In this document: one piece after another, positions 1 to 64,000 of the stretch
Layout of the letters: each line of letters opens with the position of its first letter
Position numbering within the stretch: position 1 is the first letter of the stretch
From: Sphingomonas suaedae
GTDB lineage: Bacteria; Pseudomonadota; Alphaproteobacteria; Sphingomonadales; Sphingomonadaceae
Direction of reading: 5' to 3'
NCBI RefSeq assembly: GCF_007833215.1
Contig: NZ_CP042239.1
Coordinates: forward strand, 1,116,001-1,180,000
DNA length: 64,000 bases
Position numbers and translations under genes: made by a program
The notes under the pieces: model-generated
The model's database searches: none
The model's input: the letters and a program-made list of their open reading frames with translations, nothing else
What the model was told of the DNA's origin: nothing

Positions 1-1002
1 GAGGAATCCCGCGCTATCGCCGATCAGCGCACCGCCGGGGAAGACCAGCTTGGGAATCGCCTGCAACCCGCCATCGCTGATCGCCCGCGCGCCATAGCTG
101 ACCCGCTTGCCGCCCTTCAGGATCTCGGCGATCGCCGGGTGGGTCTTCCAGCGCTGCATCTCTTGGAACGGCGAGAGATAGGGATTCGAATAGTTGAGCC
201 AGGTCACGAAGCCCAATGCCACCTGCCCGTTCGCCTGATGATACAGGAACCCGCCGCCATTCGAGCCTTCGGTCTCGCTCAGCGGCCAGCCCTGAGTGTG
301 GATCACCCGGCCCGGCTCGTGCAGCTCGGGGTCGATGTCCCACAATTCCTTGACGCCCAGCCCGTAGATTTGCGGCTCGACGCCTTCGCATAGCCCGAAT
401 TGGCGCTGGATTTGCTTTGAGAGATGCCCGCGCACCCCCTCGCCGAAAAAGGTGTAGCGCGCATGGAGTTCGAGGCCCGGTTGATAATCGGGCTTGCGGG
501 TCCCGTCGCGCGCTACGCCCATGTCGCCGGTCGCGACGCCCTTTACCGATCCGTCGTCATTGTAGAGAATCTCGGCTGCAGCAAATCCAGGGAAAATCTC
601 GACCCCCAGCGCCTCGGCCTGTTCGGCGAGCCAGCGGCAAAGGCTGCCCAGGCTCCCGGTATAGGTTCCTTCATTGTGCATGAATTTGGGCGTGATGAAG
701 TGCGGGATCGACCACTTGCCCTTCTTGGCGAGCAGCCAGTGCTGGTTGTCGGTCACCGGCACCTGCGCCAGCGGACAGCCCTGGTCGCGCCAGTCGGGCA
801 GCAGTTCGTCCAGCGCCTTGGGATCGATCACCGCACCCGACAGGATGTGCGCCCCGACCTCTGAGCCCTTTTCGAGGATGCAGACGCCCAATTCGCGGCC
901 CGCTTCATTCGCCAGCTGCTTCAGCCGGATCGCCGCCGCAAGGCCCGCCGGCCCCGCGCCCACGATCACGATGTCATAAGGCATCGACTCGCGTTCGCTC
1001 AC
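1..1002 (-). CDS. Electron transfer flavoprotein-ubiquinone oxidoreductase (C-terminus off the left edge)
   Basis: This inner-membrane flavoprotein passes electrons from electron transfer flavoprotein to ubiquinone, which links fatty-acid and amino-acid oxidation to respiration. 334 residues are visible of a family that is usually about 550. The N-terminus carries the FAD motif GAGPAG at residues 15-20, then the family-typical stretch HILSGAVIDPKALDELLPDW. A GGGFLYH stretch lies further on. The C-terminal 4Fe-4S domain lies outside the window. The GTG start at 1002 has GGGAG seven bases upstream; an in-frame ATG at 984 is the alternative. The gene on the right is divergent, so it heads its own transcript. 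Confidence 0.93.
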   Translation of the reverse strand, partial: MSERESMPYDIVIVGAGPAGLAAAIRLKQLANEAGRELGVCILEKGSEVGAHILSGAVIDPKALDELLPDWRDQGCPLAQVPVTDNQHWLLAKKGKWSIPHFITPKFMHNEGTYTGSLGSLCRWLAEQAEALGVEIFPGFAAAEILYNDDGSVKGVATGDMGVARDGTRKPDYQPGLELHARYTFFGEGVRGHLSKQIQRQFGLCEGVEPQIYGLGVKELWDIDPELHEPGRVIHTQGWPLSETEGSNGGGFLYHQANGQVALGFVTWLNYSNPYLSPFQEMQRWKTHPAIAEILKGGKRVSYGARAISDGGLQAIPKLVFPGGALIGDSAGFL

Positions 1003-1117
1003 TTCCTGTCTCCCATCGGAACAGCACCGTAACACGTCGTCGCACGCCCGGCGCATTCTGTCCCTGCCCCGATGAAGGTAGATTGACGGTGGCGTCAAGG
1101 CATGACTCTGTGGGCCC

Positions 1118-1852
1118 ATGGGTATTGAGGGGGCAACCGACTGGCGGGCCGAAGCGGCGAGCGCACTGATATGGTGGCGCGACGCAGGGGTAGATGTGCT
1201 CGTCGAGGATGCGCCGCGCGACTGGACCGCCCGTCCCGCTGCGGCGGTCAAGGACGAGCCGATGCGCGGTCCCGTGCGGGCCGAGCCGGAACCCGAAGCC
1301 CCCCTCCCCGCCACGCTCGACGCCTTTCTCGACTGGCGCTTCGGTGCCGGGGCGCCCGAGGCGGTGCCGGGCGAACCACTGGTGCCCCCGGAAGGCGATC
1401 CGGCGTCGCCGCTGATGGTCGTCACCGATCTTCCCGAATTCGACGGTGGCAACCCCGCCCTGCTGGCTGGCGCAGCGGGCGCGTTGTTCGACCGCATCCT
1501 CGCCGCGATCGGCCAATCGCGCGACTCGATATACCTTGTGCCGCTCTGCGCCGTCCGGCCGATTACCGGACAGGTCCCGCGCGAACTGGAGGAAAGACTG
1601 GGCGAATTGCTGCGTCATCACGTCGGGCTGACAACGCCCGCCCGACTGCTTCTGCTCGGCCAATCGGCCAGCCGTGCGATTCTCGGGACCGGCCCCGCGC
1701 GCGGGCGTGACGGTTTAACGCCCTTTAACCATTCGGGCGGACAATCGCTTGCAGTCGCCACTTTCCATCCGCGCTTTCTGCTGAACAAGCCGGCGGCAAA
1801 GGCGGATGTTTGGAAGGATCTACAATTATTGATCGAAGGGCAGAGCCAGTGA
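1118..1852 (+). CDS. Degenerate family-4-type uracil-DNA glycosylase superfamily protein
   Basis: The middle and end resemble family 4 uracil-DNA glycosylases: GAGxLFDRILAAIG-like helix (about residues 124-137), an RP-x-TG loop, a LLLLGQSASRAILG strand-helix and a late HPRFLL motif with DVWKDLQ. The family's 4Fe-4S ligands appear to be missing: there is no N-terminal C-x2-C and only one cysteine (in PLCAVRP) is seen in the core. The normal GEAPG motif is replaced by TDLPEFDG. It may still bind DNA or act on another lesion; activity is uncertain. The stop overlaps the next gene's GTG start by four bases, suggesting translational coupling. Confidence 0.7.
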   Translation: MGIEGATDWRAEAASALIWWRDAGVDVLVEDAPRDWTARPAAAVKDEPMRGPVRAEPEPEAPLPATLDAFLDWRFGAGAPEAVPGEPLVPPEGDPASPLMVVTDLPEFDGGNPALLAGAAGALFDRILAAIGQSRDSIYLVPLCAVRPITGQVPRELEERLGELLRHHVGLTTPARLLLLGQSASRAILGTGPARGRDGLTPFNHSGGQSLAVATFHPRFLLNKPAAKADVWKDLQLLIEGQSQ

Positions 1853-3621
1853 GTGCGCGTATCCTGCTAGCCGCTTTTGCACTGATGATCCCGGCGGTGG
1901 GCCATGCCGCCGACGACCGGGCCACCAATTACGACCGTCGGGCATCGGGCGAAGGCGTCCCCGCCCAGCTCGATCGTGAAGATCGCGAAGCCTATCGCGC
2001 CGTCTTCGCCGCGATCCGGGAATCGCGCTGGGCCGATGCCCAGATCAAGCTCGATGCGATGCGTCCGGGCCTGCTTCACGCGACCGCCCGCGCCGAACTC
2101 TATCTCGCCAAGGGATCGCCCCGGGTCGAGTTGCCCCAGATCATGGCGCTGCTCGGCGACGCAGCGCAACTGCCCCAGGCAGAGCAACTGACCCGCCTTG
2201 CCAAGCTGCGCGGTGCGACCGAACTTCCCGTCTTGCCCGCAGCGCAGCGAATGATCTGGCACGACGGCGCCCCGATCCGCAAACGCTACCGCTCGTCCAG
2301 CGCCGACGCCGCCGCCGCTCAGGTGGCAAGCGCGATGGTTCCGCTGATCAAGGCCGACGATGCGTCGGGCGCCGAATCGCTCGTCGAAAGCCGTTCCGCC
2401 GATCTCGATCCCGAAACGCTGACCGAATGGCGCCAGCGCGTCGCGTGGATGTATTATACCGTCGGCCGCGACGCCGATGCGCGCCGCGTCGCCGCAGTCG
2501 CACAGGCCGGATCGGGCGAATTCGCGCCACTTGCCGACTGGGTCCAGGGCCTTGCCGCATGGCGTCAGAATGACTGCGCGGCGGCTCAAACCGCGTTCAC
2601 CGCAGTCGCGCAGCGTTCGACCGACACCGAAAAGCGCACTGCGGGACTCTATTGGGCGGCGCGTGCAGATATGGCATGCGGGCGCCCCGATCTGGTCAGC
2701 GCCCGGCTCCAGAGCGCGGCCCAGCATAGTGAAACCTTTTACGGGATGCTCGCGCGTCAGGCGCTTGGCATCCGCGAAACCCCGTCACAGACCGAAAAGT
2801 TCGTCGCCGCCGACTGGAAAGCGCTCGAACGCCGCCCCAACGTCCGTGTCGCCGCCGCGCTTACCGAGATTGGCGAGGACGCCCTCGCATCTGAGGTCAT
2901 CAAGCATCAGGCTCGGATCGGCGACGCGCGCGACCATGCCTCGCTCACCCGACTTGCCGGGCGACTCGACCTGCCCGCGACCCAGCTCTGGCTGACGCAC
3001 AACTGCCCGGTCGGCGCCCGCCCGATCAACGAGGCGCGCTATCCCGCCCCCGACTGGACGCCCGACGGCGGCTGGCGCGTCGACAAGGCGCTGGTCTATG
3101 CCCATGCGCTTCAGGAATCGAAGTTCGATCCACGCGTGCAGAGCCCGGCCGGTGCCTATGGCCTGATGCAGATCATGCCCGCCGCGGCGACGGACATCGC
3201 CCGCAAGCGCGGCGTCTCCATCGATCGCGCGGACCTGTCGCGCCCCTCGACCAATATCGAGGTCGGCCAGTCCTATATCGAACAGTTGCGCGACCAGCCC
3301 TTCACCGGAGGGCTGCTGCCCAAGGTGATCGCCGCCTACAATGCCGGCCCCACCCCGGTCGCTGCCTGGAACAGCCAGGTCCGCGACAAGGGCGACCCGC
3401 TGCTCTACATCGAGAGCATCCCCTATTGGGAGACGCGCGGCTATGTGATGATCGTGCTGCGCAACTATTGGATGTATGAAAAAAATGCGGGGCGTGAGAG
3501 CGTCAGCCGCGCGGCGATCAGCCAGGGGCTCTGGCCCAAGGTGCCGGGGACCAATGGCGCGGCGGCGGTGCGGATGACTGCCTCGGTGCCGGACGACGAG
3601 CGCGTCGCCGGTGCCAATTGA
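1849..3621 (+). CDS. Secreted lytic transglycosylase (Slt70-like)
   Basis: A periplasmic murein lytic transglycosylase that cleaves the MurNAc-GlcNAc bond of peptidoglycan. The N-terminus is a signal peptide ([20 protein letters not shown]), followed by a long alpha-helical region and a C-terminal SLT domain. The catalytic glutamate is E423 in [17 protein letters not shown] and AAYNAG follow as expected for the family. Length (590 aa) fits soluble Slt70-like enzymes. The GTG at 1849 is preferred over an ATG at 1810 because it puts the signal peptide at the true N-terminus and overlaps the previous stop by four bases. The 3' end overlaps moaB by 11 bases. Confidence 0.93.
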
Positions 3622-4135
3622 CGAGAGTATACCGTTCCGGCCCGTCCGGATCGCGGTGCTCACCGTCTCCGACACGCGGACGCTCGCGGACGACCGGTCG
3701 GGCGACACGCTCGTCGCACGACTGACCGACGCGGGCCATATCCTCGCCGACCGCGCGATCGTCCATGACGATCCCGAGGCGATCGTCGGTAAGCTCCACG
3801 CCTGGATCGACGACGAACGGGTGGATTGCATCATCACTACCGGCGGCACCGGTGTTACCGGGCGCGACGTGACCCCCGAAGCGCTGGGACGGGTCGCCGA
3901 CAAGATGATCCCCGGGTTCGGCGAGCTGTTCCGCTGGCTCAGCTATGCCAAGATCGGCACCTCGACGATACAGTCGCGCGCCACCGCCTGCGTTGCGCGC
4001 GGGACCTATATCTTCGCGCTTCCGGGTTCGACCGGCGCGGTCAAGGACGGCTGGGACGACATCCTCGCTGCCCAACTCGACATCCGCCATCGCCCCTGCA
4101 ATTTCGTCGAGCTGATGCCGCGGCTCAGCGAATAG
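3611..4135 (+). CDS. moaB: Molybdenum cofactor biosynthesis protein B (MoaB/MogA family)
   Basis: A cytoplasmic molybdopterin adenylyltransferase-type protein of molybdenum cofactor synthesis. Family signatures are VLTVSDTRT near the N-terminus, the [16 protein letters not shown] nucleotide/molybdopterin loop, and [14 protein letters not shown] near the end. The 174-residue length is normal for MoaB. The GTG start lies inside the end of the transglycosylase gene (11-base overlap), so the two are probably co-transcribed. It converges with the histidine kinase gene and overlaps its 3' end by 11 bases, which leaves no room for a terminator between them. No other molybdopterin genes are present in the window. 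Confidence 0.93.
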
Positions 4136-5477
4136 CCTCGCCGCCATAGTGCAGTGTTACCTTGAGACCACCACCGCGCCGGTTGGCGAAGCGCACCTCG
4201 GCCGCATCGCGCGCCGCCAATGCCTTGACGATCGCCAGCCCCAGACCGGCTCCGCCGCTCTCCCGGTCACGCGACGGGTCGAGCCGCGCAAAGGGCTCGC
4301 CAAGGCGTGCCAGCGCCGCTTCGGGAAGCCCCGGACCGTCATCCTCCACGGATAGCAGGACCCCGTCGCCCTCCTCCCGCACGGTGACCCGGACTTCGCT
4401 GCCGTGGCGAAGGCCGTTGTCGATCAGATTCGACAGAATGCGCCGCACTCCGACGCGCCGGGCAAGCACAAGCGGGACCGCACCACCATCGACCATGACC
4501 TTCTCACCCAGTTCGCACCGTTCGGTAACCAGTTCGTCCGCCACCGCGCGCAGATCGACCGGCTCCGCAGGTGTCTCCCGCCCATCCCGGCCCGACGCCA
4601 GGATCAGCGTGTCGTCGAGCAGCCCGGCCATCTCGTCCAGATCGCGGTTCGCGCGCATCTGCTGGTCCGGATCGCCGATGAACTCGCTGCGCAGCCGCAG
4701 CCGCGTGAGATAGGTTCGCATGTCGTGCGCGATCGCAGCCAGCATGGCCGTGCGCTGGTCGATCAGGCCGATGATGCGCCGCTTCATCTCGTTGAGCGCC
4801 GCGGCGACGGCGCGCACTTCGCGCGGCCCTTCCTCGGGCAGGTCGGGCGCGTGGGTGGCCGCACTGAATCCGCGAACCCCGCGTGCCAGCCGGACTAGCG
4901 GCCCGGTGGTTCGCCGCACCGCGATCAGCAACACGGCGAGCAAGATCAGCCCGCCGACCGCCCCAACGATCGATCGGCCCCGCAAATAGCGCCGCAACGT
5001 GGCGGACGGCCTGCTGTCAAACACGAGATAGCGTCCGTCCGACAGGCGCACCGCGACGTTCACCGGCGCCAGCAGCCGCGCGGAACGGGGACGGTTGCCG
5101 AGCAACCGACGCAGCAACGACCCCGATCCCCAGACCACGACCTCCCGACCCGGCAGCACGGATCGATAGCGACCGGCGAGGTCGCGCAGATCCGCATCCC
5201 CATCCCGGTCTTTGGTCGGCGGGAGCGCGTCGGCGAGCGCGCTATGGTAGAGCGACTGATCGAACAACGCGATCACAGCCAGGCGGTCGGCGGCAGGGGT
5301 CCGTTCGATCGCAGCGACCATCGTCCGCACCTCATCGGGCCGCGGCAGGCTGTAGGGGCGCCGCGTATCGGCGCTGCCGGGCAGGGTGACCGAACTTGCG
5401 ATCAAAAGCTGGAGCAGCACGAATCCGCCCAGCAGGATCGCGGCGATGCGAAGCGAGAGGTTTGCGCCGATCGACAT
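4125..5477 (-). CDS. Two-component sensor histidine kinase
   Basis: A membrane sensor kinase. A transmembrane helix at about residues 8-28 and another at 170-187 enclose a periplasmic sensor region of about 140 residues. A HAMP-like linker follows, then a HisKA domain with the phospho-acceptor H251 in [16 protein letters not shown]. The usual proline after HDxRT is tyrosine here. The HATPase domain has [17 protein letters not shown] and [10 protein letters not shown]. Its ATG overlaps the stop of the response regulator gene (ATGA), so the pair is translationally coupled. The stimulus is unknown; the divergent neighbours encode secreted proteins, one of them EF-hand. Confidence 0.92.
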
Positions 5478-6211
5478 CAGCCGCGCTCGACCGGCGCGGT
5501 GAACTGATACCCGCCGCCGCGGATCGTCTTGATGAGCGTCCCTCCGCCCGGATGCGCGTGCAGCTTGCGCCGCAGCCGGCCGAGCTGGACGTCGATCGCG
5601 CGGTCGAACGGACCGGCGCTACGCCCGCGTGTCCAGTCGAGCAGCTGGTCGCGATTGAGCACGCGCAACGGATGCCGCACCAGCGCCAGTAACAGGTCGA
5701 ACTCGCCCCCGGTCAGCTCGACGCTCTTGCCCTCCGGCGTATGCAATGATCGCGCCCCACTATCGATCATCCACCCGGCGAAGCGCCAGCGTTCGGGCGG
5801 CGCGGAAACCCCGATGCGATTGGCATCCCGCGTGCGGCGCAGGATCGCCCGGACCCGGGCGATCAGTTCGCGCGGGTTGAAGGGCTTGGGCAGATAATCG
5901 TCGGCGCCGATCTCAAGCCCGACGATCCGGTCGATATCGTCGCTCCGCGCGGTGACCATGAGCACCGGCGTGTCCGCTGCCGCGCGGATGCGCCGGCACA
6001 GGCTGAAGCCGTCCTCACCCGGCAGCATGACGTCGAGGATGGCGAGGTCGATGCGCTGCCGCTCGGCAAGCCGGTCGTAATCCGACGCGGTCCGACACCC
6101 GACCGCCACGAACCCCTCGCGATCGAGCAGGCCCATGACGAGTGCGCGAATCTCGTTGTCGTCCTCCACAACGGCGATGCAGCTGGCGTCCATCCGGCCA
6201 ATCTTGCCCAT
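5477..6211 (-). CDS. OmpR/PhoB-family response regulator
   Basis: DNA-binding partner of the kinase encoded directly downstream. The receiver domain has the acidic pair in VVEDDNE, the phospho-acceptor D60 in LAILDVMLPGEDG, and the conserved lysine in YLPKPFNPREL. A C-terminal winged helix ends in the typical IRGGGYQF motif. The ATG at 6211 has AAGGG eight bases upstream; an alternative ATG lies at 6193. The gene is divergent from a secreted-protein gene, and the 156-base gap holds phased GTTAC repeats that this regulator could bind. Confidence 0.94.
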   Translation of the reverse strand: MGKIGRMDASCIAVVEDDNEIRALVMGLLDREGFVAVGCRTASDYDRLAERQRIDLAILDVMLPGEDGFSLCRRIRAAADTPVLMVTARSDDIDRIVGLEIGADDYLPKPFNPRELIARVRAILRRTRDANRIGVSAPPERWRFAGWMIDSGARSLHTPEGKSVELTGGEFDLLLALVRHPLRVLNRDQLLDWTRGRSAGPFDRAIDVQLGRLRRKLHAHPGGGTLIKTIRGGGYQFTAPVERG

Positions 6212-6245
6212 CGATACACCCTTGCGCCAGTCGAAGGAGCGCGCG

Positions 6246-6270
6246 GTTACACTTCGTTACCGTTCGTCAC
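6246..6270. promoter_or_regulatory. Three helically phased GTTAC-type direct repeats, probable response-regulator box
   Basis: GTTAC occurs at 6246-6250 and 6256-6260 and GTCAC at 6266-6270, so the half-sites repeat every 10 bases on one face of the helix. OmpR-family regulators bind direct repeats of this kind. The box is in the divergent gap between the response regulator gene and the secreted-protein gene, so it could serve either or both. Binding by the adjacent regulator is inferred. Confidence 0.5.
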
Positions 6271-6367
6271 TGTGGAGACGCACCCTCATTACAGCTTTGC
6301 GGCAAAAGCCTTTCCACCGGCTCCCCCGGCCGGTCCCCATGTACCACTGCGTAAAAGGACCCAGAGC

Positions 6368-6862
6368 ATGTTGTTGAAGCACCTCCTCCCCTTGGCCGCG
6401 CTCGCCGCATCGACCGCGGCGATCACCCTCCCCGCCACCCCCGCAGAGGCTCAAGTCCGCCGCGGCAAGGTCGTCAGCGTTCAGACGCCCTATCGCGGTT
6501 ATGTCCGCGGCAGCCGGGTCGAGCGTGGCCCGGGCTACCGCTCGGTCGATCGCGGTGTCCGCACCCGGTCGGGTCGCGGCGCCTACAGCTCGACAGATGC
6601 GAGCTGGGGTCCCGGCTATTATAACCGTGACACGACCCGCCAGACTCGTTCCGGCTATGGCCATAGCGTCTCGCGAGACGCCAATTGGGGCGATGGCCGC
6701 TATCAGGGCGGCCGGACCGTCACGACCAACGCCGGCAACAGCTTCGGTCGCTCGACCGTCGTGACAGGCAATGGCGATGGCACCGCCAATTATGACTATA
6801 ACCGCACACGCCGCGACGGATCGACCGTTTCGCACTCGGGAACCGTCGGTCCCCGCCCGTAA
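6368..6862 (+). CDS. Secreted hypothetical protein rich in Gly, Arg, Tyr and Ser/Thr
   Basis: No known family was recognised. The 164-residue product starts with a clear signal peptide (MLLKHLLPLAALAAS, cleavage near AEA-QV). The mature part is low complexity, basic, and rich in Gly, Arg, Tyr, Asn and Ser/Thr, with RGY/RSGYGH-like and NRDTTRQ-like stretches, suggesting an extended surface or periplasmic protein. The start at 6368 is chosen because AAAAGGA precedes it and the signal peptide begins there; an upstream in-frame ATG at 6272 would add a non-signal leader. It is divergent from the response regulator and followed 68 bases later by an EF-hand protein. Confidence 0.75.
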   Translation: MLLKHLLPLAALAASTAAITLPATPAEAQVRRGKVVSVQTPYRGYVRGSRVERGPGYRSVDRGVRTRSGRGAYSSTDASWGPGYYNRDTTRQTRSGYGHSVSRDANWGDGRYQGGRTVTTNAGNSFGRSTVVTGNGDGTANYDYNRTRRDGSTVSHSGTVGPRP

Positions 6863-6930
6863 ACGCCTTGGCGGGGCCGCGCCTTGATCCGCGCGGCCTC
6901 GCGCGTCGACCGTTGAAAATGGAGAATCAC

Positions 6931-7359
6931 ATGCATCCCTTGGCCAGCTTTGCGGGGTTCGCGCTGCTCCTCGCCGCTACTCCAGCCAACGCCCAGCGCT
7001 TCGGTGGCGCCGAGATGTTCGATCGCGCCGACGTCAATAATGACGGCGTGATCACCCGCGCCGAATATGACGCATCGCGCCGCGCCCGTTTCGAACAAAT
7101 GGACAAGAATGAGGACGGCTATATCAGCAAGAATGATTTCAAGCGGCTGCGCTTCGCCCCGGCAAAGGCGCGCGACCGGATCGACTCGCTGATCCGCGCT
7201 GCGGACGCGAATGGCGACGGCCGCATCAGCCGCGCCGAAATGGTGGATGGCCCCGCACCGCTGTTCGACCGCGCCGATACCAATGGCGACGACCGGCTCG
7301 ACCGCAACGAGGTCGCGGCAGCCAAGGCGCGAATGGCGGAGATGAAGAAGAACCGCTGA
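6931..7359 (+). CDS. Periplasmic EF-hand calcium-binding protein
   Basis: A 142-residue exported protein with a signal peptide (MHPLASFAGFALLLAATPANA) and four EF-hand loops starting at about residues 34, 58, 92 and 116 (for example DVNNDGVITRAE and DANGDGRISRAE). The fourth loop, DTNGDDRLDRNE, has Asp in place of the usual Gly at loop position 6, so it may bind more weakly. It probably binds Ca2+ in the periplasm; the partner is unknown. The ATG at 6931 has GGAG upstream; a longer in-frame form from 6868 would hide the signal peptide. Its location beside the sensor kinase suggests the two-component system may respond to divalent cations, which is inference. Confidence 0.88.
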   Translation: MHPLASFAGFALLLAATPANAQRFGGAEMFDRADVNNDGVITRAEYDASRRARFEQMDKNEDGYISKNDFKRLRFAPAKARDRIDSLIRAADANGDGRISRAEMVDGPAPLFDRADTNGDDRLDRNEVAAAKARMAEMKKNR

Positions 7360-7369
7360 CCGCCGGGCG

Positions 7370-7483
7370 TCACCCGCACCAGCTGAGCGCGGCGCCGAGC
7401 GCGACATCGGCGCCGGCGCGCTGCCACAGCCACCATCCCCCCGCCAGAACGAGTGCGAGCGCAACGAAGGCGACGCCCTTCAC
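7370..7483 (-). CDS. 37-residue single-span membrane micro-ORF coupled to the MFS gene
   Basis: The GTG start at 7483 overlaps the stop of the MFS transporter (GTGA). The product starts MKGVAFVALALVLAGGWWLW, a single hydrophobic helix, then a short polar tail ending LSWCG. No family was recognised. Coupling to the transporter and a plausible membrane helix support a real gene, but it is short and unproven. It could be a small transporter accessory subunit. It converges with the EF-hand gene, 10 bases away. Confidence 0.45.
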   Translation of the reverse strand: MKGVAFVALALVLAGGWWLWQRAGADVALGAALSWCG

Positions 7484-8685
7484 GCGCTCGCCTCCATCCG
7501 CATCCGTGCAACCGGCCGCTCCGAAATCGGCAGATGCAGCAGCGCCGCGATCAGCCCCAGCGCGACCGAGGCGACCCAGATGCTGTCATAGCTGCCCGTC
7601 CAGTCGAACATCAGCCCCGCCAACCACGCGCCAAAGAAGCTCCCGACCTGGTGCCCCAGGAACACGATGCCATAGAGCGTCGAGAGGTAGCGCATCCCGA
7701 AAATCTGCCCCACCAGCCCACTCGTCAGCGGCACCGTGCCGAGCCACAGAAACCCCATGGCCGCCGCGAACATCAACGCACTCGCCGGGGTCAGCGGCGC
7801 GATCAGGAAGGCAACCATCACCACGCTGCGCAACGCATAGAGCGCGGCGAGCAGCCCCTTCTTGCTCCACCGGTCGCCCCACATGCCGAACAGATAGGAT
7901 CCGAAGATATTGAACAGCCCGACCAGCGCCAGCGCATTGGCCCCGATCGCCAGCCCCAGCCCCTTGTCGGTCAGATAGGCGGGGAAATGCGTCGCGATGA
8001 ACGCGACATGGAAGCCACAGACAAAGAATCCCGCATTGAGCAGCCAGAAATTGCGATTGCCAGATGCTTCGCGCAACGCCTGCGCCATCGATTGCTCCGG
8101 CACACCGCTACGCTGCGCCGCCGCTGCGGGTTTGCCCGCGACGCCGATCGCCAGCACCAGCATCACCGCGATCAGACCCGCCAGTGCGACCAGCGCCATC
8201 CGCCAGCCCAGTTCACCGATCAGCAATTGCCCCGCCGGCACCACCAGAAACTGGCCGAGCGATCCCCCTGCGGTGACGATACCGAAAGCCATGCCGCGCT
8301 TCTCGGGAAGGACCACGCGTCCCACCGCACCCAACACGACGACAAAGGTCGTCGCCGACAACGCCATTCCGACCATCAGGCCAAAGGACAGGTGCAACCC
8401 GAGCGCGCTGCTCGCCATCGATGCCGCGACGAGTCCGGCAGCGTAGAGCAGCGTTCCGCCCGCCACGACGCGCCCCGCCCCGTGGCGGTCGCCAAGCGCG
8501 CCGACAAATGGCTGAACCAGCCCGAACAGCAAATTCTGGAGCGCCAGCGCCAGTCCGAAACTCGACCGGCCGATGCCGAGGTCCGTGCTCATGTCCGGCA
8601 GGAACAGTCCGAACGCCTGACGTACGCCCATCGCCAGCGTCACGATCGCCGCCGCGCAGAAGATGACGACCGGTACGCGCTTCAT
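7480..8685 (-). CDS. Major facilitator superfamily transporter
   Basis: A 401-residue inner-membrane protein with about 12 predicted helices. The N-terminal half has the MFS loop motif as GALGDRHGAGRV (between helices 2 and 3), and the second half has a similar SYLFGMWGDRWSKKGLL loop. Substrate is unknown; the general pattern (FGLFLPDMSTDLG) is that of oxalate/formate or monocarboxylate-type MFS proteins. The ATG at 8685 is chosen because GTGGAG precedes it and the first helix follows at once; an upstream ATG at 8751 would add 22 hydrophilic residues. A 37-residue micro-ORF overlaps the stop. Confidence 0.9.
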   Translation of the reverse strand: MKRVPVVIFCAAAIVTLAMGVRQAFGLFLPDMSTDLGIGRSSFGLALALQNLLFGLVQPFVGALGDRHGAGRVVAGGTLLYAAGLVAASMASSALGLHLSFGLMVGMALSATTFVVVLGAVGRVVLPEKRGMAFGIVTAGGSLGQFLVVPAGQLLIGELGWRMALVALAGLIAVMLVLAIGVAGKPAAAAQRSGVPEQSMAQALREASGNRNFWLLNAGFFVCGFHVAFIATHFPAYLTDKGLGLAIGANALALVGLFNIFGSYLFGMWGDRWSKKGLLAALYALRSVVMVAFLIAPLTPASALMFAAAMGFLWLGTVPLTSGLVGQIFGMRYLSTLYGIVFLGHQVGSFFGAWLAGLMFDWTGSYDSIWVASVALGLIAALLHLPISERPVARMRMEASA

Positions 8686-8824
8686 GGGACACTCCACCCG
8701 TTGCGGGGCACAGATATGCCGGGAAACGACCCCCCGCCAGCCCGGTTTCAAGGGTGAAAGCAGAACTACGCCCGATCACCGCACAGTTCTTGTTATGTTC
8801 TGGCGTGGGCGCTAGACTCATCAA

Positions 8825-9895
8825 ATGGCGAAACCCCGCCCCGTTCGCGGCGCGACCGATAATCGCGAAAGCACCCGCTTCGGCCTTGCCGAGCGCGAGG
8901 CCGATGGCGACTGGCTCGATGCGCGTGAGGATATCGATGGCGCCGCGCCGCCGCTCCGAACGACCGTCACCGTCGAACGCCCAAAGACGATCCTCACCCG
9001 CAACCAGTCTCCCGACATCCCCTTCGACCGATCGGTAAACCCGTATCGCGGCTGCGAGCATGGCTGCATCTATTGCTTCGCGCGTCCGACCCATGCCTGG
9101 CACGACCTGTCGCCGGGCCTCGATTTCGAGACGAAGCTGTTCGCCAAGCCCGATGCGCCCCATCTGCTCCGCGCGACGCTGGGCAAGCGCGGCTATGTCT
9201 GCCAGCCCATCGCCTTCGGCACCAACACCGACCCCTATCAGCCGATCGAGGCGACGTGGAAGATCACGCGTGGCTGTATCGAGGTGCTGGCGGAATGCGA
9301 CCACCCGATCACCATCACCACCAAATCGGACCGCGTGACCCGCGACATCGACCTGCTCGGCCCGATGGCGGCAAAGGGGCTGGCGGCGGTGATGCTATCG
9401 GTGACCTCGCTCGATCCGAAGGTTGCGCGCACCGTCGAACCGCGCGCGCCGCATCCCGAACGCCGCCTCGCCGCCCTGGTGAAACTGCGCGAGGCCGGCA
9501 TCCCGACCTTCGTCTCCCTGTCCCCGGTCATCCCCCAGATTACCGATCACGAGATTGAGCACATCATGGAACGCGCGGCGCAGGCGGGTGCGATCGGCTG
9601 CTTCTACCTTCCGGTCCGTCTGCCGTACGAAGTCGCCCCGCTGTTCCGCGCCTGGCTCGACGCACATTTCCCCGACCGCGCGGCCAAGGTGATGGCGACG
9701 ATCCAGTCGATCCGTGGCGGCCGCGACAACGATCCCAATTTCCACAGCCGGATGCGCGGCGAAGGCCCCTGGGCGGCGCTGCTCCGCACCCGCTTCGCCA
9801 TCGCCGCCCGCCGCCATGGTCTCGACAGACCCTTCCCCCCGCTGCGCCGCGACCTGTTCCGGCCGCCAGCAGGCGCGCAGGGGGAGTTGTTCTGA
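8825..9895 (+). CDS. PA0069-family radical SAM protein
   Basis: A cytoplasmic 4Fe-4S radical SAM protein distantly like spore photoproduct lyase. The cluster motif is C77-x3-C81-x2-C84 in YRGCEHGCIYCFARPTH. Other family features are AFGTNTDPYQPIE, TITTKSDRVTRDIDLL and VSLSPVIPQITDHE. The 356-residue length is normal for the PA0069 group, whose reaction is not firmly known. It stands alone, divergent from the MFS gene, and the next gene begins 38 bases downstream. Confidence 0.88.
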   Translation: MAKPRPVRGATDNRESTRFGLAEREADGDWLDAREDIDGAAPPLRTTVTVERPKTILTRNQSPDIPFDRSVNPYRGCEHGCIYCFARPTHAWHDLSPGLDFETKLFAKPDAPHLLRATLGKRGYVCQPIAFGTNTDPYQPIEATWKITRGCIEVLAECDHPITITTKSDRVTRDIDLLGPMAAKGLAAVMLSVTSLDPKVARTVEPRAPHPERRLAALVKLREAGIPTFVSLSPVIPQITDHEIEHIMERAAQAGAIGCFYLPVRLPYEVAPLFRAWLDAHFPDRAAKVMATIQSIRGGRDNDPNFHSRMRGEGPWAALLRTRFAIAARRHGLDRPFPPLRRDLFRPPAGAQGELF

Positions 9896-9933
9896 CGGTT
9901 GCAAGCCGTCCGGCGCTGCGCGATGCTTGGACT

Positions 9934-10374
9934 ATGGCTAGGCGGCGGCCCGAAACGATCTGGTGGCGTCAGGCCGCGCTATATGGCGCGCTGCTGGCAC
10001 TGGCCGCAGCGCTGCTGCAATGGCTCGACTATCGCTGGCTCGCGCGCAGCCATTCGTTCGAACTTTATCTGCTGCTGGTCGCCATCTGCTTTCTCGCGCT
10101 CGGCCTGTTCGTCGGCGCCCGGTTGCTGGGCCGTGCGTCCCCCCCGCGGCCGCAGGGGAACCCGCAGGCGCGAGTCGCGCTCGGGATCAGCGAACGCGAG
10201 ATGGTGGTGCTTGGCGAACTCGCCGCCGGTTACTCGAACAAGGAAATCGCCCGCCGCCTCGCCGTATCGCCAAATACGGTGAAGACGCATGTCGCGCGGC
10301 TGTTCGACAAGCTTGGCGCCCGCCGCCGCACCGATGCGATCGCCCGCGCCCGGGATCTCGGGCTGCTGCCCTGA
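9934..10374 (+). CDS. Membrane-anchored LuxR-type transcriptional regulator
   Basis: 146 residues with two transmembrane helices (about 14-31 and 44-64) and a C-terminal LuxR helix-turn-helix. The DNA-binding part is SEREMVVLGELAAGYSNKEI followed by SPNTVKTHVARLFDKLGARRR. There is no receiver or autoinducer domain. Similar short two-helix LuxR proteins in sphingomonads are often next to DUF4199 membrane proteins, as here (106 bases downstream), so the downstream product may be its partner or target. What the membrane anchor senses is unknown. Confidence 0.85.
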   Translation: MARRRPETIWWRQAALYGALLALAAALLQWLDYRWLARSHSFELYLLLVAICFLALGLFVGARLLGRASPPRPQGNPQARVALGISEREMVVLGELAAGYSNKEIARRLAVSPNTVKTHVARLFDKLGARRRTDAIARARDLGLLP

Positions 10375-10479
10375 CCGGAAATCGGGGTGAGCGCGCCGAA
10401 ATCACCCTTTCGGGCGATTGTGCATGGCGGGCGGCGCGGCATTCATAGGAGCACCCTATCAATGCAGCAGGAGGCAAAC

Positions 10480-11025
10480 ATGCAGCGGATCATCCTAACC
10501 TATGGCCTGATCGCCGGACTGGTCGTCGGCGTCCCCTTGTTCCTGATGGGAACGCTGATGGCGGACAATCCGCCCAGCGGCACCATCGGCATGGCAATCG
10601 GCTATCTCATCATGCTGGTCGCGTTCACTGCGATCTTCGCCGGGGTGAAGCAGCATCGCGACCATCATTGCGGCGGCGCCATCCGGTTCCTTCCCGCATT
10701 CGGCATGGGAGTTGCGATCACGCTGATCGCCAGTCTCGTCTATGTCCTCGCCTGGGAAGCCGTGCTGGCAGTCAATGGCGGCGACTACATCGCGCAGATG
10801 GCCGCGCAGATGATCGAAGAAAAGCGCGCGAGCGGCGCCAGCCCGGCGGAAATCGCCGCCCTGAGCAACCAGATGGCGCAGATGCAGGGCTATTACGCGA
10901 ATCCGCTGCTGCGCGTTCTCATCACGATGAGCGAGATTCTGCCGATCGGCCTTCTCGTCGCGTTGGTCGCGGCCTTATTGCTCCGCAACCCGCGCTTCAT
11001 GGCGGCGACACCGGGACAGCCTTAG
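10480..11025 (+). CDS. DUF4199-like membrane protein
   Basis: 181 residues with four hydrophobic segments (about residues 3-25, 34-55, 68-92 and 145-170), separated by a long polar loop after residue 95 rich in Met, Gln and Ala. This is the pattern of DUF4199 proteins, whose function is unknown. The ATG at 10480 is preferred because CAGGAGG lies six bases upstream; the longer in-frame form from 10387 has no such site. It lies behind a membrane-bound LuxR regulator on the same strand. Confidence 0.75.
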   Translation: MQRIILTYGLIAGLVVGVPLFLMGTLMADNPPSGTIGMAIGYLIMLVAFTAIFAGVKQHRDHHCGGAIRFLPAFGMGVAITLIASLVYVLAWEAVLAVNGGDYIAQMAAQMIEEKRASGASPAEIAALSNQMAQMQGYYANPLLRVLITMSEILPIGLLVALVAALLLRNPRFMAATPGQP

Positions 11026-11206
11026 CTCTAGCGATCGAGTCTACCCGTTCGGCAGACAGGTGAAAATTGGGCCGCGCACGCGCCCCGGCGAACCTGAACC
11101 CGGTATAGCGTTTCAAGAATTCCGCCTATCATGCTCAAGTTGCTGGAGTCGCGAATTGGACTTCAACGCAGCAACTGGACGAATGTGAACTGGAAGGAGC
11201 GGGATT

Positions 11207-11734
11207 ATGGAACCATTTATCGGTCAGATCATGATGTTCGGCGGCAATTTCGCGCCCAGGGGGTGGGCGTTCTGCGATGGACAGCTCATGTCCATCCAGC
11301 AATATACCCCCCTCTACGCCATTATCGGCACGATCTATGGCGGCGATGGGCGGACGACGTTCAAGCTACCGGATTTGCGCGGGCGCTCACCCGTTCATGC
11401 CGGAACAGGTGCCGGGCCGGGGCTGGCTACGGTCGCGATCGGTCAGATCGGCGGTGCCCCGACCCACACATTGACGGTGGACGAGATGCCCGCGCACAAT
11501 CACACTATGCACGGCGAACTCGCCACAGCGGACAAGCAAACGCCGCAAGGAAACATGCTGGCGCTGACCCCGGGCACGCCGATTTACGCGACCCCGATCC
11601 CCGCCGACGACCGGACCATGGCGCAGAGTTCGATCGGCAATAGCGGCGGCAGTCAGCCCTTCGATCTTCACAGCCCCTATCTGGGGCTGAATTTCATCAT
11701 CGCGCTGGAAGGCATCTTCCCCTCGCGAAACTGA
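11207..11734 (+). CDS. Phage tail collar domain (microcystin-dependent) protein
   Basis: 175 residues of the MdpB/tail-collar type. The N-terminus EPFIGQIMMFGGNFAPRGWA and the core TPLYAIIGTIYGGDGRTTF and LPDLRGRSPVH are the family signature. The end has the usual LNFIIALEGIFPSRN. A strong GGAAGGAG precedes the ATG. Such proteins form fibre-like trimers in phage tails or related contractile structures, but no other tail gene lies nearby, and free-standing copies are common in bacteria with unknown roles. 180 bases without a clear gene precede it. Confidence 0.88.
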   Translation: MEPFIGQIMMFGGNFAPRGWAFCDGQLMSIQQYTPLYAIIGTIYGGDGRTTFKLPDLRGRSPVHAGTGAGPGLATVAIGQIGGAPTHTLTVDEMPAHNHTMHGELATADKQTPQGNMLALTPGTPIYATPIPADDRTMAQSSIGNSGGSQPFDLHSPYLGLNFIIALEGIFPSRN

Positions 11735-11744
11735 CCGATGCGAA

Positions 11745-11770
11745 CCGCCCGGTCGATCGCGACCGGGCGG
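11745..11770. terminator. Hairpin between convergent genes, possible bidirectional terminator
   Basis: An 11-base perfect stem (CCGCCCGGTCG with its complement at 11760-11770) closes a 4-base ATCG loop. It lies between the stop of the tail-collar gene and the stop of the convergent acyl-CoA synthetase gene. There is no T tract, so termination is inferred from position and stem strength. Confidence 0.6.
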
Positions 11771-11802
11771 CCACGCGCCCGGCCGGCGTCTTCAACCGCC
11801 CC

Positions 11803-13428
11803 TCATGCTGCCGCAAAACGATAATCGCGATATTGTGCCCGCAACGCGGTCTTGAGCAGCTTTCCGGTCGCGGTATGCGGAAGCGAGTCGACGAACAGGA
11901 TTTCGTCGGGCAACCACCATTTGGCGACCTGCGTTGCGAGATGCGCGCGGATATCGTCCTCGCTGACATCGCTTCCTGCCTTGCGGATCACCAACAGCAA
12001 CGGGCGCTCGTCCCATTTGGGATGATGCACCCCGATCGCTGCCGCTTCGGCGACGCCGGGACAACCGACTGCGGCATTCTCCAGATCGACCGAACTGATC
12101 CACTCGCCGCCCGATTTGATGACGTCCTTGGCCCGGTCGGTGATCTGCATCGTTCCGTCCGGGTGCAGCACCGCGACGTCCCCGGTGTCGAACCAGCCGT
12201 CCGGGGTCAGGCACGGCCCGCTTTCGTCCTGGAAATATTGCTTGATGATCCACGGTCCGCGGATTTGGAGCCGCCCCGACGTCGCGCCGTCGCGCGGCAG
12301 CAGCGCCCCCGCATCGTCCACCGTGCGCAGTTCGACGCCGAAGGGTGCCCGGCCCTGGAACACGGTCTTGTCGACCTTCTCCTCAAAGCTCAGGTCGTCC
12401 CAGTCATGCGTCGGGGCGCCCATCGTCCCGATCGGCGAGGTTTCGGTCATGCCCCAGGCATGGTTGACCCGCGCCCCCATCTTCATGATCCGCTCGATCA
12501 TTGCGCGCGGCGCTGCCGATCCGCCGATCGTCACGACCTTCAGATGCTCGGGTGCAGCGCCCGTCTCATCGATATATTGGAACATCGCCAGCCACACTGT
12601 CGGCACCCCCGCGCTGTGGGTCACCTTCTCGCGGTTCATCAGGTCGCACAATGTCTTGCCGTCGTTGATCGCCGACATGACCAGCTTCACCCCCGCCATG
12701 GGCGCGGCAAAAGGCAGGCCCCACCCCACCGCATGGAACATCGGCACGACCGGCAGCACCACCGCCTGGGTCGACAAGTCAAACACCGCGGGCTGCAATT
12801 CGGCCATCGCATGGATCATCGAGGATCGGTGCGAGTAGAGCACGCCTTTCGGATTGCCCGTCGTCCCGCTGGTATAGCAGAGCAGGCACGGGTCGCGCTC
12901 GCTGCCTTCGACCCACTGATAATCGCCGGTCTCGGCGCCGATCACCGCCTCGAAACTGTCGGGGCCTTCGGCGCCTGCCCCGGCCTCCGAGCCAGGGTCG
13001 AAGACGATATAGTGCTCGATCGTCTTCCATTGCGGTTTCAGCTTGTCGACGATCGGCTGGAACATGCGGTCATAGATCAGCACGCGGTCCTCGGCATGGT
13101 TGCCGATATAGGCGAGCTGGTCCTCGAACAGCCGCGGGTTGATCGTGTGGACGACGCCACCCATCCCGATCGTGCCATGCCAGGCGACGAGATGGCGGCT
13201 GTGGTTCATCGCCAGCGTCGCGACGCGGTCGCCCGGCTTGATCCCCATCCGCTCCAGCGCCTGCGCCAGCTTGCGGGCGTCGCGCGCGATCTCGGCCCAG
13301 TTGGTGCGCGTCTCGCTGCCATCGGCCCAGCGGCTGACGATCTCGCGCGATCCATATTCGCGCTCCGCATGTTCGATCACCCGGGGTACCCGAAGCTCGA
13401 AATCCTGCATCGCGCCCAGCATCTTCAT
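11803..13428 (-). CDS. Long-/medium-chain fatty acid-CoA ligase (AMP-forming)
   Basis: A 541-residue acyl-adenylate-forming enzyme that activates carboxylic acids with ATP and CoA. Motifs in order: the P-loop-like [19 protein letters not shown], the adenine-binding [11 protein letters not shown], the hinge [20 protein letters not shown] with [14 protein letters not shown], and the C-terminal catalytic lysine in [12 protein letters not shown]. The sequence resembles bacterial FadD-like enzymes of beta-oxidation; the exact chain length is not readable. The first ATG of the frame is used. It converges with the tail-collar gene. Confidence 0.9.
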
Positions 13429-13503
13429 CTCCTAGTTCCGCGCGGGTTTCCGCGTCCGTCAACCCATCCTGCGGCTTCGAATGCGGGGATGCAAGGGGTC
13501 CTC

Positions 13504-13669
13504 GTTCCTCCCCCAGCTTGCTGGGGGAGGTGGCAGCGCGCAGCGCTGACGGAGGGGCCGCCCCGCAGAGGGCGGAATTTTGCCGAGCTACCCACGGCCG
13601 TCTGCGCGGCCGCCCCTCCATCACCGCTTCGCGGCGGTCCCCCTCTCCTGCTGCGCAGGGGAGGAATTT
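13504..13669. repeat. Interspersed inverted repeat, family A, copy 1
   Basis: About 166 bases with nested dyads. The outer arms read TTCCTCCCC...GGGGAGGAA, and the 5' arm itself folds as CCCCCAGCTTGCTGGGGG. The inner arms are GGAGGGGC and GCCCCTCC, around CCGCAGAGGGCGG and CCGTCTGCGCGGC. A second copy lies at 19563-19722 with the same arms and inner words but diverged loops. This copy ends three bases before the dnaE stop codon. Such elements are typical short dispersed palindromes; they encode no protein. Confidence 0.85.
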
Positions 13670-13671
13670 GG

Positions 13672-16600
13672 TCAGCTCGCCAGCGCCAGCCTGGGCTGAG
13701 CGGTCGGTTTCAACTCGGCGCGTTCGACCCCGGGCAGTCCCTCGACCCGCGTCGCCAATTCGCCGTCGAGCCGGAAATTGCGCCCCAGCACCAGCTCCGC
13801 CTCGCCGCCATCGGGCAGCGGCGCATCGATCACGACCTCGCACCGCCCGCCGCGGGCATCCGCGAGCAGCTGGGCGACGGCTGCCAAGGTGCCCGGTTCG
13901 CGCACCGCCATGCGCAGCGTCAGCCGCACATCCTTCGCCATCCCCTCGAACGGCTGGACCTTGCGCACCGTCACCCGCGCGCTGTCCTCGCCCGCCCGCC
14001 GGTCGAGCTCGACGGTCAGGATGCCGCATCCGCCGACGCGCGCCGCATCCTCCATCTCCTTGGCAGTATGCTCCTCGAAACAGGTGCACGGCACCGTCCC
14101 GCTGGCGTCCGACAACGTCGCCATCATGTAGCGCTTGCCGCGTGCCGAGGTGCGCCAGCGCGCATCCTCGATCAGCGCGGCGATCGTCGCGCCAGCGCGG
14201 CCCCCTTCGGCAATCTCGATCTCATTGAGGCTGGCGATGCTCCGCGCCGAATGCAGCTTGGCGAGATGCTGGTAGCGGTCGAGCGGGTGGGCCGAGAAGA
14301 AGAAGCCGAACGCCTCCTTCTCCGCCTCGATCCGCTGGCCCAGCGTCCAGTGTGCGCTCTTGGGCAGCTGGATCGCCGACCCGACCGGCTCGGCCTCGCC
14401 GAACAGCCCGCCCTGCCCGCTGGTGCGGTTTTCATGCGTGCGTTGCGCCACCGCCATGATCGTTTCGGCGGCGGCGTGGACCTTGGCCCGATCCGGCGCG
14501 ATGCTGTCGAACGCCCCCGCCCCGGCCAGCGCCTCGACCTGCCGCTTGTTGAGCAGGCGTGGGTCCACGCGCCGCGCGAAATCGTCCAGGCTCTGGAACC
14601 GCCCCTTGGCCTGGCGTTCCTCGACCAGCAGTTCCATCGCCCGCTCACCCACGCCCTTTAGGCCTGCGAGCGCATAGCGGACGGCAAAGCCCTCCGCGGT
14701 CTCGGCCACCGAAAACTCCGCCTCGCTCGCATTGATATCGGGCGGCAGGCATGGCGTGTCGAGCCGCTTCATATCCTCGACGAAAACCGCCAGCTTCTCG
14801 GTCTGGCCAAGCTCGAAGCACATCGACGCAGCATAGAATTCGTGCGGATAATGCGCCTTCAGCCAGGCCGTATGATAGGCGAGCAGCGCATAGGCCGCCG
14901 CGTGCGACTTGTTGAACCCGTACCCCGCGAACTTGTCGATCAAGTCGAACAGCTCGTTCGCCTTCGCCTCCGCGATATTGTTGACCTTGGCACAGCCCTC
15001 GACGAACAGCGCGCGCTGCGCGTCCATCTCCGCTTTGATCTTCTTGCCCATCGCGCGGCGCAGCAAATCGGCGCCGCCGAGCGAATAGCCGGCCAGGATC
15101 TGCGCGGCCTGCATCACCTGTTCCTGATAGACGAAGATGCCGTAGGTTTCCTTGAGGATTCCCTCCAGCAACGGGTGCGGATATTCGATCGGCTCCAGCC
15201 CCTGCTTACGCCGCCCGAACATCGGAATATTGTCCATCGGACCCGGGCGATAGAGCGAGACGAGCGCGATGATGTCGCCGAAATTGGTCGGCCGCACCGC
15301 CGTCAGCGTGCGCCGCATCCCTTCGGATTCGAGCTGGAACACGCCAACTGTCTCACCGCGCTGAAGCAGCTCATACACCGCCGGATCGTCCCAGCCGAGC
15401 GCCGCAAGGTCGATGGCGATGTTGCGCGCGGCGAGCAGGTCGACCGCCTTTTGCAGAACCGACAGCGTCTTGAGGCCAAGGAAGTCGAATTTCACCAGCC
15501 CCGCGCCCTCGACATATTTCATGTCGAACTGCGTCACCGGCATGTCGGAGCGCGGGTCGCGATACAGCGGCACCAGCTCGGCCAGCGGACGGTCGCCAAT
15601 CACAACGCCCGCCGCGTGGGTCGATGAGTGGCGCGGCAGCCCCTCCAGCCGCATGGCGAGGTCGATCAGGTGCCGGACATCGCTCGCGCCGTCATATTCC
15701 GCCTTGAACTCGCTCACCCCGTTGAGCGAGCGCGACAAAGTCCACGGATCGGTCGGGTGGTTGGGCACCAGCTTGGCGAGGCGATCGACCTGGCCATAGC
15801 TCATCTGGAGCACGCGCCCGGTATCCTTCAGCACCGCGCGCGCCTTCATCGTTCCAAAGGTGATGATCTGCGCCACCTGATTGCGCCCATATTTCGCCTG
15901 GACGTAGCGGATCACCTCGCCACGCCGCGTTTCGCAGAAATCGATGTCGAAATCGGGCATCGACACGCGTTCCGGGTTCAGGAAGCGCTCGAACAGCAAT
16001 CCCAGCGCCAGCGGGTCGAGATCGGTGATGGTCAGCGCCCATGCGACCACGCTGCCCGCACCCGAACCGCGCCCCGGCCCCACCGGAATCCCGTTCGCCT
16101 TGGCCCATTTGATGAAGTCCGCGACGATCAGGAAGTAGCCGGGGAACCCCATCTGAACGATGATGTCGGTTTCGAATGCCAGTCGGTCGTAATATTCCTG
16201 CCGCTTGGCGGGGTCGGTGATCCCGGCAACTTCCAGCCGCGCCTCCAGCCCCGCACGCGCATCGGCGCGCAGCTGAGCCGCCTCCCCCTCGATGTCGCCG
16301 GCCAGGCTCGGCAGGATCGGCTTGCGCTTCGGCGCGGCAAAGGCACAGCGCTGCGCCACCACCAGCGTATTGTCGATCGCCTCGGGCAGATCGTCGAACA
16401 GCCGCTTCATCTCGGTCGCGGGCTTCATCCACGCGTCCGGCGAAGAGCGCTGGCGCTCCTCGCTCGCGACATAGGCCGATCCCGCGATGCACAGCATCGC
16501 GTCATGCGCCTGATGGAAGTCGGGAACGGCGTAACAGGCCGGATTGGTCGCAACGATGGGCAGCCCGCGGTCGTAGGCCAGGTCGAGCAGCTTCGGTTCC

Positions 16601-17154
16601 GCCCGCGCCTCGACCTCGTCCAGCCGCCGGATGATCTCGACATACAGCCGGTCGCCGAACAGCGCCTGGAGCCGATCGGCGTATGCGAGCGCGGCGTCCT
16701 CCTGCTCCTCGGCGAACAGCCGCGCCAAGGCGCCCTCGCGCCCGGCAGTCAGCGCGATCAGTCCGTCGGTCCGGCCCTCCAGCGCCGCGAACGGGACATG
16801 CGCGTCCTTTTCGATCGGCCGGTCGAGATGTGCCATCGACACGAGGTGACAGAGATTCTGATAGCCCCGCTCGTCCTGCGCAAACAGCGCCAGCCAGTCG
16901 AGCGGCGGGGTGACGCCATCGGGCATGTCCGCCCGCTCGACGCACAGCAGGGAGCCGATGATCGGCTGGACCCCGGCCTTTTTCGCCGCGTCCGAATAGG
17001 GCATCGCGGCATAGAGGCCATTGCGGTCGCACAGCCCGGCTGCAGGAAAGCCCAGTTCGCGCGCCCGCGACGCGATCGCCTTGGGTTCGATCGCGCCCTC
17101 CAGCATCGTGTAGGCGGAGAAGATGCGGAGGGGGACGAAGCCGGAATGGGGCAT
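13672..17154 (-). CDS. dnaE: DNA polymerase III subunit alpha
   Basis: The replicative polymerase subunit of the DNA polymerase III holoenzyme, 1160 residues as usual for DnaE1. Domains in order are PHP (about 1-280), the polymerase palm with catalytic aspartates D401 and D403 in MPDFDIDFCE and D557 in KFDFLGLKTL, the fingers, the helix-hairpin-helix region, and a C-terminal OB fold. PGRGSGAGSVVAWAL and STHAAGVVI are further signatures. In the PHP motif near the start, LRIFSAYTMLEG replaces the usual LRVHSxYSM, so the first metal-binding histidine is lost. The gene stands alone; a repeat abuts its 3' end. Confidence 0.97.
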   Translation of the reverse strand: MPHSGFVPLRIFSAYTMLEGAIEPKAIASRARELGFPAAGLCDRNGLYAAMPYSDAAKKAGVQPIIGSLLCVERADMPDGVTPPLDWLALFAQDERGYQNLCHLVSMAHLDRPIEKDAHVPFAALEGRTDGLIALTAGREGALARLFAEEQEDAALAYADRLQALFGDRLYVEIIRRLDEVEARAEPKLLDLAYDRGLPIVATNPACYAVPDFHQAHDAMLCIAGSAYVASEERQRSSPDAWMKPATEMKRLFDDLPEAIDNTLVVAQRCAFAAPKRKPILPSLAGDIEGEAAQLRADARAGLEARLEVAGITDPAKRQEYYDRLAFETDIIVQMGFPGYFLIVADFIKWAKANGIPVGPGRGSGAGSVVAWALTITDLDPLALGLLFERFLNPERVSMPDFDIDFCETRRGEVIRYVQAKYGRNQVAQIITFGTMKARAVLKDTGRVLQMSYGQVDRLAKLVPNHPTDPWTLSRSLNGVSEFKAEYDGASDVRHLIDLAMRLEGLPRHSSTHAAGVVIGDRPLAELVPLYRDPRSDMPVTQFDMKYVEGAGLVKFDFLGLKTLSVLQKAVDLLAARNIAIDLAALGWDDPAVYELLQRGETVGVFQLESEGMRRTLTAVRPTNFGDIIALVSLYRPGPMDNIPMFGRRKQGLEPIEYPHPLLEGILKETYGIFVYQEQVMQAAQILAGYSLGGADLLRRAMGKKIKAEMDAQRALFVEGCAKVNNIAEAKANELFDLIDKFAGYGFNKSHAAAYALLAYHTAWLKAHYPHEFYAASMCFELGQTEKLAVFVEDMKRLDTPCLPPDINASEAEFSVAETAEGFAVRYALAGLKGVGERAMELLVEERQAKGRFQSLDDFARRVDPRLLNKRQVEALAGAGAFDSIAPDRAKVHAAAETIMAVAQRTHENRTSGQGGLFGEAEPVGSAIQLPKSAHWTLGQRIEAEKEAFGFFFSAHPLDRYQHLAKLHSARSIASLNEIEIAEGGRAGATIAALIEDARWRTSARGKRYMMATLSDASGTVPCTCFEEHTAKEMEDAARVGGCGILTVELDRRAGEDSARVTVRKVQPFEGMAKDVRLTLRMAVREPGTLAAVAQLLADARGGRCEVVIDAPLPDGGEAELVLGRNFRLDGELATRVEGLPGVERAELKPTAQPRLALAS

Positions 17155-17267
17155 GGCGCGACTATATGTGGGGGGACGGCCGGGTCAAAGGAAGCCGGGC
17201 ACTTGTCCACAGCTTATTCGGCACCGCCAGCGGCTGCAGCGGTACCTCCTTGCCCGAGGAGCGCCCC

Positions 17268-18260
17268 TTATCTGCCATGCGCAGCGGTCCAGGTTGCGAA
17301 CCACTCCAGCCAGTTCGCGCCGGGGTTGGTCGGGGGCAGCGACAGCGCGCCGAAGCCATGGCCGCCGCGTTCGAGGAAATGGGCCTCGACCGGCACCTTG
17401 TGGCGGCGCGCGGTTTCGAGAAGCGCGATGCTCTGGCTGACCGGCACGGTGCCGTCATCCATCGCGTGGCACAGGAAGAGCGGCGGCATCGCCGGGCTGG
17501 CGCGGGTGAGGACGTCGAAGCGGGCGGAGGCTGCGCCTGCGGGGGGCGGGCCGCCGAACAAATTGGGCCCGGATCGGCTATTGGGACCGGCGCTGGCAAA
17601 CTGGGTGACCGGGTAGATCAGGCCCGAAAAGGCCGGGCGCGCGGGCTGGCTGTCGGCGGTATCGCGCGGCTTGTACGCCGGATCGGCGTGGCCGACGGTA
17701 AGCGTGCCGCCGAGATGGCCCCCAGCGGAAAAGCCGAGAATGCCGAGCTTGGCGGGATCAATGCCGTAATGCGCGGCACTGGCACGGATCAGCCGCATCG
17801 CGCGCTGCGCATCCTGCAGCGGCACCTCCGTGCGGTTGAACCAGCCCTCGCCCGGCAGCCGATAGGCGAGGACGAACACCGTGATGCCGAGCGGATTGAG
17901 CACACGCGCGACATTCACCCCTTCATTGATCAGGCTGACAAAGACATAGCCCCCGCCCGGCATCACCAGCACCGCGCGGCCATCGGCCCGCTGGGGGCGG
18001 AACACGCCGAGATAGGGGTAGCGGATGCCCTTTTCCCACCGCTGCGGCGTGCCAAGCGGGAGTGGGACGGGAATTTTCGACGGCGCGATGCCGGGTGGGG
18101 TGCCCGGGGGCAGACCGGGCCAGAGCATCATGGTTTCGCGCGGGGGCCATGGCGGGGCCGGGGTGAAGACCTTGGGCCGCGATTGCGCCGTGGCCTGTCC
18201 CGCAAGGCCGAATGCCGTTGCGCCGCCAATAAATGCCCTGCGTCCGATCGTCATGCTCAT
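17268..18260 (-). CDS. Exported alpha/beta hydrolase (esterase, Tat-type signal)
   Basis: 330 residues. The N-terminus has a twin-arginine-like signal (TIGRRAFIGGATAFGLAG), pointing to export in folded form. The hydrolase core has an oxyanion-like PGGGYVFVSLINEGVN, a nucleophile elbow GFSAGGHLGG, and a later catalytic His in ERGGHGFG. The shape fits the acetyl-xylan esterase/BD-FAE group acting on acylated carbohydrates, though the substrate is a guess. The ATG at 18260 is chosen so that the signal is N-terminal; one ATG two codons further is also possible. It is divergent from the carboxynorspermidine dehydrogenase gene. Confidence 0.82.
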   Translation of the reverse strand: MSMTIGRRAFIGGATAFGLAGQATAQSRPKVFTPAPPWPPRETMMLWPGLPPGTPPGIAPSKIPVPLPLGTPQRWEKGIRYPYLGVFRPQRADGRAVLVMPGGGYVFVSLINEGVNVARVLNPLGITVFVLAYRLPGEGWFNRTEVPLQDAQRAMRLIRASAAHYGIDPAKLGILGFSAGGHLGGTLTVGHADPAYKPRDTADSQPARPAFSGLIYPVTQFASAGPNSRSGPNLFGGPPPAGAASARFDVLTRASPAMPPLFLCHAMDDGTVPVSQSIALLETARRHKVPVEAHFLERGGHGFGALSLPPTNPGANWLEWFATWTAAHGR

Positions 18261-18358
18261 GTCACGCCGATAGCCGACGGGATCGGCCTTTGCATCCCGG
18301 GCGTTGCTCTCATATGGGAGCCTCATTCCCTTCGGGACATCTTTAGGAAGGACAAGGC

Positions 18359-19562
<1,204 letters not shown>

Positions 19563-19564
<2 letters not shown>

Positions 19565-19722
19565 AATTCCTCCCCTGAGCTTGCTCAGGGGAGGGGGACC
19601 GCTCGCGCAGCGAGTGGTGGAGGGGCCGCCCCGCAGAGGGCGGCGTTTCGGCCGTCTGCGCGGCCGCCCCTCCGTCATCGCTGCGCGATGCCACCTCCCC
19701 TGCGGGGCAGGGGAGGATTTTG
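19563..19722. repeat. Interspersed inverted repeat, family A, copy 2
   Basis: About 160 bases with the same nested arms as copy 1: ATTCCTCCCC with GGGGAGGATTT outside, GGAGGGGC with GCCCCTCC inside, and CCGCAGAGGGCGG with CCGTCTGCGCGGC in the middle. It begins in the stop codon of the dehydrogenase gene and ends just before the ribosome-binding site of nspC. It therefore sits inside a probable two-gene transcript. Confidence 0.85.
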
Positions 19723-19730
19723 GAGTTGTC

Positions 19731-20930
19731 ATGACCGAAACCCGCGCTGCATCGCCCGTGATGTCCACCAAGGCCGGCGATCCGGGCGCGTTTGCCCGGT
19801 TCGACCTCGCCCGCGTGCCGTCGCCGTGTTTCGTCGTCGATGCGGCGGCGGTGGAGCGCAACCTCGCGACCATCGCCGATGTGCGCGATCGGGCAGGGGT
19901 GAAGATCCTGCTGGCGCTCAAGGCGTTTTCGATGTGGTCGCTGGGCGATCTGGTCGGCACCTATCTCGACGGCGTCGCGACGTCGGGGCTGTATGAGGCG
20001 AAGCTCGCCAAGGATCATTATCATGGCGAGATCGCAACCTATTGCTCGGGCTACAAGGCCGCCGACATGGCCGAAATCTGCGCAATTTCCGATCATGTGA
20101 TCTTCAACACCCCGTTCCAGCATGCCGCGATGAAGAGCGAACTGGCGGCAGCGCGGGCGCGTGGGGACAAGTTCGAGGTCGGCCTGCGCCTCAATCCGAT
20201 GCACAGCGAGGGCGAGGTCCAGAAATACGATCCCGCGCAACCGCATTCGCGGCTTGGTTTCCCCGCCGATCAGTTGACGGCGGAGCATCTGGAGGGTGTG
20301 GACGGCATCCATGTCCATTCGCTGTGCGAACAGGATTTCCCGCCGCTGCGTCGTACCTGGGAAGCGCTGCGCCCGCGCATCGCGCCCTATCTCGGCCAGC
20401 TCAAATGGCTCAATCTCGGCGGCGGGCATCACATCACGCGCGCCGATTATCAGCGCGATGATCTGGTCGATTTTCTCAAACAGGTCCGCGCGGAAACCGG
20501 CCTTGAGGTGATCCTGGAGCCGGGTGAGGCGATCGCGCTCGATACCGGCATTCTGGTCGGCGAGTTCGTCGATCTGTTCGACAATGGAATGCCGATCGGC
20601 GTGGTCGATATCTCCGCCACTTGCCACATGCCCGATGTGATCGAGGCGCCCTATCGCCCGGCGATGCTGGGTGAAGACGGCGACGTGCTGGTACGGCTGG
20701 GCGGGCCGTCATGCCTGGCGGGCGATATCCTCGGCGACTATCGTTTCCCGGAGCGGCCGGTGCCGGGACAGCGTTTCGCGTTCCTGGATCAGGCGCATTA
20801 TTCGATGGTCAAGACCACGACCTTCAACGGCGTGCCGCTGCCCGCCATCGCGCTCTGGGACAGCCGGAGCGACGATCTGCAGATCGTAAAGACCTTCGGC
20901 TATTCCGATTTCGAGGGGCGTTTGTCCTGA
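19731..20930 (+). CDS. nspC: Carboxynorspermidine decarboxylase
   Basis: A 399-residue PLP-dependent alanine-racemase-fold decarboxylase that removes the carboxyl group from the product of the gene before it. The PLP lysine is K64 in ILLALKAFSMWS; LNLGGGHHIT and LEPGEAIALDTG follow, and the family words NPMHSEGEVQKYDP and HSLCEQDFPPL are present. The ATG at 19731 has TTTTGGAG upstream; an in-frame ATG at 19761 would remove a variable leader. The 3' end overlaps by 31 bases the convergent gene for a 665-residue unknown protein. Confidence 0.95.
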   Translation: MTETRAASPVMSTKAGDPGAFARFDLARVPSPCFVVDAAAVERNLATIADVRDRAGVKILLALKAFSMWSLGDLVGTYLDGVATSGLYEAKLAKDHYHGEIATYCSGYKAADMAEICAISDHVIFNTPFQHAAMKSELAAARARGDKFEVGLRLNPMHSEGEVQKYDPAQPHSRLGFPADQLTAEHLEGVDGIHVHSLCEQDFPPLRRTWEALRPRIAPYLGQLKWLNLGGGHHITRADYQRDDLVDFLKQVRAETGLEVILEPGEAIALDTGILVGEFVDLFDNGMPIGVVDISATCHMPDVIEAPYRPAMLGEDGDVLVRLGGPSCLAGDILGDYRFPERPVPGQRFAFLDQAHYSMVKTTTFNGVPLPAIALWDSRSDDLQIVKTFGYSDFEGRLS

Positions 20931-22897
20931 GGTTCGGGTGCCGGCGATGATTTTCGCCTGATCCACGGTCCGTCGAGCGGGACCGGCCCGTTGATCGGGA
21001 AAGGATCGACCAGATAGCGCCGATAGAGCGCCCCGAGTTCGTCCTGCATCCCCATGCTCGCCACCAGATTGTTGGGAAGCTGGACGATACCCATGATCGC
21101 CAGGATGAACAGGATCGTGTTGGTGCGCCGTTCGGCATAGCTGCTGCGCAGGCCCGACACGTCCTCGACCAGCGATTCGATGCGATCGACGGTTTCGTGC
21201 GCGTCCTTGAACCGCGTTTCGGTGCCGCTCTTGGCGCGAACCGCCGCCAGCGCCGCCGTTTCCTTGGGGTAGCGAAAGATATTACCCGACCGGTGGATCG
21301 ACGCCCAGCGGAACAGTTCGAGCCGCCGCCGGATATTTTGCTCGAGGATGCCGACATTGGTCAGGAACATCTCGTCCGCGCGGTCGAGCACGTCGCGGAC
21401 ATCGGCCATCGGACGCGAGCGGGCATGGTCGAAGCGGAGCCGGGTGGCGCCAAACAGGCGGAAGACCGGTCGGATCAGCCTGGCGAATTGCGCACCCATC
21501 CAGCGCCGCAGGCTGAATGACCGGCGCGGCGCGTAGATCATGTCGCCGATCCCCTTTTCGAGTTCGCTGACGACCAGTTCGTCATGCACCGCGACGAGGA
21601 AGGTGAGCAGCAGATAGGGACAGGTGCCCAGCTTTGGGCGTCCCCGCTGGTAGGATCGCCAGCTCTTCGCGATCTCGATCATCATGCTGGGATGGATGAA
21701 CAGCGCGGATTCGACCGAATTGGCGGTGGGGCGGGTCGAATCATGGATTTCCGAATCATCCTGGGCCGGGAAGTCCGGCACCCCCTGCACCAGCCCGGCG
21801 ATCGCGAGCAGCGGACGTTCGAACGTCGCACCGTCCTTGTTGACATGCCATTCGACGTCGCCGTCCTGCGCCGCGTGACGATCGCGCCACTCCGCATCGG
21901 ATTTAAGCATCATCGCAACGGGGCAGGTCGGCGGTTCCGCCGTCGTCGCGCCCGCCGAATCCCTCGCCGCCCGCGCAGCGGTGACCGTGGCGCGATGCGC
22001 GTCGGTACGGCGCCCCTGGTCGTACATGTCGATGGCGCAGGAGGTTACGCCGAACAGCGCGTCGCTCTCGATGCCCAGGCAGAGCCGGTGCAGCGCATCG
22101 GCGTCGAGCGGCTTGCGGACGAAGCCGGGCGTGGCGAGGCCATAGGCGCGGATAATGTCGCGGATGCCATTGGGCGGTCCGTGCGGCTCGTCTTCGATCT
22201 GCCGCAGCCTTTCTTCGGCAAAGTCCACCAGCGACAGGGCCGTCCCCTGCGGTTCGGTGGAAAAGCCGCCGCACTCGACATTGGTCGCATCGCTATCGGG
22301 GCTGAGCGCGAACTGCTGAAGCTGAAGCAGCGCATATTCGTCCATCAGCCCTTCGGCGGGGCTTTGCGGCTTTTCATGCGCCTGGGTCAGGGTGAACAGG
22401 TAGAAAATCCGGCCGCTGTCGAACGCGCAGAAGGAATCGCGCAGGCAGAATTCGATGCGTCGCCGATCTTCCGGCACCAGCAGCACGGTGGTCGTGCCCT
22501 CGTACAGATATTCCCAGCTTTCGCCACGCTGGAACCAGACCTGCCGGGTGCGGCAATTTTCGGGGGCGGCGGAGGCGAGGAACAGAAAGGGGCGGCCATT
22601 GGTGCCGGGCGGGCCGGTCGTCACATCGTCGAGGAAGGACCGAACCGGCTCGACCAGCTTGTCGAAGGCGGGCGTATCGTCATGCGCCAGCCGGTCCACC
22701 AACGCGCGCAGCCGGAAGGCGACGCGATCTTCCTGATTGCCATGGCGGCGGGTCAGCTTGCGCAGCTCCCGCCCGAGGCGGGATCGTTCGTAGCTGATCT
22801 CGAATGCGAAGGTGAGTGATGTGCGCGCGAGCCCCGGGAACACCGGCGCCTCACGCCTGTCCTGCCGTGTGTCATTTCTGTTCGGCGTGTCGCTCAT
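20900..22897 (-). CDS. Unrecognised 665-residue protein with C-terminal membrane helix
   Basis: No family was recognised. The protein is soluble-looking over most of its length, with hydrophobic stretches at about residues 425-440 (YLLLTFLVAVHDELVV) and 593-615 (TNTILFILAIMGIVQLPNNL). A charged, helical region precedes the last helix, and a short Pro/Lys/Ser-rich tail follows it. The arrangement of a long helix plus membrane segment near the end recalls CorA-type channels, but the CorA GMN motif is not in its usual place, and only an isolated MGM is seen. Start and strand are supported by codon usage and by the 31-base overlap with the convergent nspC. Role unknown. Confidence 0.75.
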   Translation of the reverse strand: MSDTPNRNDTRQDRREAPVFPGLARTSLTFAFEISYERSRLGRELRKLTRRHGNQEDRVAFRLRALVDRLAHDDTPAFDKLVEPVRSFLDDVTTGPPGTNGRPFLFLASAAPENCRTRQVWFQRGESWEYLYEGTTTVLLVPEDRRRIEFCLRDSFCAFDSGRIFYLFTLTQAHEKPQSPAEGLMDEYALLQLQQFALSPDSDATNVECGGFSTEPQGTALSLVDFAEERLRQIEDEPHGPPNGIRDIIRAYGLATPGFVRKPLDADALHRLCLGIESDALFGVTSCAIDMYDQGRRTDAHRATVTAARAARDSAGATTAEPPTCPVAMMLKSDAEWRDRHAAQDGDVEWHVNKDGATFERPLLAIAGLVQGVPDFPAQDDSEIHDSTRPTANSVESALFIHPSMMIEIAKSWRSYQRGRPKLGTCPYLLLTFLVAVHDELVVSELEKGIGDMIYAPRRSFSLRRWMGAQFARLIRPVFRLFGATRLRFDHARSRPMADVRDVLDRADEMFLTNVGILEQNIRRRLELFRWASIHRSGNIFRYPKETAALAAVRAKSGTETRFKDAHETVDRIESLVEDVSGLRSSYAERRTNTILFILAIMGIVQLPNNLVASMGMQDELGALYRRYLVDPFPINGPVPLDGPWIRRKSSPAPEPQDKRPSKSE

Positions 22898-22999
22898 CCA
22901 GCCCCCCGGCCCCTGATGATCGCGAGGTTAGCAGCGCTTGCGGTCATGCCAAGAGGGCGGGGCTTCCGATTGCTGCGTTGCGGTGATAGGCGGCGGCCC

Positions 23000-24868
23000 A
23001 TGCTGAACCTTTCCGCCGTCACCGTCCGCCTTGGCGGCCGCGTCATCATCGACCGCGCCAGCGCCGCCCTGCCCCCCCGCGGGCGGATCGGGCTGGTCGG
23101 GCGCAACGGCGCGGGCAAATCCACTTTGGTCAAGGTGATCGCCGGGCAGATCGACCCGGACGAGGGCAGCGCCGAAATGCCGCGCGGCGCGCGCATCGGC
23201 TATGTCGCGCAGGAAGCTCCGGCGGGGAAGACCACGCCGTTCGAGACGGTGCTGGCCGCAGATACAGAGCGCGCGGCGCTGATGGCCGAGGCGGAGGGGC
23301 TGGAAGACCCGCACCGGCTGGGGGAGATTCACGAGCGGCTGGGGGCGATCGATGCCTATTCGGCGCCGTCGCGTGCGGCGCGGATTCTGGTCGGTCTGGG
23401 GTTCGACGAGGAGGCGCAGCACCGGCCGCTCGACAGTTTTTCGGGCGGGTGGCGGATGCGCGTGGCGCTCGCGGCACTGTTGTTCAGCCAGCCCGACCTC
23501 CTGCTGCTCGACGAACCGTCCAACCATCTCGATCTGGAAGCCGTGCTCTGGTTGGAGGACTTCCTGACCTCCTACCCGGCGACGATCGTCATCGTCAGCC
23601 ATGAGCGCGACTTTCTGAACAATGTCGTCGATCACATCCTGCACCTCGAGCGCGGCAAGCTGACGCTGTACCCGGGGGGGTACGACAGTTTCGAGCGCCA
23701 GCGCGCCGAACGGCAGGCGCAGCAGGCGGCGGCGCGCGAGAAGCAGCTCGCCGAGCGGGAAAAGCTGCAGGACTATGTCGCGCGCAACTCCGCCCGGGCA
23801 TCGACCGCCAAACAGGCACAATCGCGCGCCAAGGCGCTGGCCCGGATGCAACCGATCGCCGCGGTGGTCGACGATCCGACCTTGTCCTTCGGCTTTCCCG
23901 ATCCCGATCAGCTGCGCCCGCCGCTGATCACTCTCGACCATGCCAGCGTCGGCTATGACGGCAAGCCGATCCTTCAGCGGTTGAACCTGCGCATCGATCC
24001 CGATGACCGCATCGCACTGCTGGGCCGCAACGGGAATGGCAAGACGACGCTGGCGCGGCTGCTCGCGGCGCAGCTGACCCCGTTGGAGGGTGAGAAATCG
24101 GCATCGGGCAAGATGCGGGTGGGCTATTTTACCCAATATCAGGTCGAGGAACTGCACAGCGACGAGACGCCGTTCGATCATATGCAGCGGCTGATGGACG
24201 GGCAGAAGCCGTCGGCGGTGCGCGCGCAGCTCGGCCGGTTCGGCTTTGCCGGCGACAAGGCGATGACGCAGGTCGGCAAGCTGTCAGGCGGGGAGCGTGC
24301 GCGGCTGGCGCTGGCGCTTATCACCCGCGATGCGCCGCACATACTGATCCTCGACGAGCCGACCAACCATCTCGACGTCGATTCGCGTGAGGCGCTGATC
24401 CAGGCGCTGACCGCCTATCAGGGCTGTGTCGTGATCGTCAGCCATGACCGCCACATGATCGAGATGACCGCGGACCGGCTGGTGCTGGTCGATCAGGGGA
24501 CTGCGCGGCCCTTCGACGGCAATCTGGACGATTATATCGCCTTCGTGCTCGCAAAGGAGCCGAAGGCCGAAGGCGCCAGGGGCGGTGTCAACCGCAAGGA
24601 CGCGCGACGCGAAGCGGCGGAGGCGCGCGAAAAGGGCAATGCGATGCGCAAGGCCGCAAAGGCAGCGGAAGCGGAGCTGGCGAAGCTGAACGAACGACTG
24701 TCGGGGATCGACCGGGCGATGTTCGATCCCGCAAGCGCCGCGCCCGACCTGACCAAGCTGACCATGACCGAGCTGATGAAGCTGCGCGACGGGGTGACGA
24801 AGCAGATCGAGGCAGCGGAAGAGACGTGGCTGGAGGCACAGGAAGCGCTGGAGTCGCTAGCGGCCTGA
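23000..24868 (+). CDS. ABC-F family ATPase (Uup/YheS-like)
   Basis: 622 residues with two ATPase domains and no membrane segments, the ABC-F plan of ribosome-associated translation factors. Domain 1 has Walker A GRNGAGKST, signature FSGGWRMRVAL and Walker B LLLLDEPSNHLD. Domain 2 has GRNGNGKTT, LSGGERARLAL and ILILDEPTNHLD. A basic, Gln/Arg-rich linker joins them, and a coiled-coil-rich tail (about 535-620) ends the protein. The ATG at 23000 begins MLNLSAVTVRLGG; an upstream in-frame start at 22916 would add a Gly/Arg-rich leader. The exact subfamily is not fixed by sequence reading alone. Confidence 0.95.
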   Translation: MLNLSAVTVRLGGRVIIDRASAALPPRGRIGLVGRNGAGKSTLVKVIAGQIDPDEGSAEMPRGARIGYVAQEAPAGKTTPFETVLAADTERAALMAEAEGLEDPHRLGEIHERLGAIDAYSAPSRAARILVGLGFDEEAQHRPLDSFSGGWRMRVALAALLFSQPDLLLLDEPSNHLDLEAVLWLEDFLTSYPATIVIVSHERDFLNNVVDHILHLERGKLTLYPGGYDSFERQRAERQAQQAAAREKQLAEREKLQDYVARNSARASTAKQAQSRAKALARMQPIAAVVDDPTLSFGFPDPDQLRPPLITLDHASVGYDGKPILQRLNLRIDPDDRIALLGRNGNGKTTLARLLAAQLTPLEGEKSASGKMRVGYFTQYQVEELHSDETPFDHMQRLMDGQKPSAVRAQLGRFGFAGDKAMTQVGKLSGGERARLALALITRDAPHILILDEPTNHLDVDSREALIQALTAYQGCVVIVSHDRHMIEMTADRLVLVDQGTARPFDGNLDDYIAFVLAKEPKAEGARGGVNRKDARREAAEAREKGNAMRKAAKAAEAELAKLNERLSGIDRAMFDPASAAPDLTKLTMTELMKLRDGVTKQIEAAEETWLEAQEALESLAA

Positions 24869-24949
24869 CGGCGTACACACCGAATCTCGGAAAGTTGCAC
24901 CCCCGCAACAAATCCGCCACCCTCCCGTCGAATAGGGGGAGGGACCGTC

Positions 24950-25381
24950 ATGCAATCCGCCATCTTCGCACCCGTCATCACGCTCATCGGCTGGACGCTC
25001 GTCATGTGGCTATGGATGTACGCCACCCGCATCCCCGCGATGAAGCGCGCGGGGATCGACGTCGCCAACCTGACGGGCGGAACCGGCTCCGACCTCAAAA
25101 AGGTGATCCCCGCCAAGCAGCAATGGCCCGCCGACAATTACAACCACCTACTCGAACAGCCGGTGCTGTTCTACGCGGTCGCGATCGTCCTCGCGCTGAT
25201 GGAGCAGGGCGATAATCTGAACGCCACCATCGCCTGGGCCTATGTCGGATTACGCATCGCCCACAGCCTCGTCCAGGTCACCACCAACCGGGTCATCGTG
25301 CGATTCGCGCTGTTCTCACTCGCGACGATCGTGCTGATGATGCTGACGGTGCACGCGGCGATGGCGTATTGGGGAAGCTAA
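24950..25381 (+). CDS. MAPEG family membrane protein
   Basis: 143 residues with four transmembrane helices, matching the MAPEG fold of membrane eicosanoid/glutathione enzymes. Characteristic words are the amphipathic loop after helix 1 (MKRAGIDVANLTGGTGSDL), DNYNHLLEQPVLFYAVA, and AYVGLRIAHSLVQVTTNRV. Bacterial members often lack a known substrate. A GAGGGA sequence precedes the ATG. It follows the ABC-F gene by 81 bases on the same strand. Confidence 0.9.
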   Translation: MQSAIFAPVITLIGWTLVMWLWMYATRIPAMKRAGIDVANLTGGTGSDLKKVIPAKQQWPADNYNHLLEQPVLFYAVAIVLALMEQGDNLNATIAWAYVGLRIAHSLVQVTTNRVIVRFALFSLATIVLMMLTVHAAMAYWGS

Positions 25382-25463
25382 ATTCGGCAGACGCACCCGA
25401 TTTGAGAAGGGCGTAATCCCAAAGACATTGCCGACTTATCGCGGCCGTGTCATCCGTGAGGCA

Positions 25464-25622
25464 ATGGAGAATAGTCTGGAAACTGCGGCGCTGATCCTTG
25501 GTCTTTTGATCAGCGTAGTGCTGTGGGCCTGCGGCGAACGCATCATCGCTATCGCGCTATTTCTGACCGACGCGCTCGGTTGGATACTCATTTGGCTACT
25601 ATCATCTAGAAGCGAGTATTGA
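25464..25622 (+). CDS. Small two-helix membrane protein, unknown
   Basis: 52 residues from an ATG at 25464 with GAGG two bases upstream; a TTG at 25428 would add 12 residues. Two hydrophobic segments (TAALILGLLISVVLWACG and IAIALFLTDALGWILIWLL) are joined by a short polar turn. No family was recognised. The base composition is visibly AT-richer than its neighbours, so it may be a recent arrival or a weakly constrained gene. The gap to the next gene is 22 bases, and that gene is convergent. Confidence 0.5.
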   Translation: MENSLETAALILGLLISVVLWACGERIIAIALFLTDALGWILIWLLSSRSEY

Positions 25623-25644
25623 GTCGGCGCACTCGATAGTTAAC

Positions 25645-27534
25645 TCACCCAAACAACCGCCCCAAACTCCGCTCCAGCATCATCAGCTGCCACAAGGTCC
25701 GCCCATGCTCGGCGCGCCCGGAGCGATGCTCCTCCGCCAGGCGCGCGATCGCCTTGGACTCAAACCACCCGCTCCCCGCCAGCACGCGCGAGCGCGCCAG
25801 CCCCGCCGCCTCGTCCGCCAGCCCCTTGCGGAACCAAGCCGACACCGGCGTCACAAACCCCATCTTGGGCCGGTACAGCACCTCTTTCGGCAGATACGGC
25901 TCCAGCGCCCTTTTCATCAGCCACTTGCCCTGCCCGCCCCGGATCCGCATTGAAGCGGGCAAAGTCGCCGCAAACTCCACGAAGCGATAATCCAGCAACG
26001 GTTCGCGCGCTTCCAGGCTCACCGCCATGCTTGTCCGGTCCATCTTGGTCAGGATGTCGCCGGGCAGCCAGTGCTTGAAATCCGCATATTGCGCACGGTC
26101 CAGCCCATCGCGCGCCGGAGCCTCCCGCATCGTCTCGACATAACGCGTCTCGGCGCGATGGTCACCGAGCGTCGCCCGCGCCGCATCGGTATAAAGGCCA
26201 AAGCGCACCCCCGGCCTGGTCACCCCAACCGCCTTGGCATAGGCAGCCCCCCCCTCGTCCGCCAAGGCCAGCAACGTGGTCTTCGCGCGCAACGGCCGCG
26301 GCGCCCAGTCGGCCTTGGGATAGACCCGCCCCAGCGCCCCGAACATGCCGCGCACTGATGACGGCAGCACCGAGCGCACCCGCTCCTCCGCCGCGTGGAA
26401 TTTGTACCGCCGGTATCCGGCCAGCGCCTCATCCGCGCCGTCGCCAGACAACGCCACCGTCACGCTATCGCGCGCCAATTCGCACACGCGATACGTCGCC
26501 AGCGCGGAAGCGTCGGCAAAAGGCTCATCGAAATGATGGACCAGCGTGTCGATCAGCGCGAAATCATCCGCCGCGACATTGCGAACCCGGTGATCGGTGC
26601 GAAACCGCTCGGCGATCAGCGCCGCGTGCGCGCTTTCGTCATAGCCCGCCTCGTCGAACCCGATGGTACAGGTCTTCACCGCCGCCCGGCTCGCCTCGGC
26701 CATGAGCGCGACCACCGCGCTCGAATCCACCCCACCCGACAGGAACGCCCCCAGCGGCACGTCGGCGATCATCCGCGAACGCACCGCATCGCGCAGATGC
26801 TGGATCAGCTCCGCCTCCAGATCGCGCGCCGAACCCTTGGCCCGTTGCGAAAAATCGACGTCCCACCATTTGACCGGCGCGGGCACCGGCCTTCCCCGCT
26901 CCAGCAACAGATAATGTCCGGCGGGCAGCTTCTTGACCCCCGCCAAAATCGACGCATCATCGGGGACGTAGCCCAGCCCCAGAAAATCCTCGACCGCGGT
27001 AAAATCGGGCGTCCGCCGGAACAGCGGATGGGCCAGCAGCCCCTTGATCTCCGATGCGAACGCCACCGCGCCATCCGACAGCTCGGCATAATGAAGCGGC
27101 TTCACCCCCAGCCGGTCGCGCGCGAGCAGCAGCGATTGCGACCGCGCATCGTACAGCGCAAAGGCGAACATGCCGTTGAGCCGCTCCAGCAGCCCCACGC
27201 CCCATGCGCGCCAGCCATGTAACAGCACTTCGGTATCGCTATGGCTGACAAACCGCGCGCCCTTCGCCTCCAGCTCGGCGCGCACCTGTTGAAAATTATA
27301 GATTTCGCCATTGAAGCTGACGACGACATCGCCCGCGCTCGTCGCCATCGGCTGCCCGCCGCCCGCCAGGTCGATGATCGACAGCCGCCGATGCCCGAGC
27401 CCGACGCCCGGCGCGGTCCACACCCCTGCCCCATCCGGCCCGCGATGCACCAGCGCATCGGTCATCGCCCGCACCCGCGCCGGTTCCACCGGTTTGGGCG
27501 TTCCCGGATAGTAAAGGCCAGCTATGCCGCACAT
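25645..27534 (-). CDS. XrtA/PEP-CTERM system amidotransferase (asparagine synthase-like)
   Basis: 629 residues. The N-terminus is a class II glutaminase with the catalytic Cys2 in MCGIAGLYYPG and the GLGHRRLSIID and FNGEIYNF motifs. The synthetase half has the PP-loop SGGVDSSAVVALM and a later SGDGADEALAGYRRY. The presence next to exosortase A fits the amidotransferase subfamily of that locus, thought to amidate a sugar of the exopolysaccharide. It is the last gene of the leftward XrtA run, separated from xrtA by 149 bases that hold a repeat. The first methionine is used since Cys2 must be at the N-terminus. Confidence 0.93.
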   Translation of the reverse strand: MCGIAGLYYPGTPKPVEPARVRAMTDALVHRGPDGAGVWTAPGVGLGHRRLSIIDLAGGGQPMATSAGDVVVSFNGEIYNFQQVRAELEAKGARFVSHSDTEVLLHGWRAWGVGLLERLNGMFAFALYDARSQSLLLARDRLGVKPLHYAELSDGAVAFASEIKGLLAHPLFRRTPDFTAVEDFLGLGYVPDDASILAGVKKLPAGHYLLLERGRPVPAPVKWWDVDFSQRAKGSARDLEAELIQHLRDAVRSRMIADVPLGAFLSGGVDSSAVVALMAEASRAAVKTCTIGFDEAGYDESAHAALIAERFRTDHRVRNVAADDFALIDTLVHHFDEPFADASALATYRVCELARDSVTVALSGDGADEALAGYRRYKFHAAEERVRSVLPSSVRGMFGALGRVYPKADWAPRPLRAKTTLLALADEGGAAYAKAVGVTRPGVRFGLYTDAARATLGDHRAETRYVETMREAPARDGLDRAQYADFKHWLPGDILTKMDRTSMAVSLEAREPLLDYRFVEFAATLPASMRIRGGQGKWLMKRALEPYLPKEVLYRPKMGFVTPVSAWFRKGLADEAAGLARSRVLAGSGWFESKAIARLAEEHRSGRAEHGRTLWQLMMLERSLGRLFG

Positions 27535-27583
27535 CGTGTCGTGAACCCCGCCCGCATTTCCGCCCGGCCCCTAACCCGTTTGG

Positions 27584-27675
27584 CCTGAGCTTGTCGAAGG
27601 CCGATTCCTGCGCTCTCGATCAACCGCCCCAAACCATCGCCGGGACTGGCCCTTCGACAGGCTCAGGGCAAAGGG
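27584..27675. repeat. Interspersed inverted repeat, family B
   Basis: About 92 bases with an outer dyad of CCTGAGCTTGTCGAAGG at 27584-27600 and CCCTTCGACAGGCTCAGG at 27650-27667. The arms differ at few positions and enclose about 49 unrelated bases. It sits in the gap between the amidotransferase and exosortase genes. It is a different family from the two copies at 13.5 and 19.6 kb. A role in mRNA stability or termination is possible but not shown. Confidence 0.8.
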
Positions 27676-27683
27676 CGGGTGAG

Positions 27684-29222
27684 CTATTGGCTTCCCGCCG
27701 CCCGATCCGCCAGTGCGGCCACCGGCGGCATCGCCCCCAAAAAGCGCTTGATCGCCGCGCGTGTCGGGAGGTCGGTCTTCTCCGCAGACACCATCACCGC
27801 AACCGCGCGCTGGCGACCGCCCAGCATCTTCGCCTTCAGCGTCTCCGCCTTCACCCGCGACGGGCTGCCGGTCACCACGTCGCCGACGCGATACCAGCTG
27901 ACGACCTCGCGCTCGACAGGACCCGGTGCAGTCATCCGCATTGCGCTCCCGCCCTCCAGCGTGGGCAGGTCCTCGATCCGCACCCAGCTGTCATTCTCCC
28001 GGATCGCGCCCTGACCGAACCCGACCAGCTCCTTGCCCTCGCGCTGGCTCGAATAGACCGCCAGCACCAGATCGACCTGCGCGCCCATCCCGTCGGAATA
28101 GCGCGTCATCACGAAATGATCCGCACCCGGAAAGTTCGGCGTCCATGCCGCGCGGGTGCTGAGCGGCACCTGTGTCCAGCCGGCGATTTGCGGCGCGGCA
28201 ATCCTGGCCGGCAGCGTATCGGCGCGCGCGGCAATCACTCCGGCCCAGGCCATGAACAGGCTCACCGCGCACAGCGACGTCAGCGCCACCACCGCAGGCA
28301 CCTGCGCAGTGCCCGGCCAGCGCGCCTGCAGCTTCGCCGCGTCGAACCACGGCGCGTCCGGATCGCGGTCGAACCATTTCCAGCCGATCGCCAGCACGCC
28401 CGCCATCACCACGCCGAAGAAGACCCAGCCATAAACGATATGGTCATATCCCGTCGCCGCCTCGACCGAAGTGAGATAGGCGGCATAGACCGTCCCGAAT
28501 GCGCGAACGCCATTGGCGATCATCGGCACGATCAGCGCGACCGCGATGAACGCCGCCCGCCGCGTCCAGCTGACGTAACAGACATTGGCGACCAGCGCGC
28601 CATAGGCGATCATCGCAATCACGAATTTCGCGCCCGAACAGGCTTCGGCAACTTCGAAATAGCCATTGGGCGTGGTGATCAGCACGCCATCGACATGCGC
28701 AGGCACGCCGAACAGGTCGAGCAACGGCACCAGAATCGCAACCGTCAGATCCTGGAGCGGTTTTTCCAGCGCCTCGCCGAAGGGCACGAGAAACAGCATA
28801 TAGGCCAGCGGGAACAGCAGCGCGCGGACGACATTGGGTCCCAACAGCGCGACCACCGCTCCCTGCAACATTACGACCAGTCCCAGATGACGGAACAGCG
28901 CCACCCCCGCCGCATCGCCGATCAGCCAGACGAATGCGCCGCCTGCGACCGCCACCAGGCCGGGCCACCAGGCGGCGGGCGGCACCTTGGCCAGTTCCTC
29001 CCGCCGCTGCCACACCAGCCATCCGACCACCGGCGCGACGAACAGGCAGTGCCCAAAGGTGGTGTTGGTCCAATAGATCGTGGCGAGGTCGCCGACATCG
29101 CGGTGGAACAGCAACAGCAGGGCGGCCCATACGCCCGCGAGCAACGCAGCGTGCCTGCGCCAGCGCGCATCGAACGTCGCGCCGTCCGCAGCAAACCGGA
29201 TTTCTGCCGTCGTCGCAGTCAT
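27684..29222 (-). CDS. xrtA: Exosortase A fused to an EpsI-type domain
   Basis: A 512-residue inner-membrane protein. The first half is exosortase, a multi-pass transpeptidase that recognises PEP-CTERM tails: catalytic C195 in EVAEACSGAKF, R240 in ANGVRAFG and H261 in YDHIVYGWVFF. The second half, from about residue 290, is an EpsI-like periplasmic domain (IAGWTQVPL, VDLVLAVYSSQREG, VVSWYRVGD), so the two proteins that are separate in some bacteria are fused here. The ATG overlaps the stop of the glycosyltransferase gene (ATGA). No PEP-CTERM substrate gene was seen in the window. Confidence 0.95.
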   Translation of the reverse strand: MTATTAEIRFAADGATFDARWRRHAALLAGVWAALLLLFHRDVGDLATIYWTNTTFGHCLFVAPVVGWLVWQRREELAKVPPAAWWPGLVAVAGGAFVWLIGDAAGVALFRHLGLVVMLQGAVVALLGPNVVRALLFPLAYMLFLVPFGEALEKPLQDLTVAILVPLLDLFGVPAHVDGVLITTPNGYFEVAEACSGAKFVIAMIAYGALVANVCYVSWTRRAAFIAVALIVPMIANGVRAFGTVYAAYLTSVEAATGYDHIVYGWVFFGVVMAGVLAIGWKWFDRDPDAPWFDAAKLQARWPGTAQVPAVVALTSLCAVSLFMAWAGVIAARADTLPARIAAPQIAGWTQVPLSTRAAWTPNFPGADHFVMTRYSDGMGAQVDLVLAVYSSQREGKELVGFGQGAIRENDSWVRIEDLPTLEGGSAMRMTAPGPVEREVVSWYRVGDVVTGSPSRVKAETLKAKMLGGRQRAVAVMVSAEKTDLPTRAAIKRFLGAMPPVAALADRAAGSQ

Positions 29223-30442
29223 GCCGCCGCCGACCGCGCCGATCGCCCGCCGCTGCGCCCCCCGCGCAGACCCAGAATATCGTCGAGCGCGGACAGGCGC
29301 GCGTCCCAGCTATAATGGTCGATCACCCGCTGCCGCGCGAGCGCGCCGAATTCAACAGCGGTCGCCGGATCGGCCAGGATGCGGTTCACCGCATCGGCAA
29401 TCTCACCGACCGTTTCGCCGACCTCAATCGTCCCGCCGTGGTCGATGCCGGTCGCCGCCGCGCCCGACGCCACCACCGGCCGGGCCATCGCCATCGCCTC
29501 CAATATCTTGTTCTGCACGCCGCGCGCCAGCTTCAGCGGCGCGACGACCACCGATGCCGCGTGCAACCAGGGGCGCACATCGGCGACCTCGCCCGTCACG
29601 TTGACCCCGGGATGTTTCGCCAGTGCCTTTACCGCATCGGTCGGCTTGCGCCCGACGATCGCGAACCGCGCGTTGGGGTGGCGCAGGCGGATATGCGGCA
29701 GGATCGTCTCGACGAACCAGGTCACGCCCTCGAAATTGGGACGATAGTCCATCTGGCCGGTAAAGACGATCAGTTCGCCCATCGTGTCGATGCGCTTGAA
29801 CTGCGCACCCGGATCAAAGACCATGGTGTCGATCCCGTTGCCCACGGCATGGACACGCTCGGCGCCGGTCCGCTCGCGGAACAATGCCGCTTCCTCTTCG
29901 CTGACGAACAGGCTGGCATGGGCGCGCGCGGCAACCGCTTTTTCATGCGCAGCGAGCAACCGCGCCTCGCGCCGCATCATCCATCCGGTAAAGCCCCGGC
30001 TCGACGCGCCATAGGAGGCGAATTTCGCCGAATCCATGTCGACGAAATCCATCACCACCCGCTGGCGCGGACGCATCGGCACATATTGCGCCATCTGGCT
30101 GGAAAAGACGTAGATCGTGTCGATCGCGTGCCGTGCCAGCATCTCGGCGACGGCGCGATGCACCTCGGCGTTGTCGAATGCGGTCAGCGACACCGGTCGA
30201 TGCGACAGGATCGACTGTACTCCCGCCACCAGCTGCGGCTTGTTGCGCCACACGATCTGGCGGTTGCCGGTCAGCTTGGCGAGACCGGACTTCTGCTTCA
30301 GGTCCGCGGGGTCGTCGGCGAAGGCGATCAGATGGACCCGGCTGCGCTCGGACAAATAGCGCAGGATGTTGTACGCCCGGATCTTGTCGCCCCGGTCGGG
30401 CGGGAACGGTACGCGATGCGCCAGGAACAGGATGTCGCCCAT
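29219..30442 (-). CDS. XrtA-associated glycosyltransferase (family 4-like, TIGR03087 type)
   Basis: 407 residues with a GT-B layout. The N-terminus MGDILFLAHRVPFPPDRGDK and a C-terminal donor-binding region (NKILEAMAMARPVVAS, ATGIDHGGTIEV) support a retaining glycosyltransferase that adds a sugar to the exopolysaccharide on the cytoplasmic side. The start at 30442 overlaps the stop of the FemAB gene by one base (TGATG). An upstream in-frame start at 30508 would be inside that gene and is unlikely. Confidence 0.92.
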   Translation of the reverse strand: MGDILFLAHRVPFPPDRGDKIRAYNILRYLSERSRVHLIAFADDPADLKQKSGLAKLTGNRQIVWRNKPQLVAGVQSILSHRPVSLTAFDNAEVHRAVAEMLARHAIDTIYVFSSQMAQYVPMRPRQRVVMDFVDMDSAKFASYGASSRGFTGWMMRREARLLAAHEKAVAARAHASLFVSEEEAALFRERTGAERVHAVGNGIDTMVFDPGAQFKRIDTMGELIVFTGQMDYRPNFEGVTWFVETILPHIRLRHPNARFAIVGRKPTDAVKALAKHPGVNVTGEVADVRPWLHAASVVVAPLKLARGVQNKILEAMAMARPVVASGAAATGIDHGGTIEVGETVGEIADAVNRILADPATAVEFGALARQRVIDHYSWDARLSALDDILGLRGGRSGGRSARSAAA

Positions 30443-31515
30443 CAGCCAAGCCCCCGCGAAATCCACGGGCCGACGCGGTTGGCAACCGCAAGCGGCAGGC
30501 GGCTCCACAGCGCGACCTGCATCTTGTATTTGGGGTTCAACGGACTGGCATCGCGTGGCGCCGCGCCATCGGCGGTACGTTCATAATAGGTCAACGACGT
30601 CGGTTCGAACCCCCAGTTTTTCTTGAACGCCGCGGGGCCCGTCCCGGTTTTGGAACGACCGAAATCGAACCGCGTACAGCCCTTTTCGCGCGCATGGCGC
30701 ATCAGCTCGAAATACATCCGATCATTGGCGCGCAGCCGCCGCGCCGCGGTCGTGCCCCCGCCCCAATAGGGATAGACCGTGCGCCGCCAATACAGACTCA
30801 ACACCGCCGACACCGCCACATCCTCACGCCGCACAATCAGCACATCTGCTGCACTAGCGAACGCGTGCAACACTTCCGTGAACAGCGCGCGGGGAAAAAC
30901 CGGCGTCCCCAGATTGCGAACCGATTCGGCATAGACCGCATAATGCGCCGCGACATCCGCCGCATCGCGCCCGATGCTGACCGTCAGATCATTCTCCAGC
31001 CCCTTGCGCACCTCTGCGCGCTGCTTGCGTGGGATGGCGAGCAGTTCTGCTGCATCATCCTCCGCCAGATCGCGCGCAAAGCCCAGATAATGGCTATCGT
31101 CCACCTGCCATTCGGGACCGGGTCGCGGCCCGCCGCGCACCTCGACGCTGGGACAACTCAGCCGCTGCGCCAGCGACCAGCAGGCATCGGCCAGCGCGCG
31201 CGCCACATCGGGCCGGTCGGCCAAGATGCCCCCGCCGACGCCGAACCCCGCCGAGGCGAGCACCCGTCCGAACAGCGGCGAATGCAGCTCGGTTAGCGGC
31301 ATGACCCCGACGATGCCACGTTCGCCCCGCTCGGCGACCAGATAGTGACTCCGTTGTCCGCACCCCTTGGCCACCGCCACGCTCCAGGCGGGCATGTGAA
31401 AGGGCGTAGCATCGGGATGCTCCTGGACATAGGCGCCGATCCGCGCACGATCGATCGTGTCGCCCAGATCGGCAACCCGGAGCGCGACGGGCCGGGCGAG
31501 CAGCGGCGCGTTCAT
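30442..31515 (-). CDS. XrtA-associated FemAB-like acyltransferase
   Basis: 357 residues with the GNAT-like FemAB fold. Words such as TPFHMPAWSVAVAKG, VYPYWGGGTTAARRLRANDR and RFDFGRSKTGTGPAAFKKNW match the FemAB family tied to exosortase A loci. It may transfer an amino acyl or similar group to a polymer unit; the acceptor is unknown. The start MNAPLLARP at 31515 overlaps the deacetylase stop by four bases; the longer in-frame version starting at 31713 lies in the deacetylase and is a shadow. Confidence 0.92.
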   Translation of the reverse strand: MNAPLLARPVALRVADLGDTIDRARIGAYVQEHPDATPFHMPAWSVAVAKGCGQRSHYLVAERGERGIVGVMPLTELHSPLFGRVLASAGFGVGGGILADRPDVARALADACWSLAQRLSCPSVEVRGGPRPGPEWQVDDSHYLGFARDLAEDDAAELLAIPRKQRAEVRKGLENDLTVSIGRDAADVAAHYAVYAESVRNLGTPVFPRALFTEVLHAFASAADVLIVRREDVAVSAVLSLYWRRTVYPYWGGGTTAARRLRANDRMYFELMRHAREKGCTRFDFGRSKTGTGPAAFKKNWGFEPTSLTYYERTADGAAPRDASPLNPKYKMQVALWSRLPLAVANRVGPWISRGLG

Positions 31516-32384
31516 GCCGCCGCCCCCAGCGCCAGTGCGCCCGCATCGATCCGCGCCGCCTCGGCCGCCACCACGACATCCGTCCGGTCCCAGCGATGTC
31601 CGGCCATCAACGTCCGCAACTTCCCCGCCATCGCCCCCAACCGGCTGTAATGCCGCAGCTTCGATCGCAACGACGCCTGCGCCACGCGCGGCTGACCCGG
31701 ATCGATCTCCCACGGGTGAAAATAAAAGACCGCGGGCTGCCCATCGTCGTTCATCCGCCGGATCGCGCCCTGCACCACGGTAGCGGGCAACAGGCGGAAA
31801 AACCCACCCCCGGTCGTCACTTCGCGCCCCAGGAACCGCGCCGTCGTCACCGGCAGTTCGATCAGGTGGCTACCGGCGACCGGCCGATAGGCGCGACGCG
31901 GCGCATCGGCCCAGCCATAATGGTCGTGGCCGATCGGCGCGACGCTGGACGAATAGGCATAGCCTTCCTCCGCCAGCACCCGATGCGCCCAGGGGGTCCG
32001 GCCATCGATCGAAAAGCTCGGCGCGCGATATCCGCTGACGCGCTGTCCCGTCGCATCCTCCAGCACCGCGCGCGCCCGGCCGATATCGGCGCGAAACTGC
32101 TCGGGCCCCATGGTGAAGACGCGTTGATGGTCCCAGCCATGACTGGCGACCTCATGCCCCGCCCCAGCGATCCGCCGCATCAGCGCGGGGTGCCGCTCGG
32201 CGACCCAGCCCAGCGTGAAGAATGTCGCGCTGACCCCGCCCTGCGCGAACAGGTCCAATACCGCATCGGTATTCGCCTCGACCCGCTGTTCGAGCGCGTT
32301 CCAGTCGTCACGCGCGATCACCGTTTCAAAGGCGCCGACCTGGAACCAGTCCTCGACATCGACCGAAAGGGCGTTGGCGACCAT
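31512..32384 (-). CDS. XrtA-associated polysaccharide deacetylase
   Basis: 290 residues of the NodB/polysaccharide-deacetylase fold. Metal-binding motifs are ALSVDVEDWFQVGAF near the N-terminus and SHGWDHQRVF in the middle, with SGYRAPSFSID after it. The subfamily in exosortase A loci (TIGR03006 type) starts with this DVEDWF word. It probably removes N-acetyl groups from the exopolysaccharide or its precursor. It is two bases downstream of the ATPase gene and overlaps the FemAB start by four. Confidence 0.94.
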   Translation of the reverse strand: MVANALSVDVEDWFQVGAFETVIARDDWNALEQRVEANTDAVLDLFAQGGVSATFFTLGWVAERHPALMRRIAGAGHEVASHGWDHQRVFTMGPEQFRADIGRARAVLEDATGQRVSGYRAPSFSIDGRTPWAHRVLAEEGYAYSSSVAPIGHDHYGWADAPRRAYRPVAGSHLIELPVTTARFLGREVTTGGGFFRLLPATVVQGAIRRMNDDGQPAVFYFHPWEIDPGQPRVAQASLRSKLRHYSRLGAMAGKLRTLMAGHRWDRTDVVVAAEAARIDAGALALGAAA

Positions 32385-32386
32385 CG

Positions 32387-33454
32387 TCAGGCGGCGGCTC
32401 CCCGCCGCGTTGGCCGCGCGTCCTCGACCTCGACGAAATCGACCATCAGCGTCAGCACCCGGCGCAACGCCGCATCCTGCTCCTCCAGCCGCGCCTCCAG
32501 CCGCGCGAGCCGCGCAGCCAGCTCCCCATCGGGCGCCGCTGCGGCAGGCGCGGCCGGGGTCGAAACCTCACGCCGCAGCGCCGCCTCGCGCTCGAATGCC
32601 TGGGACGCACCCTTGGGTCGCGGCACCGCGCGCCGCTCGATCGCCATATCGCCCTCGAGATCGGCGATCACCGCCTCGACATCGGCGCCGGAAAAACTGT
32701 CGATCTGCTCGATCGCGCCGAACAGCAGCACCCGGCTGGCAAGCTGGTTGACCTTGCGCGGGATACCGCCGGACCAGCGATAGATCGCCGCATTCGCACC
32801 ATTGGTGAAGCGCGGCTTCCCGCGCCAGCCCACCACCGACAGGCGGTGGATCAGATAAGCGTCCAGCTCATCCTCGTCCATCGGCGTCAGCTCGTGCATC
32901 GCGATCACGCGCTGGCGCAGCTGTTCCAGCCGCGGGTCGGAGAGCTTGGCGCGAAATTCGGGTTGGCCGAGCAGGAATATCTGCAGCAGCGGATAGCCGC
33001 CCGCCTGGAAATTGGAGAGCATCCGCAGCTCTTCCAGGCTTTCGATCGGCAGCGCCTGCGCCTCGTCGACGATCAGCAGCGTCCTCCGCCCGCTGCGCGC
33101 CACCGCGTGCAGCTGCTTCTCGATCGCCGCCAGCACCTGCGCCTTCAGCAGGTGGGTGCTGTCGATGTTCAGCCCCGCCGCCACCATGTGCAGCAGGTCC
33201 TCGGCCTCGATCTGGGTCGTGACGATCTTGATGACGTGCAGCCGCTCGGGATCGATCGTCCCCATCAGGTGACCGACCAGCGTCGTCTTGCCCGCGCCGG
33301 GCGCGCCGGTGATGACGATGAACCCCTCGCCCTGGCTCAGGCCATAGCCCAGATAGGCCATCGCCTTCTTGTGCGTGGCGGTATCGAACCAGAACGCCGG
33401 ATCGGGCGTCAGCTGGAACGGCCTCCCGCTCAATCCATAATGGTCGTCGTACAT
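32387..33454 (-). CDS. XrtA-associated ATPase (ExeA/GspA-like)
   Basis: 355 residues. The N-terminus YDDHYGLSGRPFQLTPDPAFW and the AAA-type P-loop at residues 50-57 (GAPGAGKT) with Walker B LLIVDEAQALP match the PEP-CTERM/XrtA ATPase family. The second half, past residue 280, is Ala/Glu/Arg-rich with a predicted coiled coil and may contact the tyrosine kinase or the membrane complex. Energy supply to export or assembly is inferred from the locus. Confidence 0.93.
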   Translation of the reverse strand: MYDDHYGLSGRPFQLTPDPAFWFDTATHKKAMAYLGYGLSQGEGFIVITGAPGAGKTTLVGHLMGTIDPERLHVIKIVTTQIEAEDLLHMVAAGLNIDSTHLLKAQVLAAIEKQLHAVARSGRRTLLIVDEAQALPIESLEELRMLSNFQAGGYPLLQIFLLGQPEFRAKLSDPRLEQLRQRVIAMHELTPMDEDELDAYLIHRLSVVGWRGKPRFTNGANAAIYRWSGGIPRKVNQLASRVLLFGAIEQIDSFSGADVEAVIADLEGDMAIERRAVPRPKGASQAFEREAALRREVSTPAAPAAAAPDGELAARLARLEARLEEQDAALRRVLTLMVDFVEVEDARPTRRGAAA

Positions 33455-33478
33455 CGTTACACCCTAGGACCAGAGTCT

Positions 33479-35074
33479 TCAGAAACCGTAGCGCAGGCCA
33501 AGCATACCCTGAGCCGAAGTATTGTTCGTTTCGCCCTCGACATCGAACGTGGCGATCCCGGCCGAAACCGTGGCGCTGAGCGGACCGAAATTGTGATAGT
33601 AGGTGCCGTTCGCCCCGGTACCATAGACGCGCGGCGCGCCTGGGATACCGCTCTGGAAGTAATTGACGAACAGATTGCCGTTGACGCCAGAGCGCGAGCT
33701 CAGCGCGCGCGCGGCGAACAGTTGCGCATAGGCGGTCTCGTCGCTCGTCCCGGCGATGATCGAACTGCCGTCGGGCACCAGGAATTCGCGGTTGGCATAG
33801 CCCGCACCCAGGCCGAAGGTCGCCCGGCCCGCATTCATCGACAGCACGCCGGTCACCCCGCGCGCGCGATAATTGGCGCTGGCGATCGACCCCAGCGTGT
33901 TGGTCAGGCAGCTGCCCGCCGCCGCGCCGGTATCGCCATAGACGCAACCGCCGAACGCGCCGCCAAACGGGTCGTTGGGCGTGTTGAAGCTGGTCGGCAA
34001 CGCCGCCAGATCGCTGGCAAGCTGGCGGCCGAAGCTCTGCACCGAATCATAGACGCCGATCTGGAGCCCCGAACGACGCGAAATCTGCCACTGGAGCGAT
34101 CCGGTATAGCTCATCGACTCATAGCGGCGGCCCACCCGCGCCTCGATCATGAAGCGCGCGCTGGGCTTATAGATCACCCCGGCATCCCAGAAAATGCCTT
34201 CGACCTCGTAAGCGATGCGCGGCGGCGATGCGGGATCGGTGACGAACCGCCCCGCCCCGTCGCGCACGATATTGCCCGATCCGTCGCGCAGCGCGTCCTT
34301 CTGGGTGATCTCGATCTTCTCATAGCCGACACCGCCGACCACGGCGAGCCCGCGCCCGACCGGTAGCACCGCGTCGGCGCGACCATATTTGCCGTCATAT
34401 TTCTGGTCGAGCTGGCTGCCCTCTTCGCGCTGCCATGCACCCGCGACGCTGAGGCCCACCGGCAGGATCGTCCCCGCCTTCACCCCGGCGCGCACCTGCG
34501 CGAGATGGCTGGTCGAGCTGTCGTACAGATCGACCGGCGGATCGGCGGGATCGATGCTCGGGATCGATGGCGCCTCGACCTTGGTATAGCCGAAACGATA
34601 GGCGGCGCTCAGGCTCGCCGGACCGTCGCCGGTGTGAAAGGTGGGGCCGGCATAGGCCGAATAGACCTGGCTGGTATTGCGGACATTGCCCGCCAGATTG
34701 ACCGGCGCGTCACCGCGAATGTCGCTGCGCGCGCGCGTCGCCAGCGCACCACCCTCGACCGTGAAGCCCGGGGCGACCTTCACCGCCGCGCGGGCCAGGC
34801 CGCTATGCGTGTCGCCATCGGCGACGTCCTTCTGGTAATCGAAGCGGCGCTCATACTTGTACGAAAGCTGCACCTCGACCCGGCGCGACTGGATCGCCGC
34901 ATCGACCCCGACGCCGACGGTCGAGTAGGTCAGCACCTCGCCTCCGCCCGAAAGATCGGCGACGATCACCTGCCCCGCATCGATATAGGGTTCGATCGAG
35001 GTCCGCCGGTCCTTGGCAGTCGCCGGGACGACGATCATGGCAGTGGCGGCGCACGCCGCGGCGATCAGCCTCAT
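33479..35074 (-). CDS. XrtA-associated outer-membrane beta-barrel protein (TIGR03016-like)
   Basis: 531 residues with a signal peptide (MRLIAAACAATAMIVVPATA) and alternating-strand repeats rich in Gly, aromatic and polar residues, ending in a terminal aromatic (LGLRYGF), which is the outer-membrane barrel signature. It is placed between the autokinase and the ATPase, where TIGR03016-type proteins are found. It may form the outer-membrane part of exopolysaccharide export. The ATG at 35074 overlaps the kinase stop (ATGA). Confidence 0.88.
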   Translation of the reverse strand: MRLIAAACAATAMIVVPATAKDRRTSIEPYIDAGQVIVADLSGGGEVLTYSTVGVGVDAAIQSRRVEVQLSYKYERRFDYQKDVADGDTHSGLARAAVKVAPGFTVEGGALATRARSDIRGDAPVNLAGNVRNTSQVYSAYAGPTFHTGDGPASLSAAYRFGYTKVEAPSIPSIDPADPPVDLYDSSTSHLAQVRAGVKAGTILPVGLSVAGAWQREEGSQLDQKYDGKYGRADAVLPVGRGLAVVGGVGYEKIEITQKDALRDGSGNIVRDGAGRFVTDPASPPRIAYEVEGIFWDAGVIYKPSARFMIEARVGRRYESMSYTGSLQWQISRRSGLQIGVYDSVQSFGRQLASDLAALPTSFNTPNDPFGGAFGGCVYGDTGAAAGSCLTNTLGSIASANYRARGVTGVLSMNAGRATFGLGAGYANREFLVPDGSSIIAGTSDETAYAQLFAARALSSRSGVNGNLFVNYFQSGIPGAPRVYGTGANGTYYHNFGPLSATVSAGIATFDVEGETNNTSAQGMLGLRYGF

Positions 35075-36060
35075 TGGTCCGGCTCCCCGTAATAGGCGCC
35101 GTAGTTGCCGAAGCGACGCCCCCCCGGCTGGAATGACACGCTGTTGAGCAACAGCTGGATATGCTCGCACCCGTCGAGCAGCGCGACGGCCTCCCGCAAC
35201 TCGCTCTCGGTCGTGCGATCGGCGCGCACCACCAGCATCACCTGCCCGACATGGCTGGCGAGTGCGCTCGCGGGCGATGCCGCCAGGATCGGCGGCGAAT
35301 CGAAGATGACGATGCGGCGCGGATTGGCCGCCGCCAGTCCGTCCAGGATCGCGTCGGCGCGCTCGCTGGCCAGCAATTCGGTATCGGCGACGCTGCGCGT
35401 GCCGGCGGGCAGCACCGAGAGCTGCGGAACATCGGTGTCGATCACGCAGGCTTCCGCGTTCGCCACGGCGCCGGTCAGCACGTCGAGCAGTCCCGGCCCG
35501 TCGGGCGCGCCGAAGCGGTTGAGGACGTCCGGCTTCGCGAAATCGGCATCGACCAGCAGGATTTCGACATCCTTCTCTGCCGCCATGGAGAGCGCGAGGT
35601 TGATCGCGCAGAATGTCTTGCCGTCATCGGGCTTGGCCGAGCAGACCAGGATCATCCGCGACCGATCGTCGGCATCTGCCGCGCCTGTCGCGCGAATCTG
35701 GCGCGCGGTGTTGAGCAGCTGGCGCTTCACCAGCCGGAATTCCTCGGCCAGCGCGGTAACGGTCGCGCCCGGCACCAACATGCCGTGCTCCGCCAGCTTC
35801 GTGCGGTCGATCGCAATCCGGCGCCGCCCGCTCTCTGGTGCGCCCTCCGGTGCCACCGCATCGGCTTCGGGGCGCAGCAGCGGGGCGCGGGGCGCCTCCA
35901 CCCGGTCGAACACCGGCGCGGCCGCACGCTGGACCGGCGGGGCGGAAGGTTTAGGCGCCGCAGGCTGGAGCGCCGGAGCCGGTTTCGGCGACAGGGCATA
36001 TTGCGCCGCCGCCCGTTCGAGCAGCGATCCGCGCAGTCGCTTGGGGGTCTGATCGTTCAT
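35071..36060 (-). CDS. XrtA-associated tyrosine autokinase (CpsD/CapB-like)
   Basis: 329 residues. An N-terminal Pro/Ala-rich region (about 1-110) precedes a BY-kinase P-loop domain, with Walker A CSAKPDDGKTFCAINLA, Walker A' LLVDADFAKPD and a Walker B-like IVIFDSPPIL. The tail is tyrosine-rich (RRFGNYGAYYGEPDQ), typical for autophosphorylation sites. With the chain-length protein upstream it should control polymer length and export. The ATG at 36060 is 10 bases after the chain-length gene stop; an in-frame upstream start at 36153 lies in that gene. Confidence 0.94.
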   Translation of the reverse strand: MNDQTPKRLRGSLLERAAAQYALSPKPAPALQPAAPKPSAPPVQRAAAPVFDRVEAPRAPLLRPEADAVAPEGAPESGRRRIAIDRTKLAEHGMLVPGATVTALAEEFRLVKRQLLNTARQIRATGAADADDRSRMILVCSAKPDDGKTFCAINLALSMAAEKDVEILLVDADFAKPDVLNRFGAPDGPGLLDVLTGAVANAEACVIDTDVPQLSVLPAGTRSVADTELLASERADAILDGLAAANPRRIVIFDSPPILAASPASALASHVGQVMLVVRADRTTESELREAVALLDGCEHIQLLLNSVSFQPGGRRFGNYGAYYGEPDQ

Positions 36061-36070
36061 CCTGTCCCCC

Positions 36071-37588
36071 TCACGCCGCCATGCCGCGCTGGGCCATTTC
36101 CAGCCCCAACAGCGCGACCCAGGCGACCAGCAATCCCGCAGTAGCCGCCGCAAACATCTGCAATCTCTTGCGGCGCAGGCTCGCCTGCGCGGCGGTCACG
36201 ACCTCGCCGATCGATCCGATCACCGGCATCCCGCTTGCCCGTTCCAGCCGACCGGCGGTCGGAAAGGTTCCGGCGATCTGGCTGAGACCGAACGCTGCGG
36301 CCACGCCGCCGCCCAGCCCGACGACCAGCACGCCGGTCAGCAACAGCATCCGGTTGGGCGCGGTCGGGGCGCGCGGCGCGGTGGGCGGATCGATCACACT
36401 GAACTTCACTGCGTCGGTCTGGCTCGCCGCCTGGCTGCGCAGCTTCACCTGTTCGCGATCGGCGAGCAGCTTGTCATAGGCCGCCTTCATCACCTGATAA
36501 TTGCGGTCGATCTCCGCCTGTTCCTGCGCTGCGGCCGGATCGCCCGCAATCTTCTGGTCGATCGCCGCCATGTCGGCCTCGATCTGTGCTTTGCGATTGG
36601 TCAGCGCCGCGACCTGGGCCGCCTTGTCCGCCTGCATCGCGCGCAGGCTAAGATAGAGGGGGTTGGCGCTGGAGCCACCACCGCCCGAATAGACCGGCTC
36701 GCGCTTTGCCGCGGCCTGGGCCGCAGACAATTGGCTCTTGAGCGCGATCACGTCCGGGTGATTGTCGGTCCAGCCGCGCGAGCGTGCTTCGGCAAGCTGG
36801 CCCTGGATCGCCGCGAGCCGTGCCCGCGCCGGACCCGCGACCGCGCCGCCGCCCGCACCTGCGACCGTTGCCGAGGTCCCGGCCATCTGCCCGTTCACCG
36901 CGGCAAGGCTGCTCTGCGCCGCCGCCAGCTCCGAATTGACCTGCGCCAGTTGCGCGCGCGCCGCCGACAGGCGTTCGGCAAGCGTGCCGGTGCCGGGCAA
37001 CGAGCCGAGATAGCGGTCCTGAAAATCCGCCTTCTTGGCCTCGGCCTCCTGCAGCGCCTTTTGCCGCTGGGCGAGCTGCTGGTCGAGGAAGGTGAGCGAC
37101 TGGCTCGCCTCGTCGCGCATCGTGCCCAGATTGTCCTCGACAAAGATGTCGATCAGCTTCTGGACAATCGCGCGCGACAATTTTCCGCTATCGGCCGTCG
37201 CGGTAATCTCGAACAGATTGTCCTGCTGCGCGGTGATCTTGATATGCTTCTGAAGCGTACCGACGCGATCGGCGACATCACGGTCGGTCGCGACCGTATT
37301 GGCCAGGTCGGTGCCGCGCACGACCTTTTCGAGGTTCACCGCACTCGCCAGCGTCGTGCGGACGCGGTCGATGTCCTTCTGCTGCTCCTGCTGCGTCGCG
37401 ATCCCCTCGCCCGGCAGGATCTGGCGCAGCTGCACGAAGATGCGCGCGCGGCTTTCGAACTGGTTGGGGATTTGCGACACGACCAGCCAGCCCGCAAGGC
37501 ACAATGCCCAGGCGACGGCCACGGCGATCCAGCGACGTTGCCAAACGCCGTGAAGCGCCGTCCTGATCTCGGTCCAAAGTCCCCCCAC
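36071..37588 (-). CDS. XrtA-system polysaccharide chain-length determinant (Wzz-like)
   Basis: 505 residues with one transmembrane helix near the start (IAVAVAWALCLAGWLVV), a long periplasmic coiled-coil region (about 140-400), and a second helix at about 425-447 (RMLLLTGVLVVGLGGGVAAAFGL). A third hydrophobic stretch lies near the C-terminus. This is the Wzz/chain-length layout, with FESRARIFVQLRQILPGEG as an XrtA-type word. It partners the autokinase downstream. Start MGGLWTEIR is the first ATG. Confidence 0.93.
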   Translation of the reverse strand: MGGLWTEIRTALHGVWQRRWIAVAVAWALCLAGWLVVSQIPNQFESRARIFVQLRQILPGEGIATQQEQQKDIDRVRTTLASAVNLEKVVRGTDLANTVATDRDVADRVGTLQKHIKITAQQDNLFEITATADSGKLSRAIVQKLIDIFVEDNLGTMRDEASQSLTFLDQQLAQRQKALQEAEAKKADFQDRYLGSLPGTGTLAERLSAARAQLAQVNSELAAAQSSLAAVNGQMAGTSATVAGAGGGAVAGPARARLAAIQGQLAEARSRGWTDNHPDVIALKSQLSAAQAAAKREPVYSGGGGSSANPLYLSLRAMQADKAAQVAALTNRKAQIEADMAAIDQKIAGDPAAAQEQAEIDRNYQVMKAAYDKLLADREQVKLRSQAASQTDAVKFSVIDPPTAPRAPTAPNRMLLLTGVLVVGLGGGVAAAFGLSQIAGTFPTAGRLERASGMPVIGSIGEVVTAAQASLRRKRLQMFAAATAGLLVAWVALLGLEMAQRGMAA

Positions 37589-37601
37589 CGGGCGCGACTC
37601 C

Positions 37602-38243
37602 TTAAAACATGCTTTCGGGGATGATGATCACGTCGCCCGGCTCCAGCCGGACGTTCGCGCTCGTGTCCCCGTTTTTGAGCAGGTCGGACAGCCGCAGGCG
37701 ATATTCGCGCTGCCGTCCGCCATTCTTGTCGAACCGCACCAGCCGGGCGCGATTGCCCGCGGCGAATTCGCTGAGCCCCCCCACCGCGATCATCGCGTCG
37801 AGCAGCGTCATGTTGGCGCGATACGGGATCGATGCGGGCTTCTCGGTCGCGCCAACGATGCGGATCTGCTGGCCAAAGGTGCCGGAGAAGCTCTTCACCA
37901 CGACCGACACGATCGGGTCCTTGATATATTCGCCCAGCGCATATTTGAGGTCGTCGGCCAGCATCGCGGGCGTCTTGCCCACGGCGGGCATGTCGCTCAC
38001 CAGCGGGGTGGTGATACGGCCGTCGGGGCGCACCTGTACCTCGGCCGACAATTCCTGGTTGCGCCATACGAAAATCTGGAGCGTGTCGAGCGGGCCGATG
38101 ACATATTCCTCGCCCGGCCCCTCACGGCTCGCGACAAAGGCGGTGGGCGGCAGCTCTGGGCGATTCGCGCCGCCCATGCAGCTCGAAAGCACCATCGCGA
38201 TCAGCGATAGCGCCAAGACCTTTCCGGCATGTCCCAAACGCAT
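37602..38243 (-). CDS. XrtA-system polysaccharide export lipoprotein (Wza-like)
   Basis: 213 residues. The signal peptide ends in a lipobox LSSC with C22 as the lipidated cysteine. The Poly_export domain (YVIGPLDTLQIFVWRNQELS) is followed by SLBB-like parts. A strong AAGGAGG lies upstream of the ATG at 38243, which settles the start against a longer in-frame form. It is the first gene of the long leftward XrtA operon, so its promoter should lie in the 200-base gap to the micro-ORF at 38444, which points the other way. Confidence 0.94.
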   Translation of the reverse strand: MRLGHAGKVLALSLIAMVLSSCMGGANRPELPPTAFVASREGPGEEYVIGPLDTLQIFVWRNQELSAEVQVRPDGRITTPLVSDMPAVGKTPAMLADDLKYALGEYIKDPIVSVVVKSFSGTFGQQIRIVGATEKPASIPYRANMTLLDAMIAVGGLSEFAAGNRARLVRFDKNGGRQREYRLRLSDLLKNGDTSANVRLEPGDVIIIPESMF

Positions 38244-38443
38244 GACTCTCGAACCTCCTTGCGCGCTCCAGCCCTCCGGCGTCCCGTCGGTGCGTGCGCG
38301 AACAACCGCTTTGCTATGGGGCGCGGAGGTAAAGATACCGTTAGGAACCTCATCGACCGGCATCCGCGCGGAACCCGCAGAATCCGGCTGAAAACAGGTT
38401 GCGCTTGCGCTATATCCACAGAGCAACTGCGGGGAGAAAACGC

Positions 38444-38578
38444 ATGCGTTACGGTTACGAAGCGATGAGCGGCGGTGATGGCCAGCATGGCGGTTGGCCG
38501 CCCTCGCCTCCCCCACCGCCGGCCCCTGCGCCCTCGCCTTCGCCGCCGCCGCCGCCCCCGCCGCCCAATCCGAACTAA
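38444..38578 (+). CDS. 44-residue proline-rich micro-ORF
   Basis: The product opens with MRYGYEAMSGGDGQHGGW, then has about 20 prolines in a stretch of Pro/Ser/Ala, ending NPN. GGGGAG lies seven bases before the ATG, which is good evidence of translation. No family was recognised. The prolines could form an extended arm through the cell envelope, or the ORF could be a chance reading of a CCG-rich sequence. The next gene starts 12 bases downstream on the same strand, so they may form a transcript divergent from the XrtA export operon. Confidence 0.5.
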   Translation: MRYGYEAMSGGDGQHGGWPPSPPPPPAPAPSPSPPPPPPPPNPN

Positions 38579-38590
38579 AGGCGCGCGCGC

Positions 38591-39031
38591 ATGGGGCCGG
38601 GCCATCTCTATTATCTCGGCATCTTGCTGGCGGGGCTGTTCGTCGCCCCGTTCAGCCCCCTAGCGCGCGTCATCGTTCTCAGCTGGCTGACCGGCGAATA
38701 TGCCTTCTGGCTCGGCGTTCCGGCCCCCTGGGTCAACCTCGCCCAGCACCTCGCTGCCTTCATCATCGGCAGCCGCTATCTGCGCAACGAATGGTGCATC
38801 CTCGCCTGGGTCATGTTCCTTCCCATGCTTGCCTGCGACGCGCTCGCGCTGATCCATGAGTTCGAGGTTCTGGCGTGGTGGGGCCTGCTCTGCACCGCGC
38901 TCGCCCAGCTGGTCTTCCTGCCGCTCGGCATGGACTTCGCCCAGGCACGCGCCACGCTGGAAGAGGGGTGGCAGGGCTATGCCGACTATCGCCGCACCGA
39001 TTTCCTGCGCACCGGGTGGTTTGCCGCCTAG
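38591..39031 (+). CDS. Four-helix membrane protein, unknown
   Basis: 146 residues with about four hydrophobic helices (about residues 8-32, 48-61, 67-87 and 91-113), ending in an acidic, aromatic tail (EEGWQGYADYRR). No family was recognised. It lies between the two arms of the XrtA locus. The stop shares the palindrome CTAG with the stop of the convergent PLP decarboxylase gene, so the two coding regions touch. Function unknown; a role in the locus is inferred from position only. Confidence 0.72.
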   Translation: MGPGHLYYLGILLAGLFVAPFSPLARVIVLSWLTGEYAFWLGVPAPWVNLAQHLAAFIIGSRYLRNEWCILAWVMFLPMLACDALALIHEFEVLAWWGLLCTALAQLVFLPLGMDFAQARATLEEGWQGYADYRRTDFLRTGWFAA

Positions 39032-40230
39032 GCGACGATCTCCGCCGCCGGACCATGGCCCAGAAACGCGGCGGGACTGGCGCTGGCGCCATAGGCCCCC
39101 GCCAGAAACAACGCGACGACATCGCCCGGCTCCGCGTGCGGCAGCGCTACCTTGTCCCCCAGCCGGTCGAGCGGGGTGCAGAGCGGGCCGACCACCGACA
39201 CGGTTTCGTCCGCCGCTATGCCCATCTTCCCGGCAATCGCGATCGGATAGTTGCGCCGCACCACCGTTCCGAAATTGCCCGATGCCGCCAGCTGATGGTT
39301 GAGCCCGCCGTCACAGATCAGGAACGTCTCTTCCCCGCTCACCTTCCGGTCGACGATCCGCGTCAGATAGACGCCGCATTCGCCCGCGATCCAGCGCCCC
39401 AGTTCGATCGCATAGGCTTGATCGGGCTCGATCGCCTCCGCCAGCCGCTCGCCGACCAGCCCGATATCCACCGGCACATCGCCCGCGAAATAGGGAATGC
39501 CCAATCCGCCGCCGATATTCACCAAAGGCGCCCGCGCCCCCGCCGCCTCGGCCAGCTCGCGCGCCAGCCCGACGGTCGCCGCCTGCGTCTCGCAGATCGC
39601 GTCGCTGTCCAGCGCCTGCGACCCCGCAAAGATATGGAACCCCCGCCAGTCCGCCCCTGCGGCGATCAGGCGTCTGACCAGCGCAGGCACCCGGGCGGCG
39701 TCGATCCCGAATGGTGACGGGCGCCCACCCATCTTCATGCCTGAGCCTTTCAGCTCGAACGACGGATTGACCCGCACCGCCAGCTTCGGCGTCACGCCCA
39801 GCCGCTCTGCGATCGCCAGCGCCCGATCCGCCTCCCCTTCGGACTCCAGGTTCAGCGTGGCCCCGGCAACGATCGCCGCCTCCAGCTCGACATCGCGCTT
39901 GCCCGGTCCGGCAAAGCTCACATGCGCTGCATCCTTGACCGCCAGCGCCTTGGCCAGCTCGCCCCCCGACGCGACGTCGAGGCCACCGACCAGCGGAGAA
40001 ACTATTTCCAGAAACGCCGGTAAGGGATTGGCCTTGATCGCAAAATGAATCTCCACCGCGCGCGGCAGCGCCGCCCGCAGCTGCCCGATCCGCTCGCGCA
40101 CGATGGCGGTGTCATAGACGAACACCGGTGTCCCCGCCTCCGCCACCCAGTCGCTCGCCGACCGTCCCGCGATCCGCAAGTCACCGCTCTGCCCCGCAAA
40201 ATAGGGCGGGATCGGCCCCATCGGCTTCAT
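39028..40230 (-). CDS. XrtA-associated PLP-dependent decarboxylase
   Basis: 400 residues of the diaminopimelate/ornithine decarboxylase fold. The PLP lysine is K66 in HFAIKANPLPAF; other family words are VNIGGGLGIPYF and the ELGRWIAGECG stretch. Members of this subfamily are found only with exosortase A loci. Its substrate is unknown. The ATG at 40230 overlaps the stop of the small unknown gene before it by four bases. Confidence 0.94.
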   Translation of the reverse strand: MKPMGPIPPYFAGQSGDLRIAGRSASDWVAEAGTPVFVYDTAIVRERIGQLRAALPRAVEIHFAIKANPLPAFLEIVSPLVGGLDVASGGELAKALAVKDAAHVSFAGPGKRDVELEAAIVAGATLNLESEGEADRALAIAERLGVTPKLAVRVNPSFELKGSGMKMGGRPSPFGIDAARVPALVRRLIAAGADWRGFHIFAGSQALDSDAICETQAATVGLARELAEAAGARAPLVNIGGGLGIPYFAGDVPVDIGLVGERLAEAIEPDQAYAIELGRWIAGECGVYLTRIVDRKVSGEETFLICDGGLNHQLAASGNFGTVVRRNYPIAIAGKMGIAADETVSVVGPLCTPLDRLGDKVALPHAEPGDVVALFLAGAYGASASPAAFLGHGPAAEIVA

Positions 40231-40622
40231 GATTTCACCCCGCACGCCACCTTCGCAAACTCATGCACGCCCTTGCTCCCCGGTATCCGTAATGCCGTGC
40301 CGCGCTCAAGATACCAGCGGCCCGGTGCATTCGACGCGACGAAGTCCACCCGTCCGCCTGCGTTTCTGGCAAGCACGCCCTGGGGGACGATGGCGTCCGG
40401 TCGCACACCGGCCTCGCCGCGCAGGAAATAGTATCGGCCCTCGACGGCTCCCGCACGCATGGTCAAATCCGCGCGCAGGATTATCATTGCCGTTCCGTCG
40501 GAATAGCATCCGGCATAAGCCTGCGGGAAAACCGGCACGCGCGGCTTCGAATTCAACCAGAACTGCCATGCCCCCAGACACAGGATCGCCAGGAGCGCGG
40601 CCCGGACGGTCCAACGCTTCAC
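40227..40622 (-). CDS. Small XrtA-locus protein, unknown
   Basis: 131 residues. A membrane anchor or signal sequence (AALLAILCLGAWQFWLNS, about residues 7-25) precedes a short polar domain with two cysteines (YAGCYSDG and KVACG) that could pair. No family was recognised. The GTG at 40622 overlaps the acyl-CoA ligase stop by four bases and its stop overlaps the PLP decarboxylase start by four, so it sits in a tight three-gene unit. Its tight placement suggests a function in the same pathway. Confidence 0.75.
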   Translation of the reverse strand: MKRWTVRAALLAILCLGAWQFWLNSKPRVPVFPQAYAGCYSDGTAMIILRADLTMRAGAVEGRYYFLRGEAGVRPDAIVPQGVLARNAGGRVDFVASNAPGRWYLERGTALRIPGSKGVHEFAKVACGVKS

Positions 40623-42127
40623 GCCAGTTCGGCCTTGAGTCCGCTCCGGTCGAGCTTTCCGTTCGCATTCCGCGGCAGCGAATCGCGCCACAGATAGGTC
40701 GTCGGCTGCATGAAGGCGGGCAGTTCGCGCCGCAGCCGCTCACGCAACGCCACTTCCGCAGCCTCAGTGTCACCCCGCGCCACCGCGATCACCACCACCG
40801 CCTGCCCCAGCCGCGGATCGGGCACGCCCAGCGCCACCGCCTCGCGCGCCTCGCTCCCGGCCAGCACGGCCTCTTCGACTTCGGTCGGGCTGATCCGGTT
40901 GCCCGACGATTTGATCATCTCGTCATCGCGCCCGACAAAGCGCAACAGCCCATCCGCGCCCTCGACCACCGTATCGCCCGAAAACACCGCCATCCCGCCA
41001 TAGCGGGAGTGCACGGGCGCAGGCTTGAAGCGCAACGCGGTCCGCTCCGCATCCTGCCAATAGCCTTGCGCGACCAGCGGCCCGGCATGGACCAGTTCGC
41101 CCGGCTCGCCCGGATCGGTGCGCGTCCCGTCGGGACGCACCACCATGATCTCGGCAAAGGGGATCGCCTGCCCCATCGATTCGGGATGCGCATCCACCAG
41201 CGACGGGTCGAGATAGGTCGACCGAAACGCCTCAGTCAGCCCGTACATCGGATACAGGTCCGCCTTCGGAAACCGCGCGCGCAAGCCCCGCACCATCCCG
41301 ACCGTCAGCGCTCCGCCCGAATTGGTCAGCCGCTTCAGCTTCCCCGCCACCGCTTCCGGCCACTCTGCCTCCAGCAATTGCGTCCACAGCGGCGGCACCC
41401 CGGCGATGGTGGTGGCGTCATGCCGGTCCACCGCCTTGATGACGTCGCGCGCGGTCAGATAGTCGAGCGGGACCACCCGACCGCCAGCGGCCCAAGTCGA
41501 GAACAGCTGGTTCTGTCCATAATCGAAGCTCAGCGGCAGCACGCCCAGCACGCGGTCGTCCGGCGTTACCTTCAGATAATGGGCAACACTGATCGCGCCG
41601 AGCCACAGATTGGCATGGCTCAGCATCACCCCCTTGGGCCGCCCGGTCGATCCGGAGGTATAGAGGATCGCCGCCAGCGCCTGCGGATCGCGCTCGGCAA
41701 AGCCAAGCCCTCCGCCCGCCAGCGGCGCATCGCCCTCGAACACGACGCGACACCCCGCGGGCACGTCGCCATCCTCCAGCGTCCCCGCCCGCGCTCCTTG
41801 CGTCAGCAACAGCCGCGCGCCGCTATCGGCCAGGATATGCGCCACCTGCGCGCGCTTGAGCACCGGGTTGACCGGCACATGCACCAATCCCGCGCGCGCC
41901 GCCGCCAGCGGCATCACGCACGCATGGCGCGTCTTGGGCAGCCAGGTCGCGACGCGATCCCCCGGCTCCAGCCCCTGACCGCGCAGCCACAGCGCCAGCG
42001 CGGCCACCGCCACCTCCAGCTCGGCATAGATCAGCGTCCCGGCGCGATCCTCCAGCGCGATCGCCTCGGGTGCGCCACGCTTCGTCAGCGCATCGATCGG
42101 ATAGGGGGTCGGGTCCAATTCAACCAT
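40619..42127 (-). CDS. XrtA-associated acyl-CoA ligase (AMP-forming)
   Basis: 502 residues. The P-loop-like motif is ILYTSGSTGRPKGVMLSHANL; the adenine motif is YGLTEAFRSTYLD, and the end has NANGKLDRSGLK with the catalytic lysine. This is the exosortase A-type acyl-CoA ligase family, thought to activate an acid for loading on the acyl carrier protein encoded divergently 121 bases away. It heads a three-gene leftward unit with a small unknown protein and a PLP decarboxylase. It is distinct from the fatty acid-CoA ligase at 11.8 kb. Confidence 0.94.
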   Translation of the reverse strand: MVELDPTPYPIDALTKRGAPEAIALEDRAGTLIYAELEVAVAALALWLRGQGLEPGDRVATWLPKTRHACVMPLAAARAGLVHVPVNPVLKRAQVAHILADSGARLLLTQGARAGTLEDGDVPAGCRVVFEGDAPLAGGGLGFAERDPQALAAILYTSGSTGRPKGVMLSHANLWLGAISVAHYLKVTPDDRVLGVLPLSFDYGQNQLFSTWAAGGRVVPLDYLTARDVIKAVDRHDATTIAGVPPLWTQLLEAEWPEAVAGKLKRLTNSGGALTVGMVRGLRARFPKADLYPMYGLTEAFRSTYLDPSLVDAHPESMGQAIPFAEIMVVRPDGTRTDPGEPGELVHAGPLVAQGYWQDAERTALRFKPAPVHSRYGGMAVFSGDTVVEGADGLLRFVGRDDEMIKSSGNRISPTEVEEAVLAGSEAREAVALGVPDPRLGQAVVVIAVARGDTEAAEVALRERLRRELPAFMQPTTYLWRDSLPRNANGKLDRSGLKAELA

Positions 42128-42247
42128 CGCGCCTGCATATCGCGCATCGGTTAACGATACAGTGTCTATTGCGTCTTAGCAGGTGCAGCACTTGGCATCC
42201 CGGCGTCCAGCGCGTAACGGGCGCAAAACAACCGGGGAATTGGGGCC

Positions 42248-42520
42248 GTGCAGCCTGACGGATATCACGAGGTCGAGGAAACCGTGCGCGGCGTGCTGCG
42301 CGACGTGCTGGGGATCGACGCCGCGCGCGCCGCGACGTTCGACGAAGCGACGCCGCTGTTCGGCGCGCTGCCCGAACTCGACTCGATGGCGGTTGCAGGC
42401 GTGCTGACCGAGATCGAGGATCGCCTGGGCATCGTGATCGACGATGACGAGGTCGATGGCGAGATGCTCGAAACGTTCGGCGCGCTGGTACAATTCTCCG
42501 CTGCCAAGGCGCTCACCTGA
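42248..42520 (+). CDS. XrtA-associated acyl carrier protein
   Basis: 90 residues, acidic and helical as expected for an acyl carrier protein. The phosphopantetheine serine is S46 in PELDSMAVAGVL, with a following helix EIEDRLGI. It begins with GTG. It is divergent from the acyl-CoA ligase and followed by two hydrolase genes that overlap, so it probably carries the acyl group activated by the ligase. The acceptor of that acyl group is unknown. Confidence 0.9.
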   Translation: MQPDGYHEVEETVRGVLRDVLGIDAARAATFDEATPLFGALPELDSMAVAGVLTEIEDRLGIVIDDDEVDGEMLETFGALVQFSAAKALT

Positions 42521-42561
42521 TCGCGTTCGACGCCTATGACTGGCCCGGCGGGCGGGAGGCG

Positions 42562-43218
42562 ATGCTCCGCTTCGGCCCGTCGTCCGGCCCGGTCGTGGTC
42601 GTCGCCCTGCCCTTGTTCGAGGAAGCCAACCGCACCCGCACCTTCGCGGTAACGGTCCTGCGCGCGCTCGCCGACCGCGGCATCGCAGGCGCCCTGCCCG
42701 ATCTTCCGGGCCAGGGGGAAAGCCTCGTCCCGACCCATAACGCCACGCTCGCCACGCTGAGCGAAGCCTTCGCCGCCGGCGTCGCCAGCCTGCGCCGATC
42801 GGCCTACAGTCTCGCGATCCGCAGCGGCACGCTGCTCGACGGCTCGGCGCTTGTCGTCGCGCGCTATCATCTCGCGCCCATGACCGGCGCCGATCTGCGG
42901 CGCGAACTCGTCCGCGCGCGCCAGGCCTCGTCCCGCGAATCCGGCGAGGCGTTCGATCCCGCCAGCCTCGACACCGCGACCGCGCCGGTCGAACTGGCGG
43001 GCAATCTGGTCGCACCGGCGATGTTGGCCGAACTCGCCACCGCAGTCCCGGCGACCACTGCCGTGCGCACCGTCCGCCTCGAAACCGAGGCACGCCCCGC
43101 CGACGCCAAGCTCCCCGGAAGCCCGCTGTGGCGCCGTGCCGAGCCGGACAACGACCCCGAATTCGCCGAACGCCTTGCCGAGGACATCGCCCAATGGGTC
43201 GCGACATGCGAAGCCTGA
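42562..43218 (+). CDS. XrtA-associated hydrolase 2-like protein, lacking a clear nucleophile
   Basis: At least 218 residues of alpha/beta-hydrolase character, with ALPLFEEANRTRTFA and LPDLPGQGES as in the exosortase A hydrolase 2 family. No GxSxG nucleophile elbow was seen, so it may not be a working hydrolase. The first standard start in the frame is ATG 42562, but the frame is open and codon-like upstream (FDAYDWPGGREA) to a CTG at 42517 that would overlap the ACP stop by four bases; the true start may be there. The stop overlaps the next gene's start region. Confidence 0.7.
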   Translation: MLRFGPSSGPVVVVALPLFEEANRTRTFAVTVLRALADRGIAGALPDLPGQGESLVPTHNATLATLSEAFAAGVASLRRSAYSLAIRSGTLLDGSALVVARYHLAPMTGADLRRELVRARQASSRESGEAFDPASLDTATAPVELAGNLVAPAMLAELATAVPATTAVRTVRLETEARPADAKLPGSPLWRRAEPDNDPEFAERLAEDIAQWVATCEA

Positions 43219-44021
43219 AGCGCTTCCGCTGCGCGGGTGAGACGCTGATCGCGACGCTCGACGACGCGCCCGGCACCACCGGCCTGCTGATCGTCTCGGG
43301 CGGCAACGAGATTCGCATCGGCGCGCATCGCGGCATGGCCGAACTCGCCGCCACGGTCGCGGCACAGGGCCACCCCGTGTTCCGCTACGACCGCCGCGGA
43401 ATCGGCGATTCGACGGGCGAAAACAACGACTTCGAGTCGACGGCTCAGGATATTTCCGAAGCCGTCGCCGCCTTTCGCCGCGACTGCCCGCACCTCACCC
43501 GCCTCGTCGCCTTCGGCAATTGCGACGCGGCCAGCGCGCTGATCCTGTTTCATGACAAGGCGCCGATCGACGCGCTGATCCTGACCAACCCCTGGACGAT
43601 CGAACCCGACGGGAAAGGTGACGATCTCCCCCCCGCCGCCGCGATCCGCTCGCGCTATGTCGAGAAGCTGAAGAACCCACGGGAGCTCCTCCGCTTGGTC
43701 ACCGGCGGGGTTAATATCGGTAAACTTGTCAGTGGCTTGGCAAAGGTATCGTCGAAACAATCTCGACAACCCACCAGCCTTCCCGCCCGCCTCGGGACCG
43801 CACTGGCAGCCACCAGGATCCCGGTGACGATCCTGCTCGCCGAACGCGACAACACCGCCCTCGCCTTCGCCGACCACTGGAAAGGCGACGCGTTCAAGAC
43901 GGCCCGCACCCGCGCCACCCTAGAAACCTGCCCCACCGACAGCCACAGCTTCGCCCGGCCGCAAGACAAGGCATGGCTGGTGGAGCGGGTGCTGAAGGCG
44001 CTGGATTTCCACGCTTCTTAG
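43194..44021 (+). CDS. XrtA-associated hydrolase 1
   Basis: 275 residues with the fold of the exosortase A hydrolase 1 family. GLLIVSGGNEIRIGAHRGMA and FRYDRRGIGDSTG are the usual words, and the elbow is close to VAFGNCDAASAL, with Cys where a Ser nucleophile is normal. A late acid and His (CPTDSHSFAR) complete the possible triad. GAGGA nine bases before ATG 43194 supports that start; ATG 43206 is also possible. It overlaps the end of the previous gene. It may release the acyl product, but this is inference. Confidence 0.82.
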   Translation: MGRDMRSLKRFRCAGETLIATLDDAPGTTGLLIVSGGNEIRIGAHRGMAELAATVAAQGHPVFRYDRRGIGDSTGENNDFESTAQDISEAVAAFRRDCPHLTRLVAFGNCDAASALILFHDKAPIDALILTNPWTIEPDGKGDDLPPAAAIRSRYVEKLKNPRELLRLVTGGVNIGKLVSGLAKVSSKQSRQPTSLPARLGTALAATRIPVTILLAERDNTALAFADHWKGDAFKTARTRATLETCPTDSHSFARPQDKAWLVERVLKALDFHAS

Positions 44022-44048
44022 CTCGTCGCCGGACGAGCGGGGGCCGCT

Positions 44049-44498
44049 TCACTGTTTGCGCAATTGTCCGACAAAGAGCGTGGGGGGCCAATCACCGCGA
44101 AAAGCGTACACATTATCGCGGATTAACGCGCAGAGCGGCACGTCGAAGTCGATATAATCCCGGTCTTGGCCGATCACCTTCAACGCGTCCTCTTTGGCGA
44201 AGACGAAATGGCGATCCCGTTGCAATCGCATGCGCTGGGTGACGTGCTCCATATGGCCCGGCCACCACGCCATATCATGCTCGAGCGCGACTGCTTTTCC
44301 GAGCGCGCCAACATCGACGCAGATCAGTTGTTGCCGTCGCGTGCGAGCGTCTTCGATTATCACCATCGCCGCATCCGACCCGGAATTGCCCCAGTGGCCG
44401 ACGGCCTCCTGGAAGATCCCATCTGCCGTGCTCGGCGCGATGCCATCGGTCGGAAGGACCTGCGTCGCAAGAGCTATAGCGACCACCACTGCGTGCAT
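44049..44498 (-). CDS. Secreted hypothetical protein
   Basis: 149 residues with an N-terminal signal sequence (MHAVVVAIALATQVLPTDG) from an ATG at 44498 with GGGAG eight bases upstream; the longer in-frame form starting at 44543 lacks such support. No family was recognised. The mature part has mixed charge, with words such as DYIDFDVPLCALIRDNVYAF. It converges with the hydrolase 1 gene, 27 bases away, and is not clearly part of the XrtA locus. Confidence 0.65.
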   Translation of the reverse strand: MHAVVVAIALATQVLPTDGIAPSTADGIFQEAVGHWGNSGSDAAMVIIEDARTRRQQLICVDVGALGKAVALEHDMAWWPGHMEHVTQRMRLQRDRHFVFAKEDALKVIGQDRDYIDFDVPLCALIRDNVYAFRGDWPPTLFVGQLRKQ

Positions 44499-44607
44499 GA
44501 TATGGCTCCCACCATTGAAGCGCCGTGCGGGGCGTCCTACCAAAGTATCGACGGTCGCGCATCACACGGGAAGGCGATAGCTGATTCGCCGACAGTGATC
44601 GCCAGAT

Positions 44608-45687
44608 TTAGCCCGCCCCCGCCTCGGCCGCCGGAATCACCCCCTCCGCCAGCAGCCGGTGCAGCGCATCGATATGCCCGCCCTCGCGCGCGGCATCCGA
44701 CTGCGACGTCATGACGACCGTCAGCTTCAGGCTCGGCACGATGTACAGCATCTGCCCGCCATAGCCCCAGCCATAGCGCACCGGATGCCCGCCCATCTCG
44801 CTGACGAACCAGCCATAGCCATAGTCCTCACCGCTCCACGGCGACGTCGTGCGCGGGGTCCAGCTGGCCGCGATCCACTCGGCAGGCAGGATACGTTTGC
44901 CGCCAACCACGCCGCCGAGCCGATACAGCTCGCCGAACCGCGCTAGGTCGCGCGGACTCATCAGCATGTCGTTGCCGCCGAAATACACCCCCTGCGGATC
45001 GCGCGGCCAGGGCGGGATGGTGATCCCCAGCGGCCCGCCCAGCCAGTCGCGCGCCAGCTCCAGCGTGCTGCGCCCGCTCGCCCGCGTCAGCATCGCGGAG
45101 ACAAGGTGGCTGCTCCCGGTCGAATAGAGCATCCCCCCGCCCGGCGCATCGACGAACGGCCGCGACAGCGCATAGCGCACCCAGTTCGGGCTGGTCACCC
45201 AGCGCCCGTAATTGGGGCCGGACGTGCGCTCCAGCCCCGCCTGCATCGACAGCAGATTGCCCAATGTCAGCTGCACCAGCCGCGGATCGGGATTGGCGGG
45301 CGCATCGGCCTCCAGCACCGACACCACCGGCTGCTCCGCACCCTCCAGCACCCCGCGCGCGATCGCGATCCCCGCCAGCGCCGACAGCACCGATTTCGAC
45401 GCCGACTTGATGTTCACCGGCCGGTCGAGCGGGGGCCCGCCATTGAAGCGATGTTCCGCCAGCGTCTCGCCATCGCGCAGCACCAGCAGCGATCGCAATC
45501 GCGGCAGCCGTTCCGCCGCCGCCACGGTCTGCGCCATCCGCGCTGCGTCCAGACCGGTCTTGGCAACCCTTGCCGACGGTTGGCCCTCGCTCCTCGGAAC
45601 TTGAGAAGGGGCCGGCGCGGCGTTGCATCCGATCAACGGGATCGGCAGCAGCGCCAGCGCGAAAACGAAGCGGGTCAGGACGGGCAT
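44608..45687 (-). CDS. Beta-lactamase-fold serine hydrolase lipoprotein
   Basis: 359 residues of the class C beta-lactamase/penicillin-binding type. A lipoprotein signal ends in lipobox LIGC (C21). The catalytic motif is S95-x-x-K98 in VNIKSASKSVLSAL, followed by MQAGLERTSG, a possible YST motif in MLYSTGSSH and a late GYGGQMLYI. It could be an esterase, an amidase or a lactam hydrolase; the exact substrate is not known. It stands alone, between the secreted unknown gene and a 306-base gap. Confidence 0.88.
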   Translation of the reverse strand: MPVLTRFVFALALLPIPLIGCNAAPAPSQVPRSEGQPSARVAKTGLDAARMAQTVAAAERLPRLRSLLVLRDGETLAEHRFNGGPPLDRPVNIKSASKSVLSALAGIAIARGVLEGAEQPVVSVLEADAPANPDPRLVQLTLGNLLSMQAGLERTSGPNYGRWVTSPNWVRYALSRPFVDAPGGGMLYSTGSSHLVSAMLTRASGRSTLELARDWLGGPLGITIPPWPRDPQGVYFGGNDMLMSPRDLARFGELYRLGGVVGGKRILPAEWIAASWTPRTTSPWSGEDYGYGWFVSEMGGHPVRYGWGYGGQMLYIVPSLKLTVVMTSQSDAAREGGHIDALHRLLAEGVIPAAEAGAG

Positions 45688-45993
45688 GGACCCTCAACGT
45701 CCTGCCGCCCGACATGATCCTGCCCGGCCCGCAAGCGGCAGCCCGCCACAAACAACTTTCCTACAAGGCCCGGTTGAGCGCATAAACTGGTCAATGCGCA
45801 CCCGACTCGCCTGCCCCGGACCGATCCGCCCGACATGGGCCATGGTCCCGCCGGGCCAGAACGCGCCGATAGTGTCAACTCAGTGTCAACTTCCACGCGG
45901 CGGCGCGCGCGGATACCGGAATCGATTTCCACGTCAGAGGCCGAAGCTGACAGAATCGACCCCGTTGACCGCAACTTCGTCAGTTTCGGGCGA
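45688..45993. other. 306-base intergenic stretch with a tandem 11-base repeat
   Basis: No gene was recognised; a possible 99-residue leftward reading lacks a clear start and overlaps the hydrolase. The notable feature is the tandem repeat AGTGTCAACTC/AGTGTCAACTT at 45871-45892. TGTCA recurs exactly 11 bases apart, the spacing of Pho-box half-sites, but both flanking genes point left. It also reads as two TTGACA words on the minus strand. It could be a regulator site for the serine hydrolase gene. Confidence 0.5.
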
Positions 45994-46965
45994 TCACTCC
46001 GCCGCTTGCGCCACCGCCTCGAAATCGGCCTCGGCCAGGAAGCGCTCGGCGTCGAGCGCGGCCATGCACCCCGTCCCCGCCGCGGTGATCGCCTGGCGAT
46101 ACACCTTGTCCATCACGTCACCGCACGCGAACACGCCGGGCACGCTGGTCCGCGTCGTGCCCGTCTCGACGGTGATATAGCTGTCCTCGTCCAGCTCCAG
46201 ATGCCCGCGGAACAGCTCGGTCGCCGGATGATGGCCGATCGCGACGAAGCCGCCTTCGACATCGATCTGCGACAAATCGCCCGTCACCGAGTCCTTGAGC
46301 TTCAGCGCGACCAGCCCCTCGGGATCGCCGCCGCCGACGAACTCGACGACTTCCTTGTTCCACAGCACCGTGATCTTCGGATTGGCGAACAGCCGCTCCT
46401 GCAGGATCTTCTCGGCGCGCAGCGTGTCGCGGCGGTGGATCAGCGTCACGTCATGGCTGTGATTGGTCAGGTACAGCGCCTCCTCGACCGCGGTGTTGCC
46501 GCCGCCGATCACCGCGACTTTCTTGCCGCGATAGAAGAAGCCGTCGCACGTCGCACAGGCGCTCGCGCCCTTGCCCTTCATCGCCTCTTCGCTGTCCAGC
46601 CCCAGCCATTTGGCCTGTGCGCCGGTGGCGATCACCAGCGTGTCGCAGACATAGATGGTACCGCTGTCACCAGTCAGCCGGAACGGGCGCTGCGTCAGAT
46701 CGACGTCGACGATCATGTCGTACATCATCTGCGCGCCGACATGCTCGGCCTGCGCCTGCATCTCCTCCATCAGCCACGGCCCTTGGATCACCTCGCGAAA
46801 GCCGGGGTAATTCTCGACATCGGTGGTGGTGGTCAGCTGGCCGCCCGGCTGGACGCCCTGAACGACGATCGGCGCGAGTCCGGCGCGCGCGCCATAGATG
46901 GCGGCGGACAGGCCGGCAGGACCGGAGCCGAGGATCAGCATTCGGGTGGAGTGGGTGGCGGTCAT
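45994..46965 (-). CDS. trxB: Thioredoxin reductase
   Basis: 323 residues of the low-molecular-weight thioredoxin reductase. FAD motif GSGPAGLSAAIYGARAG (residues 13-29), the redox pair C137-A-T-C140 in SACATCDGFF, the NADPH motif VIGGGNTAVEEAL, and the C-terminal GVFACGDVMDKVYRQA are all present. The ATG at 46965 has AGGAAAG upstream; the longer in-frame form from 47010 is a shadow. It is divergent from the peptidyl-prolyl isomerase gene. A related flavoprotein lies at 63042. Confidence 0.96.
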   Translation of the reverse strand: MTATHSTRMLILGSGPAGLSAAIYGARAGLAPIVVQGVQPGGQLTTTTDVENYPGFREVIQGPWLMEEMQAQAEHVGAQMMYDMIVDVDLTQRPFRLTGDSGTIYVCDTLVIATGAQAKWLGLDSEEAMKGKGASACATCDGFFYRGKKVAVIGGGNTAVEEALYLTNHSHDVTLIHRRDTLRAEKILQERLFANPKITVLWNKEVVEFVGGGDPEGLVALKLKDSVTGDLSQIDVEGGFVAIGHHPATELFRGHLELDEDSYITVETGTTRTSVPGVFACGDVMDKVYRQAITAAGTGCMAALDAERFLAEADFEAVAQAAE

Positions 46966-47129
46966 TCGGCTTTCCTGAAACTGTCCCCAGACGGGGTGGC
47001 GGTGCCGCATCTAGGGGGTCGGCACCGCCAAAGGCAACATGGGGGGTGCGCGCGGCTCTGCCAGCAAAGCGATTCTGTTGTGGACGAAAGCCGGTTGAAG
47101 CCGCGCGGCGCGCTCGGCAGACTGGCGGC

Positions 47130-47756
47130 ATGACACTCCGCCGCTCCCTGCTCGCCGCAGCCCTGCTGCTCCCCGCCGCCGCGCTCGCCCAGAGCGCCCC
47201 GGCCCCGGCCCCATCGGTAACGCCAAAGCCTGCGACGCAGAAGGTGGCGATCGACACCAGCATGGGCCGCATCGTGCTGGAGCTGGAAACCGAGCGCGCA
47301 CCGATCACCGCGCGCAATTTCCTGCGCTACGCCGATCAGAAGCGGCTCGATGGCACCTATTTCTATCGAACGGTCAAGGTCGCGGACAAGTTCGGCTTCG
47401 TCCAGTTCGGAGTGGACAATCAGCCCAAGCGCATCCTTCCCCCGATCAAGCACGAGCCGACGACCCAGACCCGGGTCAAGCACCTCAACGGCGCGATCTC
47501 CGTCGCGCGACTGGCTCCTGGAACGGCGCGCGGGGAGTTTACGATCAGCGTCGGGGACCAGCCCTCGCTCGACGCCGACCCCAGCAAGCCGGGCGACAAT
47601 CTCGGCTACGCCGCATTCGGCCGAGTGGTCGAGGGGATGGACGTCGTGTGGAAGATTCTGGACGCCCCCACCTCCCCCACCGCCGGCGAGGGGGTGATGA
47701 AGGGGCAGATGCTGGAACCGAAGATCCGGGTGCTGAAGGTGACCCGGCTACCGTGA
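47130..47756 (+). CDS. Periplasmic peptidyl-prolyl cis-trans isomerase (cyclophilin type)
   Basis: 208 residues with a signal peptide (RRSLLAAALLLPAAALAQ) and a short Pro/Ala linker. The cyclophilin core has TSMGRIVLELETERAPITARNFL and LDGTYFYRTV, then AFGRVVEGMDVVWKIL. It folds exported proteins by proline isomerisation. The catalytic arginine and the Phe/Gln pocket are near the family pattern but one loop is divergent (KRILPPIKHEPT). The ATG at 47130 begins the signal peptide; the longer frame is a shadow. Confidence 0.9.
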   Translation: MTLRRSLLAAALLLPAAALAQSAPAPAPSVTPKPATQKVAIDTSMGRIVLELETERAPITARNFLRYADQKRLDGTYFYRTVKVADKFGFVQFGVDNQPKRILPPIKHEPTTQTRVKHLNGAISVARLAPGTARGEFTISVGDQPSLDADPSKPGDNLGYAAFGRVVEGMDVVWKILDAPTSPTAGEGVMKGQMLEPKIRVLKVTRLP

Positions 47757-47762
47757 CGCGCG

Positions 47763-47921
47763 TCAGGCCATCGTGAAGGTCAGCAGCACGAGCAACCAGA
47801 AGAGGAGCGACGCACAGACGATGATCAGAAACCCGGCACCCGCAGGCATCCGGTCATCCACCAGCTCGGGCTCGCGCACGTCGAAGGTGTCGGGGGATTT
47901 GATCTCGCGGGGAAGGTACAT
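47763..47921 (-). CDS. Small single-helix membrane protein
   Basis: 52 residues from an ATG at 47921 with GGAG upstream. A polar start (MYLPREIKSPDTFDVREPEL) is followed by one membrane helix (FLIIVCASLLFWLLVLLTF). No family was recognised. It converges with the isomerase gene, six bases away. Function unknown. Confidence 0.6.
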   Translation of the reverse strand: MYLPREIKSPDTFDVREPELVDDRMPAGAGFLIIVCASLLFWLLVLLTFTMA

Positions 47922-48048
47922 GGCACGTCTCCACTGACAGTTGCCATACTGCCACGCGCCGCCTCCCCCGCCCATATCGGGAAAATGCTATGGGGTTTCT
48001 ACAACGGGTTGCGTTTACCTCTTGCTCGCACCGCCGACGCGGGTCACG

Positions 48049-50199
<2,151 letters not shown>

Positions 50200-50453
50200 T
50201 GGTTTCTCCGGTTACGGGGTGACCGCAACCTATTGCCGGTGATCGGGCGGTCAAGCGGCGTGTCCGACAAAGCTGACAGAAATGCAGTGTTTTTCGGCGA
50301 AAGCGACCCCGACGCGAGGGGAACGCGACAGCTTCGCGACTGCCGCGCGTCCGTCACGCGACGGATGGAAAGAGTTGGTTTCAGGGTCGGGACCGGCAGA
50401 TCGCGCATCGGACAGGGTAGATCAGATGAACGCCAGCATTGAACGTGCAGCCC

Positions 50454-50570
50454 TCACGCGAACGCGGTCAGCGCGCTTTCGTAGCCGACCCAGCTCATCA
50501 CCAGCAGCGGTAGCGTTGCGAAGGCGACCGCCACCGCCCCGCCCGCGCCATATCCATTCGATCGTCTCAT
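50454..50570 (-). CDS. 38-residue single-helix membrane micro-ORF
   Basis: The ATG at 50570 has AGGAGG five bases upstream, the strongest ribosome-binding site in this region. The product begins MRRSNGYGAGGAVAVAFATL and continues as one membrane helix to about residue 31. No family was recognised. The longer in-frame reading has no such support and is a shadow. About 254 bases without a clear gene separate it from the prolyl oligopeptidase gene start. Confidence 0.55.
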   Translation of the reverse strand: MRRSNGYGAGGAVAVAFATLPLLVMSWVGYESALTAFA

Positions 50571-50743
50571 CACGTCCTCCTGCGCCGCGGGTTTGCACGG
50601 CGCGTGCCAATCTGCGGACCGGCGGATTTCCGTGGGTTCGCTTCGCGCCACTAGATGGGAAGTAGGAGGCCGCACCAAAGTTCAGCGATTCTTACGGGCC
50701 CGCAACATTAGCTTGGGGCGCCGACCCGTGGCAGAATGGCGGG

Positions 50744-51103
50744 ATGTCCTCTATCTTCCCGTTGCTTGCGCTCGCGTTCCTGTCCCCCGGTGGAGACGAT
50801 GTCAGCGCGTGCGTCCGGACGGTGCAACCCGCTTCGGGAACGATCGGCACGCTCGAAAACCGCTGCGATTATCGCGTAGTGGTGTTCATGTGCGTCACAG
50901 GGCCGCCACAGCGCGAACGCGACACCTATTTCGACTGCGCGCGCGGGCAGGTCGGCAGTTATGACCTGAAGCCGCAGAGCAGCGCGCGCGCGATCTTTGC
51001 CGGCGCGCGGGCCACCCACATGTTCGGGTGCCGGTTTCCGGACTTCCTCCCGCGCGACGTGCGCTATCATCATGGTCGCGGGCTGAAGGGGACGTGCCGC
51101 TGA
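50744..51103 (+). CDS. Secreted cysteine-containing hypothetical protein
   Basis: 119 residues with a signal-like N-terminus (MSSIFPLLALAFLSPGG) and six cysteines, which could form disulfides after export. No family was recognised. The region before the ATG has only a weak GGCGGG. It lies upstream of another unknown membrane gene on the same strand. The function is unknown. Confidence 0.55.
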   Translation: MSSIFPLLALAFLSPGGDDVSACVRTVQPASGTIGTLENRCDYRVVVFMCVTGPPQRERDTYFDCARGQVGSYDLKPQSSARAIFAGARATHMFGCRFPDFLPRDVRYHHGRGLKGTCR

Positions 51104-51151
51104 CATCCACTTGCTTCTTGCCTGACGAAGGAAGCGCGCTAGCCATTGGAC

Positions 51152-51505
51152 ATGGACGAAAAAGCGATTGTGCGAAGCGGCGGAGCCGCTTTGGGATGCG
51201 TCGCCGCGACATTGCTGTTCATATCGGTCGGATTCATGCTCGCGTTCGTGCTTGCCTGGACGGGCGCGCACTGCGAGCCGCAGCCAACCTGCAAACAAAG
51301 TGCCCAATTTGCAGCGCTTCGCAATTTCGCCGTCCTGCTCGGCGCAGCGACTGTGCTGGGATTCATCGTCCGGACGCTTGCCAGATCGGTTGCCAGAGCC
51401 TGTGGTGACAGCCCGATACTCGCGGCCACCATCAACACGGTCGTGATGCTGCTTCTCGTCTGGGTAAGCTATGAGGGTGTCATGTTCGCGATGCTGCGCC
51501 TTTGA
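51152..51505 (+). CDS. Three-helix membrane protein, unknown
   Basis: About 117 residues with three hydrophobic helices (about residues 12-38, 57-77 and 90-113), the first and second joined by a loop with two cysteines (AHCEPQPTCKQ). A TTG at 51146 would extend it by two residues. No family was recognised. It converges with the rplQ end. Confidence 0.6.
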   Translation: MDEKAIVRSGGAALGCVAATLLFISVGFMLAFVLAWTGAHCEPQPTCKQSAQFAALRNFAVLLGAATVLGFIVRTLARSVARACGDSPILAATINTVVMLLLVWVSYEGVMFAMLRL

Positions 51506-51536
51506 GGTCGAATAGCGCCTCGGACTGAAACGAGAA

Positions 51537-51566
51537 GGGGCGGCCGCACCGTCGTGCGACCGCCCC
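51537..51566 (-). terminator. Terminator hairpin of the rpsM-rpsK-rpoA-rplQ operon
   Basis: The arms GGGGCGG and CCGCCCC, with CGCAC and GTGCG inside, enclose a 4-base loop with one mismatch. It lies 22 bases downstream of the rplQ stop on the minus strand, where the transcript continues into CTTCTCGTTT. Position and stem fit an intrinsic terminator. Confidence 0.7.
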
Positions 51567-51588
51567 AGCTCTTGACGAAAAACGCCGA

Positions 51589-52011
51589 TCAGGCAGCGTC
51601 TTCGTAATCCTCGTCGGTCATCACCGGACCCGAATCCTGGCCCTTGGCCGAGACGTCGCGGTCGACGAATTCGATGATCGCCATCGGCGCGGCGTCCGAA
51701 GCGCGCGGGCCGGTTTTGATGATGCGGGTGTAGCCGCCGTTGCGGTCGGCGTAGCGCGACGCGAGCACGTCGAACAGCTTCACCAGCTGCGCATCGTCGA
51801 GCAGACGGGCATGGGCGAGACGGCGGTTCGAAAGACCACCCTTCTTCGCCAGCGTGACCAGCTTTTCGACGTAGGGACGCAGTTCCTTCGCCTTGGCGAC
51901 GGTGGTGGTGATCTGCTCGTGCTTGATCAGCGCAGCCGACATGTTGCGGAACAGCGCGATGCGATGTGCCGAGGTGCGCTGAAGCTTACGACCGCCGTAT
52001 TTATGGCGCAT
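51589..52011 (-). CDS. rplQ: 50S ribosomal protein L17
   Basis: 140 residues. The N-terminus [17 protein letters not shown] is diagnostic of L17, and [17 protein letters not shown] follows. An acidic tail (about 20 residues, ending TDEDYEDAA) is longer than in E. coli. The start at 52011 is fixed by the diagnostic N-terminus; the ORF extends upstream into the repeat. It is the last gene of the operon. Confidence 0.97.
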
Positions 52012-52088
52012 GGTATTTCCTTTCAGTTCGTCAGGGGGCCGTCTTACGGAACCCCAAGCCAGGCGGGACAGTCGGCCGCCACCTAAAC

Positions 52089-52178
52089 CGTCACCCCCGC
52101 GAAAGCGGGGGCCCATCTCCCGCCGTCGAACCCAGCTCCACGCTGCGGAGATGGGTCCCCGCTTGCGCGGGGATGACG
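52089..52178. repeat. Interspersed inverted repeat, family C
   Basis: 90 bases with an outer dyad of CGTCACCCCCGCGAAAGCGG and the complementary CCCCGCTTGCGCGGGGATGACG, and an inner pair of CCCATCTCC and GGAGATGGG. It fits between rpoA and rplQ, 12 bases from the rpoA stop. It is a different family from those at 13.5, 19.6 and 27.6 kb. In this operon it would form a strong mRNA structure between genes. Confidence 0.85.
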
Positions 52179-52190
52179 GCGGTATGGGCG

Positions 52191-53252
52191 TTACCCCATA
52201 ATCTCCTGTTCGAGCTTCTTGGCCATTTCCTCGATATTCTCAGGCGGCCAGCCCGGGATTTCCATGCCGAGGCGCAGGCCCATCGACGACAGCACTTCCT
52301 TGATTTCGTTCAGCGATTTGCGACCGAAATTCGGGGTGCGCAGCATCTCGGCCTCGGTCTTCTGGACCAGATCGCCGATATAGATGATGTTGTCGTTCTT
52401 GAGGCAGTTGGCGCTGCGAACCGACAGCTCGAGCTCGTCCACCTTCTTGAGCAGGTAGCGGTTGATCGTCGCCGTATCGCTGCCGCCTTCGGCGGCCGAC
52501 GACTGGGCGGCGATGCCGACCGGAGCCGCACGCGCGATCGACGAATCGTCGAAGTGGACGAACAGCGCCAGCTGGTCCTGAAGAATGCGCGCGGCATAAG
52601 CGAGCGCGTCCTCGGGCGTTACGGTGCCGTCGGTCTCGATCGACAGGCTCAGCTTGTCATAATCGAGTTCCTGCCCGACGCGGGTGTTCTCGACCTTGTA
52701 GCTGACCTGACGGACCGGGCTGTACAGCGCGTCCACCGGGATCAGGCCGATCGGCGCATCGGCCGGGCGGTTGGCGCTGGCGGGGACGTAACCCTTGCCG
52801 GTGTCGGCAACCAGTTCCATGTTCAGCGTCGCGCCCTCGTCCAGATGACACAGGACGAGTTCGGGGTTCATCACTTCGATGTCGCCCGAAACGGCGATGT
52901 CGCCGGCCTTGACTTCGGCCGGGCCGGTGGCGCTGAGCTGGAGCCGCTTGGCGCCTTCGCCCTGCATACGCAGCGCGATCTGCTTCACGTTGAGCACCAG
53001 ATCGGTCACGTCCTCACGCACGCCGGCGAGCGACGAGAATTCGTGAAGGACGTTTTCGATCTTGATCGAGGTGACCGCAGCGCCCTGAAGCGACGAGAGC
53101 AGCACGCGGCGCAGCGCGTTGCCGAGCGTCAGGCCGAAGCCGCGCTCCAGCGGTTCGGCGACGAAGGTCGCCTTGCGCTTGCCGTCACCGCCCTTTTTCT
53201 CCAGGCCGTTCGGCTTCTTAAGTTCCTGCCAGTTCTTTGCATTGACAGACAC
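52191..53252 (-). CDS. rpoA: RNA polymerase subunit alpha
   Basis: 353 residues, normal length. The N-terminal assembly domain has [20 protein letters not shown] and the C-terminal domain, which binds promoter UP elements and activators, has [16 protein letters not shown] and [18 protein letters not shown] longer-than-usual tail follows. It lies between rpsK and rplQ as in most bacteria. Confidence 0.98.
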
Positions 53253-53357
53253 GGGCTTCCCCTGAGTTGGGCAGGACGGGGGGTATCCTGCCAGTAAAGA
53301 GAGCCGCCCCGCCCCGGACCCGGCACCCCGGACCCGCAGGCGACGCGGAAAGGTAAA

Positions 53358-53747
53358 TCAGACGCGACGACGCTTGCTGGGGCGAACGCCGTTGTGCGGG
53401 ATCGAGGTGACGTCGCGGATCGACGTGATCTGGAACCCGACCGCCTGGAGGGCGCGCAGGGCGCTCTCGCGGCCCGAACCGGGACCCTTCACCTCGACCT
53501 CGAGCGTGCGGACGCCGTGTTCGGCAGCCTTGCGGCCTGCGTCCTCGGCGGCGACCTGGGCGGCATAAGGAGTCGACTTGCGCGAACCCTTGAAGCCCAT
53601 CATGCCGGCCGACGACCAGCTGATCGCGTTGCCCTGGGCATCGGTGATCGTGATCATGGTGTTGTTGAAGCTGGCGTTCACATGGGCGACGCCGGCGGTA
53701 ATGTTCTTGCGCTCGCGACGGCGAAGACGCTGCGGTGCTTGTGCCAT
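53358..53747 (-). CDS. rpsK: 30S ribosomal protein S11
   Basis: 129 residues with the S11 signature [20 protein letters not shown] and a C-terminal [11 protein letters not shown]. It sits at its normal place between rpsM and rpoA. Start [11 protein letters not shown] is the first ATG. Confidence 0.98.
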
Positions 53748-53805
53748 TGTTCAGTAATCCTTCGAAATGCGAAGCAGGCGGGCCGCGGCAAAGCGGCCCA
53801 GCGGC

Positions 53806-54174
53806 TTACTTCTTCTTGCCGGCGATCGGCTTTGCCTTGCCCTTGCGGGTGCGCGCATTGGTATGCGTGCGCTGACCGCGAACGGGCAGGCCCTTGCGAT
53901 GACGCAGGCCGCGATAGCAGGCGAGATCCATCAGGCGCTTGATGTTCATCGCGGTTTCGCGACGAAGGTCACCCTCGACCGTGTGGTCGGCGTCGATGGT
54001 TTCGCGGATCTGCAGCACTTCCTGATCGGTCAGGTCCTGCACGCGACGCTCGAGCGTGATGCCCAGCTTTTCGGTGATTTCCTTGGCCTTGGCCGGGCCG
54101 ATGCCGTGGATATACTGAAGCGCGATCAATACGCGCTTGTTGGTGGGCAGGTTAACGCCCGCAATACGTGCCAT
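53806..54174 (-). CDS. rpsM: 30S ribosomal protein S13
   Basis: 122 residues. [20 protein letters not shown] and the basic tail with [17 protein letters not shown] identify S13. The start at 54174 is fixed by the diagnostic N-terminus; the ORF extends upstream but that part is a shadow. It is the first gene of the four-gene operon, with a sigma70-like promoter about 130 bases upstream. Confidence 0.98.
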
Positions 54175-54302
54175 GAATCTTGTTCTCCCAGCTCCACGGG
54201 GCCCGCATGGCAGCTGAACCCCATCTCTTCGCGTTGACCCGGAACGCAAGCGCGCGGCAGACGCACAAGGGCGTTGCCGTTCACCGGTGTTTCGGAAGAT
54301 GC

Positions 54303-54331
54303 GCGACATATGCCCTCGCGCCATCGCTGTC
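54303..54331 (-). promoter_or_regulatory. Probable sigma70-type promoter of rpsM
   Basis: On the minus strand a perfect -35 TTGACA (54331-54326) and a -10-like TATGTC (54308-54303) are separated by 17 bases. The gap to the rpsM start is about 128 bases, so the leader is longer than usual, as is common for ribosomal operons. No experimental support. Confidence 0.5.
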
Positions 54332-54416
54332 AAGCGTCGGCCCGGCGCAATTTCAGGTAAGTACAGCATACACCATTTGCGGAAATCCACCAAGCGTTAG
54401 CGCCTCGCCCCTGCCC

Positions 54417-54941
54417 CTAATCGGCATGTTCCGCCGCCGCCTTCAGCCCCGGCATCTGCGCCCCGATGACCCCGTCTACCGCCGTCGCAAACGTAGCGAG
54501 ACCCGCGGGATGATAGCCGCCGACGACATAGGTGACGGTCAGCGCCGTCCCCTGCCCCTCCGGCTTGAGCGCGAAGGTCATCGTCGCGTTGACTGCCCCG
54601 CTCTGAAGCGGGCCGAACGCGCCCGCGATACGCAGTGCCTTGCCCCGGACGGCATAGAGGGTGCGCCCATGCTCGACCGCGCCACCCTCCAGCGTCTCGC
54701 ACCAACAGCCGCCGGGACGCGTGTCCCAGCTGATGTTGGCGCTGTCGCCCGAATAGCTGTGATCCTTGCTCCACCAGAGCGCCGGCGTAGCAATGGTATC
54801 CCACAGTTTTTCCGGCGGCGCGGCGATGGTGAGCGTGTGGGTCGAGACGAAGCCGCCAGGGTCGGACTTGGTGACTTCGGCAGCCGCGGGCGGGCACAGC
54901 AGCAGCCCGGCGAGCGCCGCACAGATACCGAAACGCATCAT
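54417..54941 (-). CDS. Secreted SRPBCC (START-like) protein
   Basis: 174 residues with a signal peptide (MMRFGICAALAGLLLCPPAAA). The mature part has the START-like binding fold found in polyketide-cyclase/Bet v1 proteins (ISWDTRPGGCWCETLEGG). These bind hydrophobic ligands; which ligand here is unknown, and secreted forms are unusual. AGGAGG lies before ATG 54941, with ATG 54938 as an alternative. The start overlaps the stop of the peptidase gene, suggesting coupling. Confidence 0.85.
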   Translation of the reverse strand: MMRFGICAALAGLLLCPPAAAEVTKSDPGGFVSTHTLTIAAPPEKLWDTIATPALWWSKDHSYSGDSANISWDTRPGGCWCETLEGGAVEHGRTLYAVRGKALRIAGAFGPLQSGAVNATMTFALKPEGQGTALTVTYVVGGYHPAGLATFATAVDGVIGAQMPGLKAAAEHAD

Positions 54942-57172
54942 GGCTTGTCCTCCTGCATATGCCGGTCGAGGAAGTTCAGGATCGTCGTCCACAGGTGCAC
55001 GCTGATCCCGGGGCCCGCTACGCGATGCGTCTGGCCGGGATAGAGCATCGTTTCGAACGGCACCGCCGCGCCCTGCATCTTTGCCATCATAACGGTCGAA
55101 TGCTCCAGCACGACATTGTCGTCGGCCATGCCGTGGATCAGCAGCAGCGGATCGGCGATCTTGGTGGCGTCGGCGACGGTATTGGCCTTGTCATAGGCCG
55201 CCTGCACCTGGCGCGGATCGCCCATATAGCGCTCGGTATAATGGGTGTCGTACAGTTCCCATTTGCTGACCGGGGCGCCGGAGATGCCCGCGGCGAAGGC
55301 GCCGGGCGCGGCCTGGAGCATCTTGAGCGTCATATAGCCGCCGTACGACCAGCCATAGGTGGCGATGCGGTCGGCATCGACGAAGTCGAGCGTCTTGAGA
55401 TACGCAGCGCCTGCAAGCTGATCCGCGACCTCGACGCTGCCCATCGCCCGATAGAGGTGATCCTCGAACGCCTTGCCGCGATTGGCCGCGCCGCGATTGT
55501 CGAGGACGAACCAGATATAGCCGCGATCCACCAGATATTGCTGAAGCGCGCCGCCCCAGGCCTTGCTCACCTGTTGCGAGTGCGGTCCGCCATAGTGATG
55601 GAAGAAGACGGGGTATTTCTTCCCCGGCTCGAGCTTCGGGGTGACCATCTCCCAGTGCAGCACGGTGCCGTCCGCCGCCTTGATCGTCCCGAACTGCTTC
55701 GCGCGGTGGCTGGCGAGATAGGGGGCGTAGGGATGGTCGCCCGCGACCTTGTTCTCGTTCACCCAGGCCAGGCGCTTGCCCGCAGCGTCGGTGAGCATGA
55801 CCTGCGCGGGCTGTTCGCTTTTGGAGCGGGTCACGATGATCCGCTCGGCGCTGTCGTCGCCGCTGGCGCCGTGCCACCAGCCGGGCTCGGTGATGCGAGT
55901 CACTGCGCCGGGCTTGTTCAGATTCACCGTATAGAGGTGGCGTTCGAGCACGCCGTCGCTGTTGCCGGTGAAGGTGATCCGCCCCTTCTCCTCATCCACC
56001 CCGACGATATCGGCGACTTCCCAGTCACCCTTGGTCAACTGCGTCCATTTGCCCGCCTTGAAGCGATAGAGATGGCCGTGGCCGTCGCGCTCCGACCACC
56101 AGATCAGGCTGCCGTCCTTGAGCGGACGATAGGCGTCGGACAGGTTGATCCAGCTTTTCTCCTTCACGCGTTCGCTGAACAGCACGCGCGAATTGCCGGT
56201 CGCGGGGTCGACCGCGAGCATGTCGAGGACGGTCTGCGCGCGATTCTGGCGCTGGACGAGCAGCGTCTTGCCGTCGGGCGTCCAGTCGACACGGGCGAGA
56301 TAGATATCGGTCTCGGTGCCGAGATCGACCTTCACCCTGCCGCTACCGTCGGGGTTCATGACATAGAGGTCGACCAGCACGTTGGCGGTACCGGCCTTGG
56401 GATAGCGCTGGTCATAGACCTTCGTCCCCTCGGCCCCGATCGCGGCGCGGCTGACGATGCCGACGGGGGCTTCGTCAAAGCGCTGGACGGCGATCCGCCT
56501 GTCGTCGGGCGACCACCAATAGCCGGTGCGACGCCCCATTTCCTCCTGCGCGACGAATTCGGCCTCGCCGAAATAGACCGTTCCCTTGCCTTCGGTCGTC
56601 GCCTTGATCTCCTTGCCCGATGCAAGGTCGAGCACGACGAGATTCTGGTCGCGCACGAAACTGGCATATCCGCCCCTGGGGCTGATGACCGGATTGAGCT
56701 CGCCCCCCTCGGTCGCGGTCAGGCGGCGGACCTGGCCGTCCAGCGTCGCGAGATAGAGATCGCCGTCGAGGGGCACGAGGATCGACTTGCCATCGGGCGC
56801 CCAGTCATAGGCGACGATGCCCTTGCTGCCGCCGATGCGCGCGCGCTCGCGCTGCATCTTTTCCGCCTCGGACAGTTCGGCGCCGGTCCCGAGCTTGAGA
56901 CTGTCGACCAGCATCCGCCATTCGCCGGTCGCGGTGTCCATCGCCCACAGATCGTAGCGCTGATTGTCGTCGGGCCGGTTGCGCAACAGCGTCACAAACT
57001 TTCCGTCGGGCGAAAGTTTGAGCGCACGCGGCGCCACGCCGGCGAGATCGGGACTGGCGAAGACGCGCTCCAGCGTCAGGTCCATGGGAGCATCCGGGGC
57101 TTCACCGGCCATGGCGCCGCTGCCCAGCGCCGCACTGAACATCAGCGCCGCACCCAAGGTCCATTTCCACAT
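54938..57172 (-). CDS. DPP-IV-type prolyl peptidase (S9B)
   Basis: 744 residues, exported (MWKWTLGAALMFSAALGSGA). The eight-blade propeller contains FVAQEEMGRRTGYWWSPDDR. The catalytic domain has the serine in YGWSYGGYM, DDNVVLEHSTVM with the acid, and a late GQTHRVAGPG His. It releases X-Pro dipeptides. GGAG lies eight bases before ATG 57172; a longer in-frame start at 57202 exists. It overlaps the downstream SRPBCC gene and is divergent from the oxygenase gene. Confidence 0.95.
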   Translation of the reverse strand: MWKWTLGAALMFSAALGSGAMAGEAPDAPMDLTLERVFASPDLAGVAPRALKLSPDGKFVTLLRNRPDDNQRYDLWAMDTATGEWRMLVDSLKLGTGAELSEAEKMQRERARIGGSKGIVAYDWAPDGKSILVPLDGDLYLATLDGQVRRLTATEGGELNPVISPRGGYASFVRDQNLVVLDLASGKEIKATTEGKGTVYFGEAEFVAQEEMGRRTGYWWSPDDRRIAVQRFDEAPVGIVSRAAIGAEGTKVYDQRYPKAGTANVLVDLYVMNPDGSGRVKVDLGTETDIYLARVDWTPDGKTLLVQRQNRAQTVLDMLAVDPATGNSRVLFSERVKEKSWINLSDAYRPLKDGSLIWWSERDGHGHLYRFKAGKWTQLTKGDWEVADIVGVDEEKGRITFTGNSDGVLERHLYTVNLNKPGAVTRITEPGWWHGASGDDSAERIIVTRSKSEQPAQVMLTDAAGKRLAWVNENKVAGDHPYAPYLASHRAKQFGTIKAADGTVLHWEMVTPKLEPGKKYPVFFHHYGGPHSQQVSKAWGGALQQYLVDRGYIWFVLDNRGAANRGKAFEDHLYRAMGSVEVADQLAGAAYLKTLDFVDADRIATYGWSYGGYMTLKMLQAAPGAFAAGISGAPVSKWELYDTHYTERYMGDPRQVQAAYDKANTVADATKIADPLLLIHGMADDNVVLEHSTVMMAKMQGAAVPFETMLYPGQTHRVAGPGISVHLWTTILNFLDRHMQEDKP

Positions 57173-57232
57173 GCATCGACTCCACCAGCGGCGCTTCAAC
57201 ACTCCGCCCGTCCAGCGTTATGCGGCGATGGC

Positions 57233-57940
57233 ATGGCGGTAAAGCCCCGCCGCTTGCGTCCCGCCCCGCCGCCACTTATCGATCGCGCCATGCAGGTAAT
57301 CGGCGATTTCAAGCGCGACGGGCACGCGCATGTTCAGGGGCTGCTCCCGCGCGAGGTGTGCAACGCCTTCCTCCGTCAGCTTCAGGAGGGCATGGCGCGA
57401 TCGGGTGTGCAGTTAAACCAGATCACCAAGGAATCGGTGATCCTGAAGCGCGGCGCGCCAGAACTGTACGGCTATGACTATCCGCCGATGCTGACGCTGC
57501 TCTGGGGGCTGACCCCGACCATCTCCGCGCTTGCCGGACGGGACCTGCTGCCGACCTACAGTTATCTGCGCCTCTATCGCGAGGGCGATATCTGCCGGGT
57601 TCACTCCGACCGGCCGTCGTGCGAGGTGAGCCTCTCGCTCACGCTCGACTATAGCGACGGCGTTCCATGGCCGCTCGAAGTCTCGGAACGCCGGGCGGAT
57701 GTGTCCCAGCTGGAAATCGAGGACGGGTTCGACGGTCCCTGTCGCGGCTGGGCGATGGAGCCGGGCGACGGGGTCATCTATGATGGCGTCCACCTGCGCC
57801 ATGGCCGCACCCAACCCAATCCCAATGGCTGGTCGGCGCATCTGTTCCTCCATTGGGTCGAGCGCGACGGGCGCTATGCCAGCCACGCCTTCGATCGCAA
57901 TCGGGATCTGGGAAAGCCGGTCAACTTCACCTTCGGCTGA
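57233..57940 (+). CDS. 2OG-Fe(II) oxygenase-like (prolyl 4-hydroxylase fold) protein
   Basis: 235 residues. The metal-binding H124-x-D126 in VHSDRPSCEVSLSLTL, a distal histidine (H187 or H190 in VHLRHGRTQPN), and the arginine nearby are consistent with an iron- and 2-oxoglutarate-dependent dioxygenase. The substrate is unknown. ATG 57233 gives the longest frame; ATG 57290 is the alternative. It converges with soxR, four bases away, and is divergent from the DPP-IV gene with only 60 bases between them. Confidence 0.82.
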   Translation: MAVKPRRLRPAPPPLIDRAMQVIGDFKRDGHAHVQGLLPREVCNAFLRQLQEGMARSGVQLNQITKESVILKRGAPELYGYDYPPMLTLLWGLTPTISALAGRDLLPTYSYLRLYREGDICRVHSDRPSCEVSLSLTLDYSDGVPWPLEVSERRADVSQLEIEDGFDGPCRGWAMEPGDGVIYDGVHLRHGRTQPNPNGWSAHLFLHWVERDGRYASHAFDRNRDLGKPVNFTFG

Positions 57941-57944
57941 CCGC

Positions 57945-58385
57945 TCATGTGAGGAGGTAGCGCGGCCCCGCACCCTCTGCCGCTGCCCGATCGTCCGGGT
58001 TGTAGAGACCGCATTTCTTCAGCGACAGACAGCCGCAGCCGATACATCCGTCCAGCTTCTCACGCGTCCGTTCGAGCAGGGCGATACGGCGGTCGATCTC
58101 GGCGCGGAAGTGACGGCTGATGCGGGTCCAGTCGGCGAGCGTCGGCGTCCGGCCCTGGGGAAGGTGCGCCAGTTCCGCGGCGATCTCCTGAACCGTCAGG
58201 CCCAGTTTCTGCGCGATGAGCACGAAGGACAGGCGGCGGATGTCGGAGCGCAGGAAACGGCGCTGGTTCCCGCTGGTGCGGATCGGCTCGACCAGCCCGC
58301 GACGCTCGTAGAAGCGAATAGCCGATACCGACAGGCCGGTACGCGCGGCGAGATCGCCGATCGACAGCAATTCATTCCCCCGCAT
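57945..58385 (-). CDS. soxR: Redox-sensitive transcriptional activator SoxR
   Basis: 146 residues of the MerR family. The HTH is LSIGDLAARTGLSVSAIRFY; the C-terminal 2Fe-2S cluster motif is C114-x2-C117-x-C119-x5-C125 in DGCIGCGCLSLKKCG, which defines SoxR. It responds to redox-cycling compounds. It is divergent from a VOC gene, with a sox box in between. The longer in-frame reading is a shadow. Confidence 0.97.
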   Translation of the reverse strand: MRGNELLSIGDLAARTGLSVSAIRFYERRGLVEPIRTSGNQRRFLRSDIRRLSFVLIAQKLGLTVQEIAAELAHLPQGRTPTLADWTRISRHFRAEIDRRIALLERTREKLDGCIGCGCLSLKKCGLYNPDDRAAAEGAGPRYLLT

Positions 58386-58402
58386 GATGTGCAACTTTCC
58401 GC

Positions 58403-58431
58403 TTGATCTCACCTTAAGTTGAGGTTGTAGC
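58403..58431 (+). promoter_or_regulatory. Probable SoxR box and promoter
   Basis: The -35 TTGATC (58403-58408) is followed by a dyad CTCA-n-CTTAAG-n-TGAG at 58408-58423, close to the known SoxR half-sites (CCTCAA/TTGAGG). A weak -10 TGTAGC is at 58426-58431. Directed toward the VOC gene, 39 bases away, while soxR begins 18 bases to the left. SoxR binding is inferred from gene location and dyad shape. Confidence 0.7.
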
Positions 58432-58469
58432 GGAGGCGGGCACACACGCAAAACCGAAAGGACGCGATC

Positions 58470-58844
58470 ATGCCCACGACCTTTATCGAGCACGTCAACC
58501 TGACCGTCACCAGCCCCGCGCGCACCGCGAGGCTGATGCAGCATCTGTTCGGCTGGCACGTCCGCTGGCAGGGCGCCGCGCGCGACGGCGGCATGTCGAT
58601 CCACGTGGGTGACGCGCGCGTCTATCTCGCGCTCTACGCCCCGCCGGTCGAGGCCGAGCGCCGCTATCCCAAGGGCCAGCCGCTCAACCATGTGGGCTTC
58701 GTCGTCGACGATCTCGACGCCGTCGAGGCGAAGGTCGCGGCGGCGGGGCTGAAACCCTTCGGCCATGACGATTATGAGCCCGGGCGGCGGTTCTACTTCT
58801 TCGATTTCGACGGGATCGAGTTCGAGATTGTCTCCTACCGCTGA
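58470..58844 (+). CDS. VOC (glyoxalase/bleomycin-resistance fold) protein
   Basis: 124 residues with one vicinal-oxygen-chelate fold: EHVNLTVTSPARTARLM at the start and FYFFDFDGIEFEIVSY at the end supply metal-ligand positions (His and Glu). AAAGGA precedes the ATG. Placement behind a SoxR box suggests it handles redox-active small molecules, a guess from location. Substrate unknown. Confidence 0.88.
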   Translation: MPTTFIEHVNLTVTSPARTARLMQHLFGWHVRWQGAARDGGMSIHVGDARVYLALYAPPVEAERRYPKGQPLNHVGFVVDDLDAVEAKVAAAGLKPFGHDDYEPGRRFYFFDFDGIEFEIVSYR

Positions 58845-58863
58845 CCCGAGGACGTCATCGCGG

Positions 58864-60501
58864 TTAGCCCCGCCCCGCCCGCGCCGCGCACAGGCTGAGC
58901 ATGCGATTGGCGATTTCGCGTTCGCCCAACACGACATCGCCCGCACCGCGCGCTTCGAGATGCTCGACTTCCGCATCCGAATGCGCGCGGGCGACGATGG
59001 CGATGCCGGGATTGAGTTCGCGTGCCGCCTGGACGACGGCGCCGCCCTCGAACCCCTCGGGGATGGCGATCAGCAGCTTGGCCGCGCGATCCACGCCGGC
59101 GGCTTTGAGCGCTTCGGGATCGACGCCGTTGCCGCGCACGACGTCCAGTCCTCCCGCCTTGGCGGCGGTGGCGATGTCGGCCTGATCCTCGATCAGGATG
59201 AACGGGCGCTGCCGGGCCAGCAAATCGCGCGCGATCAGCTTGCCGACCCGGCCATAGCCGACCAGCACGATATGACCCATGCGGTCCTTGGTATCGAGCG
59301 GCGGTTCAATCGGGTCGGTCTGTTCCTGGCGATGCGGGACCAGCCAGGTGAAGATGAACGGGTTGGCGAGGATCGACAGCAACGCCCCGGCAAGGATCAG
59401 GTCGCGTCCCTCCGCCGGAAGGATTTCGAGGCCGACCCCCAGCCCGACCAGGATGAACGAAAATTCGCCGATCTGCGCCAGGCTGGCGGCCGCGGTGATC
59501 GCGATGCGGTGGGAACGGCCGAGCGCACGGACGATACCATAGGCGACCGCCGACTTACCGACGACGATGATGAGGACAGTTGCAACCAGCGGCAGCGGCT
59601 GCTCAACGATGACTGCCGGATTGAACAACATCCCCACCGACACGAAGAACAGCACCGCGAACGCATCGCGCAGCGGCAGCGTCTCCTCGGTCGCCTGGCG
59701 GCTGAGCGGGGTTTCGCCGAGGATCATGCCGGCGAAGAAGGCGCCGAGCGCGAACGAGACATCGAACACCACCGCCGCGCCGAACGCAACGCCGAGCGCG
59801 ATGGCGAGCACCGCGAGGCGGAACAGCTCGCGCGATCCGGTATGGACGACCCAGTGCAGCACCAGCGGAATGATCCGCCGCGCGACGAGCAGCATGACGA
59901 CGAGGAATCCGGTGACCTTGAACGCGGTCTGCGCGAGCGGGACGAGGATTGCGTCCCAGGTCATCGGCCCGTCGCTCTGCATCACCTCGGCCAGCGCCGG
60001 GAGCAGGACGAGCGCGAGCACCATCACCAGATCCTCGACGATCAGCCAGCCCACCGCGATCCGGCCACGCTCGGTATCCACAATGCCGAACCCCTGAAGC
60101 CCGCGCAGCAGCACCACCGTGCTCGCGACCGACAGCGCGAGGCCGAATACGAACCCGGCGAGCGGGTTCCAGCCCAGCGCCCAGGCAAGTGCCATTCCCA
60201 TCACGACGGCCGAGGCGATCTGACCGATCGCGCCCGGCACCGCGATCCTGCGCACCGACAACAGGTCGCGAAGCGAAAAGTGCAGGCCCACGCCGAACAT
60301 CAGCAGGATGACGCCGATCTCGGCCAGTTCCGCGGCGAGATTGCCGTCGGCGACGAATCCGGGCGTGAACGGCCCGACCATGATCCCGGCGAGCAGATAG
60401 CCCGCGATCGGCGAAACTTTCAGCTTGTGGGCAATCGACCCCATGACGAAGGCGATGACGAGCCCCGCGACGATGGTGGCGATAAGGGGGGTGTGGTGCA
60501 T
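58864..60501 (-). CDS. CPA2-type cation/proton antiporter with RCK domain (Kef/YbaL-like)
   Basis: 545 residues. About 12 membrane helices cover residues 7-385 (SIAHKLKVSPIAGYLLAGIM and AFFAGMILGETPL are typical), then a TrkA-N (RCK) domain from about 410 (GHIVLVGYGRVGKLIARDLL). It exchanges K+ or Na+ for protons in the inner membrane, gated by NAD(H). No accessory KefF/KefG was seen. It converges with the VOC gene. Confidence 0.94.
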   Translation of the reverse strand: MHHTPLIATIVAGLVIAFVMGSIAHKLKVSPIAGYLLAGIMVGPFTPGFVADGNLAAELAEIGVILLMFGVGLHFSLRDLLSVRRIAVPGAIGQIASAVVMGMALAWALGWNPLAGFVFGLALSVASTVVLLRGLQGFGIVDTERGRIAVGWLIVEDLVMVLALVLLPALAEVMQSDGPMTWDAILVPLAQTAFKVTGFLVVMLLVARRIIPLVLHWVVHTGSRELFRLAVLAIALGVAFGAAVVFDVSFALGAFFAGMILGETPLSRQATEETLPLRDAFAVLFFVSVGMLFNPAVIVEQPLPLVATVLIIVVGKSAVAYGIVRALGRSHRIAITAAASLAQIGEFSFILVGLGVGLEILPAEGRDLILAGALLSILANPFIFTWLVPHRQEQTDPIEPPLDTKDRMGHIVLVGYGRVGKLIARDLLARQRPFILIEDQADIATAAKAGGLDVVRGNGVDPEALKAAGVDRAAKLLIAIPEGFEGGAVVQAARELNPGIAIVARAHSDAEVEHLEARGAGDVVLGEREIANRMLSLCAARAGRG

Positions 60502-60559
60502 AGGCTGGCTGGCGTCCCTGTTGGCGCCCGGACCACAGCGCGCGGCCCGGGCGGCGCGG

Positions 60560-60670
60560 CTAGCCCTGGGTCCCGCCGATCACGAGGACGGCGGCGGCGG
60601 CACTGGCCACGACCCCACCCCATACGATCGGCGCGAACCACCAGGGTGGCCGCCTCTTTTTCTGATTCAC
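60560..60670 (-). CDS. 36-residue single-helix membrane micro-ORF
   Basis: GTG start with GGGAG seven bases upstream. The product, MNQKKRRPPWWFAPIVWGGV then an Ala/Val-rich helix, is basic then hydrophobic, a small anchored peptide. No family was recognised. It follows the 129-residue unknown gene by 44 bases on the same strand. Confidence 0.5.
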   Translation of the reverse strand: MNQKKRRPPWWFAPIVWGGVVASAAAAVLVIGGTQG

Positions 60671-60714
60671 GACAAAACTCCCGATGACGCCGCGGTCGGC
60701 GAAAGGGCGGATGG

Positions 60715-61104
60715 TCAGATCAGCGGGGGGCCGCGCGGGCTGCCGTTGAGGACGGGGTGCGGGCGGAGGGGAGGTATAGCGCGCGCTGCACCGACCGGCG
60801 CGCGATCGGTGTCGACCGATGGCGCCGGAGCGGCGACAAGGGCAGGCGTTGCACGATCGCTTGCCCCGGCGGCGGGTCCGTCATCGCGACGAGTCGGCTC
60901 GGCCAGGATGCGCGGCGCAGGGCGGATCGGCTTGAGCGCGACGACCGTCGTCGCAGGGTTGAACGCCGATCCATAAGCGATGGTGCGCGGCAGGCCGCTG
61001 CTAAGCAGCGAGGATGCCAGAGCGACAAGCAGCGCGATCCACAGCGCCATTGCCCGAACCGGTCGGGCGGGATTGGAGCCGAGGGGGATCGCACGGGCTG
61101 TCAC
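60715..61104 (-). CDS. Membrane-anchored Pro/Ala-rich hypothetical protein
   Basis: 129 residues. A single helix (about residues 19-38, MALWIALLVALASSLLSSGL) is followed by a Pro/Ala/Arg-rich tail facing probably the periplasm. No family was recognised. Starts with GTG and lacks a strong ribosome-binding site. The terminator of trmD-rplS lies just upstream of it. Confidence 0.5.
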   Translation of the reverse strand: MTARAIPLGSNPARPVRAMALWIALLVALASSLLSSGLPRTIAYGSAFNPATTVVALKPIRPAPRILAEPTRRDDGPAAGASDRATPALVAAPAPSVDTDRAPVGAARAIPPLRPHPVLNGSPRGPPLI

Positions 61105-61140
61105 GGCTTCAATCTAGTGCCGCTGGGCGGAGAATCAAAC

Positions 61141-61170
61141 GGGGCGCGGAAGCTTTCGCCTCCGCGCCCC
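61141..61170 (-). terminator. Terminator hairpin of trmD-rplS
   Basis: A 10-base stem (GGGGCGCGGA with TCCGCGCCCC) encloses a 10-base loop 26 bases past the rplS stop on the minus strand, and is followed by GTTTGATTCT. A rho-independent terminator is likely, though the T run is weak. Confidence 0.65.
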
Positions 61171-61195
61171 GCGCATGTTCAAGCCTGCGCGCCGA

Positions 61196-61588
61196 TTACT
61201 CGGCGGCAGCGGTGCCCTTGGCCGGGCGCGGGTCGCGGCGCTCGGCGATACGTGCCGACTTGCCGGTGCGACCGCGCAGATAATAGAGCTTCGCACGACG
61301 CACGACGCCGCGGCGGACGACTTCGATGCTGTCGATGTTCGGCGAATAGAGCGGGAAGACGCGCTCGACGCCCTCGCCGAACGAAATCTTGCGAACGGTG
61401 AAGTTGCTGCCCATGCCCTTGTTGGCACGGGCGATGCAGACGCCTTCATAGTTCTGAACGCGGGTGCGCTCGCCTTCGACGACCTTCACGCCGACCTTGA
61501 CGGTGTCACCCGGACGGAATTCGGGGATTTTCTTGTCGGCCAGGAACTTTTCGACGTTCTCGGCCTCGATCTGCTGGATGAGGTTCAT
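61196..61588 (-). CDS. rplS: 50S ribosomal protein L19
   Basis: 130 residues. [20 protein letters not shown] and [20 protein letters not shown] with [16 protein letters not shown] are L19 signatures. An in-frame ATG two codons upstream (61594) is possible. It lies three bases past the trmD stop, as in most bacteria. Confidence 0.97.
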
Positions 61589-61590
61589 GC

Positions 61591-62319
61591 TCATTCGTCC
61601 TTCTGTCGCCGCGCGCCAGAGGGAGACTGGACCCGAGCGCCCTCATGACGCTCCCAAAGATCCGGCCTCCTTAGCCGTGTATCGGTCTGGGCCTGGTGCG
61701 TTCGCCAGGCCGCGATCCGCGCATGATCCCCCGATCGCAGCACTTCGGGGATCGTGCGCCCTTCCCATTCGACGGGTCGGGTATATTGCGGATATTCGAG
61801 AAGGCCGCTTTCGAAGCTTTCCTCGACTCCGCTGGAAGGCGCGCCCATTACGCCGGGAAGCAGCCGAATGCAAGCGTCGAGCAGCACCAGCGCGCCCATC
61901 TCCCCGCCCGAAAGGACATAGTCGCCGATCGACACTTGTTCGATGGGACGCGCGTCGAACAGCCGCTCGTCGAACCCCTCAAACCGGCCGCACAGGATCG
62001 ACACGCCGGGACCGGCGGCGAGCGCGCGGACGCGCTCCTGCGTCAGCGGCGCACCACGCGGGGTCATCGCCAGCATCGGGCGGTCATAGCCGACGCTGTC
62101 GCAGGCGGCGGCGAGGATGTCGGGCTTGAGCACCATCCCCGCCCCGCCCCCCGCCGGCGTGTCGTCGACGGTACGGTGCTTGTCGGTGGCGAAGTCGCGA
62201 ATCTGGACGGTGTCGAGGCTCCATTTCCGCTCATTCAGCGCGCGTCCGGCGATGGACGCGCCAAGTGGCCCCGGAAACATGTCCGGGTAGAGGGTCAGGA
62301 CGGTGGCGGCGAAGGTCAT
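61591..62319 (-). CDS. trmD: tRNA (guanine-N1)-methyltransferase
   Basis: 242 residues, the SPOUT-class enzyme that makes m1G37 in tRNA and is usually essential. The trefoil-knot motif is [30 protein letters not shown] near the start, [14 protein letters not shown] and [12 protein letters not shown] are also typical. The ATG at 62319 overlaps the vapC stop (ATGA). The usual rpsP-rimM pair is absent upstream, replaced by vapBC. Confidence 0.97.
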
Positions 62320-62699
62320 CGGGTCCAGTTTTCGCACCTGAGGCCGGGGATATCGGCAAAATCGGCTTCGTTGTTGGTGACGAGTATGAGGTTGAGCGAA
62401 AGGGCGTGGGCGGCGATCAGCCGGTCGAAACTGCCACGTTTGAACGGAATTTGCGCATAGGTGCGTGCGGCGTCCCGGTCGAATTCGAGAAGCGGAGCCG
62501 CCTCGTAAAGGGCATCGGCAGCCGCGCGTGCTGCCGAGTTGGCTCCCACTAGGCCGCGTTCCAATTCTGCAAAGACGATGGCTGAAATGCCGACCGTTCC
62601 CACATCCTGCAATGCCAGGCGCTGAGCCGACGGACTGGTGAGATCAGCCAGAATGTAGATGCAGATATTGGCGTCGAGCAGGTAGCGCAGATCAGTCAC
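62316..62699 (-). CDS. vapC: VapC-type PIN-domain toxin
   Basis: 127 residues with the PIN nuclease fold. Acidic metal residues are D9 in [13 protein letters not shown]45/E47 in VFAELERG, D92 in [12 protein letters not shown] and D113 in [10 protein letters not shown]. The substrate RNA is probably a tRNA or rRNA, as in known VapCs. Its start overlaps the vapB end by eight bases, and its stop overlaps the trmD ATG by four. Confidence 0.95.
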
Positions 62700-62964
62700 C
62701 CTTGATCCGCTTCAAACCCCAGTCGAGTTCACGCTCCTCGAAGATGCGATCCTCGGGCGGGATCGGCTTCAACCAGGGAATCTTTCCGGCGAATTTACTG
62801 ATGTCGATCTTCTTCGGTGTCTCGGCGACCGGTTCGACGATGAAATTGCCGCGCTCCTCGCGCACCTTCATTTCCATGCCTTCCTTGATGCCAAGCGCCT
62901 TGGGCAGCCGCAGGGCGACCGAATTGCCCGACTTGAACGTCTTTGCGCGATATTCGTCGCCCAT
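62692..62964 (-). CDS. vapB: VapB-type AbrB-fold antitoxin
   Basis: 90 residues. The N-terminus [20 protein letters not shown] is the AbrB/SpoVT DNA-binding fold, and the C-terminal part (about 50-90; [19 protein letters not shown]) should wrap the toxin. GGGAGG lies five bases before ATG 62964; a GTG one codon upstream exists. It probably represses its own promoter with VapC through the GTATATAC palindromes just upstream. Confidence 0.93.
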
Positions 62965-62975
62965 CACGGCCTCCC

Positions 62976-63016
62976 GTATATACGCGATGTATATACATAG
63001 CCTTCGTTGACTTCAA
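62976..63016 (-). promoter_or_regulatory. vapBC promoter and operator
   Basis: Two copies of the 8-base palindrome GTATATAC lie at 62976-62983 and 62989-62996, 13 bases centre to centre. On the minus strand a -35 TTGAAG (63016-63011) and a -10 TATACA (62993-62988) are 17 bases apart, and the -10 lies in a palindrome. This is the layout of a toxin-antitoxin autoregulated promoter. Binding by VapB-VapC is inferred. Confidence 0.8.
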
Positions 63017-63041
63017 GGAACGAACTCGCCCCCGCCGCGCT

Positions 63042-63959
63042 ATGGCGGTCATGGAAGACTGTATCATCGTCGGCGCGGGGCCGGCCGGGCTGACGGCGGC
63101 GATCTATCTGGCGCGCTATCATTTGTCGATCCGGCTGTTCGACTGCGGGTCGAGCCGCGCGGCGCTGATCCCGCGCACGCACAACCATGCCGGCTATCCC
63201 GAGGGGATCGAGGGGGTCGAGCTGCTGCGGCGGATGCTGGCGCAGGCAGAGAAATATGGCGCGGTGCGCGAGCCGGCCAAGGTGACGCGGATCGAGCCGA
63301 AGGACGAGGGTTTCATCGTCCATGCGGGCGAGCGCAGCTTCCCGGCGCGATCGGTGCTGCTGGCGACGGGCGTGGTCAATCACCGGCCCGAGGGGATTGC
63401 GGATGCGGTGCACGATCCGGCGCTCGCCGCCGGGCTGCTGCGCTATTGCCCGGTGTGCGACGGATATGAGGTCACCGACAAGCGCGTCGGGGTGATCGGC
63501 ACCGGCGATCACGGGATGCGCGAGGCACTGTTCCTGCGCGGCTTTACCCGTGATGTGACGCTGATCGCGCCGGATGTGGAGCATCGGCTGGACGATGCCT
63601 GCGTCGCCAGGCTGGAAGAAGCCGGGATCGCGCGGGTCGACGGGCCGTGCGGCGGCTATGCCATTCAGGGCGACCAGCTGGTGGTGCAGACGGCCGACGG
63701 GCCGCTTGCGTTCGACAGTGTGTACCCGGCGCTGGGATCGCGCATCCGGTCCGATCTGGCGGTCGCGGCGGGCGCGGCGGCGACCGAGGAGGGATGCCTC
63801 GAGGTGGACGATCACCAGCGCACGTCGATCCCCGGGCTGTTCGCTGCGGGGGATGTGGTGCTTGGACTGGACCAGATCAGCAACGCGATGGGTCAGGCCG
63901 GGGTCGCGTCAACGACGATCCGCAACATGCTGAGCGAGCAGCGGGCGATTTGGCGGTAG
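63042..63959 (+). CDS. Thioredoxin reductase-like flavoprotein
   Basis: 305 residues. The FAD motif is [17 protein letters not shown] (11-27) and the redox pair is C136-P-V-C139 in [11 protein letters not shown]. The NADPH motif is changed to [13 protein letters not shown], where GGG would be normal, so the donor could differ. It ends [23 protein letters not shown] 63042 or 63051 are both possible. It is divergent from vapBC across the palindromic promoter. Likely a ferredoxin/thioredoxin reductase relative rather than a second true trxB. Confidence 0.88.
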
Positions 63960-64000
63960 GCTCGCGGGGAAGTTGACAAGGTTACGGGCAACGCGCGCGT

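Follow-up and report, generated by a model that had tools for sequence, protein, structure and literature searches.

VapBC modules are common, and the function of chromosomal toxin-antitoxin modules is hard to assign. In Escherichia coli, rpsP, rimM, trmD, and rplS follow one another in this order in an operon. Repression by VapBC of its own promoter is known in Shigella (PMC3384007), where two operator sites cover the -10 and -35 regions, and in Haemophilus (PMC3302801). According to a review, the mazEF promoter of Staphylococcus aureus reads into the downstream sigB operon and is required for full sigB activity; mazEF is described there as not autoregulated and as linked to sigB via readthrough of a weak terminator (PMC3920265). 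Mycobacterium tuberculosis VapC-mt11 is reported to be a tRNase whose in vitro cleavage of Pro, Leu, Arg, and Gln tRNAs falls after GG in their anticodon loops (PMC6459853).

Here, a vapBC pair preceding trmD and rplS in Sphingomonas suaedae was analyzed. The window, that is, the whole 64,000-nucleotide stretch of DNA studied, comprises bases 1116001-1180000 of a one-contig, 4.15-Mb genome. Among relatives, the module is kept, swapped, and sometimes deleted at one fixed spot in a ribosomal and tRNA-modification operon, where translation initiation of the essential trmD possibly depends on the toxin gene.

The vapB-vapC-trmD-rplS cluster and its operator

Four intact, contiguous reading frames lie on the minus strand. 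The first, vapB (62692-62964), encodes a 90-aa MazE/AbrB-type antitoxin (PF04014, 26.5 bits against a cut-off of 24.7) and is preceded by the Shine-Dalgarno sequence GGGAGG (62975-62970). It is followed by vapC (62316-62699), which has a GTG start and encodes a 127-aa PIN-domain protein (PF01850, E 6.4e-17), by trmD (61591-62319), the gene for tRNA (guanine37-N1)-methyltransferase (PF01746 and NCBIfam equivalogs), and by rplS (61196-61594), whose product matches ribosomal protein L19. The latter two are single-copy genes, no second copy of TrmD or L19 being present in the 4.15-Mb genome. The overlaps amount to 8 bases for vapB/vapC and to 4 bases (ATGA) for both vapC/trmD and trmD/rplS. A first-pass annotation, made from the letters alone, had already described the minus-strand arrangement, the 8- and 4-base overlaps, and the ATGA in which the vapC stop and trmD start are joined; all were confirmed, and the trmD/rplS overlap adds to them. 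Its span for the pair, 62316-62967, was correctly located, except that the upper end uses a GTG, while the ATG at 62964 is the likelier vapB start. A terminator between vapC and trmD is impossible because the 4-base overlap leaves no space for one. The sole hairpin on the minus strand of 60600-63300 is terminator-like and located 3' of rplS (61139-61172; 15 pairs, 12 of them G-C), although 2 hairpins on both strands of this region against 2.2 expected from shuffles make it weak as a count.

The pair has sequence features of a type II VapBC system: a small antitoxin gene with a DNA-binding N-terminus is upstream of and overlaps the toxin gene, and the predicted toxin is a PIN-domain protein with acidic residues. 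D9, E45, D92, and D113 of VapC, which we take to be the active site, are kept in 98, 98, 100, and 95% of 59 VapC rows, respectively. The best-matching solved relatives are tRNA(fMet)-specific VapC toxins, with 3TND (E 2.6e-12), presumably the Shigella flexneri VapBC complex, as the best PDB match; against the NCBIfam tRNA-fMet VapC models, VapC reaches 82.7 of 140 and 51.6 of 143 bits and so falls short of the cut-offs for this subfamily. No PADLOC anti-phage model was hit by either VapB or VapC (0 families).

A double palindrome, GTATATAC-N5-GTATATAC (62976-62996, minus strand), is situated between vapB and a divergent thioredoxin-reductase-like flavoprotein gene (63042-63959, plus strand; 63042 was taken as its start, with 63051 as the alternative). 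Its half-sites (62989-62996 and 62976-62983) are self-complementary and 5 bp apart, and the exact sequence occurs once in the 4.15-Mb genome. A putative vapB promoter (62988-63016, minus strand) was read by eye as TTGAAG (63016-63011), a 17-bp spacer, and TATACA (62993-62988), so that the presumed -10 falls inside the palindrome, referred to below as the operator. With at most 2 of 16 mismatches, the operator is found in 57 of 59 genus loci that were not chosen by it (101 of 103 when chosen ones are included), and the spacer is 5 bp in 100 of 103 loci. Folding of this strand as DNA gave a z of -2.1 and nothing beyond the palindrome. A palindromic operator is present and conserved at the putative promoter, and VapBC binding to it is predicted. 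In many Sphingomonas loci the 5' side of the thioredoxin-reductase-like gene and that of vapB have the operator region in common; this divergent gene may be co-regulated by VapBC.

A TTGACG-like -35 element lies exactly 17 bp before the TATATA of the operator, within the last rimM codons, in 24 of the 28 loci in which rimM is adjacent. At least 4 of 6 matches were required, a score that shuffles reach in 9% of cases even with a spacing of 16-18 bp allowed. Where rimM is not adjacent, a -35 in this fixed place is seen in 21 of 75 loci and is absent in 54, including the window. The internal promoter that the first-pass annotation had suggested looking for was not found: a consensus scan detected no sigma-70 site on either strand, but since it also missed the presumed vapB promoter, it is uninformative on this point.

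Gene order and start signals among relatives

The loci compared comprise the best 80 of at least 584 named loci by TrmD similarity and loci from 59 genomes of the genus (60 relatives were searched, G007 having no match). Together with the window they give 140 loci, 126 of which are distinct after 14 duplicates were dropped, mostly from Sphingomonas. Counting VapC matches above 100 bits at most 1.6 kb upstream of trmD, 64 of the 126 loci carry the toxin gene and 62 lack the pair. In 49 of the 64, vapC ends exactly 4 bases into trmD; in the kin-sampled set alone, VapC is present in 26 of 59 loci and the 4-base overlap in 19. A TrmD gene beginning ATG-AC or GTG-AC supplies a stop codon to any frame that reaches that point, and the overlap is therefore evidence of frame and adjacency, not of a separately evolved stop. 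The same holds for frames that intervene between vapC and trmD, which are only suggestive because a Met-Thr start of TrmD gives a stop at +4: among the 15 loci in which the vapC end is not on the trmD start, 7 have an extra frame ending at the same +4 (L042, L060, L063, L094, L133, L154, and L173), and L070 and L123 have shorter frames that likewise end there. The small frame of L060, L063, L094, L133, L154, and L173 appears, by eye, membrane-protein-like.

Several loci deviate in other ways. Two vapC genes are located upstream of trmD in L083, L089, L091, L116, and L167, the outer one belonging to a distant VapC group. In L087 and L187, vapBC lies beyond the divergent flavoprotein gene; trmD of L087 is adjoined by that gene, not by vapC, and has a Shine-Dalgarno sequence. 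The trmD loci of L039, L043, and L088, labelled Microvirga, Arthrobacter, and Bacillus, fall among Sphingomonas, and these genomes are probably mislabelled.

It had also been pointed out from the sequence that rpsP and rimM, which normally precede trmD, are missing upstream of it. In the window genome, both are indeed found at 0.66 Mb on the plus strand, with rimM 0.5 Mb from an otherwise unbroken vapBC-trmD-rplS cluster. This observation is incomplete, since a number of relatives have the order rpsP-rimM-vapBC-trmD-rplS, with the pair between rimM and trmD; the absence of rpsP-rimM is therefore no mark of recent capture. The comparison of gene order within the Sphingomonadaceae that had been proposed shows that the vapBC-trmD order recurs across the family, and a recent capture of trmD by a vapBC was ruled out. 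Of five pair-less loci with rimM next to trmD, two (L044 and L104) have the genes touching by ATGA. An opposite-strand flavoprotein gene comes to within 800 nt of trmD on its upstream side in 77 of 126 loci, among them 35 of the 49 with the overlap; in 34 of these 49 it lies between rimM and vapB. Downstream of rimM in the window genome (L004:7190-11286, genome 0.665-0.669 Mb), there are asparagine-synthase-like and sulfotransferase-like genes, an HPr-kinase-like match (weak, under its cut-off), and a tiny upstream frame, which together look like a lasso-peptide-type cluster in place of trmD.

The arrangement was also approached without the use of trmD, by searching for the operator and its GGAG (GTATATAC N3-7 GTATATACGGAG) with the backward pattern as a control. 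Within the family, the pattern occurs in 36 of 249 genomes, one copy each, from 22 of 96 genera (control, 0). Within the order, 23 of 296 genomes have it, all from the same family and 8 already among the family-search matches, and the class sample gave 0 of 385 genomes (5 of them of the family) against 1 match of the control. These counts are lower bounds because the site of the window itself (GGGAG) escapes the strict pattern. The 51 matching genomes yielded 48 fetched loci, 4 of which had been included before, leaving 44 distinct new loci. All 44 contain vapB and vapC, 40 have trmD in reach of a 3-kb stretch, and 26 have the exact 4-base vapC/trmD overlap. In 20 of them rimM is adjacent, and in 18 of these it ends on the first base of the operator, so that the rimM stop codon has one base in common with the operator. 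The operator-only search returned vapBC in 44 of 44 and trmD in 40 of 44 loci, from which, together with the gene-order counts above, we conclude that this module belongs to the structure of a ribosomal operon across a family.

Behind an overlapping vapC, a Shine-Dalgarno 4-mer 4-12 bases 5' of trmD was detected in 1 of 49 loci, and in 0 of the 26 operator-found family loci, versus 16 of 62 pair-less loci (Fisher p 3.8e-4 for the 49 versus the 62 loci, a value that ignores kinship and, the genomes being non-independent, is only indicative). The trmD of the window has no such 4-mer, consistent with the earlier remark that no Shine-Dalgarno is obvious before it. If every in-frame start is admitted, the same rule finds a 4-mer before vapB in 58 of 59 loci. 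Shuffled upstream bases contain a 4-mer in 17% (overlap loci) and 19% (pair-less loci) of cases; 16 of 62 thus barely exceeds chance, and the contrast comes mainly from depletion behind vapC, not from enrichment elsewhere. Part of this depletion may be due to what the conserved vapC tail encodes, which may itself exclude Shine-Dalgarno words. A duplex-energy test, which preceded the 4-mer test and used a 16S tail sequence, gave no group difference (Mann-Whitney p 0.11), shuffled bases scoring equally well. The missing Shine-Dalgarno fits translational coupling of trmD to vapC but is no proof of it. In pair-less loci, CTTGCC before trmD was considered as a -35 element and dropped, since the same letters could be the Shine-Dalgarno sequence of the divergent gene.

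Exchange and loss of the pair

On a quick trmD-rplS tree, presence and absence of the pair require at least 28 changes, 20 of them forced by starred branches. The toxin gene has a history of its own. Eight loci of the S. paucimobilis group make up one trmD clade, yet their VapC proteins belong to two groups that are far apart (p-AU 5e-15). A single VapC clade of the window, L037, and L056 is likewise rejected (p-AU 4.8e-7); the groups tested were chosen after both trees had been inspected. The divergent gene, vapC, and trmD of the window are 86.6%, 63.0%, and 92.9% identical at the DNA level to those of L056, and identity jumps from 0.57 to 0.97 in adjacent 30-base steps at the vapC-trmD joint, while in L102 and L107, a swapped pair, the final 60 nt of vapC are already alike to the degree of trmD. 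VapC and trmD histories are thus in conflict, and the trees and identity profiles indicate that VapC alleles are swapped in place. The DNA-binding half of VapB has a mean pairwise identity of 61%, versus 35% for the remainder, and VapC one of 50%. In all 11 vapC pairs tried, dN/dS was 0.03-0.17, so VapC is under constraint. A plasmid search gave 1,497 records matching VapC, 3 of them at 60-80% identity and the others lower; no recent plasmid donor was seen, the best among the matches listed being 59.8% identical.

Traces of lost pairs were recognized by eye in 6 of the 62 pair-less loci, which retain vapC-tail bases beside trmD together with operator bits. In L086, L137, L147, and L171, the promoter side is left as far as GTATA, as are approximately the last 20 vapC bases before trmD. 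L051 has a degenerate operator pair and a longer vapC tail. L059 (S. melonis) retains one half-site without mismatch, the region of the vapB start, and a short frame whose end falls on the start of trmD. L131 seems to be a further decayed locus. In the closest kin of the window (L035, L036, and L139; TrmD 95-96% identical), pair and operator are cleanly absent and trmD is kept, with a gap of 44 nt to the divergent gene's start. Because these relatives keep trmD with neither pair nor operator, the gene must be expressible by other means, which speaks against a strict dependence on the pair.

Proposed control of trmD-rplS and relation to known systems

The explanation that we favor, with a probability of roughly 0.64, is that a type II VapBC module was incorporated in the distant past into the Sphingomonadaceae rpsP-rimM-trmD-rplS operon, with seamless joints, a shared repressed promoter, and coupling of trmD. 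The older form would be rpsP-rimM-vapB-vapC-trmD-rplS, in which the rimM stop runs into the operator and vapC ends in the trmD start. Complexes of VapB and VapC probably occupy the two palindromic half-sites across the -10 region and repress the common promoter, as follows by analogy with known VapBC systems, and ribosomes that end vapC translation probably begin trmD by coupling. In most overlap loci of Sphingomonas, rimM and vapB are now held apart by a gene on the other strand, so that the vapB promoter would be the likeliest main source of trmD-rplS mRNA there, the window included. The flanking conserved genes probably provide the homology for toxin-allele exchange and pair loss. For the window genome, transcription of trmD-rplS from the vapB promoter and coupling of trmD translation to vapC are likely on account of anatomy, conservation, and scars. 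The proposal of the first-pass annotation that the pair is wired into the trmD-rplS operon receives partial support, at the level of sequence, from the gapless joints, the operator 5' of vapB, the missing Shine-Dalgarno of trmD, the lack of space for a terminator, and the family-wide conservation, and trmD and rplS may be under the control of the antitoxin.

It could instead be supposed that an ordinary chromosomal vapBC abuts trmD by chance in the window genome only. In its favor are the commonness of such modules and one other VapC match elsewhere in the genome, a weak one of 40% identity. The idea, to which we assign practically no weight, is refuted by the 49 of 126 loci that agree in position, orientation, and overlap and by the recovery of trmD in 40 of 44 new loci by the operator. 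Unlikely, in our estimate, is a constitutive promoter of trmD-rplS in the 3' half of vapC, with the pair as a passenger whose autoregulation matters little. Synonymous variation is lower in the last 28 vapC codons (mean z, -2.32 versus -0.73 elsewhere; p 0.006), a possible sign of an internal promoter or of a start signal, and the pair-less kin still run trmD. However, variation is also low at the LLD motif at the 5' end of vapC, the six scarred loci retain bits of the vapB operator, and the shared vapC tail of L102 and L107 suggests a recombination tract, not a signal, the window and L056 having no such sharing.

Selfish entrenchment, in which the module profits from an operon that cannot be lost and plays no regulatory role, clean removal being hard and re-entry by recombination repeated, is a quite possible account to which we give somewhat less than even odds; it does not exclude the favored explanation, so the odds of the two overlap. 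The many presence/absence changes, VapC alleles at odds with trmD, and the second VapC of five loci would all be expected from it. Entrenchment by itself does not predict that the operator is nearly invariant (57 of 59 genus loci), though autoregulation of the pair alone would.

A stronger version of the regulatory explanation, which we regard as rather doubtful, sees in VapBC a switch dedicated to the operon's trmD-rplS half. Levels of the m1G37 methyltransferase and L19 would be set by the antitoxin:toxin ratio, and degradation of VapB would both cause tRNA to be cut and release TrmD and L19 synthesis, toxin alleles exchanging in place while operator, VapB N-terminus, and joints stay constant. 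If so, one circuit would serve for halting and rebuilding translation. A bolder, speculative addition is that VapC cuts anticodon loops modified by TrmD, whose reading site is G36-G37. The GG cleavage site of VapC-mt11 matches this dinucleotide, and the accessible part of that report mentions no link to a trmD operon (PMC6459853). A connection between VapC and TrmD via m1G37 stays speculative, as cleavage by VapC-mt11 is reported to be independent of tRNA modification (PMC6459853). Whichever explanation applies, sister-species deletions, allele exchanges, and re-wirings offer natural experiments on whether such modules are regulators of essential genes or passengers.

VapBC modules and the trmD operon are each known, and their family-wide fusion with a private operator was not found in the literature searched; no title among those listed, subscription journals being mostly outside the search, describes a toxin-antitoxin pair in a trmD operon. 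The order rpsP-rimM-trmD-rplS is identical to that of the known operon once vapBC is omitted, the present one adding the pair and its own operator between rimM and trmD. The original paper on mazEF-sigB is reportedly that of Donegan and Cheung from 2009. As described in the review cited above, mazEF-sigB is the nearest precedent, with the difference that a terminator is read through there into a sigma-factor gene, whereas here 4-base overlaps leave no space for a terminator (PMC3920265). Like the module described here, Shigella flexneri VapBC has an AbrB-type antitoxin. In the parts of the Shigella report at hand, binding concerns the promoter of the module itself, while our module continues into trmD-rplS (PMC3384007).
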